Assembly: GCA_013287375.1 (NCBI GenBank)
Contig: JABDDX010000018.1
Coordinates: 1-36,009, forward strand
Reading direction: 5' to 3'
DNA from: Bacteroidota bacterium
Lineage (GTDB): Bacteria > Bacteroidota > Bacteroidia > Sphingobacteriales > Sphingobacteriaceae
DNA length: 36,009 nucleotides
Part shown: positions 1 to 36,009 of the stretch, in pieces
Layout: every line of letters starts with the position of its first letter
Position numbering within the stretch: the first letter of the stretch is position 1
Position numbers and translations under genes: made by a program
Notes under the pieces: model-generated
The model's input: only the letters and a program-made list of their open reading frames with translations
What the model was told of the DNA's origin: nothing
The model's database searches: none

Positions 1-690
1 TTTGGAGGGGATTTGTTTTGGCCCAACACATATTACAAACTCGCCTTTTACGGGGTGGGTTTCATAATAGGTTTTTACTTCTTCAACGGTGCCACGTACT
101 GTTTCCTCAAACATTTTGGTTAGCTCGCGCGATACAGAGATCAGGCGGTCGGCGCCAAAATAGGTGATCATTTCATCCAGCGTTTTTAATAAACGGTGAG
201 GGGATTCATACAATATAATGGTGCGTTCTTCCAGGGCTAAAAACTTATAACGTGTTTGGCGACCTTTTTTCAGCGGCAGAAATCCCTCGAAACAAAATTT
301 ATCTGTCGGGAAACCGGAGTTAACAAGGGCTGGTACAAAGGCTGTTGCGCCGGGTAAGCATTCAACAGCCAGATCATTTTTTAACGCTTCGCGGACCAGG
401 AAAAAACCCGGATCTGAAATAGCTGGCGTACCCGCATCTGATATTAAAGCAACGTTTTTGCCTTCTTTTAAAAATTTAACTATTTCGAGTGACGATTGAT
501 GTTCGTTATGCTGATGATGCGAAAATACCTTTTGATGGATGTCGAAATGCTTCAGCAGCGGGGCAGAGGTGCGCGTGTCCTCGGCCAAAATCAGGTCGGC
601 CTCCTTTAAAATACGGATGGCTCTAAAGGTCATGTCCTCCAGGTTACCTATGGGGGTGGGTACTAAGTAAAGTTTGCCTTGCTGGTTCAT
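1..690 (-). CDS. rsmI: RsmI, 16S rRNA 2'-O-methyltransferase (partial, 3' end off window)
   Basis: The first 230 codons are open from an ATG at 690 to the left window edge, so the C-terminus is missing. RsmI uses SAM to methylate the ribose 2'-OH of C1402 in 16S rRNA. The translation shows the family's N-terminal signature (YLVPTPIGNLEDMT, residues 8-21), LAEDTRTS and SDAGTPAISDPG, and a CLPGATAF motif, all typical of the tetrapyrrole-methylase-like fold. About 230 residues is close to the length of short Bacteroidota RsmI proteins, so little is probably missing. The first two codons (ATG AAC) lie inside an intergenic inverted repeat. serS is divergent from it. Identification is firm; exact length is unknown. 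Confidence 0.93.
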   Translation of the reverse strand, partial: MNQQGKLYLVPTPIGNLEDMTFRAIRILKEADLILAEDTRTSAPLLKHFDIHQKVFSHHQHNEHQSSLEIVKFLKEGKNVALISDAGTPAISDPGFFLVREALKNDLAVECLPGATAFVPALVNSGFPTDKFCFEGFLPLKKGRQTRYKFLALEERTIILYESPHRLLKTLDEMITYFGADRLISVSRELTKMFEETVRGTVEEVKTYYETHPVKGEFVICVGPKQIPSK

Positions 691-846
691 GGGTTATAGT
701 TCATAGTTCATGGTAGCTTCGGTTTTTAGTGATCGGTAATGTTCATTAAGATTAGGCTTAATCAATAGGTTTCGCAATTTGCTATGAACCATCAACTATA
801 ACCTATGAACTTTTTACCATCAACAATCAACCATCATCTATGAACT
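685..846. repeat. Inverted repeat between rsmI and serS
   Basis: The arm at 685-713 and the arm at 782-810 are imperfect inverted copies sharing GTTCATrGGTTATAGTT, with a further partial copy near 821-846. The left arm includes the rsmI start codon. The low-complexity mix of GTTCAT and TATAG units resembles dispersed intergenic repeats of Sphingobacteriaceae; that family assignment is inference. Confidence 0.7.
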
Positions 847-851
847 AATTA

Positions 852-859
852 TATCTTTG
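852..859 (+). promoter_or_regulatory. Promoter -7 motif for serS
   Basis: TATCTTTG is an exact match to the Bacteroidota -7 consensus TAnnTTTG and ends 16 bases before the serS ATG. No convincing -33 TTTG was found upstream, where the repeat lies. Confidence 0.6.
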
Positions 860-875
860 CCTAAAAAATAAAATA

Positions 876-2147
876 ATGCTGCAAGTTAGTTATATCCGCG
901 ATAACAGGGAACAGGTTTTAGAACGTTTAGCTGTAAAAAATTTTAAACAGCCGCAATTGGTTGATGAAATTATTGAACTGGATGAAAAACGCCGTCAAAC
1001 ACAAAACCAAATGGATAGTGTATCGGCCCAAGCTAACTCCGCTGCAAAACAAATTGGCGAGCTGATGCGTGCCGGCAAAAAGGATGAAGCCGAAACCATC
1101 AAAGCCAATACCGGTGCATGGAAAGAAGAAATAAAAACTTTGGGTGATGCCTTAACTGCAACTGAAGAGGAATTGCAGCAAAAGATAGTATTACTGCCAA
1201 ACTTGCCGCATAGCTCTGTACCAAAAGGCACAACCCCTGAGGAAAATGAGGTAGTATTAGAGAATGGCGCTAAGCCAAATTTGCACGAAGGCGCTTTACC
1301 GCATTGGGAACTTGCCACTAAATATAATTTGATTGATTTTGAGCTGGGTGTTAAAATAACCGGCGCGGGTTTCCCGGTATATAAAGGCAAAGGCGCTAAG
1401 TTGCAACGCGCACTTATCGCTTACTTTTTGGATGAGGCAGAAAAAGCGGGTTACAGCGAAGTGATGCTGCCGTTATTGGTTAACGAAGCATCAGGTTTTG
1501 GAACCGGGCAATTACCGGATAAAGAGGGACAGATGTATTTTGTGGGGCAGGATAATTTATTCCTGATACCTACTGCCGAGGTGCCTATTACCAACTTATA
1601 CCGTGATGTGATTTTAAAGGCTGATGAGCTGCCGGTGAAGAATTGTGGATATACGCCATGCTTCCGCCGTGAAGCGGGCTCATATGGCGCGCACGTACGT
1701 GGACTGAACCGTTTACATCAGTTTGATAAGGTGGAGATAGTGCAGGTGGTGCATCCGGATACTTCATATGAGGTATTGGAAGGCATGAGCGCGCATGTAC
1801 AGGGCCTATTGAAGAACTTAGACTTACCATACCGTGTACTACGTTTATGCGGTGGTGATATGGGCTTTACCGCAGCCTTAACTTATGATATGGAAACCTG
1901 GAGCGCCGCGCAACAACGCTGGTTGGAGGTGTCATCGGTATCAAACTTCGAGACTTTCCAGGCGAACCGTTTAAAATTACGTTTCCGTAATGCAGAGGGT
2001 AAAACTCAGCTTGCCCATACCTTAAATGGCAGTGCATTGGCGTTACCACGTATAGTTGCCACTTTGCTGGAAAATAACCAAACTAAGGATGGTATTAAAA
2101 TACCAGAGGTATTGGTGCCATACACAAAATTTGAGTGGATCAATTAA
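876..2147 (+). CDS. serS: Seryl-tRNA synthetase
   Basis: This cytoplasmic class II synthetase charges tRNA-Ser with serine. Of 423 residues, about 1-110 form the long helical coiled-coil arm that grips the tRNA (charged, heptad-like sequence), followed by the catalytic domain. Motif 2 starts at F263 (FRREAGSYG...RLHQFDKVE) and motif 3 is around N384-R391 (NGSALALPR), both as expected for SerRS. Length is normal for a bacterial SerRS. The ATG at 876 has a -7 box TATCTTTG just upstream and an AT-rich leader, as usual in Bacteroidota. It appears monocistronic: the next gene is on the other strand. Confidence 0.98.
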   Translation: MLQVSYIRDNREQVLERLAVKNFKQPQLVDEIIELDEKRRQTQNQMDSVSAQANSAAKQIGELMRAGKKDEAETIKANTGAWKEEIKTLGDALTATEEELQQKIVLLPNLPHSSVPKGTTPEENEVVLENGAKPNLHEGALPHWELATKYNLIDFELGVKITGAGFPVYKGKGAKLQRALIAYFLDEAEKAGYSEVMLPLLVNEASGFGTGQLPDKEGQMYFVGQDNLFLIPTAEVPITNLYRDVILKADELPVKNCGYTPCFRREAGSYGAHVRGLNRLHQFDKVEIVQVVHPDTSYEVLEGMSAHVQGLLKNLDLPYRVLRLCGGDMGFTAALTYDMETWSAAQQRWLEVSSVSNFETFQANRLKLRFRNAEGKTQLAHTLNGSALALPRIVATLLENNQTKDGIKIPEVLVPYTKFEWIN

Positions 2148-2285
2148 GGGATTTTACCGGCTAAAAGCGGTTAAAAAGATTCTTTTACGGGTGATTTTCG
2201 GGCGATGAGCGGTCGGAAATTGCCCCTTTTTATGTTTTATACTGTTTTTTTAGGTAGAAATACAGCAGAAATCGGGAGAAAAGGC

Positions 2286-2699
2286 TTAGTTATGTACGTT
2301 TGACAGCGTGCCTAAAACCGGTCTTTCTAACATCTCGGTGAAAATACTGAAGATATTTTTACTTTTTTGGATGGCTCTCAGCTCTTCTTCGTACACAAAA
2401 AAATCAACGCCAATCGCTTTTAACAGGCTATCTGCCTTTGGCTCTACCTTTGATTTATAGCAGCAGATCTTGATTTTACTATAGAAATTGTTGGTTCTGA
2501 TCCTGCGAATAATCTTTTCCAGATCATTGCTAATGAAATTATAGTCAAAAACGATAAGGTTAGGGGTTAATTCGTAGATAGATGGGAAGATATTATTTAT
2601 GGTATGGATATGCCTAACGTTCTTATAGTCAGCAGTTAACTGATGCGAAGATATTTCCGGTGCAACTAAAAGCACCTTCTTAAAACGGGTACGAATCAT
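2286..2699 (-). CDS. Receiver-domain-like protein, degenerate
   Basis: A 137-residue protein whose pattern resembles a response-regulator receiver domain without an output domain: beta-strand KKVLLVAPE (7-15), then PNLIVFDYNF with an Asp at 52 where the phospho-acceptor would sit, then KIKICCYKSK and AIGVDFFVYEE. Other hallmark residues are missing. The acidic pair before the first loop is A-P-E, the Thr/Ser position (near 80-82) is C/K, and the conserved Lys of the last strand is replaced by Tyr/Glu (103-104). If the fold is right, normal phosphorylation-driven switching is doubtful. It is convergent with serS and separated from the SIMPL gene by 212 AT-rich bases. No confident function; it could be an atypical receiver acting as a protein-binding module. 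Confidence 0.65.
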   Translation of the reverse strand: MIRTRFKKVLLVAPEISSHQLTADYKNVRHIHTINNIFPSIYELTPNLIVFDYNFISNDLEKIIRRIRTNNFYSKIKICCYKSKVEPKADSLLKAIGVDFFVYEEELRAIQKSKNIFSIFTEMLERPVLGTLSNVHN

Positions 2700-2911
2700 G
2701 CTTAGACAATTAGGTTTTTAAATATAGGATGTAAAAATCACATTGTCAAGCAGTTATTAAATAAATTTAGAAAGATTAAAATTTATTTACGATTTCTTAA
2801 CATTTATTAAAACAAATTGCCCAATAAATTGCGATGATGAACATTCTATCGCCCGTATACGCTTAATGTATTTCAGAAGTTACTCAAAATGTGTGAATTA
2901 GGTAAATATTT

Positions 2912-3601
2912 TTATTTAACTATTTCAAACACCGCATTTACCTGGAAATTCAGCTTAATCGTCTTGAAATCGATGTCGGAAACTGGAGCTGAAGCCATGC
3001 TAACCGACATGGTTTTTGCCATATACATTCGGGGTTGCGGGTAGTTACTGTTATCTACTTCGGTAATACTAATCGGGTCGCCCAACTTGGCGCCGATACC
3101 GTTTAGGAGGTAAGTAGCTTTATCTCTTGCTGCAAGCAGCGCTTTTAGCTTTAATTGGTTTTTTAGCTCATCTGCTTTTGAGTATTCGTAGCTATCGATA
3201 TTTGTAGATTGTATGCCTTTAGGATCAACTGCGCTTAGTATCTGATCGAATTTATTCAGGTCATTTAATTTTAAACTGTACTGTTTGCTCGCTAAAAAAT
3301 CAGGAAATTTCTTTTTCTGATAGTTATTGTTCCAGGCAGATATATTGTTGATGGTAAAGTTTTCCTTAGGTATACCGGCCTCTTTTACAGCGGTTTCCAG
3401 TTGGTTTTCCAGTTGATCAATGGTAACCCGCGTTTTACCGTTCATGTATTCCTGTAGTGATATAGATACATAAATTACATCGGGTGTAACCTCCTGTTCT
3501 GCAGTACCGCTCACTTCAATTTTGCGGCGCAGATCAACATTTTGAGCGAAGGTAGAATAGGTAAATGCAAAAAATGCAATAAGGATGAATAACTTTTTCA
3601 T
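2912..3601 (-). CDS. SIMPL domain (DUF541) secreted protein
   Basis: A 229-residue protein starting with a classical signal peptide (residues 1-19, cut before Gln20 in the FA-Q context), so it is periplasmic or surface-bound. The mature chain begins with IEVSGTAEQEVTPDVIYVSIS, the SIMPL-family opening, and continues with the family's pattern of paired beta strands and a helix containing KALLAARDKATYLL near residues 150-165. SIMPL proteins form oligomeric periplasmic assemblies; most have no defined function, and the E. coli relative YggE is linked to oxidative stress tolerance. It has its own -7 box on the minus strand (3635-3642), so it is probably transcribed separately from the phosphatase gene upstream of it. 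Confidence 0.88.
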   Translation of the reverse strand: MKKLFILIAFFAFTYSTFAQNVDLRRKIEVSGTAEQEVTPDVIYVSISLQEYMNGKTRVTIDQLENQLETAVKEAGIPKENFTINNISAWNNNYQKKKFPDFLASKQYSLKLNDLNKFDQILSAVDPKGIQSTNIDSYEYSKADELKNQLKLKALLAARDKATYLLNGIGAKLGDPISITEVDNSNYPQPRMYMAKTMSVSMASAPVSDIDFKTIKLNFQVNAVFEIVK

Positions 3602-3634
3602 AATTGTTTATTTGTACAGGTATGACGGCTTGAA

Positions 3635-3642
3635 CAAAGATA
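3635..3642 (-). promoter_or_regulatory. Promoter -7 motif for the SIMPL gene
   Basis: On the minus strand this reads TATCTTTG, identical to the boxes before serS and the TPP riboswitch. It lies 33 bases before the ATG at 3601. Confidence 0.6.
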
Positions 3643-3693
3643 TAGTTTAACGGTTCACAAATTAAACCACATTATCCCAATAAAGTTTGGTGA

Positions 3694-4014
3694 CTATAGA
3701 TAATTCTGAAGTGAAATTCTCAGAATATCGATCAATTCGGGGGCGTTGAATTGATAATTATCCTCGATATCTAAAACAATAATCAGTTTTGAAGCAATGG
3801 CTAATGGGAAATTCTGCTCTAATATTTTACGGTGTTTGCGCTCCATCACAAAAACAAAATCAGCCCAGGCAATCATTTTCTGGTTGACTTTAATACGAGC
3901 TTTATCACTTGTGCCGGCAGATTTTGCCGAATGTGTCGCATGATTTTTAAACAGTAGCTCAGCTGTTGGGCTGCGCCACTGGTTTTTGCTGCAAATAAAT
4001 AGGAGGTTGGGCAA
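3694..4014 (-). CDS. Low-molecular-weight protein tyrosine phosphatase-like
   Basis: A short (106-residue) cytoplasmic phosphatase of the COG4551-like group. The P-loop C-x5-R-S is complete at the N-terminus: C8-SKNQW-R14-S15, preceded by the hydrophobic strand NLLFI. Full-length LMW-PTPs are about 150 residues and end with a DPY general-acid loop. This short type has only LDIEDNY near 80-87, in which D84 or D81 might serve. The start must be the TTG at 4014: the codon before it in frame is a stop (TAA), and the next ATG would remove the P-loop. It follows the FKBP gene in the same frame across two consecutive TAA codons, so translation by reinitiation is likely. Substrate unknown. Confidence 0.82.
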   Translation of the reverse strand: MPNLLFICSKNQWRSPTAELLFKNHATHSAKSAGTSDKARIKVNQKMIAWADFVFVMERKHRKILEQNFPLAIASKLIIVLDIEDNYQFNAPELIDILRISLQNYL

Positions 4015-4017
4015 TTA

Positions 4018-4500
4018 TTAATAAAAGCCCTGGAGATCTACCGTAAAATCAAGAACTGAGTTAGCAGGGATAGTTACTGTGCCATCTTGCTCAACTGAAC
4101 CGTACCCAAGTGCAGATGGTACAATTAATCTTATCCTTGCAAAAGGAGCAGCACCGGTAGTGCCAAGAAGAGGAACGCCGATTTGTATACCTTTCACAAA
4201 CGTGGATAAGGTATCCGTATAGGTTGCTGCTGTCTGAAATTCAGTGCCATTAAGCAATTTACCCGTTACGGCTATTTTTACGTTATTAGTATCTGTTGGG
4301 TGAGCGCCCGGATTTTGCGTTATTATTTTGTAATATAAGCCGGATGGGTCTTTTGTGAGGCTATCTATATTATTAGCTTTTATATAAGCCTGTATTTTCA
4401 GATCATCAATTGTAGCCTGCCTGGTATCGTTAAATGATTGTTTTTTGCATGCAGTAAATAGAATGATAAGTAATCCGGATAGTAAAAGTATTCTCTTCAT
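4018..4500 (-). CDS. FKBP-type peptidyl-prolyl isomerase-like lipoprotein (copy 1)
   Basis: A 160-residue lipoprotein: the signal peptide ends in LFTAC with the lipidated Cys at 18, followed by KK. The C-terminal ~100 residues carry the FKBP pattern (GKLLNGTEF, then GIQIGVPLL, GYG and TIPANSVLDFTVDL). FKBPs isomerise X-Pro bonds and assist folding in the envelope. Two classical FKBP pocket residues appear changed here: the Asp after the TxF motif is Gln, and the Trp at the pocket floor (GW in its sister copy) is Ile, so activity may be weak. It is a tandem paralogue of the gene at 4665-5141 and lies immediately upstream of the phosphatase. Confidence 0.88.
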   Translation of the reverse strand: MKRILLLSGLLIILFTACKKQSFNDTRQATIDDLKIQAYIKANNIDSLTKDPSGLYYKIITQNPGAHPTDTNNVKIAVTGKLLNGTEFQTAATYTDTLSTFVKGIQIGVPLLGTTGAAPFARIRLIVPSALGYGSVEQDGTVTIPANSVLDFTVDLQGFY

Positions 4501-4664
4501 ATTGTTGTATAACGCTATAACTGATTTTTTGAGTGAAAATTATATACTGTATTAATTTTAACAGTTTATATTAATGGTGCCAAGTTAATAAAAAACATTT
4601 TATGCATGCTTACCCAATTTTTGCAGATACTGTAATTTTATTGTTAGGAAAGCCGCTAGCATTA

Positions 4665-5141
4665 TTAATTACTGAAACTAACCAGTTGAATAGTAAATAT
4701 CAGTACTGAATTGTTTGGTATTGTCGGGCTTGGTGAATTATCGCCATAGCCATAACGTGATGGTAATAAAAGCATTATGGTGCCACCTGTATTAATAAAT
4801 GGTACACCTATTTGCCAACCTGTAATCAAATCAGCTAATGGAGATGCTATATTACCTTCGGGTGCAAATACGGTTCCGTTAAGCAGCGTACCCTGGTAAT
4901 TAACATTTACTGAAGATTTAGCCGTTGGATATGCGCCTGTACCTGCCGCGATTATTTTATAATAGATGCCTGAAGACGAATCTTTTTTTACACTATCAAT
5001 GTTATGTGATGATATATAGGCTTTTATTAATCCATCATCAATAATAGCTTGTTGTGCTGCGCTAACTGTTGGGGTGCTTTTTTTGCAGGATACAAACCCA
5101 ATAGTTAGTATCGACAGGATTATTATAAAAGTTTTTTTCAC
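4665..5141 (-). CDS. FKBP-type peptidyl-prolyl isomerase-like lipoprotein (copy 2)
   Basis: A 158-residue lipoprotein: signal peptide with lipobox GFVSC (Cys19) followed by KK. The FKBP core shows NYQGTLLNGTVF, then GWQIGVPF, RYGYGD and TIPNNSVLIFTIQL. The pocket Trp and Tyr are kept, but the Asp expected after TVF is Ala. The start is a GTG at 5141 that overlaps a TAG two codons past the aspS stop, so it is probably translated by coupling to aspS. An upstream start is open but would spoil the signal peptide. It shares a long N-terminal linker (IDD..IKAYI...NIDS..KD) with copy 1, evidence of tandem duplication. Likely periplasmic or outer-membrane-anchored folding factor. Confidence 0.88.
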   Translation of the reverse strand: MKKTFIIILSILTIGFVSCKKSTPTVSAAQQAIIDDGLIKAYISSHNIDSVKKDSSSGIYYKIIAAGTGAYPTAKSSVNVNYQGTLLNGTVFAPEGNIASPLADLITGWQIGVPFINTGGTIMLLLPSRYGYGDNSPSPTIPNNSVLIFTIQLVSFSN

Positions 5142-5143
5142 TA

Positions 5144-6895
5144 TTAAAGGGGTAATGTAGTGGTTATTTTAAGTTCGTTTAGTTGAGCATCTGATATACT
5201 TGATGGCGTATCGATCATTACATCGCGACCTGAATTGTTTTTAGGGAACGCGATAACATCACGGATTGAATCCAATCCCGCGAAAATAGAGCATAACCTG
5301 TCGAAACCGAAAGCGATACCACCATGCGGAGGTGCGCCGTACTCAAAGGCATCCATCAAAAAGCCAAATTGTTTTTGAGCCTCTTCCGGTGAAAAGCCCA
5401 GGTGCTTAAACATTAAGGCTTGTAAAGTCCTGTCGTGTATACGAATAGAACCACCCCCAATTTCAGTACCGTTAATTACCAAATCGTAGGCATTAGCACG
5501 TACTTCGCCGGGTTCAGTATCCAGCATGGCTATATCTTCCGGTTTTGGTGAGGTGAACGGGTGGTGCATGGCGTGGTAACGCTCAGTTTCCTCGTCCCAC
5601 TCTAATAACGGGAAGTCCAACACCCAAAGTGGCGCGAAATCATTTTTATTACGCAAACCTAAACGGGTTCCCATTTCAAGGCGTAGCTCGTTCATTTGCT
5701 TGCGTACTTTTTGGCTTGGGCCGGCTAATATCAGGATCAAATCGCCCGGTTCAGCACTTAATGCGGCAGCAAGGTTGGTCAGGTCATCTTCACCATAGAA
5801 TTTATCTACAGATGATTTTAACGTACCATCAGCACCGTAACGACAGTAAATTAATCCTGTAGCGCCAATTTGCGGGCGTTTTAACCATTCGGTTAATTCA
5901 TCCAGTTGCTTGCGGGTGTATTCGGCGCAACCTTTGGCGTTGATGCCTACTATCAGTTCGGCGTTATCAAATATGCTGAAGTTTTTGCCTTTCATGATGC
6001 CGTTTAATTCTACAAACTCCATCCCGAAACGAAGATCTGGTTTGTCTGAACCATATAAACGCATGGCATCAGCATATTGCATGCGTGGGAATTTGATCAG
6101 GTCGATACCTTTAACTGTTTTAAACAGGTGGCGGGTAAGGCCTTCAAATATGTTTAATATATCTTCCTGGGTGATGAAGGATAGCTCACAATCAATCTGG
6201 GTAAACTCAGGCTGGCGGTCAGCTCTTAAATCCTCATCCCGGAAACATTTTACGATCTGGAAATAACGGTCGAAGCCGCTTACCATCAATAATTGCTTAA
6301 ATGTTTGCGGTGATTGAGGCAATGCATAAAACTCGCCCGGGTTCATGCGGCTTGGCACTACGAAGTCACGAGCACCTTCGGGGGTTGATTTGATCAATAC
6401 CGGGGTTTCTACCTCGATAAAATCAAGACCGTCTAAATATTTACGTATTTCCTGAGCCATTTTGTGGCGCAGCATCAGGTTGTTGCGTATCGGGTTACGG
6501 CGCAAATCCAGGTAGCGGTATTTGGCGCGTAATTCTTCGCCACCGTCGGTTTCATCTTCAATGATGAACGGTGGCGTTTTTGATGAATTTAGTATCTCTA
6601 TATCAGTAACAGCAATTTCAATATCGCCGGTTACCATTTTTGCATTTTTGCTGGTACGTTCAATTACTTTACCGGTAACCTTAATAACAAACTCGCGACC
6701 TAAGCCTTTAGCTTTTTCGCGCAGGGTTGCATCGTTATCAGTATTTAAAACCAATTGAGTTAAGCCATAGCGGTCGCGCACATCAATAAATGTGGTAGCC
6801 CCCAAATCGCGCGATTTTTGTACCCATCCGCATAAAGTAACGGTTTCGCCTAAATTGCTGATGGTTAATTCGCCGCAGGTATGTGTTCTTAGCAT
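5144..6895 (-). CDS. aspS: Aspartyl-tRNA synthetase
   Basis: A 583-residue class IIb synthetase that attaches aspartate to tRNA-Asp. Order of domains: N-terminal OB-fold anticodon-binding domain (about 1-105, including [15 protein letters not shown]), catalytic core with motif 2 at F218 ([14 protein letters not shown]), the large bacterial GAD insertion (about 290-410), then motif 3 at G525-L534 ([10 protein letters not shown]). The length fits the bacterial rather than the archaeal type. Whether it also charges tRNA-Asn (non-discriminating) cannot be told by eye. Its promoter box is at 6917-6924. The two FKBP genes and the phosphatase follow on the same strand, the first overlapping the aspS stop region, which suggests a shared transcript. 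Confidence 0.98.
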
Positions 6896-6916
6896 AGTAC
6901 GTATTTATAAAGTTTG

Positions 6917-6924
6917 CAAAAGTA
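6917..6924 (-). promoter_or_regulatory. Promoter -7 motif for aspS
   Basis: The minus strand reads TACTTTTG, an exact TAnnTTTG match, 21 bases before the aspS ATG. No clear -33 element at the usual distance. Confidence 0.6.
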
Positions 6925-6971
6925 GTTTTTTTAGTCGGAAGAGGAAAGTTGAAAAACAAGGAATTAAAAAC

Positions 6972-7265
6972 CTATAATTTAAGCTTGGCAGGATTACGCC
7001 TGCTATCCCAAATGGTTAAAATAGTAATGTTATCAGCATGATTGCTGTAATAGATGAGGTAGTCGATCACAATTATAAATCTTACTTCAGGAAACTCAGT
7101 TGGCTTACCTATTTCAGGAGCTTGCGCTATTAGCTTAATATGATTTGAGATTGATTTATAAAGTTTTGCGCTATATACTTTCGATTTGTTTCTGTTGGCC
7201 CAATATTCTAAAATTTCTAATCTGTCTTGCTGAGCTCTAAAGGTCCAATTTACTTTTTTAGCCAT
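6972..7265 (-). CDS. ParE/RelE-type toxin of a toxin-antitoxin pair
   Basis: A 97-residue basic protein with the ParE/RelE-superfamily pattern: WTFRAQQDRLEILEYW near residue 7-22 (helix 1), KLYKSISNHIKLIAQAPEIGKP (helix 2 and the loop before the sheet), then VRFIIVIDYLIYYSNHADNITILTIWDSRRNP, the C-terminal sheet and tail. ParE members poison gyrase and RelE members cut mRNA on ribosomes; eye inspection favours ParE-like but cannot settle the target. It overlaps the upstream antitoxin gene by 16 bases, the usual antitoxin-first arrangement. Confidence 0.85.
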   Translation of the reverse strand: MAKKVNWTFRAQQDRLEILEYWANRNKSKVYSAKLYKSISNHIKLIAQAPEIGKPTEFPEVRFIIVIDYLIYYSNHADNITILTIWDSRRNPAKLKL

Positions 7266-7486
7266 GCATCGATTTGACTATTTGCCTCTTCGTCTGAGAT
7301 ATATTGGCCGTTTTTTGTTTGTTCCAACGCTTCACGCACAGCTTCAAGTTCTCCCTGACTTATTATATGCGGTTCACGGTTTGGCTCTTCAAGATCGATA
7401 ATCCATGATAATTCATCGAGCAATTCAATATCATTGGTGCTATTGATCTTGGCTATCAACTTTTCTTTTAATTCAACAACTGTCAT
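7250..7486 (-). CDS. Antitoxin of the ParE-type pair
   Basis: A 78-residue acidic protein directly upstream of, and overlapping, the toxin gene. It has no obvious ribbon-helix-helix start. Its N-terminal half is amphipathic (VELKEKLIAKINSTNDIELLDELSWII), and the C-terminal half (AVREALEQTKNGQYISDEEANSQIDAWLKK) resembles the toxin-binding tail of the small antitoxins that accompany ParE in Bacteroidota. The YISDEEANSQIDAWL ending is a recurrent feature of this group. By analogy the pair is autoregulated. The -7 box for its transcript lies at 7503-7510, back to back with the riboswitch promoter. Confidence 0.8.
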   Translation of the reverse strand: MTVVELKEKLIAKINSTNDIELLDELSWIIDLEEPNREPHIISQGELEAVREALEQTKNGQYISDEEANSQIDAWLKK

Positions 7487-7502
7487 AACATCTGCCTTTA
7501 CT

Positions 7503-7510
7503 CAAATTTA
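7503..7510 (-). promoter_or_regulatory. Promoter -7 motif for the toxin-antitoxin operon
   Basis: The minus strand reads TAAATTTG (TAnnTTTG), 16 bases before the antitoxin ATG. It is only 30 bases from the divergent riboswitch promoter box. Confidence 0.55.
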
Positions 7511-7540
7511 CGGATAATATCACAATTCCGAAATCATTTC

Positions 7541-7548
7541 TATCTTTG
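7541..7548 (+). promoter_or_regulatory. Promoter -7 motif for the TPP riboswitch transcript
   Basis: TATCTTTG, an exact -7 consensus, ends about 9 bases before the first paired base of the riboswitch P1 helix, so transcription would begin right at the aptamer. Confidence 0.65.
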
Positions 7549-7556
7549 CCCTATAA

Positions 7557-7701
7557 TTCTCAAGGGGTGCCTTGCTTTGAGCAATCAAACTGAAAGACAG
7601 GCTGAGATCAAACCCATTGTTGTTTTAGAAGTCGTGATTAAAAATCATCGGCTTGTAAAACGAACATGCACCTGATCCGGGTAATGCCGGCGTAGGGAGA
7701 G
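7557..7701 (+). ncRNA. TPP riboswitch (THI element)
   Basis: The conserved thiamine-pyrophosphate aptamer core is present in order: GGGGTGCC (7564-7571), GGCTGAGAT (7600-7608), then ACCTGATCCGG and GTAATGCCGGCGTAGGGA (7670-7698). P1 closes by TCTC (7558-7561) with GAGA (7697-7700). The P3 arm is extended and AT-rich (about 7610-7665). TPP riboswitches bind TPP and usually shut down thiamine synthesis or transport genes. Here it precedes a TonB-dependent receptor, as known for thiamine-regulated outer-membrane receptors in Bacteroidota. Confidence 0.95.
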
Positions 7702-7718
7702 GTAATAAGTTAAGTGTA

Positions 7719-7745
7719 CTGCATATTCAACCCTTTGGTATGCAG
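7719..7745 (+). promoter_or_regulatory. Possible expression-platform hairpin after the TPP riboswitch
   Basis: CTGCATA (7719-7725) pairs perfectly with TATGCAG (7739-7745) across a 13-base loop. It lies between the aptamer and the proposed TTG start at 7774. No run of T follows, so if it is regulatory it would act on translation or in competition with another pairing rather than as an intrinsic terminator. Role inferred only from position. Confidence 0.35.
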
Positions 7746-7773
7746 ATGGTTTAACAAGTTTTATTTATTCGTA

Positions 7774-10191
7774 TTGAAGAAAAATTTACTCGTGGCGTTA
7801 TTCGCCTTGCTGTTGCCTGTTTTGGCATCGGCCCAATTCTCTATTTCCGGTAAAGTTACCGACCAGCAAACCGGCGAGCCATTATCAGGCGCTACCATCC
7901 GTATTCAAAACTTAAACATTAGCACCAGTTCGGGCACAGATGGCAAGTATAGTTTTACCAGTTTAAAAGCCGACAATTATAGCCTTAAGATAACGTATAT
8001 TGGCTATCAGGCTACCATCAAAACCATCAACCTGAAAAATAATACCACCGTTAATCTGTCGCTTAATATGGCTACTATATTGAATGATGAGGTTACCGTG
8101 AATGCTACCCGGGCGGCCATCAATGCGCCTATCGCTTTTACCAATTTGAGTGGTAAGGATATTCAAAAAAATAACCTTGGTCAGGATCTGCCTTATTTGC
8201 TGGATCAAACCCCATCGGTTGTTACTACATCCGACGGTGGTACAGGTATCGGTTATACCTATATTCATATTCGTGGGTCTGATGCTACACGTATCAACGT
8301 TACCATTAACGGCATCCCGTATAATGATTCGGAAGAGGAGGGGGTTTATTTTGTAGATATACCGGATATCGCTTCATCTGTAAATGATATACAAATACAG
8401 CGTGGTGTGGGTACATCAACCAATGGCGCGGGCGCTTTTGGGGCCAGTATCAACATACAAACCACTACCCGCCGCGATACCGGTTATCTGGAGCTGAACA
8501 ACTCCGCAGGTTCATATGGTGCTTTAAAGAACACCTTAAACATTGGTACAGGCCTTTTAGGGGGTAAGTTTACTTTTGATGGCAGGTTATCGAGCATCAC
8601 TTCAAACGGTTATATCGACAGGGCTTCGGCCAACTTGAAATCATACTTTTTGAATGGTGCCTACTACGGCAAAAATACGCTGATCAGGTTAGTAACCTTC
8701 GGGGGGACTGAGCATACCTACCAGGCGTGGAATGGCGTGCCCGAGGATAGCATAAAGGCAGGTAACCGAACTTATAATGGTCTTGGTTTAGAGCCCGACG
8801 GCAGCTACTATCCAAACCAAACTGATAATTACACACAGATACATTACCAATTATTGGTGGATCAAAAAATATCGGATAAAATATCATTCAGCGGGGCACT
8901 GCATTATACGCATGGCTATGGTTATTATGAGGAATATCAAACCGCGGATTCTGTTAAAAATTATGGATTAACGCCAAAACCAAATGATACCACCAGTAAT
9001 TTAACCCGCCGCCTTTGGTTAAACAATAAATTTTACGGTGTTACTTATAACTTTAAATATCAGCCTAACCATAACTTTAACTTTAATTTAGGTGGTGCTT
9101 ATAACGAGTATCGTGGGGAGCATTATGACGATATTGAATGGTCGCAACAAAATTTGGGTGTTGGCCCGAATTATCAGTACGAAAGCGATAATGCCTTTAA
9201 AACCGACTTCAATATTTATGGCAAGGCCGATTATAAGTTAGGTAAATTCACTTTGTATGCTGATATGCAATACCGCCATATTTATTACTCGTTTCTAGGT
9301 TTTAATGATGCCTTGCAAAACGAGCAGGAGCAGGTGAAACTAAACTTTTTTAATCCGAAGGCCGGTATTACTTATCAGATCGACCCGAAAAGTAACATCT
9401 ACTTATCATTTGGTGTGGGTAACCATGAACCGGATCGTGATGATTATGTACAATCAACGCCCGACAGTCGCCCAAAACCGGAGAACTTAAAAGATTGGGA
9501 ATTGGGTTACCGTACCACTCAAGGTATATTCACCGGCGGCATCAACGCTTTTTATATGCTGTACTACAACCAGTTGGTAGTAACAGGCGCGCTGAATGAT
9601 GTAGGCGACCAGATACAAAGCAACGTAAAAAATAGCTTTCGCGAAGGCTTGGAGTTTGATGGCAGGATAAGGCCGAACAAATGGTTTATATGGTCGGCAA
9701 CGGCATCTTTAAGTGCTAATAAGGTTAAAAACTTTAACCAATACCTGTTTGATTACGATAATAACACAACGGTTGATTATCAATACAAGGAAACAGATAT
9801 TGCCTTCTCGCCAGATTTTGTGGCTTCCAGCGAAATTGGTTTTATGCCATTTAAAGGCAGCGAAATAGCTTTGATCAGTAAGTATGTAAGCAGGCAGTAT
9901 CTGGATAATACATCCAATATCAACCCGCCGGGTTATGCACCATCCGATCCTACATCAAACCGCTACCTGAACAGTTATTTTGTAAATAGCCTAAGGTTGA
10001 ATTATGATTTCAGCATAAAATCGGTTAAAGACATTGGCATCAGCTTGCTGATAAACAATATTTTCAGCGAGAAATATGAATCAAACGGCGCAACCTACCC
10101 GGATATAGAAAGCGGCAAAGTGGTTAACTATAATTATTTCTTCCCGCAAGCGCCAATTAACTTTTTAGTTGGATTGAGTTTGAAGTTTTAA
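7774..10191 (+). CDS. TonB-dependent receptor, TPP-riboswitch controlled (thiamine uptake)
   Basis: An outer-membrane, TonB-driven importer of about 805 residues. With the TTG at 7774 as start, a normal signal peptide (KKNLLVALFALLLPVLASA) precedes Gln. An in-frame GTG at 7714 would add 20 residues before it and seems less likely. Next come a carboxypeptidase-like regulatory domain (FSISGKVTDQQTGEPLSGATI..., about 80 residues), the plug (ILNDEVTVNATRA... HIRGSDATRINVTINGIPYND... RGVGTSTNGAGAFGASI) and the 22-strand barrel ending in a terminal Phe (GLSLKF). The TPP riboswitch just upstream identifies the cargo as thiamine or a thiamine phosphate, matching the thiamine-regulated receptors described for Bacteroidota. 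No SusD-like partner lies next to it. Confidence 0.93.
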   Translation: MKKNLLVALFALLLPVLASAQFSISGKVTDQQTGEPLSGATIRIQNLNISTSSGTDGKYSFTSLKADNYSLKITYIGYQATIKTINLKNNTTVNLSLNMATILNDEVTVNATRAAINAPIAFTNLSGKDIQKNNLGQDLPYLLDQTPSVVTTSDGGTGIGYTYIHIRGSDATRINVTINGIPYNDSEEEGVYFVDIPDIASSVNDIQIQRGVGTSTNGAGAFGASINIQTTTRRDTGYLELNNSAGSYGALKNTLNIGTGLLGGKFTFDGRLSSITSNGYIDRASANLKSYFLNGAYYGKNTLIRLVTFGGTEHTYQAWNGVPEDSIKAGNRTYNGLGLEPDGSYYPNQTDNYTQIHYQLLVDQKISDKISFSGALHYTHGYGYYEEYQTADSVKNYGLTPKPNDTTSNLTRRLWLNNKFYGVTYNFKYQPNHNFNFNLGGAYNEYRGEHYDDIEWSQQNLGVGPNYQYESDNAFKTDFNIYGKADYKLGKFTLYADMQYRHIYYSFLGFNDALQNEQEQVKLNFFNPKAGITYQIDPKSNIYLSFGVGNHEPDRDDYVQSTPDSRPKPENLKDWELGYRTTQGIFTGGINAFYMLYYNQLVVTGALNDVGDQIQSNVKNSFREGLEFDGRIRPNKWFIWSATASLSANKVKNFNQYLFDYDNNTTVDYQYKETDIAFSPDFVASSEIGFMPFKGSEIALISKYVSRQYLDNTSNINPPGYAPSDPTSNRYLNSYFVNSLRLNYDFSIKSVKDIGISLLINNIFSEKYESNGATYPDIESGKVVNYNYFFPQAPINFLVGLSLKF

Positions 10192-10266
10192 TCAGTGCGT
10201 GTGGGTGCGAGGAGCGTAGCGTGAGGTGCGTTAGGTGCAGAATTTCCGTTTTAGGAGATAGACCAA

Positions 10267-10367
10267 TTCCCCTCTTGAGAGGGGGCGCATTGGGAAGTGA
10301 GTTGGCAGGGGTGTGTTTATACAACAATTAGTAGTCGAACACACCCCTGCCCCTCTCAAGAGGGGAA
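10267..10367. repeat. GC-rich inverted repeat after the TonB receptor
   Basis: TTCCCCTCTTGAGAGGGG (10267-10284) is a perfect 18-base inverted match of 10350-10367, and GGCAGGGGTGTGTT (10304-10317) of 10338-10351. A 19-base bulge exists on the left arm only. The GC content is far above the surrounding DNA. It could fold into a long hairpin and act as a terminator, but there is no T-run. It looks like a dispersed intergenic repeat. The remainder of the 279-base gap (10192-10470) holds a G-rich stretch and no gene. Confidence 0.8.
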
Positions 10368-10470
10368 CTCGAATCGCTCGCTTTTGAACTTTTAATTTAA
10401 ACTTCTCTTAACATAAGCATCACGTGAAATTTTTATTACATTACTGATATTTGCACACTAACCCAAAACA

Positions 10471-12168
10471 ATGAAAATTAAACATTTACTTTTAGTAGCG
10501 TTTGCATTTATTGCTGTTAATGTATCGGCACAAACAAAAAAGAAAAAAACTATAATAGCTGCATCTGTCGCCCCGGCATCAACTCAGATTCCCCGCCCTA
10601 AATTGGTGGTGGGTATTGTGGTTGATCAAATGCGCTGGGATTATCTGTACCGCTTTTATGATCGTTACCAAAACAATGGTTTTAAGCGTTTATTGAACGA
10701 GGGTTTTAGCTGCGAAAATACCCAGGTAAATTATATCCCAACCTTTACCGGCCCGGGACATAGTTGTATCTATACCGGATCGGTACCATCTATACACGGT
10801 ATTGCGGGTAATGATTATATTGTTCAAGCTACTGGAAAATCGATGTATTGTGCGGAGGATAACAGTGTACAAACTGTGGGCAGTGAATCAAAGGCAGGGC
10901 AGATGTCGCCGCGTAATTTATTGGTAACTACCGTTACTGATGAGTTGAGGCTGGCAACTAATTTTAGGTCGAAAGTTATAGGTATAGCCTTGAAGGATAG
11001 AGGTGGAATTTTACCTGCGGGACATACCGCGAATGCTGCTTATTGGTTTGATGACAAGAGCGGAAATTGGATAACCAGTACCTATTATATGAAGGAATTG
11101 CCGCAATGGGCAAAAGACTTCAACGACCAAAAGTTACCTGAAACCTACTTAAAGTTAGACTGGACCTCGCTATATCCTGTAGAAACCTACCTGCAAAGTA
11201 CTCCAGACGATAGTAAATACGAGGGAAAATTCAATGGAACCGATTCTCCAACCTTGCCAGTAAAAACATCGGCAATTTATAAGAAACTAGGTCTTGGATT
11301 GATCCGTTCTACACCTTATGGTAACACCTTAACTATTGATATGGCAGTTGCCGCCATAAACGGCGAGCAATTGGGCCAGGGCGATCAAACTGACTTTTTA
11401 GCGATGAGCTTATCGTCACCGGATTATATCGGCCATCAGTTTGGTATTAACGCAGTGGAGATTGAAGATACTTACCTGCGTTTAGATCGTGATATTGCTA
11501 ACTTCCTTACTTTCTTAGATGCTAAAGTGGGTAAAGGTAACTATACCGTTTTCCTTACTGCGGATCATGGTGCGGCGCATAATACCGCGTTTTTGAATGA
11601 CCACGATATTCCGGCAGGTGTGTGGGACGAAGCATCGGTTTTGAAAGATATGAACAAGATGCTGATGGATAAATACAAGACAGATTCGTTAGTTTTGAGC
11701 CTGAACAATTACCAGGTAAACTTTAACTACCGCATTGTAAACTACCTGCATATTGATCAGGATGAACTTAAAAAGGAGTGCATCAAATACCTGCAACAAC
11801 AACCAGAAATTGAATATGCGGTAGATATGACTAAAGTAGCTTCGTCCAGCATTCCTGAGCCGCTGCGTGAGCGCATTATCAACGGCTATAACGCTAAAAA
11901 TAGCGGCGCTATACAGATCATATTAGATCCGGCATGGTTTACTGGTCATGGTTCGGGTGATGGTGGCCCAACGGGTACTACGCACGGCACCTGGAATCCT
12001 TATGATAACCATATTCCGCTGGTATTTATGGGTTGGGGTATACAACACGGTACAGCGGTACGTGAAGTCCATATGACGGATATTGCACCAACCATTGCCG
12101 CTTTGTTGCACATACAAGCACCAAATGGTTGTATTGGTGTGCCGATACCGGAAGTGTTTAAGAAGTAA
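10471..12168 (+). CDS. pafA: PafA-type alkaline phosphatase
   Basis: A 565-residue secreted phosphate monoesterase of the alkaline phosphatase superfamily. A signal peptide (residues 1-20, ending VSA-Q) directs it to the periplasm. The nucleophile motif PTFTGPGHS places Thr93 as nucleophile. N114 (IAGND) and K175/R177 (LKDRGG) match the spacing of the Asn, Lys and Arg that define the PafA phosphomonoesterases of Bacteroidota. Metal ligands are visible in VDQMRWD, SSPDYIGHQFG, TADHGA and the C-terminal GTTHGTW. PafA enzymes cleave many phosphate monoesters and free phosphate without needing low-phosphate induction. Its place after the thiamine receptor hints at thiamine-phosphate removal, but this is inference. 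A near-consensus -7 box (GATATTTG, 10446-10453) precedes it. Confidence 0.92.
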   Translation: MKIKHLLLVAFAFIAVNVSAQTKKKKTIIAASVAPASTQIPRPKLVVGIVVDQMRWDYLYRFYDRYQNNGFKRLLNEGFSCENTQVNYIPTFTGPGHSCIYTGSVPSIHGIAGNDYIVQATGKSMYCAEDNSVQTVGSESKAGQMSPRNLLVTTVTDELRLATNFRSKVIGIALKDRGGILPAGHTANAAYWFDDKSGNWITSTYYMKELPQWAKDFNDQKLPETYLKLDWTSLYPVETYLQSTPDDSKYEGKFNGTDSPTLPVKTSAIYKKLGLGLIRSTPYGNTLTIDMAVAAINGEQLGQGDQTDFLAMSLSSPDYIGHQFGINAVEIEDTYLRLDRDIANFLTFLDAKVGKGNYTVFLTADHGAAHNTAFLNDHDIPAGVWDEASVLKDMNKMLMDKYKTDSLVLSLNNYQVNFNYRIVNYLHIDQDELKKECIKYLQQQPEIEYAVDMTKVASSSIPEPLRERIINGYNAKNSGAIQIILDPAWFTGHGSGDGGPTGTTHGTWNPYDNHIPLVFMGWGIQHGTAVREVHMTDIAPTIAALLHIQAPNGCIGVPIPEVFKK

Positions 12169-12171
12169 AAA

Positions 12172-12275
12172 TTGTCTGAACCGTGATTCGCATGATTAAT
12201 GGATTTAGAGGATAATTAAGCATAATATAAAAATCAAGGGAATCGTTTAATCCCATAAAATCAAGGTTCAGACAA
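12172..12275. repeat. REP-like palindromic element filling the pafA-thiE gap
   Basis: The outer arms TTGTCTGAACCGTGATT (12172-12188) and its inverse at 12259-12275 match at 16 of 17 positions and enclose about 70 AT-rich bases with further partial symmetry (GATTAA/TTTAATC). The element begins three bases after the pafA stop and ends exactly before the ATG of the ThiE-like gene. TTGTCTGAACC-type palindromes recur between genes in Sphingobacteriaceae (from memory); movement by a REP-associated transposase is a hypothesis. Confidence 0.8.
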
Positions 12276-12902
12276 ATGAAAAAATACATATCGAAATTCC
12301 ACTATCTAACACAAGACTTGCTTAACCGCAGCCATGTTGAACAAGCAGAAATAGCCTGCGCCGCAGGAGCTAACTGGCTGCAATACCGTTGCTTAACCAA
12401 AACAGATGAAGATCTGATAGAGGAAATTAACCAGATAGCCGAGATCTGCGATGAATGGGGAATGACGCTGATCATCACTAATCATTATCATTTGTTAGAT
12501 CAGGTTGACGCGCAGGGTGTTCACATTGAGGATTTTGAGGCTGACTTGAAAACGATCCGCGAGCATATTGGGGAAGATAAGACACTGGGAACTTCGGCTA
12601 CCAATATTAAAGACCTGTTAAGAGTACAAGCCACCGGAGTTATTGATTATTGCGGTTACGGTCCGTTCGCGCATACGGATACCAAGCCGAATAACAAACC
12701 ACTGCTTGGGTTTGAGGGTTATCGCCTGGTGGCAGAGCAGTCTATTGAGATCCCTGTAATAGCCGTAGGAGGCATACAATTAGTTGACGTTGATGTTTTA
12801 TTAGCCACAGGTGGTATTTATGGTATAGCCGTATCAGCAGCGGTAAACAAGGCTGTTGACCCGGGCAGGGCGATTAAGGAGTTTTATAAGATTTTGTATT
12901 AA
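12276..12902 (+). CDS. Thiamine-phosphate synthase-like protein (ThiE/TenI family)
   Basis: A 208-residue TIM-barrel protein of the ThiE/TenI family. Visible family marks: FHYLTQD at the N-terminus, LQYR (strand with the conserved Arg), GVHIEDFE, LGTSATN, YCGYGPFAHTDTKP (phosphate-binding, equals GPxFxTxTK) and IAVGGIQ...GIAVSAA. ThiE joins HMP-PP and thiazole-phosphate into thiamine phosphate. Two active-site spots look changed: the Lys two places after the conserved Arg is missing (RCL) and the metal-binding Asp of the IxND motif is His (ITNH). It may therefore be a divergent ThiE, a TenI-like tautomerase, or something else. The ATG directly follows a palindromic repeat, leaving no free Shine-Dalgarno region. 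Confidence 0.8.
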   Translation: MKKYISKFHYLTQDLLNRSHVEQAEIACAAGANWLQYRCLTKTDEDLIEEINQIAEICDEWGMTLIITNHYHLLDQVDAQGVHIEDFEADLKTIREHIGEDKTLGTSATNIKDLLRVQATGVIDYCGYGPFAHTDTKPNNKPLLGFEGYRLVAEQSIEIPVIAVGGIQLVDVDVLLATGGIYGIAVSAAVNKAVDPGRAIKEFYKILY

Positions 12903-12948
12903 ATATATTGCCCGTTTAAGCGTCCTGGCTTGAACGAAATAATGTATT

Positions 12949-12987
12949 AAGCGTCCACGCTTAACTTAATCGCAAGCGTGGACGCTT
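12949..12987. repeat. Perfect 14-base inverted repeat after the ThiE-like gene
   Basis: AAGCGTCCACGCTT (12949-12962) and AAGCGTGGACGCTT (12974-12987) form a perfect stem with an 11-base loop. Related fragments lie on both sides (AAGCGTCCTGGCTTG at 12918, GTGGACACTTG at 13008), and a second small hairpin GGTGAC/GTCACC is at 13029-13047. No T-run follows. The rest of the 225-base gap holds the gap promoter. Confidence 0.75.
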
Positions 12988-13094
12988 GCATTTGCTGTGT
13001 TTCAATTGTGGACACTTGAAACGGCATTGGTGACGTTTTCAGTCACCTCCCCGCCATAGTTCAAACTTTATTATCGTATTAAAATCAGTCTGCG

Positions 13095-13102
13095 TAAATT
13101 TG
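13095..13102 (+). promoter_or_regulatory. Promoter -7 motif for gap
   Basis: TAAATTTG matches TAnnTTTG exactly and ends 25 bases before the gap ATG. Confidence 0.6.
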
Positions 13103-13127
13103 CGGCTCAATTACTGACACTAATATT

Positions 13128-14120
13128 ATGAGAGTTGCAATAAACGGTTTCGGGCGGATAGGAAGAATATTTTTAAGGAATGTGTTAAGCAAGCCTGATA
13201 TTCAAGTTGTTGCTATAAACGATTTAACCGATACTCATACGCTAGCTCATTTATTTAAGTATGATTCCGTTCACCGTGGCTTTAAGGGTACGGTAACCGC
13301 TGATGATGAGCATCTTTACATCAATAACCAAAAAATAAGAATACTATCAGATCGCGAGCCCTCAAACCTTCCCTGGAAAGAAATGGACATCGATCTGGTG
13401 ATAGAATCAACCGGGAAATTCATCACCCGCCAGGGGGCAGAGCAGCATTTAACTGCGGGCGCTAAGCAGGTTATTATATCGGCGCCATCAGGCACTAAGA
13501 ATGTTCCTACGGTAGTTTTGGGGGTGAATGATGGTGAGGTTGATTTGCATTCACCGATTCTTTCCAATGCCTCATGTACCACCAATAACGTAGCCGTTAT
13601 GGTGAAAATATTGGATGAAAACTGGGGTATTATTGATGGCTATATCACCACCGTACACTCCATGACAGGCGACCAAAGCCTGCATGATGCGCCACATAAG
13701 GATTTGCGCAGAGCGAGGGCTGCATCGGCCTCTATTATCCCAACAACAACAGGAGCAGCAAAGGCTGTAACCGCTATTTTTCCTCATTTAGATGGACGAT
13801 TAGGCGGTGCCGGAATACGTGTGCCAGTACTAAATGGCTCATTAACAGATTTTACCTGTAGCCTTAAAAAACTGCCAACGGTTGAGGAGATTAATACGGC
13901 ATTTAAGCAAGCAGCTGCCGGTGCTATGGAGAATATTTTAGAGTATACCGAAGATCCAATCGTATCTACCGATATATTGGGCAACCCTCATAGTTGCATT
14001 TTTGACGCGCAGCTAACCTCGGTAGTAGGCGGCCTGGTAAAGGTTGTTGGCTGGTATGATAACGAGATGGGCTATTCCAGTCGTTTGGTTGATCTGGCGC
14101 AGAGGATCAGCGAGTTATAA
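13128..14120 (+). CDS. gap: Glyceraldehyde-3-phosphate dehydrogenase
   Basis: A 330-residue cytoplasmic glycolytic enzyme that converts glyceraldehyde-3-phosphate to 1,3-bisphosphoglycerate with NAD(P) and phosphate. The Rossmann start is INGFGRIGR (5-13), the catalytic motif SNASCTTN has Cys150, and the base is His177 (TTVHSMTGDQ). The C-terminal catalytic domain ends with VGWYDNEMGYSSR. ND at the end of the second strand (AINDLTD) is the usual NAD-binding pair. Length is normal. Its stop codon is directly followed by the stop of the convergent lipoprotein gene, with no intergenic base. pgk, the next glycolytic step, lies 1.3 kb downstream but under separate control. Confidence 0.98.
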   Translation: MRVAINGFGRIGRIFLRNVLSKPDIQVVAINDLTDTHTLAHLFKYDSVHRGFKGTVTADDEHLYINNQKIRILSDREPSNLPWKEMDIDLVIESTGKFITRQGAEQHLTAGAKQVIISAPSGTKNVPTVVLGVNDGEVDLHSPILSNASCTTNNVAVMVKILDENWGIIDGYITTVHSMTGDQSLHDAPHKDLRRARAASASIIPTTTGAAKAVTAIFPHLDGRLGGAGIRVPVLNGSLTDFTCSLKKLPTVEEINTAFKQAAAGAMENILEYTEDPIVSTDILGNPHSCIFDAQLTSVVGGLVKVVGWYDNEMGYSSRLVDLAQRISEL

Positions 14121-14711
14121 TTATTTTAGAGATAGATACAATATACTTGTACTTGTTGTAGTAGCAGGGTAATCCTTGCCAAAATAAACAAACGAACTAA
14201 AGCTTATCTTATCAGTAATAACAGCATTTACAGAATCTTTTTCGGCAGTAGCCAGTTGGGCATTATTGTAAACTTTGGTAAAGATGAATGGACGCTCAAC
14301 GGTAATATTCTTCATACTAGTGCCATTAATGGTGGTATCGGTTATGGTTTTGGTAACATTATTCAGGTTGTCGTCGGCCCAATCATAGGTATAATCGCCA
14401 TACTGGTCGTACGCATTATAGTTGAAATTCTTTAGTAACGAACCGCTGAAATCTTGGGTTAAATGCAATGCGTAAGAAAGGTTTAATCCGTTAGGAGGAA
14501 TAAACAAACTTACATTCTCATAATAGATCATCTTAAGCGTGTCGCCGCTTACACTGGTTACCACGTATTGAATTGGGGCGTTAAACTTTATTTCGTGTAT
14601 CAAAACTTCTGTATCGATAGCCGCGTTCTTCATCGAGTTGACACTCGTTTTCTTGCAACTGAATGCGGAAATTAATATCAGTATTGGGAAAATGTGTTTA
14701 AGGTATCGCAT
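14121..14711 (-). CDS. Hypothetical lipoprotein
   Basis: About 196 residues from the ATG at 14711 (an ATG at 14723 and a TTG at 14729 are also in frame). The signal peptide ends ILISAFSC with the lipid-bearing Cys at residue 19, then KK, typical of Bacteroidota lipoproteins. The mature part is rich in Thr, Asn, Tyr and Asp with predicted beta strands (IHEIKFNAPIQYVVTSV, SLFIPPNGLNLSYALHL, NITVERPFIFTKVY). No recognised domain. It is convergent with gap, the two stop codons touching. Function unknown. Confidence 0.75.
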   Translation of the reverse strand: MRYLKHIFPILILISAFSCKKTSVNSMKNAAIDTEVLIHEIKFNAPIQYVVTSVSGDTLKMIYYENVSLFIPPNGLNLSYALHLTQDFSGSLLKNFNYNAYDQYGDYTYDWADDNLNNVTKTITDTTINGTSMKNITVERPFIFTKVYNNAQLATAEKDSVNAVITDKISFSSFVYFGKDYPATTTSTSILYLSLK

Positions 14712-14834
14712 TTGCTTAAACATAAGCAATATGCGTGCTACAAGTTTAATTTGAATCTATTTTGCTATAAAGTTTACTTATAAAAATCGAGCGCAAATTC
14801 ACTATAATTGCCGTTCGGGCATATAATACCCACT

Positions 14835-14851
14835 TTGTGAAATTTTCACAA
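14835..14851. promoter_or_regulatory. Perfect palindrome before the GNAT gene (possible operator)
   Basis: TTGTGAAATTTTCACAA is a perfect 8+1+8 inverted repeat ending nine bases before the ATG of the acetyltransferase. It contains TGTGA-N5-TCACA, close to the half-sites bound by CRP/FNR-family regulators (whose usual spacer is 6). It could equally be an RNA hairpin that covers the start. Binding protein unknown. Confidence 0.45.
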
Positions 14852-14860
14852 CAATAAAAA

Positions 14861-15292
14861 ATGATAAAATTTATTAAACCCACTGATGTACTGCAGGTTC
14901 GTAATATTGTTCTGCGTGAAAATAAGCTTACACCTGATGAATGCCGTTTCCCTACCGACGAGATCGAGGGTGCGTTTCATTTAGGATATTATGATGGTGA
15001 TACCCTGGCTACTGTGGTATCGCTACATCCCCAAAACTATGGCGAACTTATTGGCAATGGCTACCAGCTGCGTGGTATGGCAACATTGGCTGAGTATCGT
15101 GGCAAAGGTTTTGGTAAAATTATAGTGGATTATGCTGTAAACTATCTGCAACAAAAAAATGCAAACTATATATGGTGCAATGCCCGTAAGGTAGCTTCAA
15201 AGTTTTATCACGATTGTGGTTTCGAAATAATTTCCGATGAATTTGAGATCAAAGGCATTGGCCCGCACTATGTTATGAGCCGCCAATTATAG
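14861..15292 (+). CDS. GNAT family N-acetyltransferase
   Basis: A 143-residue acyl-CoA-dependent transferase. The acetyl-CoA-binding motif A is QLRGMATLAEYRGKGFGKII (68-87), with R80-G-K-G-F-G85 as the pyrophosphate loop. NARKVASKFYHDCGFEIISDEF near 107-128 is the usual C-terminal strand-helix of the fold. The overall pattern (PTDEIEGAFHLG..., then the QLRGMA strand) resembles ElaA-like small GNATs. Substrate cannot be predicted. A perfect palindrome lies just before its start. Confidence 0.85.
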   Translation: MIKFIKPTDVLQVRNIVLRENKLTPDECRFPTDEIEGAFHLGYYDGDTLATVVSLHPQNYGELIGNGYQLRGMATLAEYRGKGFGKIIVDYAVNYLQQKNANYIWCNARKVASKFYHDCGFEIISDEFEIKGIGPHYVMSRQL

Positions 15293-15320
15293 TGGTAACA
15301 TTTAATTAAAACAGCTTTTT

Positions 15321-15328
15321 TACTTTTA
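15321..15328 (+). promoter_or_regulatory. Possible promoter -7 motif for pgk
   Basis: TACTTTTA differs from TAnnTTTG at the last base only, 62 bases before the ATG. The same octamer occurs before the CocE-type gene (16812-16819) and mraZ (20690-20697), so it may be a genuine local variant. Confidence 0.4.
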
Positions 15329-15390
15329 CGTTCAGGATTTAGAATTAAAATGCTGAATTTGGCGCCCGATTACATTTTAGAAGAAACAAT

Positions 15391-16581
15391 ATGAAAACCA
15401 TAGATCAAATAAGTTTTGCCGGAAAACATGCCCTTATCCGTGTGGATTTTAACGTTCCTTTGGATAAGGACTATAATATTACCGACGATAACCGTATGAC
15501 GGCTGCCCTGCCTACCATCAAAAAAATATTAAATGATGGTGGTGCGGTAATACTGATGTCGCACTTAGGTCGCCCAAAAGGTGGCCCTGAGGAAAAATAT
15601 TCATTGAAGCATCTGGTGCCTCATTTGTCTGATCTGTTGGGTCAGCAGGTAGAGTTTGCCAATGATTGCATTGGCGCAGAGGCTATTGAAAAAGCAAAAA
15701 AACTAACTAAAGGCGAAGTGCTTTTGTTAGAGAACCTGCGTTTTTATCCAGAAGAAGAAAAAGGCGATGTTGACTTCGCTAAAAAATTAGCTGCTCTGGG
15801 CGATGTTTATGTGAATGATGCCTTTGGTACCGCTCACCGTGCACACGCTTCAACAGCGGTTATAGCGCAATTTTTCCCTGATGCCAAATACTTTGGTTAC
15901 CTAATGGCTGGTGAACTTGCCAACGCTGAAAAAATATTAAACAATGCCCCTAAGCCTTTTACGGCAATTATGGGCGGTTCAAAAGTATCTGATAAAATTG
16001 AACTGATAGAAAAACTGCTTGATAAGGTGGATAACCTGATTATTGGTGGTGGTATGGCTTACACATTTGCTAAAGCAGATGGTGGCAATATAGGTACTTC
16101 ACTGGTTGAAGCCGATAAACTGGAACTGGCGCTAAGCCTTAGACAAAAAGCGAAAGAAAAGGGTGTAAACCTGTTGCTTCCGGTTGATAATATTACGGCT
16201 GATGCTTTTTCAAATGATGCAAATACCGGCTTGGCCAAAACAGGCGAAATACCTGATGGTTGGATGGGCCTGGATATTGGTCCTGAGACAATTAAGATTT
16301 TTAGTAAAGTAATCGAAGAATCGAAAACCATTTTATGGAACGGCCCGATGGGGGTATTTGAAATGGAGAAATTTCTGATTGGTACCAAAGCCGTTGCTGA
16401 GGCAGTTGCCAAGGCTACCGAAAATGGCGCTTTTTCATTAATAGGCGGTGGTGATTCAGCTGCAGCGGTTGCTAAGTTTGGTATGACTGATGAAGTTAGC
16501 TACGTATCAACAGGTGGTGGCGCATTGCTGGAATACATGGAAGGCAAAGAATTACCGGGCGTAAAAGCAATCAACGAATAA
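15391..16581 (+). CDS. pgk: Phosphoglycerate kinase
   Basis: A 396-residue cytoplasmic monomeric kinase that transfers phosphate from 1,3-bisphosphoglycerate to ADP. N-domain substrate motifs are clear: RVDFNVPLD (17-25), [31 protein letters not shown]. The C-domain nucleotide site includes [25 protein letters not shown] and [13 protein letters not shown], ending with [19 protein letters not shown]. Length is standard. It stands alone between intergenic regions, with a strong hairpin-plus-T-run terminator after it. Confidence 0.98.
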
Positions 16582-16599
16582 TAAGCCATTTCTCCGTTT

Positions 16600-16652
16600 C
16601 GTCATTGCGAGCGAAGCGTGGTAATCTCCGATTTAAAGGTCGGAATAATGCA
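16600..16652. repeat. TCATTGCGAGCGAAGCG-type intergenic repeat
   Basis: CGTCATTGCGAGCGAAGCGT followed by GGTAATCTCCGATTTAAAGG and TCGGA. The core GTCATTGCGAGCGAAGCG is a widely seen dispersed repeat in Bacteroidota and some other genomes (from memory). Only one arm is present here, with a short TCCGA/TCGGA hairpin. Confidence 0.6.
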
Positions 16653-16657
16653 TAATG

Positions 16658-16693
16658 AAAAGGTACTGACTCAACATTGTCAGTGCCTTTTTT
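16658..16693 (+). terminator. Rho-independent terminator after pgk
   Basis: GGTACTGAC (16662-16670) pairs with GTCAGTGCC (16679-16687) with one G-T pair and an 8-base loop, preceded by AAAA and followed by six T. This is a textbook intrinsic terminator for pgk. Confidence 0.88.
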
Positions 16694-16811
16694 ACTTTTA
16701 TCCCGTATATTAGTAATCCCCACGGCATAACCGCTGCCGTTATATTATGCGGTAACCAATTACATTCAACCTGTTAATTTAAAATTTCTGTAATTCTAAT
16801 GCAGACATTGC

Positions 16812-16819
16812 TACTTTTA
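16812..16819 (+). promoter_or_regulatory. Possible promoter -7 motif for the CocE-type gene
   Basis: TACTTTTA, one base off TAnnTTTG, ends 18 bases before the ATG at 16838. Confidence 0.4.
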
Positions 16820-16837
16820 CATTTTAACTGACTGCCC

Positions 16838-18712
16838 ATGAAAAAATTGCTTATCGCTATCGGCTTTATGCTTCTAGCTACTTTCTCTTTTGCACAACAA
16901 CCCCAAGCTCCGGATGCCGAATACATAAAGGCAAATTACACCAAATACGAATATCAAATACCCATGCGCGACGGCAAAAAGCTGTTTACATCGGTTTATG
17001 TTCCTAAAGATCAATCAAGAATGTATCCCATCATGATGGATCGTACCTGTTATAGTGTTGCGCCTTATGGGGTTGATAAATATAAAACAGCCATCGGCCC
17101 ATCTTCATTATTCACGCACGACGGATTTATATTTGTTTATCAGGATGTGCGTGGTCGTTTCATGAGCGAAGGTATATTTCGCGAAATGACTCCCGAATTA
17201 GAGAATCACAAAACCAATAAAGATGTTGACGAGGGTACCGATACTTACGATACCATCAACTGGCTCATCAAAAACATACCCAACAACAATGGCAAAGTTG
17301 GGGTGTGGGGAATTTCTTATCCCGGTTTTTACACCACTACATCTTTGTTAAGCCGTCATCCGGCATTAATTGCGGCATCGCCGCAGGCACCGATTGCCGA
17401 TTTGTATCGTGATGATGCCTTCCACAATGGTGCATTTATGCTGGTAGCTAATTTTGGTTTTTATCCATTCTTTACAAACAGACAGGACGATAAACCAACA
17501 CAAGGCAGGGGCTTTAGCGTAGATTTCGGCACAAAAGATGGTTACGAGTATTATCTGAAAATGGGATCGGTTAAGCATACCACTGATATTTATTTAAAAA
17601 ACTATAAAGACACCGTTCGCCTATGGCAGGAAATGCTGGATCATCCGAATTACGATCAGCATTGGAAAGATCGTAATGTACTGACTCACTTGCATGATAT
17701 TAAGACCGCTGTATTGGTTACCGGTGGCTGGTACGATGCCGAGGATCTATACGGTGCGATAAACACTTACAAAACATTAGTTAAGGATAACCCAACCACG
17801 CCAATTTATTTCGCGATGGGCCCATGGGTGCATGGTGGCTGGTCGCGCGGCCCCGGCGATCATTTAGGTGATATTGAATTTGGTGGTGCGCAAGGTCTTT
17901 ATTATCGCGAAAAGATCGAGTTCGCATTCTTCAGTCATTATTTAAAAGGAACAGATACCGATATTCCAAAAGTATCCACTTTCGAAACTGGCAAAAACGA
18001 ATGGAAAACCTACAAGGTTTGGCCTCCAAAAGATGTCGAAGATAAAAACCTATATTTCCTGCCGGGAGGAAAATTATCCTTCACAGCCCCAACTAATACA
18101 GGAGATTACAGCGATACATACGTATCAGATCCAAATAAGCCAGTGCCATTCATCAGCGATATTACCGATGATATGAAACGCGAATACATGACCGCAGATC
18201 AACGTTTTGCATCTCGCCGACCGGATGTGTTAACCTACGAAACCGATGTACTGGATAAGGACGTAACACTTGCGGGCAACATTATCGCAAATCTAAAAGT
18301 ATCAACTACAGGCACCGATGCTGATTGGGTGGTTAAAGTAATTGATGTTTATCCTGATTCAGCTCAAAATAATAAGTTCACCGCACCAAATACTTTCATG
18401 TCTAACTATGAGCAAATGGTACGTAGCGAGGCCATGCGCGGTAAATACCGTAATGGTTTTGATAAACCAGAACCCTTCATTCCCGGCAAAATAACCCCGG
18501 TAAATTTTGAATTGCAGGATGTACTGCATACCTTCAAAAAAGGGCACCGCATTATGGTACAGGTACAAAGCACCTGGTTCCCGCTCATCGACCGCAATCC
18601 GCAGGTTTTTGAAAATATCATGAAGGCAAAGGATACTGATTTTAAAAAGGCCACAAATAAAATTTATACTTCAAAAGAGCATCCGAGTTATTTGAAGGTT
18701 AGGGTGATGTAA
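16838..18712 (+). CDS. CocE/NonD-type hydrolase (X-Pro dipeptidyl-peptidase S15 family), secreted
   Basis: A 624-residue serine hydrolase with a signal peptide (1-19, ending SFA-Q), so it acts in the periplasm or outside. The alpha/beta-hydrolase triad is readable: nucleophile Ser160 (VWGISYPGF), Asp300 (GGWYDAEDLYG) and His332 (GPWVHGGWSR). After about residue 420 comes the jelly-roll C-terminal domain of the PepX_C/CocE type (LAGNIIANLKVSTTGTDADWVVKVIDVYP...). Members cleave X-Pro dipeptides, cocaine esters, glutaryl or alpha-amino-acid esters. The presence of GxSYxG and PW-HGG motifs resembles alpha-amino acid ester hydrolases, but substrate is not certain. Monocistronic, followed by a large hairpin. 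Confidence 0.92.
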   Translation: MKKLLIAIGFMLLATFSFAQQPQAPDAEYIKANYTKYEYQIPMRDGKKLFTSVYVPKDQSRMYPIMMDRTCYSVAPYGVDKYKTAIGPSSLFTHDGFIFVYQDVRGRFMSEGIFREMTPELENHKTNKDVDEGTDTYDTINWLIKNIPNNNGKVGVWGISYPGFYTTTSLLSRHPALIAASPQAPIADLYRDDAFHNGAFMLVANFGFYPFFTNRQDDKPTQGRGFSVDFGTKDGYEYYLKMGSVKHTTDIYLKNYKDTVRLWQEMLDHPNYDQHWKDRNVLTHLHDIKTAVLVTGGWYDAEDLYGAINTYKTLVKDNPTTPIYFAMGPWVHGGWSRGPGDHLGDIEFGGAQGLYYREKIEFAFFSHYLKGTDTDIPKVSTFETGKNEWKTYKVWPPKDVEDKNLYFLPGGKLSFTAPTNTGDYSDTYVSDPNKPVPFISDITDDMKREYMTADQRFASRRPDVLTYETDVLDKDVTLAGNIIANLKVSTTGTDADWVVKVIDVYPDSAQNNKFTAPNTFMSNYEQMVRSEAMRGKYRNGFDKPEPFIPGKITPVNFELQDVLHTFKKGHRIMVQVQSTWFPLIDRNPQVFENIMKAKDTDFKKATNKIYTSKEHPSYLKVRVM

Positions 18713-18741
18713 ATAATTTCAGATGAATCTTTTAAAAAGTG

Positions 18742-18819
18742 GGGTGTCATGCTGAGCGTAGTCGAAGTATGTGGGCAGGCCTTTACGCAAATGCTTCGAC
18801 TACGCTCAGCATGACACCC
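18742..18819. repeat. 26-base perfect inverted repeat (TCATGCTGAGCGTAGTCGAAG type)
   Basis: Arms 18742-18767 and 18794-18819 are exact inverse copies around a 26-base loop; the core is GTCATGCTGAGCGTAGTCGA. This core is a common dispersed hairpin in Bacteroidota (from memory). Here it probably also ends the transcript of the hydrolase gene, although no T-run follows directly. Confidence 0.85.
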
Positions 18820-18862
18820 ATTTTATATTCCGAACACTAAGAGCACTGTTACTAAAAATATC

Positions 18863-18892
18863 TAACGCCATTGTTGGTGTTATCACCAACAA
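18863..18892. repeat. Hairpin repeat, copy 1 (left of DUF1801 gene)
   Basis: TTGTTGGTG/CACCAACAA stem with a four-base loop, preceded by TAACGCCA. It is 28/30 identical, in the same orientation, to the copy at 19265-19294 on the far side of the DUF1801 gene. Confidence 0.8.
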
Positions 18893-18908
18893 CACTTATT
18901 ATTACAAT

Positions 18909-19263
18909 ATGCTCCGCGAAATAGACACCTTTTTTGATAACAAAGAAGAGCCGGTAAAAGGGTGTTTATTATTTTTAAGAGACTACATTCAAAATTCAAA
19001 AGCAAAACCCCCACATTACAGAAGTATGGAAATACAAAATGCCTTTCTATTGCTGCAAAGGCAAAATGGTTTGCTACTTATGGGTTCACAAAAAGAATGG
19101 TTTGCCTTATCTCGGTATTGTTAATGGAAACAGGATTAGCCATCCCGAACTAATTATCGAAAATAGGTCGAGGATGAAAATTCTACTGATCGATCCAACA
19201 CAGGATCTACCTATCGAAACCATCAATGCAATCTTAAAAACCGCTATCGGGCTTTGTAATTAG
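18909..19263 (+). pseudogene. DUF1801 protein, frameshifted
   Basis: The ATG at 18909 opens a DUF1801-like frame (LREIDTFFDNKEEPVKGCLLFLRDYI, residues 2-27). The rest of the domain (EVWKYKMPFYCCKGKMVCYL, then WVHKKNGLPYLGIVNGNRI, HPELIIENRSRMK... to TAG at 19261) is in another frame. Removing one C from the run CCCCC at 19008-19012 joins both parts into one 117-residue protein with the full family pattern. It is therefore a single gene with a one-base insertion in a homopolymer: a real pseudogene, a phase-variable tract, or a sequencing error. DUF1801 proteins are small cytoplasmic proteins without firm function. It lies between two copies of the same hairpin repeat. Confidence 0.78.
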
Positions 19264-19264
19264 T

Positions 19265-19294
19265 TAGCGCCATTGTTGGTGTTGTCACCAACAA
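19265..19294. repeat. Hairpin repeat, copy 2 (right of DUF1801 gene)
   Basis: Same 30-base unit as 18863-18892 with two A-to-G changes, both outside the stem pairing. It starts two bases after the DUF1801 stop and ends 24 bases from the stop of the convergent thioredoxin-like gene, so it may also end both transcripts. Confidence 0.8.
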
Positions 19295-19318
19295 TATTTA
19301 CCCCGATAGATTGATAGC

Positions 19319-19885
19319 TTAATTAGCGTTGGTACTGGCAGGCTTATTTTTCAGGAAACGATTTTTAATCACAGCCAATTGCTCATCATTAAGTTTTGAT
19401 GATGATTTTAGCAGACTTGTAAAATAAGCCACTTCATCAGCTTCAGCAGGGCAGCCTACATTATCTTTGGCGGTTCCAACGCTGCTACCTACCGGTGGTT
19501 TGTACGAGTTGCCAAAAGCCTTGCCGCTTGGGTCTAATATTACCCAAAAAGGTATACCGCCATTGGGGTCACCGTTAAAGCTTTTCATCACATCAGTACC
19601 ACCTGGATTTTCAAGGTTTTGTTTGCCCGGGCGTTCTAAAATATCCAGGTAAACAATAATGTAATTATCATTAAACAACTTTTGGCAGTCAGGATCATTA
19701 ATAGAAGCTTCCATCTTTTTGCACCAGCCGCACCACGAGGCATGGAACATCAGGATTACATTTTTATGTTCACTTTGCGCTTTTGCATAAGCCGCATTTA
19801 ATACAGTGGTCGAAGAGTCGGGGGCGCTTTGTGCAAAGCTTCCAAAGCTTAATAGCACCAGCAGTAAAGTAAATAATGTTTTCAT
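19319..19885 (-). CDS. Secreted thioredoxin-like protein
   Basis: A 188-residue protein with a signal peptide (1-18, ending SFA-Q). The thioredoxin fold is marked by NVILMFHASWCGWCKKME with the redox pair C52-G-W-C55, then NDNYIIVYLDILE and the cis-Pro-containing strand GIPFWVILDPSGKAFG. A C-terminal helical tail (about 145-188) is extra. The CGWCKKM motif is typical of Bacteroidota periplasmic thioredoxins of the thioredoxin_7 type, which reduce or isomerise disulfides in the envelope. Convergent with the broken DUF1801 gene and divergent from the membrane protein gene. Confidence 0.9.
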   Translation of the reverse strand: MKTLFTLLLVLLSFGSFAQSAPDSSTTVLNAAYAKAQSEHKNVILMFHASWCGWCKKMEASINDPDCQKLFNDNYIIVYLDILERPGKQNLENPGGTDVMKSFNGDPNGGIPFWVILDPSGKAFGNSYKPPVGSSVGTAKDNVGCPAEADEVAYFTSLLKSSSKLNDEQLAVIKNRFLKNKPASTNAN

Positions 19886-20008
19886 GGGTCAATCTATTAT
19901 GTAAAAATACATTTATCGCCGGTAATCGCAATACTTATTAGGTATAAATCTGAAAACAATTCCTGTTGCTGTGTAGTTATTCAAATGCTTAAGAAAAGCA
20001 ATTAATAC

Positions 20009-20455
20009 ATGGCTCAGGTATCAAGTTCGGTAAAAAAAATGCATTTCGTTGAGATCGTGCTCATCCTTTCGGTAGTGGTGGCAACCATTGTAAGGTATGC
20101 GTTCGGTTTTCAGTCATTCTTTTTTCTGGAGATATTCTGCATTTTGCTGGCGCTATTATATTTTCCATTCGGGTTTTACTTTATCGGTAAACCAACTGAT
20201 AATTACAGCAATACTATTTCAATTGTACTAGGTTTTATCTACGCTTTAGGGGTGATGACTATCCTGGTAAGCGAAGTAAATATTGATAGTTACCGTTATC
20301 CGCTCATTGCCGATTTCTTTATTTTGGCTGCTGTAGTTGGCTATTTACTTTACACGCTTCGTTCCTCCAAATTTCCCCGGGTTTATATTAATGCTCAATT
20401 AATTAGGGTTGCTTTCATTGTGTTTGTTGGTCTTTTTATCCTGATCGCTAAATAA
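20009..20455 (+). CDS. Hypothetical integral membrane protein
   Basis: A 148-residue protein with about five hydrophobic helices (roughly 12-28, 36-59, 69-87, 97-116, 130-147) joined by short loops, so an inner-membrane protein. No catalytic or transport motif was recognised. It precedes the dcw cluster but is separated from mraZ by 269 bases in which, apart from the MraZ boxes and promoter at the right end, nothing was recognised. Function unknown. Confidence 0.75.
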   Translation: MAQVSSSVKKMHFVEIVLILSVVVATIVRYAFGFQSFFFLEIFCILLALLYFPFGFYFIGKPTDNYSNTISIVLGFIYALGVMTILVSEVNIDSYRYPLIADFFILAAVVGYLLYTLRSSKFPRVYINAQLIRVAFIVFVGLFILIAK

Positions 20456-20662
20456 CACCCCATTTTTTGAGCAATAATTTCAGGCCTTCCCAACTTATGG
20501 GCGTTTACTATTCGCTTAAATAAACTTATACGCCTGTAACTAACATATTGCCGCCAATTATTTCCGCAAAACCTGCAGGCGAACCGGCTTATACCCAGTT
20601 GTTTCAGTCTGAAAATCAAAAAATAAGCTATAGCCAAAAATGTTGAAAACTTTTGGTGTTTC

Positions 20663-20682
20663 AAAGTGGTAGAAAGTGGTAA
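20663..20682 (+). promoter_or_regulatory. MraZ-box tandem repeats
   Basis: AAAGTGGTAG (20663-20672) and AAAGTGGTAA (20673-20682) are exact tandem decamers, with a degenerate third copy (AAGTATTTAC) following. They match the AAAGTG(K)-N3 repeats known as MraZ-binding sites upstream of mraZ in mycoplasmas. They lie where a -33 element would be for the box at 20690, which fits autorepression. Confidence 0.75.
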
Positions 20683-20689
20683 AAGTATT

Positions 20690-20697
20690 TACTTTTA
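20690..20697 (+). promoter_or_regulatory. Possible promoter -7 motif of the dcw operon
   Basis: TACTTTTA, one base off TAnnTTTG, lies directly after the MraZ boxes and 27 bases before the mraZ ATG. Confidence 0.5.
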
Positions 20698-20724
20698 CAT
20701 AACAATTAATGCTATAGTCAGCTA

Positions 20725-21198
20725 ATGTCGTATTTGACCGGAGAATTTGAATGTAAATTGGATCCTAAATCAAGGATGATGATTCCCTCTGGCCTCAAGA
20801 AAAAACTTCCTGAGGTAGAAACAGAAGGGTTGGTCATTAACCGTGGTTTTGGTGCCAAAAAGCATTTGGTAATTTTCACAAAGTCGCAATGGGACAAAAA
20901 ACTGGACGAACTTAGCAAACTTAACGAATACGAAGAAGATAATATTAAGGTGATTCGTTATTTCACCCGTGGCGCTACCGAGTTAAGTCCGGATGCTGCC
21001 GGGCGTGTATTGTTGCCAAAATTCCTATTGGAATACGCTGGTATTAAAAACGATATAATACTTACTTGTTTGATCAATAAGATCGAGGTTTGGGATTCGT
21101 CGACTTATAACGAGATGATGGACGAGGAGCCGGATAACTTTGGCCCGTTAATGCAAAAAGTATTGGGTAATAACAAAGCAGGAGGGAAGGATGAGTAA
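20725..21198 (+). CDS. mraZ: MraZ transcriptional regulator
   Basis: A 157-residue DNA-binding protein and first gene of the division/cell-wall cluster. Two AbrB-like halves are visible: EFECKLDPKSRMMIPSGLKK (about 7-26) and ELSPDAAGRVLLPKFLLEYAGI (about 90-111), each with the conserved D-x-x-x/R motif. MraZ forms rings and represses its own operon by binding tandem boxes upstream, which are present at 20663-20682. The gene overlaps rsmH by eight bases, and the last codons contain a GGAGG that may serve as its ribosome site. Confidence 0.95.
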   Translation: MSYLTGEFECKLDPKSRMMIPSGLKKKLPEVETEGLVINRGFGAKKHLVIFTKSQWDKKLDELSKLNEYEEDNIKVIRYFTRGATELSPDAAGRVLLPKFLLEYAGIKNDIILTCLINKIEVWDSSTYNEMMDEEPDNFGPLMQKVLGNNKAGGKDE

Positions 21199-22096
21199 CA
21201 CTTACCATACTCCTGTAATGCTTGCCGAATGTATTGAAGGTTTAAATATTAAACCAAACGGTACTTATATAGATGTAACCTTTGGTGGTGGTGGGCACTC
21301 ACGCGAGATCATGAAGAATTTGGGAGAAGATGGCCAATTGTTGGCTTTCGATCAGGATGTGGATGCGCAGCAGAATATTATTGCTGATGATCGTTTTACC
21401 TTTATTGATCAAAACTTTCGTTACATAAAAAACTTCAGCCGTTTGCATGGCGCTGTTCCGGTTGATGGTATTTTGGCTGATCTGGGTGTTTCATCTTATC
21501 AGTTTGATCAGGCCGAACGCGGTTTCTCCATCCGTTTTGATGCGGAGTTGGATATGCGTATGAATCAGGCATCAGGCATTAGTGCTAAGGGTGTTGTAAA
21601 TACTTATTCTGAGGCTGATTTGCACAGAATTTTCGGTGTTTATGGTGAAATAAAAAACGCGAAATCATTGGCCAATACCATTGTAATGGCTCGCTTGGTT
21701 GCGCCGATAGTTACCATTGCTGATCTGAAAAATGCCATCTCGGCACGTATCCCGAAAGGAAAAGAAAATAAATATCTGGCGCAGGTTTTTCAGGCCTTGC
21801 GCATCGAGGTTAACCAGGAGCTGGAAGCGTTGAAAGATTTCCTGATCCAGTCGGCTGATATTTTGGTATCTGGCGGCAGGTTGGTAGTAATGTCTTATCA
21901 TTCGTTAGAAGACAGACTGGTAAAAAACTTTATCGCCAAAGGCAAGTTCAGCGGCGAAGTAGAGAAAGATTTTTTTGGTAATGATCAAAAGCCTTTGGAT
22001 GCGGTAAGTCGCGGTGCGATTACGGCATCCGAAGAGGAAATAAAATTGAATAACAGGGCACGGAGCGCGAAATTAAGGATAGCTGTAAAAAAATGA
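21191..22096 (+). CDS. rsmH: RsmH, 16S rRNA C1402 N4-methyltransferase
   Basis: A 301-residue SAM-dependent enzyme (formerly MraW) that methylates N4 of C1402 in 16S rRNA. The N-terminus YHTPVMLAECIEGL, the SAM loop DVTFGGGGHSREIM (about 29-42), DGILADLGVSSYQFDQAERGFS, and the C-terminal VMSYHSLEDRLVKNF with NNRARSAKLRI are all family marks. A GGAGG lies seven bases before the ATG. It overlaps mraZ by eight bases and ftsL by four (ATGA), so the block is probably translationally coupled. Confidence 0.97.
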   Translation: MSNTYHTPVMLAECIEGLNIKPNGTYIDVTFGGGGHSREIMKNLGEDGQLLAFDQDVDAQQNIIADDRFTFIDQNFRYIKNFSRLHGAVPVDGILADLGVSSYQFDQAERGFSIRFDAELDMRMNQASGISAKGVVNTYSEADLHRIFGVYGEIKNAKSLANTIVMARLVAPIVTIADLKNAISARIPKGKENKYLAQVFQALRIEVNQELEALKDFLIQSADILVSGGRLVVMSYHSLEDRLVKNFIAKGKFSGEVEKDFFGNDQKPLDAVSRGAITASEEEIKLNNRARSAKLRIAVKK

Positions 22097-22500
22097 CCAA
22101 TCGTTTACGCACAGAAATTCAGGAAGAGGTAGAAGCCGAAAAAAAGTTGGTTGTTGAGGAAAAGACTGTAAAAGAAATTCCCGATAACTTTTTAACGCAG
22201 TTTCTAACCAAAGGATTTATTACAACTGAGGCTGCTACCAAAGCGTTGCCTTTTGTGTTGTATGTGGCCTTGCTGGGTATGGTGTATATCGGCAATCGTC
22301 ATTTGGCTGAGAAAAATATCCGCGATATTGATAAGCTTACTAAAGAAGTAAAAGAATTAAGTTGGGATTATAAATCAACCAAAGCTGATCTGGCATTTAA
22401 AAGCACTTTAACCGAGGTTGAGAAACGCGCGGATACTTTAGGTATCAAAACATCTATGCAGCCACCGCAAAAGATAACAGTGAAGGAGGATGCGCAATGA
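22093..22500 (+). CDS. ftsL: FtsL-like division protein
   Basis: A 135-residue bitopic membrane protein in the ftsL position. A cytoplasmic acidic/basic N-terminus (1-50) is followed by one membrane helix (ALPFVLYVALLGMVYIG, about 52-69), then a periplasmic coiled coil (EKNIRDIDKLTKEVKELSWDYKSTKADL...) with heptad repeats. FtsL sequences are poorly conserved; the assignment rests on topology and position between rsmH and ftsI. FtsL joins FtsQ and FtsB-like proteins to activate septal synthesis. It overlaps both neighbours by four bases. Confidence 0.85.
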   Translation: MTNRLRTEIQEEVEAEKKLVVEEKTVKEIPDNFLTQFLTKGFITTEAATKALPFVLYVALLGMVYIGNRHLAEKNIRDIDKLTKEVKELSWDYKSTKADLAFKSTLTEVEKRADTLGIKTSMQPPQKITVKEDAQ

Positions 22501-24605
22501 GTATAAGAAGTAATATACTACTCAGGGTTTATCTGGCATTCGGGCTTATATTAATTTTGGCCGGGGCGGTAATGGTTCAGGTTGTGCGCCTGCAATTTGT
22601 GCAGGGTAAAAAATGGAAAACCATGTCGGCCAAGCTATCTACACATTACGAAGCGGTAGAGGCGGCCCGTGGTAATATTTTGGCTGTTGATGGTAGTTTA
22701 CTGGCAACATCAGTGCCTGAGTATGAGCTGCATATGGACATGATGGCCGGTGGCATATCCGAAGATAAAGTATTTTATGGCAAGGTAGATTCGCTGGCGC
22801 TTAAGCTTTCGCAGTTATACCCCGATATGTCTGAAAGTGGTTTTTCGCGTTTGCTGCGCGATGCACGTAAAGACAGCTCACGCTATGCATTAATCAGGCG
22901 TAAAGTAACTTATCAGGAGTTAAAACTGATTCGCAAATTCCCCTTATTTAACCTGGGTAAATATAAAGGTGGCTTAATTGTGGTCGAGCAAAACAGGCGC
23001 ATACTACCATTCCGCACATTGGCGGCTCGTACCATCGGCTATAAAAACGAAAACGTAAAAAATCCGGTAGGCCTTGAAGGTGCATACTCCAACTATATTA
23101 ATGGCGAAAATGGCAAACGCTTAATGCAGCGCACTGCTGGCGGCACCTGGATTCCTGTTAATGATGACGAAGATGAAGTTCCGGCTGTTCAGGGTGCTGA
23201 TATTGTTTCAACCATTGATGTTAATTTTCAGGATGTAGCACAGCAGGCTTTGAAAAATGAATTGATCAAAAGTCAGGCGGATCATGGTTGTGTTATTTTG
23301 ATGGAGGTTGCTACCGGCGAGATTCGTGCTATTGCCAATTTTACCCGTACTAAAGATGGCGACTACCAGGAAAAACTGAACTACGCTATAAGTGATGCTA
23401 CAGAACCGGGTTCCACCTTCAAACTGGCAACCTATATGACTTTGCTCGATCAGCATAAAATTGATACCAGCACAAAAATTGATGGCGAAGGTGGCAAAAG
23501 TCACGTGATCCCCGGCAATAATAAATACACGGTTACCGATGTGGAGCATAACGGTATTATATCAGCCAAAGAAGCATTTGAGTTTTCTTCGAATGTTGCG
23601 GCCGCTAAGTTTGTATATCAGCATTACAATGCAAACCCTTCAGAATTTACGGATAAACTATACAGCTATCACCTGAATGAGAAATTAGACTTACAAATAC
23701 CAGGCGAAGGTCAGCCCCTGATTAAGACCCCAAAATCGCGCTCATGGAGTAAATTAACGTTACCGCAAATGGCTTACGGTTACGAAGAGAAATTAACGCC
23801 ATTACAATTGCTTGCCTTTTATAACGCGGTAGCCAACAACGGCAAAATGATAGCGCCAATATTTGTTAGCGAGATACAACGAATGGGCAATACAGTGGAG
23901 CAATTTCATGCACGTGTTATTAACCCTAAAGTATGTTCAGATGAAACTTTAGCCAAAGTTAAAGGCATGTTGGAAGGGGTAGTAACCGATGGTAACGTTA
24001 GAAAAATCATCAAAAATCCATTGTATACAGTAGCAGGTAAAACAGGTACAGCGCAAATAGCAAATGGTTCTTCAGGTTATGGGGTTAATAAACTGCACCA
24101 AGCATCTTTCTGCGGATATTTTCCGGCAGATCATCCTAAATATTCTATGATCGTGGTGATAAATAACCCAACCGTGGGTTCATATTTAGCGGCCTTAGTT
24201 GCCGGTCCGGTTTTCAGGCAAATTGCCGATAGGGTTTATGCCAGTGACCTGGATATTAATCAAGTTCCGCAGGTTCACTTTGTAGGTAATACTACATTGC
24301 CCTCAATTAAACAGGGAAATACAAAAGCATTGCACACCGTTTACAGGACGCTTAATGTTAAACCATTATACGCATCAAATACACCGGGTGTTGATACCAG
24401 CAACGGTATCGCTTACCAGGAAACAGACTACAAAAGCGGCGTTGTGCCCTCTGTAGTAGGTATGGATTTAAGTGATGCCTTGTATAGATTGGGTAATGCG
24501 GGTTATAAAGTAATAGCAAGAGGTAGTGGCATGGTTACTGCACAATCAGTAACCGGGGGGAGTGAAATACCTAAAGGATCAAAAATAACAATTGAATTGC
24601 AATGA
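22497..24605 (+). CDS. ftsI: Septal penicillin-binding protein (FtsI/PBP3 class B)
   Basis: A 702-residue inner-membrane transpeptidase that cross-links septal peptidoglycan. One N-terminal membrane helix (about 8-28) precedes the PBP dimerisation domain (RGNILAVDGSLLATS...). The transpeptidase domain has S306-T-F-K309 (active-site Ser), S364-S-N366 and K515-T-G-T. A C-terminal PASTA domain follows (VVPSVVGMDLSDALYRLGNAGYKV..., about 645-702), usual in Bacteroidota. A GGAGG precedes the ATG, which overlaps the ftsL stop, and its own stop overlaps the murE start (ATGA). Partner of FtsW. Confidence 0.96.
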   Translation: MSIRSNILLRVYLAFGLILILAGAVMVQVVRLQFVQGKKWKTMSAKLSTHYEAVEAARGNILAVDGSLLATSVPEYELHMDMMAGGISEDKVFYGKVDSLALKLSQLYPDMSESGFSRLLRDARKDSSRYALIRRKVTYQELKLIRKFPLFNLGKYKGGLIVVEQNRRILPFRTLAARTIGYKNENVKNPVGLEGAYSNYINGENGKRLMQRTAGGTWIPVNDDEDEVPAVQGADIVSTIDVNFQDVAQQALKNELIKSQADHGCVILMEVATGEIRAIANFTRTKDGDYQEKLNYAISDATEPGSTFKLATYMTLLDQHKIDTSTKIDGEGGKSHVIPGNNKYTVTDVEHNGIISAKEAFEFSSNVAAAKFVYQHYNANPSEFTDKLYSYHLNEKLDLQIPGEGQPLIKTPKSRSWSKLTLPQMAYGYEEKLTPLQLLAFYNAVANNGKMIAPIFVSEIQRMGNTVEQFHARVINPKVCSDETLAKVKGMLEGVVTDGNVRKIIKNPLYTVAGKTGTAQIANGSSGYGVNKLHQASFCGYFPADHPKYSMIVVINNPTVGSYLAALVAGPVFRQIADRVYASDLDINQVPQVHFVGNTTLPSIKQGNTKALHTVYRTLNVKPLYASNTPGVDTSNGIAYQETDYKSGVVPSVVGMDLSDALYRLGNAGYKVIARGSGMVTAQSVTGGSEIPKGSKITIELQ

Positions 24606-26065
24606 AGTATTTGAGCGAAATAATAGAGGGGCTTGCATTCACTGAACTACAGGGGAGTGCCGATGTAGAGATCACTGCAGTAGTATTTGATTCACGCAAG
24701 GTAATACCGGGCTCGTTGTTTGTAGCTGTAAAAGGTACTGTGGTTGATGGTCATGATTATATTGATAAAGCCATAAAAGACGGTGCCATTGCTATTATTT
24801 GCGAAGATCTTCCCGCGCACACAGCTGGCGAAGTCGATTTTTTAATGGTTGGCAACTCGGCTATAGCTTTAGGTATTGTATCCGCTAATTTTTACGATAA
24901 TCCATCCAAAAAACTAAAGCTGGTTGGTGTTACAGGTACTAACGGTAAAACTACTATCACCACTTTATTATATCAACTATTCCGCGACTTGGGTTACAAA
25001 TGCGGCTTGTTATCTACCGTAGAAAACCAGATCAATGGACAGATAATCCCATCAACCCATACCACTCCCGATCAGGTTGAACTAAACAGGTTGATGGATG
25101 AGATGGTAGAAGCCGGTTGCGATTATTGCTTTATGGAAGTAAGCTCGCATGCTATTGCCCAGCACCGTATACAGGGTTTGGTATTTGCGGGAGGAATATT
25201 TACCAACTTAACGCATGACCATTTAGACTATCACAAAACTTTTGCAGAATATCTGAAAGCTAAAAAAGCATTCTTTGATGGTTTGCCTAAAAATGCCTTC
25301 GCGTTAACTAATGTTGATGATAAGAACGGCAATGTAATGCTGCAAAATACCATCGCCTACAAAAAATCGTACGGCTTAAAAAATATGGCCGATTACAAAG
25401 CCAAAATTTTAGAAAATCAGTTTGGTGGCTTGTTGCTGCAAATTGATAATCAGGATGTATGGTTCAAGATGGTAGGCACGTTCAACGCTTACAATTTATT
25501 AGCTGTTTATGCTGCCGCGATGTTGCTGGATCAGGATCGTGCTAAAGTATTAACTGTACTAAGCAAGCTATCAGGTGCTGAAGGTCGTTTTGAGTACATA
25601 GTCGCTGCCAATAAGATTATTGGAATAGTAGATTATGCGCACACACCTGATGCTGTACAAAATGTATTAAGCACGATACACGACATCCGTAAAGGAAACG
25701 AGAAAGTAATAACTGTTATAGGTTGTGGTGGCGACAGGGATAAAACCAAGCGCCCAATCATGGCAAAAGTTGCCTGTGAGTGGAGCGATAAGGTGATCCT
25801 GACTTCAGATAATCCCCGCACTGAAGACCCTGCCCAGATAATTAAAGATATGGAAGAAGGCGTAGATGCGGCATTTAAAAGATATACGCTAAGCATAGCT
25901 GATAGAAAAGAAGCGATCAAAACAGCTTGCCACTTAGCCCGCCCCGGCGATATTATATTATTAGCAGGCAAAGGCCACGAAAAATACCAGGAAATAAATG
26001 GCGTAAAAAACCATTTCGATGATATGGAAGAGTTAGTTAACCAATTTAAATTAATGGAATTATAG
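24602..26065 (+). CDS. murE: UDP-MurNAc-L-Ala-D-Glu:meso-diaminopimelate ligase
   Basis: A 487-residue cytoplasmic Mur ligase that adds the third amino acid of the stem peptide using ATP. Domain 1 (about 1-95) binds UDP. The ATP loop is T111-GTNGKTT-118, with YHKTFAEYLKAKKAFF containing the Lys likely carbamylated. The amino-acid-selecting motif D403-N-P-R406 marks meso-diaminopimelate rather than lysine specificity, matching Gram-negative peptidoglycan. It overlaps ftsI by four bases. murF, which would follow in many bacteria, is absent here and mraY comes next after an inverted repeat. Confidence 0.97.
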   Translation: MKYLSEIIEGLAFTELQGSADVEITAVVFDSRKVIPGSLFVAVKGTVVDGHDYIDKAIKDGAIAIICEDLPAHTAGEVDFLMVGNSAIALGIVSANFYDNPSKKLKLVGVTGTNGKTTITTLLYQLFRDLGYKCGLLSTVENQINGQIIPSTHTTPDQVELNRLMDEMVEAGCDYCFMEVSSHAIAQHRIQGLVFAGGIFTNLTHDHLDYHKTFAEYLKAKKAFFDGLPKNAFALTNVDDKNGNVMLQNTIAYKKSYGLKNMADYKAKILENQFGGLLLQIDNQDVWFKMVGTFNAYNLLAVYAAAMLLDQDRAKVLTVLSKLSGAEGRFEYIVAANKIIGIVDYAHTPDAVQNVLSTIHDIRKGNEKVITVIGCGGDRDKTKRPIMAKVACEWSDKVILTSDNPRTEDPAQIIKDMEEGVDAAFKRYTLSIADRKEAIKTACHLARPGDIILLAGKGHEKYQEINGVKNHFDDMEELVNQFKLMEL

Positions 26066-26180
26066 ATGTGCAAATGTGCGGATATGCATATGTGCAGACT
26101 GAAAAGAATAATAAATAATAATAGAGGAGTTAATAAAATAGAAATCAATTGCACATCTGCACATTCGCATATCTGCACAT
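26065..26180. repeat. ATGTGCA-rich inverted repeat between murE and mraY
   Basis: The arm 26065-26097 (units GATGTGCAAATGTGCGGATA, then TGCATATGTGCAG) and the arm 26149-26180 (inverse of ATGTGCAGATATGCGAATGT, then GCAGATGTGCAA) are imperfect inverse copies around about 50 AT-rich bases. It starts at the last base of the murE stop and ends 12 bases before the mraY ATG. A single arm of the same family lies before ftsW. Confidence 0.78.
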
Positions 26181-26192
26181 ACATTAAAAAAG

Positions 26193-27434
26193 ATGCTATA
26201 CTATCTGTTTAATTATTTAAATAAAAATTACAGCATTCCGGGAGGAGGGGTGTTCCAGTACATCACGTTCCGTACGGCTATGGCTGTGATAGTATCGCTG
26301 ATTGTTACCACGGTTTATGGCCGCAGGTTAATCGATTATCTGCGCTACAAACAGGTAGGTGAAAGTGTAAGAAATTTAGGTTTAGAAGGCCAGATGCAAA
26401 AAGCAGGTACACCAACAATGGGTGGTATCATTATTATTTTGGGCATACTTATCCCAACATTGCTATTTGCCAAGCTGGATAATATCTACATCATCATGAT
26501 GATCGTAACTACCCTATGGTTGGGTGCTATTGGTTTTTTAGATGATTACATTAAAGTATTTAAAAAGAATAAAGAAGGATTAGCCGGAAGGTTCAAAATC
26601 ACCGGTCAGGTTGGTTTAGCATTGTTTATAGGCTTCACCATGTATTTTAATACCGATATCATTATCCGCCAGGAAGTTAAGCTCCCGGTTAAGTATGATG
26701 CGCCGGTTGCCTTTCATTTAAAAGGCAATGCTCCGGTTTATACGCAGGATATTAAGTCAACCAAAACCACTATGCCTTTTTACAAGAACAATGAGTTTGA
26801 TTACGGCAAGGTGTTAAACTTCATTGGTACCGGCTACGATCATTATTCATTGGTTGTATTCCTGTTTTTTGTAATTGTGATTATAACGGCGGTATCCAAT
26901 GGTGCAAACATAACTGATGGTATAGATGGCCTCGCGACGGGGACTTCGGCTATAATAGGGATCACGCTGGCTATACTAGCTTATGTATCAGGTAATACGG
27001 TAATTGCCGATTACCTTAATATTATGTACATACCTAACTCTGGTGAGCTGGTGATTTTCGCAGGAGCGTTCGTAGGTGCATGTGTTGGTTTCTTATGGTA
27101 CAACTCTTACCCTGCGCAAGTGTTTATGGGCGATACCGGTAGCTTGGCGATAGGCGGTATAATAGCTGTTTTTGCTATCATGATCCGTAAGGAATTAATG
27201 GTTCCATTGTTATGCGGTGTGTTCCTGATAGAAAATGTATCGGTAATTATGCAGGTATCCTGGTTCAAATTCACCAAGAAAAGATTTGGCGAAGGTAGAA
27301 GGATCTTCCTGATGGCACCCCTACACCACCATTACCAAAAGAAAGGTTTCCACGAAGCGAAAATAGTAACCCGCTTCTGGATCATTAGCATACTATTGGC
27401 CATACTAACTATTATAACATTAAAGTTGAGATAA
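26193..27434 (+). CDS. mraY: MraY, phospho-MurNAc-pentapeptide transferase
   Basis: A 413-residue polytopic membrane enzyme (about ten helices) that moves phospho-MurNAc-pentapeptide onto undecaprenyl phosphate to make lipid I. Signature motifs: [26 protein letters not shown] (catalytic Asp pair), [33 protein letters not shown] and the [12 protein letters not shown] loop. It is some 50 residues longer than E. coli MraY because of an insertion near 155-205 ([20 protein letters not shown]...), as usual in Bacteroidota. A GC-rich repeat follows its stop codon at once. Confidence 0.97.
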
Positions 27435-27548
27435 CCCCCGACCCCCTGAAGGGGGAGGATGAAATATAAAGAAAGTATTGAATATATAATGATAAACGAA
27501 AGCACCCATACCGCTAATCAAAAACTCCCCCTTCAGGGGGCTGGGGGG
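27435..27548. repeat. GC-rich inverted repeat running into murD
   Basis: CCCCCTGAAGGGGGAG (27442-27457) is an exact inverse of 27525-27540, with outer C-run/G-run extension (27435-27439 and 27543-27548). The AT-rich spacer holds both candidate murD starts. The right arm is coding: it specifies LPLQGAGG in the MurD N-terminus. Confidence 0.82.
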
Positions 27549-28877
27549 CGTATTGCCATCCTTGGCGCCGGCGAAAGCGGCGTGGGTGCGGCATATCTTG
27601 CCCAGCAGCATGGTTATGATGTTTTTGTATCTGACTTTGGTGCTATTGCTGATAACTATAAGAAGCAACTAACCGACTGGAAAATACCTTTCGAGGAAAA
27701 GCAACATACTGAGGCCGAGATTTTAAAAGCTGTTGAAGTAATAAAAAGCCCTGGTATACCCGATAAGGCTCCAATTGTTAAAAAGATAAAAGAAAAAGGC
27801 ATACCTGTTATCTCCGAAATTGAATTTGCGGGAAGATATACCGATGCGAAGATTATCGGTATAACAGGCTCAAACGGAAAAACTACCACAACCAGCTTAA
27901 CCTACCACATCCTGAAAAATGCAGGTTTAAATGTAGGCCTGGCTGGTAATATTGGTAAGAGTTTCGCCTATCAGGTAGCAACCGAGAAGTTTGAATATTA
28001 TGCATTGGAGCTAAGCAGTTTTATGCTGGATGATATGTACAATTTCAAGGTAGATATTGCTGTACTATTAAACATTACGCCCGATCATTTAGATCGTTAC
28101 GATTACAAAATGGAGAACTATGTGGCATCAAAATTCCGCGTAGCGCAAAATCAAACCGCAGCTGATTATTTTATTTATTGTGCTGATGATCCTGAAACCA
28201 TAAAAGGAATGGAATCAAGGAGCTTTACGGCACAACTGTTACCATTCTCGATAGAAAAAAGCATTGAACCGGGAGCATATCTCGATAAAGACAATATTGT
28301 CATCAACACACACCAACAACATTTTCAAATGTCAATCAACGAACTGGCCCTGCAAGGCAAGCACAACATCTACAATTCTATGGCATCAGGTATTGTAGCA
28401 AAAGTGCTCGAATTACGCAACGAAACCCTAAGGGAGAGTATGGGTAATTTTAAGAACATTGAACATAGATTAGAGTCTGTTGGAAAGATTTCCGGCATCA
28501 GCTTTATCAATGATTCAAAAGCTACCAACGTAAACTCAACCTGGTACGCGTTGGAAAGCATGACCAGCGATGTGATCCTGATATTAGGCGGTGTTGATAA
28601 AGGCAACGATTACAGCATGCTGAAAGAACTGGTTAAGCAAAAGGTAAAAGCCATAGTTTGCCTTGGTAAAGATAATAGCCGCATCCATGCTGCTTTTGAA
28701 GATGTGGTTGACATTATTATAAACACGTCATCAGCAGAAGAGGCGGTGCAAATGTCGTATCACCTGGCAACCAAAGGCGATACGGTGTTACTATCACCAG
28801 CATACGCAAGTTTCGATCTTTTTAAAAATTATGAAGATAGAGGTCGTCAGTTTAAACAAGCAGTAAAGGAATTATAA
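27489..28877 (+). CDS. murD: UDP-MurNAc-L-Ala:D-Glu ligase
   Basis: A Mur ligase that adds D-glutamate to UDP-MurNAc-L-alanine; about 462 residues from the ATG at 27489. Family marks: RIAILGAGESGVGAA (UDP-binding domain start), GITGSNGKTTTTSL with G127-S-N-G-K-T-T133, ELSSFMLD, NITPDHLDRYD, FKNIEHRLE, NDSKATNVNST and LSPAYASFDLFKNYEDRG. An in-frame ATG at 27459 would add ten residues but sits against a G-run. Either way, the first ~20 residues come from a GC-rich inverted repeat (27435-27548) and are not part of the normal enzyme. Followed by ftsW. Confidence 0.95.
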   Translation: MINESTHTANQKLPLQGAGGRIAILGAGESGVGAAYLAQQHGYDVFVSDFGAIADNYKKQLTDWKIPFEEKQHTEAEILKAVEVIKSPGIPDKAPIVKKIKEKGIPVISEIEFAGRYTDAKIIGITGSNGKTTTTSLTYHILKNAGLNVGLAGNIGKSFAYQVATEKFEYYALELSSFMLDDMYNFKVDIAVLLNITPDHLDRYDYKMENYVASKFRVAQNQTAADYFIYCADDPETIKGMESRSFTAQLLPFSIEKSIEPGAYLDKDNIVINTHQQHFQMSINELALQGKHNIYNSMASGIVAKVLELRNETLRESMGNFKNIEHRLESVGKISGISFINDSKATNVNSTWYALESMTSDVILILGGVDKGNDYSMLKELVKQKVKAIVCLGKDNSRIHAAFEDVVDIIINTSSAEEAVQMSYHLATKGDTVLLSPAYASFDLFKNYEDRGRQFKQAVKEL

Positions 28878-28879
28878 TT

Positions 28880-28914
28880 GATGTGCAGATGTGCGAATAT
28901 GTAGATTTGCAGAT
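28880..28914. repeat. ATGTGCAGATGTGC repeat arm before ftsW
   Basis: GATGTGCAGATGTGCGAATA followed by TGTAGATTTGCAGAT is a single arm of the family seen as an inverted pair between murE and mraY. It starts two bases after the murD stop. A GTG inside it is in frame with ftsW but is unlikely to be the start. Confidence 0.7.
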
Positions 28915-28926
28915 GAAAAAAACAAC

Positions 28927-30078
28927 ATGAATAATATACTCAACAATACAAAAGGCGACAGGTGGATCTGGCTGATAGTAATTTTGCTATCGGTTATTTC
29001 ATTGCTGTCTGTTTATAGTGCTATAGGCAGCCTTGCGTATAAACGTGGGGTAGGTGCCGAGTCAATTTTGATGAAACACGTAGCCATGATGGTTGCTGGT
29101 TTGGCGTTAATGTACATCTGCCACAGGTTGGATTATCGGTATTATGCAGGTATATCAAAATTGCTGATGTACATCACCATTCCGTTGTTGGTATATACCC
29201 TTGTTTTTGGTAGCCACGTAAATGATGCAAGTCGTTGGATCGCTATCCCGGGCACCGGCTTAAGCTTCCAGACATCGGATTTGGCAAAGCTTGCGCTGAT
29301 TACATACCTGGCTCGAACCCTCTCCAAAAAGCAGGAAAATATCAAAAATGTAAAGGAATCTTTTGTGCCGATTATGGGCGCGGTTTGCGTGGTATTTATA
29401 TTAATTGCATGGGCCAACCTTTCAACTGCTTTAATGTTGTTCGGTGTAAGTATATTGTTGTTAATAATGGGCCGTATCAGCGTTAAGCAAATTGCCATTA
29501 CCTGTTTAGCCGGAGCCATATTATTAGGCGGGGTAGTAATGCTTGGCCCCCGCAGGCACGTGTATATGGCGCGTATAGATACGTTCCTACATCCCGAAAA
29601 AGCGAATCCCGATAAATCATACCAGGCCGATCATGCTAAAATAGCAATTGCCACAGGCGGGATATTTGGCAAAGGGCCGGGCCAAAGCAGCGAGATAAAT
29701 TATTTGCCGGAGGCATATTCAGATGAAATTTATGCCATCATTATTGAAGAATATGGTTTAGTGGGTGGCTTTTTATTGATAGCCATTTACCTGTTTTTAT
29801 TATACCGCTGCATAAAAATAGCTACCAAAGCGCCAAAAGCCTTCGGTACGTTACTGGCAGCAGGTTTAAGTTTTAGCTTAACCATACAGGCATTTGCTAA
29901 CATGGCGGTTGCAGTAGGTTTAGGCCCGGTAACAGGTGTGCCTTTGCCTTTTGTAAGTATGGGTGGTACATCAATCCTGTTTACAAGCATAGCGTTTGGT
30001 ATTATACTATCGGTTAGTCGTGACAATGATGAAGCAAAAGTGGTAGTTGGTGAAATAAGAGAAGTAGCAGTAGCGTAA
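28927..30078 (+). CDS. ftsW: FtsW, septal SEDS glycosyltransferase
   Basis: A 383-residue polytopic SEDS protein that polymerises lipid II at the septum together with FtsI. Hydrophobic helices span the whole length. Family marks include the HRLDYRYYAGISKLL region, then DASRWIAIPGTGLSFQTSDLAKLALI (equals the SRWI...QPSE.AK motif), SYQADHAKIAIATGGIFGKGPGQSSEINYLPEAYSDEIYAII...EYGLVGG and GLGPVTGVPLPFVSMGGTS. The start is the ATG at 28927; the frame stays open back to a GTG in the preceding repeat. Upstream spacing is AT-rich, typical for the phylum. Confidence 0.96.
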   Translation: MNNILNNTKGDRWIWLIVILLSVISLLSVYSAIGSLAYKRGVGAESILMKHVAMMVAGLALMYICHRLDYRYYAGISKLLMYITIPLLVYTLVFGSHVNDASRWIAIPGTGLSFQTSDLAKLALITYLARTLSKKQENIKNVKESFVPIMGAVCVVFILIAWANLSTALMLFGVSILLLIMGRISVKQIAITCLAGAILLGGVVMLGPRRHVYMARIDTFLHPEKANPDKSYQADHAKIAIATGGIFGKGPGQSSEINYLPEAYSDEIYAIIIEEYGLVGGFLLIAIYLFLLYRCIKIATKAPKAFGTLLAAGLSFSLTIQAFANMAVAVGLGPVTGVPLPFVSMGGTSILFTSIAFGIILSVSRDNDEAKVVVGEIREVAVA

Positions 30079-30109
30079 GCTTTGCGATTAGTAATAAAAC
30101 TGGCAGGTA

Positions 30110-30176
30110 TCCGCCGTAGGTGGAAAATGTTGGTAGAAAAAAGAAGATAGAAATTAATTCCGCCGTAGGTGGAAAA
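30110..30176. repeat. Two direct 18-base repeats before murG
   Basis: TCCGCCGTAGGTGGAAAA occurs at 30110-30127 and identically at 30159-30176, 49 bases apart. Each unit can form a small hairpin (CCGCC-GTA-GGTGG). The second copy ends 11 bases before the murG ATG, so it may form part of its 5' UTR. Confidence 0.8.
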
Positions 30177-30187
30177 CAAAAAAAGCG

Positions 30188-31297
30188 ATGTTAGGCAAAA
30201 AAATAATAATAAGTGGTGGTGGTACAGGAGGGCATATCTTCCCGGCTATTGCTATTGCCAATGCATTAAAAAAGCTTGATCCAACAACCGAGATATTATT
30301 TGTAGGCGCGCTTGGTCGTATGGAAATGGAAAAAGTTCCTGCTGCCGGTTATAAAATTATAGGCTTAGATATTCAGGGTATACAGCGTGGCTCGATAGTT
30401 AAAAATCTGCAATTCCCTATCAAGCTGATTGGCAGTTTGAGGAAGGCGTTAAAAATTATTAAAGATTTTAAACCGAACGCAGTTGTAGGCGTGGGTGGCT
30501 ATGCATCGGGGCCGTTATTATATGCGGCTTCCATAAAAGGTATCCCTTATTTAATACAGGAGCAAAACTCTTACGCGGGCATCACCAATAAATGGTTGGG
30601 TAAAAAGGCAGCCAAAATATGTGTGGCTTATGATGGCATGGAGCAATTCTTCCCTGCTAAAAATATCATCAAGACTGGTAATCCTATCCGTAAGGAGTCA
30701 GTTGATATCGCAGGCAAAAAAATGCAGGCGGTTGAGCTGATGAAATTATCTAACGATAAAAAAACAATACTGGTAACAGGCGGTAGTTTAGGCGCGCGTA
30801 CATTAAACAACAGTGTGATGGCAGGCCTGGATAAGATCATTGCTGCCGATGTACAAATTATATGGCAAACAGGTAAGTTCTATTACAAAAGCATCATCGA
30901 AAAGCTGGGCGAGAACTACAACCCCAACATTCGCATAATGGAGTTTGTAAATCGTATGGACCTGGCTTATGCAGCTGCCGATATAATTATATCACGAGCA
31001 GGTGCAGGTACAATAGCCGAACTATGCGTGGTGAAAAAGCCGGTAATATTAGTGCCTTCGCCAAATGTTGCCGAGGATCATCAAACTAAAAATGCACTGG
31101 CATTAGTACATGATAACGCGGCTGTTTTTATTGCTGATAGAGATGCCGAAGCAAAATTGATATACAGAGCTATTGAGCTCTTAAATGATACAGACAAACG
31201 AAAAACATTAAGCAACAATATCGGTAAACTGGCCCTGCCTAATGCCGATGAAGTGATTGCGAAAGAAGTTATGAAAATAACAATTAATAACAATTAG
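30188..31297 (+). CDS. murG: MurG, lipid II GlcNAc transferase
   Basis: A 369-residue peripheral membrane GT-B glycosyltransferase that adds GlcNAc to lipid I to give lipid II. The first G-loop is SGGGTGGHIFPA (9-20), the second is VGVGGYASGPLLYAA, the third is VTGGSLGARTLNN. The UDP-GlcNAc site appears as SRAGAGTIAELCVVKKPVILVPSP...EDHQTKNA. Length is normal. It is separated from ftsW by 109 bases holding two direct repeats and from murC by a hairpin. Confidence 0.97.
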   Translation: MLGKKIIISGGGTGGHIFPAIAIANALKKLDPTTEILFVGALGRMEMEKVPAAGYKIIGLDIQGIQRGSIVKNLQFPIKLIGSLRKALKIIKDFKPNAVVGVGGYASGPLLYAASIKGIPYLIQEQNSYAGITNKWLGKKAAKICVAYDGMEQFFPAKNIIKTGNPIRKESVDIAGKKMQAVELMKLSNDKKTILVTGGSLGARTLNNSVMAGLDKIIAADVQIIWQTGKFYYKSIIEKLGENYNPNIRIMEFVNRMDLAYAAADIIISRAGAGTIAELCVVKKPVILVPSPNVAEDHQTKNALALVHDNAAVFIADRDAEAKLIYRAIELLNDTDKRKTLSNNIGKLALPNADEVIAKEVMKITINNN

Positions 31298-31308
31298 TTT
31301 AATCTTGG

Positions 31309-31344
31309 CCTCATCCTCCGCGCTAGGCGGGGGAGAGGTTTTTT
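31309..31344 (+). terminator. Terminator-like hairpin between murG and murC
   Basis: CTCCGC pairs with GCGGGG across a short GCTAG loop, extended by CCTC/GAGG, and is followed by six T (31339-31344). It has the form of an intrinsic terminator inside the operon; it might attenuate the distal genes or be another repeat that happens to end in T. Confidence 0.45.
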
Positions 31345-31365
31345 GAAACAAGGAGTAAAAGTAAA

Positions 31366-32721
31366 ATGGAACTGCAAAACATAAAAAGAGTTTATTTGGT
31401 AGGCATAGGCGGCATTGGCATGAGCGGCCTTGCGCGCTATTTTCATCATTTAGGCTGTATTGTTTGTGGTTATGATAAAACTTCAACCGATTTAACTAAT
31501 GAACTGAAAAACGAAGGTATACAGATCATTTTTGATGATAATGAGGAGTGGATACCGATGAGCTTCCGTCAACCAGATGAAGGCACACTGGTGATTTACA
31601 CCCCCGCTATTCCAAAGGACTCGGCAATTGTTGGCTTTTTTCAAAAACGAGGATTTGAATTATTTAAACGCTCACAGGTTTTAGGTCTGATAAGCAAAGG
31701 GAAATATACAGTAGCTATTGCCGGTACACATGGTAAAACAACCACATCTACCATGGTTGCCCACATCTTAAAAGATTCCGGTAAAGATTGTTCAGCATTT
31801 TTGGGTGGTATCGCATCAAACTATAACAGCAATGTGCTTTATGGTAAAAATGATATAGTAGTGGTTGAGGCTGATGAATATGACCGCTCATTCCTTACCC
31901 TTTATCCGGATATCGCGGTTATTACTTCAATGGATGCCGATCATTTGGATATTTATGGCGATCATCAGCATTTAACTGATTCTTTTAAAATGTTCGCCTC
32001 GCAAATAAAACCAGGCGGCGTTCTGATTCATAAACAAGGCTTGCCTTTAAATACTGGTTATACTTATAGCATTAAAGATGCAGCCGATGCCATCGCGTTA
32101 AATATTCGTATTGAAAACGGTAGTTTCTATTTTGATTTCAGGAATAGTAATACTGATATAAAAGATATTCAGTTAGGAATACCTGGCTTTCACAATGTAG
32201 AAAATGCCACCGCCGCTATCGAAGCAACTTTGCGTTTAGGCGTAAAACCTGATGCGATAAAAAGTGCTTTAGCATCGTTCCGTGGTGTACACCGCAGGTT
32301 TGAGTATATCGTAAAAACACCGGAGCATATTTATATCGATGATTACGCGCATCACCCGGAAGAATTGCGTGCGGCCATCAACTCCGTGAAAAAATTATAT
32401 CCGGACAGAAAATTGGTGACCATCTTCCAGCCGCATTTATTTACCCGCACCCGCGATTTTGCCGATGGCTTTGCCGAAGTGCTGGACATGACGGATGAAT
32501 TAATCCTGTTAGATATTTACCCGGCCCGCGAGCTGCCGATTGAAGGTGTGGATGCAGAAATGATATTAAGCCGCATGAATTTAGTTAACAAACGTAAGCT
32601 AACTAAACAGCAGGCTGTTGATGCCATAGCAAATGAAAAGCCGGCCCTGTTGTTAACAGTAGGTGCAGGCGATATTGATCAGTTGGTTGAACCTTTAAAA
32701 AATGCTTTAAGTAATGTTTAA
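31366..32721 (+). CDS. murC: UDP-MurNAc:L-alanine ligase
   Basis: A 451-residue cytoplasmic Mur ligase, first of the stem-peptide ligases. N-terminal VYLVGIGGIGMSGLARYF (about 9-26) binds UDP-MurNAc. The ATP loop is G120-THGKTT-126, with VVEADEYDRSFLTLYPDIAVITSMDADHLDIYG, PGFHNVENATAAIEA and YIDDYAHHPEELRAAI as further MurC marks. An AGGAG lies before the ATG. Its end overlaps ftsQ by eight bases. A terminator-like hairpin precedes it, so its expression relative to murG may differ. Confidence 0.97.
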   Translation: MELQNIKRVYLVGIGGIGMSGLARYFHHLGCIVCGYDKTSTDLTNELKNEGIQIIFDDNEEWIPMSFRQPDEGTLVIYTPAIPKDSAIVGFFQKRGFELFKRSQVLGLISKGKYTVAIAGTHGKTTTSTMVAHILKDSGKDCSAFLGGIASNYNSNVLYGKNDIVVVEADEYDRSFLTLYPDIAVITSMDADHLDIYGDHQHLTDSFKMFASQIKPGGVLIHKQGLPLNTGYTYSIKDAADAIALNIRIENGSFYFDFRNSNTDIKDIQLGIPGFHNVENATAAIEATLRLGVKPDAIKSALASFRGVHRRFEYIVKTPEHIYIDDYAHHPEELRAAINSVKKLYPDRKLVTIFQPHLFTRTRDFADGFAEVLDMTDELILLDIYPARELPIEGVDAEMILSRMNLVNKRKLTKQQAVDAIANEKPALLLTVGAGDIDQLVEPLKNALSNV

Positions 32722-33589
32722 GAAACCCATTGTTAAGTACATCCTCATAAGCCTTTGCTGGTTAATCAGCTTGGGTGGCGTGGTTGTGCTCATGAGTTTC
32801 ATTGAAATTAAAAAGGCACAGGTTATTTGTAAGGATGTAAAAGTATATATCCCGGGCAACCAATATTTTATTGATCAACAAGAGATCGATAATATTTTGC
32901 ACGTAAAAAATCATACGTTAATAGGCAGGCCTATTGAAAGTATTAACATACGCGCATTGGAGGATAAACTAAAAGCTAATCCTTTTATTGAAACGGCAAG
33001 GGTGTATATTGATATGGATGATGTGATCCGGGTCGAGATCACCCAGCGCCAGCCAATATTGCGTATTATGAATCAGTTCGATCAGGATTTTTATGTGGAT
33101 TCTCATGGATTAAAGATTCCATTATCCAACAACTTTACAGCGAGGGTATTGGTAGCTAATGGTTTTATTGAGGAACCATTTAGTGGCAAGGTAGATACAT
33201 TGCATACTGATATAGCTACCCAGGTTTATAAAACAGCTGATTATATCCGCAGGGATTCGCTTTGGGATGCGCAGATAGCGCAGATCTACGTAAATCAGGC
33301 ACACGAAATTGAACTAATTCCCCGTGTAGGCAGCCAAAGGATACTATTAGGTAATGCGGATTCGCTGGATGCGAAATTCCATAACCTGTTGATTTTTTAC
33401 AAAAAAGCATTGCCGCAGGTAGGATGGGGCATGTATAAAATTATAAATATAAAATATGCAAACCAGGTTATCGGTGTAAAAAACCAGATGACCAAACAGG
33501 ATTCAATAAAAGCAATCACTGCGAAGCAGGATAGCGTGATAAAGAATTCTATTAATGCAATTAAAGACACATCTCAAATAGTGAAATAA
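32714..33589 (+). CDS. ftsQ: FtsQ-type division protein
   Basis: A 291-residue bitopic membrane protein. One membrane helix (about 8-28, YILISLCWLISLGGVVVLM) precedes a POTRA-like domain (VKVYIPGNQYFIDQQEIDNIL...ALEDKLKANPFIETARVYIDMDDVIRVEITQRQPILRI, about 42-117), then the FtsQ beta domain to about 260 and a polar, Lys/Asp/Gln-rich tail. FtsQ links FtsL-type proteins to the divisome. It overlaps murC by eight bases, and ftsA starts one base after its stop. Confidence 0.92.
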   Translation: MFKKPIVKYILISLCWLISLGGVVVLMSFIEIKKAQVICKDVKVYIPGNQYFIDQQEIDNILHVKNHTLIGRPIESINIRALEDKLKANPFIETARVYIDMDDVIRVEITQRQPILRIMNQFDQDFYVDSHGLKIPLSNNFTARVLVANGFIEEPFSGKVDTLHTDIATQVYKTADYIRRDSLWDAQIAQIYVNQAHEIELIPRVGSQRILLGNADSLDAKFHNLLIFYKKALPQVGWGMYKIINIKYANQVIGVKNQMTKQDSIKAITAKQDSVIKNSINAIKDTSQIVK

Positions 33590-33590
33590 T

Positions 33591-34937
33591 ATGGACAAAG
33601 TTTTAAGCCAGGAAAAGAGTTCGCCAATCGTGGTAGGGTTGGATATCGGAACTACAAAAATATGTGCCATTGTTGGCCGCCGAAGCAAAAACGGGAAGAT
33701 TGAAATACTGGGTATCGGAAAGGCTGAATCGGCGGGGGTAACGCGCGGAATGGTTTCAAATATTGACAAAACCGTGCAAGGTATCATCCAGGCAGTTGAC
33801 GTAGCGGGCACACAGTCAAACGTAGAGATACGCGTGGTAAATGTGGGTATAGCTGGTCAGCACATCAAAAGTTTACAGCACCGCGGGCTGATAACCCGTC
33901 GTGATTTAAACAGCGAAATCGGCCGCAAGGATATCGACAAGCTGATAGAGGATATGTACAACCTGGTAATGCCTCCAGGTGAAGAGATCATCCATGTATT
34001 GCCGCAGGAATTTACTGTTGACAGCGAACCGGGTGTAAAAGATCCTATAGGTATGGCTGGTGTGCGTTTGGAAGCAAACTTTCATATCATATCAGGCCAG
34101 GTTACTGCTATCAAAAATATTGTAAAGTGCGTAAATAAAGCAAACCTGGAAAGCCAGGAATTGATACTGGAGCCATTGGCGTCTTCTGAGTCGGTTTTGA
34201 GCGATGAGGAAAAAGAAGCAGGTGTTGTTTTGGTTGATGTTGGTGGCGGTACTACCGATGTGGCTATCTTCCACGAGGGGATCATCAGGCATACCGCTGT
34301 GATTCCTTTTGGTGGTAACAGTATTACCGAGGATATCCGCGAGGGCTGTTCAGTAATGCGTAACATCGCGGAACAATTAAAAGTGAGGTTTGGTTCTGCC
34401 CTGGCCGAAGAGAACAAAGAAAACGAGATTGTATGTGTACCCGGATTACGTGGGCGTGAGCCAAAAGAAATATCGGTTAAAAACCTGGCTTTTGTTATCC
34501 AGGCCCGTATGGAAGAGATCGTTGAGCATGTGTATTACGAGATCAAATCTTCGGGTTACGAGAAAAAACTGATAGCCGGTATAGTAATAACAGGCGGCGG
34601 CGCGCAGCTTAAACACCTGACGCAATTGGTAGAGTATGTTACAGGTTTAGATTGCCGTGTAGGATACCCTAATGAGCATTTGGCAAAAAATGAGGTGTTG
34701 CCAAAAAATATATACGAAGAGCTACAAAGCCCAATGTTTGCAACAGGTATAGGCCTGCTGATAAAAGGTATCCAGAAAATGGAATACAACGGACAAACGC
34801 AGGCTAGTACTGAGTTAAAAGTTGAAAAAACTAAAGTTCCTGAGGAAAGAAAAACAGGCGGTTTATTCGCCAAAATTCTGGAAGGAAGCAAAAAGTTTAT
34901 AAAGGATGATATAAAGGATGAAGACTTTTTAAAATAA
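33591..34937 (+). CDS. ftsA: FtsA, actin-like divisome protein
   Basis: A 448-residue actin-fold ATPase that anchors FtsZ to the inner membrane. Marks: VVGLDIGTTKICAIVGRR (phosphate 1, about 14-31), the SHS2/1C region (VNVGIAGQHIKSLQHRG), VVLVDVGGGTTDVAIF (phosphate 2) and GIVITGGGAQLKHL (adenosine motif). The C-terminal FAKILEGSKKFIKDDIKDEDFL (about 425-447) is the likely amphipathic membrane-targeting helix plus an acidic tail. ftsQ stops one base upstream. ftsZ follows after 172 bases containing DnaA-box-like sites. Confidence 0.96.
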   Translation: MDKVLSQEKSSPIVVGLDIGTTKICAIVGRRSKNGKIEILGIGKAESAGVTRGMVSNIDKTVQGIIQAVDVAGTQSNVEIRVVNVGIAGQHIKSLQHRGLITRRDLNSEIGRKDIDKLIEDMYNLVMPPGEEIIHVLPQEFTVDSEPGVKDPIGMAGVRLEANFHIISGQVTAIKNIVKCVNKANLESQELILEPLASSESVLSDEEKEAGVVLVDVGGGTTDVAIFHEGIIRHTAVIPFGGNSITEDIREGCSVMRNIAEQLKVRFGSALAEENKENEIVCVPGLRGREPKEISVKNLAFVIQARMEEIVEHVYYEIKSSGYEKKLIAGIVITGGGAQLKHLTQLVEYVTGLDCRVGYPNEHLAKNEVLPKNIYEELQSPMFATGIGLLIKGIQKMEYNGQTQASTELKVEKTKVPEERKTGGLFAKILEGSKKFIKDDIKDEDFLK

Positions 34938-34983
34938 GAATAAATAAAGCTAAACACATCAAAATTGATTGTGATTGGTATAC

Positions 34984-35043
34984 TTATTCACATATAGTAA
35001 CTTTTCCACATTGTTAACGATTGTGGAAAAACCTTGTGGAAAA
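34984..35043. promoter_or_regulatory. Cluster of four DnaA-box-like 9-mers upstream of ftsZ
   Basis: TTATTCACA (34984-34992) fits the DnaA-box consensus TTATNCACA exactly. TTTTCCACA (35002-35010, plus) and its inverse TGTGGAAAA (35022-35030 and 35035-35043) differ from TTATCCACA by one base. The second and third form a palindrome centred on GTTAAC. An AT-rich stretch of about 65 bases separates the cluster from the ftsZ start. Binding by DnaA is inferred from sequence only. Confidence 0.6.
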
Positions 35044-35109
35044 AGTCATATTATTACATTAGTGAAATCTAATAATTCGTCAAAATAGATATAACTGAAA
35101 ATAAGGATT

Positions 35110-36009
35110 ATGCAGTTCGAGATGTTAAAAGAAAAGTCATCAATCATCAAAGTAATTGGTGTTGGCGGCGGCGGCGGTAACGCGGTAAACCATATGTACA
35201 AGCAAGGCATTACAGGTGTCGACTTTATTATCTGTAATACCGATGCGCAGGCTTTGGAGCTTAGCCCAATCCCAAACAAGGTACAATTAGGTGCTAGTCT
35301 AACCGAAGGTATGGGCGCAGGCTCAATTCCTGAAGTTGGTAAAAACTCGGCTATTGAAAATATTGACGATATAAAACAAATGCTGGGCTCTAATACCAAA
35401 ATGTTATTTATAACAGCAGGTATGGGTGGTGGTACAGGTACGGGTGCAAGCCCAATTATTGCCAAAGCAGCACGTGAGTTAGATATATTAACCGTTGGTA
35501 TCTTCACCACGCCGTTCTCATTTGAAGGCAAACGCCGTAAAATGCAGGCCGATGCGGGTATGGAAGAACTGAAAAAATATGTCGATTCATTCTTAGTAAT
35601 ATCAAACGACAGGCTTCGCCAGATATTTGGTAACCTTACTTTAGGATCAGCATTCGCGCAAGCAGATAATATTTTGACCACTGCAGCTAAAGGTATTGCT
35701 GAGATAATCACATTGCCGGGTTACATAAACGTTGACTTTAAAGACGTACGTACCGTTATGAAAGATAGCGGCGTATCTATAATGGGTAGCTCAACTGCCG
35801 AAGGCGAAAACCGTGCTCTGAAAGCTGTTGAGGGCGCTTTGTCATCGCCATTGCTAAAAGATAATGAGATAGAAGGCGCACGTTATATCTTGCTTAATAT
35901 CAGCTCTGGTACTACAGAAGTAACTATGGATGAAGTAAGTATAATTACCGATTACATACAGGAAGAAGCCGGTTTAGCCGCCGACCTGATATGGGGTAAT
36001 TGTGTTGAC
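35110..36009 (+). CDS. ftsZ: FtsZ, tubulin-like division GTPase (partial, 3' end off window)
   Basis: The first 300 codons from the ATG at 35110 run open to the window end. FtsZ polymerises with GTP into the ring that recruits the divisome. Visible: VIGVGGGGGNAVNHM (about 15-29), NTDAQAL, the tubulin signature G106-G-G-T-G-T-G112 (AGMGGGTGTGASP), the P-F-S-FEGK region, NDRLRQIFG and the T7 loop N207-V-D-F-K-D-V (usual NxDFxD for nucleotide hydrolysis). GGA lies three bases before the ATG. The C-terminal subdomain is incomplete, and the linker and FtsA-binding tail are outside the window. Confidence 0.97.
   Translation, partial: MQFEMLKEKSSIIKVIGVGGGGGNAVNHMYKQGITGVDFIICNTDAQALELSPIPNKVQLGASLTEGMGAGSIPEVGKNSAIENIDDIKQMLGSNTKMLFITAGMGGGTGTGASPIIAKAARELDILTVGIFTTPFSFEGKRRKMQADAGMEELKKYVDSFLVISNDRLRQIFGNLTLGSAFAQADNILTTAAKGIAEIITLPGYINVDFKDVRTVMKDSGVSIMGSSTAEGENRALKAVEGALSSPLLKDNEIEGARYILLNISSGTTEVTMDEVSIITDYIQEEAGLAADLIWGNCVD

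What the first reader, a model, noticed from the sequence alone, without database searches (positions are those of the whole stretch)
34984..35043. Four DnaA-box-like sites packed between ftsA and ftsZ
Four 9-mers in 60 bases, one exact TTATNCACA and three TTTTCCACA in two orientations, are far more than expected by chance in a 172-base gap. Two are arranged as a palindrome around GTTAAC. DnaA control of division genes is known in other bacteria (for example ftsZ in Caulobacter and ftsL in Bacillus). Here it would couple replication initiation to ftsZ in Bacteroidota. The following AT-rich stretch also leaves open an origin-like or DnaA-titrating site.
Basis: partly seen in the sequence, partly recalled or inferred. 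Interest (0 to 1): 0.66.

Follow-up and report, generated by a model that had tools for sequence, protein, structure and literature searches.

The report
Conserved DnaA-box array before ftsZ
In a family of mostly environmental bacteria, the gene for the cell-division protein FtsZ is preceded by a rigidly conserved cluster of sequences that look like binding sites for DnaA, the protein that starts DNA replication; this suggests, but does not prove, a link between starting replication and dividing.

Summary
The window is a Mucilaginibacter contig. Its four 9-mers in 60 bp are a cluster expected about 5e-6 times per genome. Among 78 relatives' ftsA-ftsZ gaps, 72 keep at least two strict boxes; box columns are 93% identical, spacers 58%. 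The positions that vary are those free in the DnaA box TTWTNCACA. GTTAAC is not a conserved palindrome; that stretch reads as a fifth, weak box (TTRTNNACA). A conserved TANNATTAC lies 5 bp after box 4. The head-to-head pair is found in 66 of 84 Sphingobacteriaceae genomes and 0 of 55 genomes of other Bacteroidia families: a family trait, not a phylum trait. In the one complete relative tested, ftsZ lies 1.29 Mb from the probable origin and GC skew does not change sign there, so it is not oriC. Best reading: a DnaA-binding control site of ftsZ's own promoter, direction unknown. DnaA binding and any effect on ftsZ are inferred, not shown. E. coli is a warning: its boxes upstream of ftsZ were reported to have no role. 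A titration or DARS-like role stays open.

The parts
33591..34937 (+). ftsA
   Evidence: ORF of 448 aa directly upstream of ftsZ at the end of the dcw cluster; name by recognition of the translated sequence, no family search run
34984..34992 (+). Box 1, TTATTCACA
   Evidence: strict TTWTNCACA in 57 of 78 relatives, variable at positions 3, 5 and 6
35002..35010 (+). Box 2, TTTTCCACA
   Evidence: strict in 63 of 78
35011..35019 (+). Weak fifth box-like element (TTGTTAACG here; TTRTNNACA in relatives), abutting box 2
   Evidence: conserved columns T2, T4, A7, C8, A9 in 79 aligned rows; p about 0.012 against the other spacer columns; the first base is missing in 20 of 79 rows
35022..35030 (-). Box 3, TTTTCCACA
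   Evidence: strict in 73 of 78
35035..35043 (-). Box 4, TTTTCCACA
   Evidence: strict in 40 of 78, TTTTCAACA in a further 30
35049..35057 (+). TATTATTAC, conserved TANNATTAC element, candidate core-promoter element of ftsZ
   Evidence: in 79 of 84 family genomes, 1 of 55 others; a box-like element ends 5 bp before it in 59 of those 79 and 4 bp before it in 3
35110..36009 (+). ftsZ, cut by the end of the contig
   Evidence: 300 aa, tblastn 100% to Mucilaginibacter sp. E4BP6

Best explanation
The ftsA-ftsZ gap carries a compact array of four DnaA boxes plus a weak fifth one (box 1, 2 and weak box reading forward, 3 and 4 reading backward), placed rigidly 5 bp upstream of a conserved TANNATTAC element. 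The most likely mechanism is that the replication initiator DnaA binds the array cooperatively and, from directly upstream of ftsZ's own promoter, changes ftsZ transcription with the level or nucleotide state of DnaA, so that FtsZ supply follows the replication cycle. Shown: sequence, clustering, conservation, fixed geometry, family restriction, a host DnaA with a canonical box-binding motif. Inferred: that DnaA is the protein that binds, that TANNATTAC belongs to a promoter, that transcription responds. Unknown: activation or repression. The boxes lie where a -33 element would be expected and no TTG stands at that spacing, which would fit either an activator that replaces -33 contacts or a repressor that blocks polymerase.
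For: Four boxes in 60 bp, expectation about 5e-6 per genome. In 78 relatives: >=2 strict boxes in 72, >=3 in 57, 4 in 30; 36 box columns 93.3% identical against 57.7% in 15 spacer columns; the four-box mask fits best unshifted among 79 shifts. The free positions follow the DnaA code: position 5 of box 1 takes all four bases, position 3 is A or T, the rest nearly fixed. Head-to-head pair in 66 of 84 family genomes, 17 of 22 genera. In 60 Mucilaginibacter genomes the strict pair occurs in 34, once each, and 33 of 34 places are at ftsZ. Box-to-TANNATTAC spacing nearly constant. Host DnaA (475 aa) aligns through the C-terminal domain with solved DnaA structures and keeps GGRDHSTV. Precedents seen as passages of review PMC8203912: Caulobacter ftsZ and B. 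subtilis ftsL promoters bind DnaA.
Against: No binding or expression data. Review passages report that three E. [quoted passage not shown] Boxes 3 and 4 are 4 bp apart; E. coli DnaA prefers 2 or 3 bp, and adding 1 bp to a 3-bp pair strongly cut binding (PMC11317965). The ftsZ boxes favour T at position 3, while the probable oriC favours TTATCCACA. Boxes are lost in some lineages with TANNATTAC kept (genus g3; Mucilaginibacter L076, L085), so they are not indispensable. TANNATTAC is not a general promoter element in G028: 24 of 696 upstream regions against 19 reversed, while TANNTTTG gives 153 against 66.
Confidence: 0.62

Rival explanations
1. The array is mainly a DnaA-handling site (titration, or DARS/datA-like change of the DnaA nucleotide state) that happens to sit in the ftsZ gap; any effect on ftsZ is secondary.
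For: Boxes 2, 3 and 4 have the orientation pattern of the E. coli DARS core, one box facing two tandem boxes: DARS1 read here as TTATCCACT-5 bp-TGTGGATAA-3 bp-TGTGTATTA; PMC5742627 passages state box I opposite to II and III. ftsZ lies 18.5-27.5% of the chromosome from nadA (probable oriC) in the 7 genomes with known contig length, a mid-arm place like the DARS sites.
Against: Spacers differ (11 and 4 bp against 5 and 3). The fixed spacing to TANNATTAC and to ftsZ in nearly all carriers points to the gene. Mid-arm location may just be inherited gene order; from rounded sizes G056, G113 and G126 fall at about 21-27% but G073 at about 44%. IHF/Fis sites were not looked for.
Confidence: 0.13
2. 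Another DNA-binding protein, not DnaA, reads TTTTCCACA here.
For: Preference for T at position 3 and the 4-bp tandem spacing differ from the probable oriC of the same genus, where 2-bp tandems occur.
Against: Free positions 3 and 5 match TTWTNCACA. Weak variants (position 6 A or G) resemble weak partner boxes listed for E. coli, such as TTGTAAACA and TTCCTGACA (Table 1 of PMC11317965). No candidate protein is known to me.
Confidence: 0.14
3. The inverted repeat is selected as an RNA hairpin (attenuator or terminator) in the ftsZ leader.
For: The gap RNA folds better than all 200 shuffles, z -3.1.
Against: Between boxes 2 and 3, changes mostly break pairs: 29 single and 3 double broken cells against 8 double changes that still pair and 5 G-U. 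No terminator-like site found. The boxes, not the pairing, are conserved; box 1 has no partner.
Confidence: 0.04
4. The site is a replication origin (oriC) or a second origin.
For: Box cluster followed by AT-rich DNA; TANNATTAC can be read as three DnaA-trio-like triplets (NTA NTA TTA).
Against: In G028 (one 5,357,928-bp contig) skew stays positive through 0.68-1.9 Mb and from 920 to 940 kb around ftsZ (0.036 to 0.134), the cumulative minimum is near 5.0-5.16 Mb and a box-bearing nadB-nadA gap lies at 4.997 Mb, 1.29 Mb away. The AT-rich side is the opposite one from the E. coli R1-DUE order (position of the DUE recalled). Three T-centred triplets occur in 597 of 2000 random 25-bp stretches of the window. 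Skew was tested in one genome only, from 20-kb samples.
Confidence: 0.02

Closest known systems
DnaA-regulated promoters of division genes (Caulobacter ftsZ; Bacillus subtilis ftsL), as told in review PMC8203912 (passages)
   Same: DnaA boxes directly upstream of a division gene, in Caulobacter the same gene ftsZ
   Different: Here a 4+1 box array with fixed mixed-orientation geometry, conserved in 17 of 22 genera of one family, absent from 55 sampled genomes of other Bacteroidia families; no binding data
DnaA boxes upstream of E. coli ftsZ (within ftsQA), same review
   Same: DnaA boxes upstream of ftsZ
   Different: E. coli boxes lie inside ftsQA coding DNA and were reported to play no role in ftsZ transcription; here they are intergenic, clustered and conserved
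E. coli DARS1/DARS2 core (PMC5742627 passages; DARS1 sequence read)
   Same: One box facing two tandem boxes; mid-arm chromosomal place
   Different: Spacers 11 and 4 bp against 5 and 3 in DARS1; extra box 1 and weak box; tied to ftsZ and TANNATTAC
Double DnaA box of E. coli (PMC11317965, abstract and Results section read)
   Same: Tandem strong plus weak boxes
   Different: Tandem spacing 4 bp here against 2-3 bp
Basal unwinding system, DnaA boxes plus DnaA-trios (PMC8287927, PMC6669920, PMC10721633: passages)
   Same: Tandem boxes, then about 4 bp, then three NTA-like triplets
   Different: Not at oriC; tandem gap 4 bp (program allows at most 3); only three triplets in AT-rich DNA; polarity opposite to E. 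coli R1-DUE, and reversing boxes 6/7 inactivated the B. subtilis origin

Membership tests
DnaA-box cluster | Several TTWTNCACA 9-mers closer than chance allows | tested here: met
DnaA-box cluster | Conserved in relatives with the degeneracy of the DnaA box | tested here: met
   within Sphingobacteriaceae; not outside it
DnaA-box cluster | Host DnaA with canonical domain IV | tested here: met
   GGRDHSTV kept, full-length alignment to DnaA structures
DnaA-box cluster | Bound by DnaA | not testable with these tools
   needs footprint or ChIP-seq
DnaA-regulated promoter | Boxes overlap or adjoin a mapped promoter | tested here: inconclusive
   TANNATTAC at fixed spacing, but it is not a general promoter element in G028; no start site mapped
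DnaA-regulated promoter | Transcription responds to DnaA | not testable with these tools
   needs reporter or dnaA depletion
oriC | At the GC-skew switch | tested here: not met
   one genome (G028)
DARS core | Three boxes, box I opposite to II and III | tested here: met
   boxes 2, 3, 4; definition
DARS core | Spacing of the E. coli core (5 and 3 bp in DARS1) | tested here: not met
   11 and 4 bp here; DARS1 read
DARS core | Stimulates ADP release from DnaA | not testable with these tools
   biochemistry
Basal unwinding system | Box, spacer of at most 16 bp, at least three DnaA-trios | tested here: inconclusive
   three T-centred triplets 4 bp after box 4, but such triplets are frequent by chance and the polarity looks reversed
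Rho-independent terminator / RNA hairpin | Stem kept by compensatory change, T tract | tested here: not met

The most novel reading that the evidence does not exclude
ftsZ in the Sphingobacteriaceae has a dedicated promoter without its own -33 element, in which the replication initiator DnaA, held on a rigid five-site array 5 bp from TANNATTAC, takes the place of -33 recognition (or even helps to open the TA-rich TANNATTAC), so that FtsZ synthesis depends directly on the DnaA cycle: a hard-wired replication-to-division switch at family level.
Probability: 0.15. Interest if true: 0.82.

Novelty: new variant of a known kind. Interest (0 to 1): 0.56.

Why it matters
Whether DnaA directly times cell division is an old and unsettled question; a review passage seen here says no bacterium has been shown to do so to a major extent (PMC8203912). 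A family-wide, base-by-base conserved array at ftsZ gives a concrete place to test it, with natural controls: lineages that lost the boxes but kept TANNATTAC. If DnaA does act here, the Sphingobacteriaceae become a model for replication-division coupling outside Proteobacteria and Firmicutes.

Tried and rejected
oriC at ftsZ: rejected by GC skew and distance in G028. Phylum-wide conservation: rejected. GTTAAC as a conserved palindrome: rejected. RNA hairpin: rejected. TANNATTAC as the general -7 of the genus: not supported. A -33 TTG at the usual distance from TANNATTAC: not found; TTG is frequent only at offsets 28, 15 and 12. BUS/DnaA-trio reading: weak.

Control that first looked bad: the reversed inverted-repeat pattern is about as frequent (32 places in 29 of 60 genomes) as the real one (34 places in 34 of 60). 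In the 29 control loci fetched, 0 lie before FtsZ and in 21 the stem goes on at least 2 bp into the spacer, as in terminators; in the 32 real-pair loci examined the stem goes on in 4. So that control is not neutral, and the argument rests on location: 33 of 34 real places are at ftsZ (32 seen in sequence; G032 by coordinates), 1 elsewhere (G050, L102).

Literature: searches listed no paper that by title or abstract start deals with DnaA boxes at ftsZ in Bacteroidota; only held open-access papers were searched and most listings were not opened. One search is the general DnaA-ftsZ search.

Full report
What was checked. The four 9-mers are present at the stated coordinates, in the 172-base gap between ftsA (33591-34937) and ftsZ (35110 to the window's end). 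The window is a whole contig (C18) of a 3.1-Mb, 188-contig, 58.5%-complete draft genome, and its FtsZ is 100% identical to that of Mucilaginibacter sp. E4BP6. The loose motif TTWTNCACA is ordinary in number (5 against 5.09 expected in the window; 294 against 309 reversed in the genome). TTWTCCACA is scarce (60 against 117 reversed). With these densities a cluster like this is expected about 5.5e-6 times per genome for the loose motif and 1.2e-5 for three tight boxes. In the list of 60 tight sites in the own draft genome the next closest pair is 48 bp apart (C14:28743 and 28791).

Conservation in the genus. A protein search of named genome contigs gave 80 ftsZ loci; two (L014, L058) end at a contig edge and were dropped, leaving 78 relatives. 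Strict TTWTNCACA boxes per gap: four in 30, three in 27, two in 15, one in 2, none in 4 (one of these four, L046, is N-masked). Box 1 is strict in 57, box 2 in 63, box 3 in 73, box 4 in 40, with box 4 reading TTTTCAACA in 30 more. Mean identity is 93.3% over the 36 box columns and 57.7% over 15 spacer columns; a mask of the four boxes fits best unshifted among 79 shifts (columns are not independent, so the p value of 2e-7 is only a guide). Box 1 shows which positions are free: position 5 takes all four bases, position 3 is A or T, position 6 is C or sometimes A, the rest are nearly fixed. That is the pattern of the DnaA box.

The middle. In relatives that centre is TTRTNNACA: T, T, A, C and A at positions 2, 4, 7, 8, 9 are 85-99% conserved, while positions 3, 5 and 6 vary; the first base is missing in 20 of 79 rows, where the spacer between boxes 2 and 3 is 10 instead of 11 bp. 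It reads as a weak fifth box abutting box 2. E. coli weak partner boxes such as TTCCTGACA (oriC) and TTGTAAACA (datA) are of this kind (Table 1 of PMC11317965, read).

A second element. TANNATTAC (TATTATTAC at 35049-35057) is kept at 97-99% per fixed base. In the family a box-like 9-mer ends 5 bp before it in 59 of the 79 genomes that have it and 4 bp before it in 3. It survives where boxes are gone (genus g3; Mucilaginibacter L076 and L085). It is not a general promoter element: 24 of 696 upstream regions in about 1 Mb of G028 against 19 for the reversed motif, while the usual Bacteroidota -7 (TANNTTTG, recalled) gives 153 against 66. No TTG stands at the usual -33 distance. I take it as part of the ftsZ promoter, but that is inference.

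Extent. ftsA-ftsZ gaps were taken from 84 Sphingobacteriaceae genomes in 22 genera (18 of them Mucilaginibacter, the own genome included; one genome of the hit lists, G126, was not fetched) and from 55 genomes of other Bacteroidia families (of 58; G149 and G189 were not fetched, G177 gave no readable FtsZ motif). A head-to-head pair, with one weak position allowed, is in 66 of 84 and 17 of 22 genera; at least two strict boxes in 67 of 84; TANNATTAC in 79 of 84. In the 55 others: no strict box, no pair, TANNATTAC in 1. Genera without the pair: g3, g5, g8, g9, g21. So this is a family trait with losses, not a phylum trait. Other families of the same order were not reached.

How special the locus is. 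In 60 Mucilaginibacter genomes the strict pair TTWTCCACA-N8..14-TGTGGAWAA occurs in 34, once each. Of the 34 places 33 are before ftsZ (29, G028, G015 and G023, G032 by coordinates) and one is elsewhere (G050). The reversed control pattern is as frequent (32 places, 29 genomes), which at first sight weakens this; but of 29 control loci none is before FtsZ and 21 have stems running on into the spacer, as terminators do. Site lists for two closed relatives, partly shown (the first 100 of 131 in G020, the first 50 of 166 in G034), have their only tight group at ftsZ.

Not an origin. In G028, one contig of 5.36 Mb, sampled as 20-kb stretches, the cumulative skew has its maximum near 2.3 Mb and its minimum near 5.0-5.16 Mb. 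ftsZ at 930,717 lies in a stretch of steadily positive skew. A divergent, AT-rich nadB-nadA gap with TTATCCACA-type boxes lies near the switch at 4.997 Mb, and its like is present in the own genome (C19). I take it as the probable oriC; one genome was tested by skew. Of the 12 nadA loci, L339 has no strict box there, so this assignment is not firm. dnaA in the own genome has no TTWTNCACA in the 3.3 kb around it.

Mechanism. The host DnaA (475 aa) keeps the C-terminal signature GGRDHSTV and aligns with solved DnaA structures. I infer cooperative DnaA binding to the array and control of ftsZ from directly upstream of its promoter. The sign is open. Against it: E. coli boxes upstream of ftsZ were reported to play no role (review PMC8203912, passages); the 4-bp tandem spacing is outside the 2-3 bp that E. 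coli DnaA prefers; the array favours TTTTCCACA where the probable oriC favours TTATCCACA; some lineages live without the boxes. A DARS-like reading has the right orientations but the wrong spacers. A BUS-like reading has too few triplets and the wrong polarity.

Verdict. New variant of a known kind.

Noticed in passing
L178:1960-2370 (G028:C1 about 4,996,960-4,997,370); own genome G000:C19:16350-16803: Divergent nadB-nadA gap with TTATCCACA-type boxes near the GC-skew switch: probable oriC of Mucilaginibacter, away from dnaA.
   Followed up: partly
L089 (G000:C69, dnaA): No TTWTNCACA in 3.3 kb around the own dnaA gene, so no sign of classical box-mediated dnaA autoregulation there.
   Followed up: no
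L200, L204 (genus g3 of the family): Boxes are gone but AACGTAATATTACGTT, a 16-bp perfect palindrome around TAATATTA, remains before ftsZ.
   Followed up: no
L350:1744-1800 (G000:C14:28743-28799): TTTTCCACA and TTATCCACA 48 bp apart, in the gap after a response-regulator-like ORF and before an ORF that starts MYTRLMLKLKYLTF and looks like a tetratricopeptide-repeat protein (names by eye).
   Followed up: partly
L352:1601-1627 (G050:C1:1507100-1507126): The only strict head-to-head pair that is not at ftsZ; spacer 9 bp; gene context not read.
   Followed up: no
G000 and four relatives: TTWTCCACA is less frequent than its reversed form in all five genomes listed (for example 60 against 117, 81 against 136), which may mean that stray DnaA boxes are avoided.
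   Followed up: no
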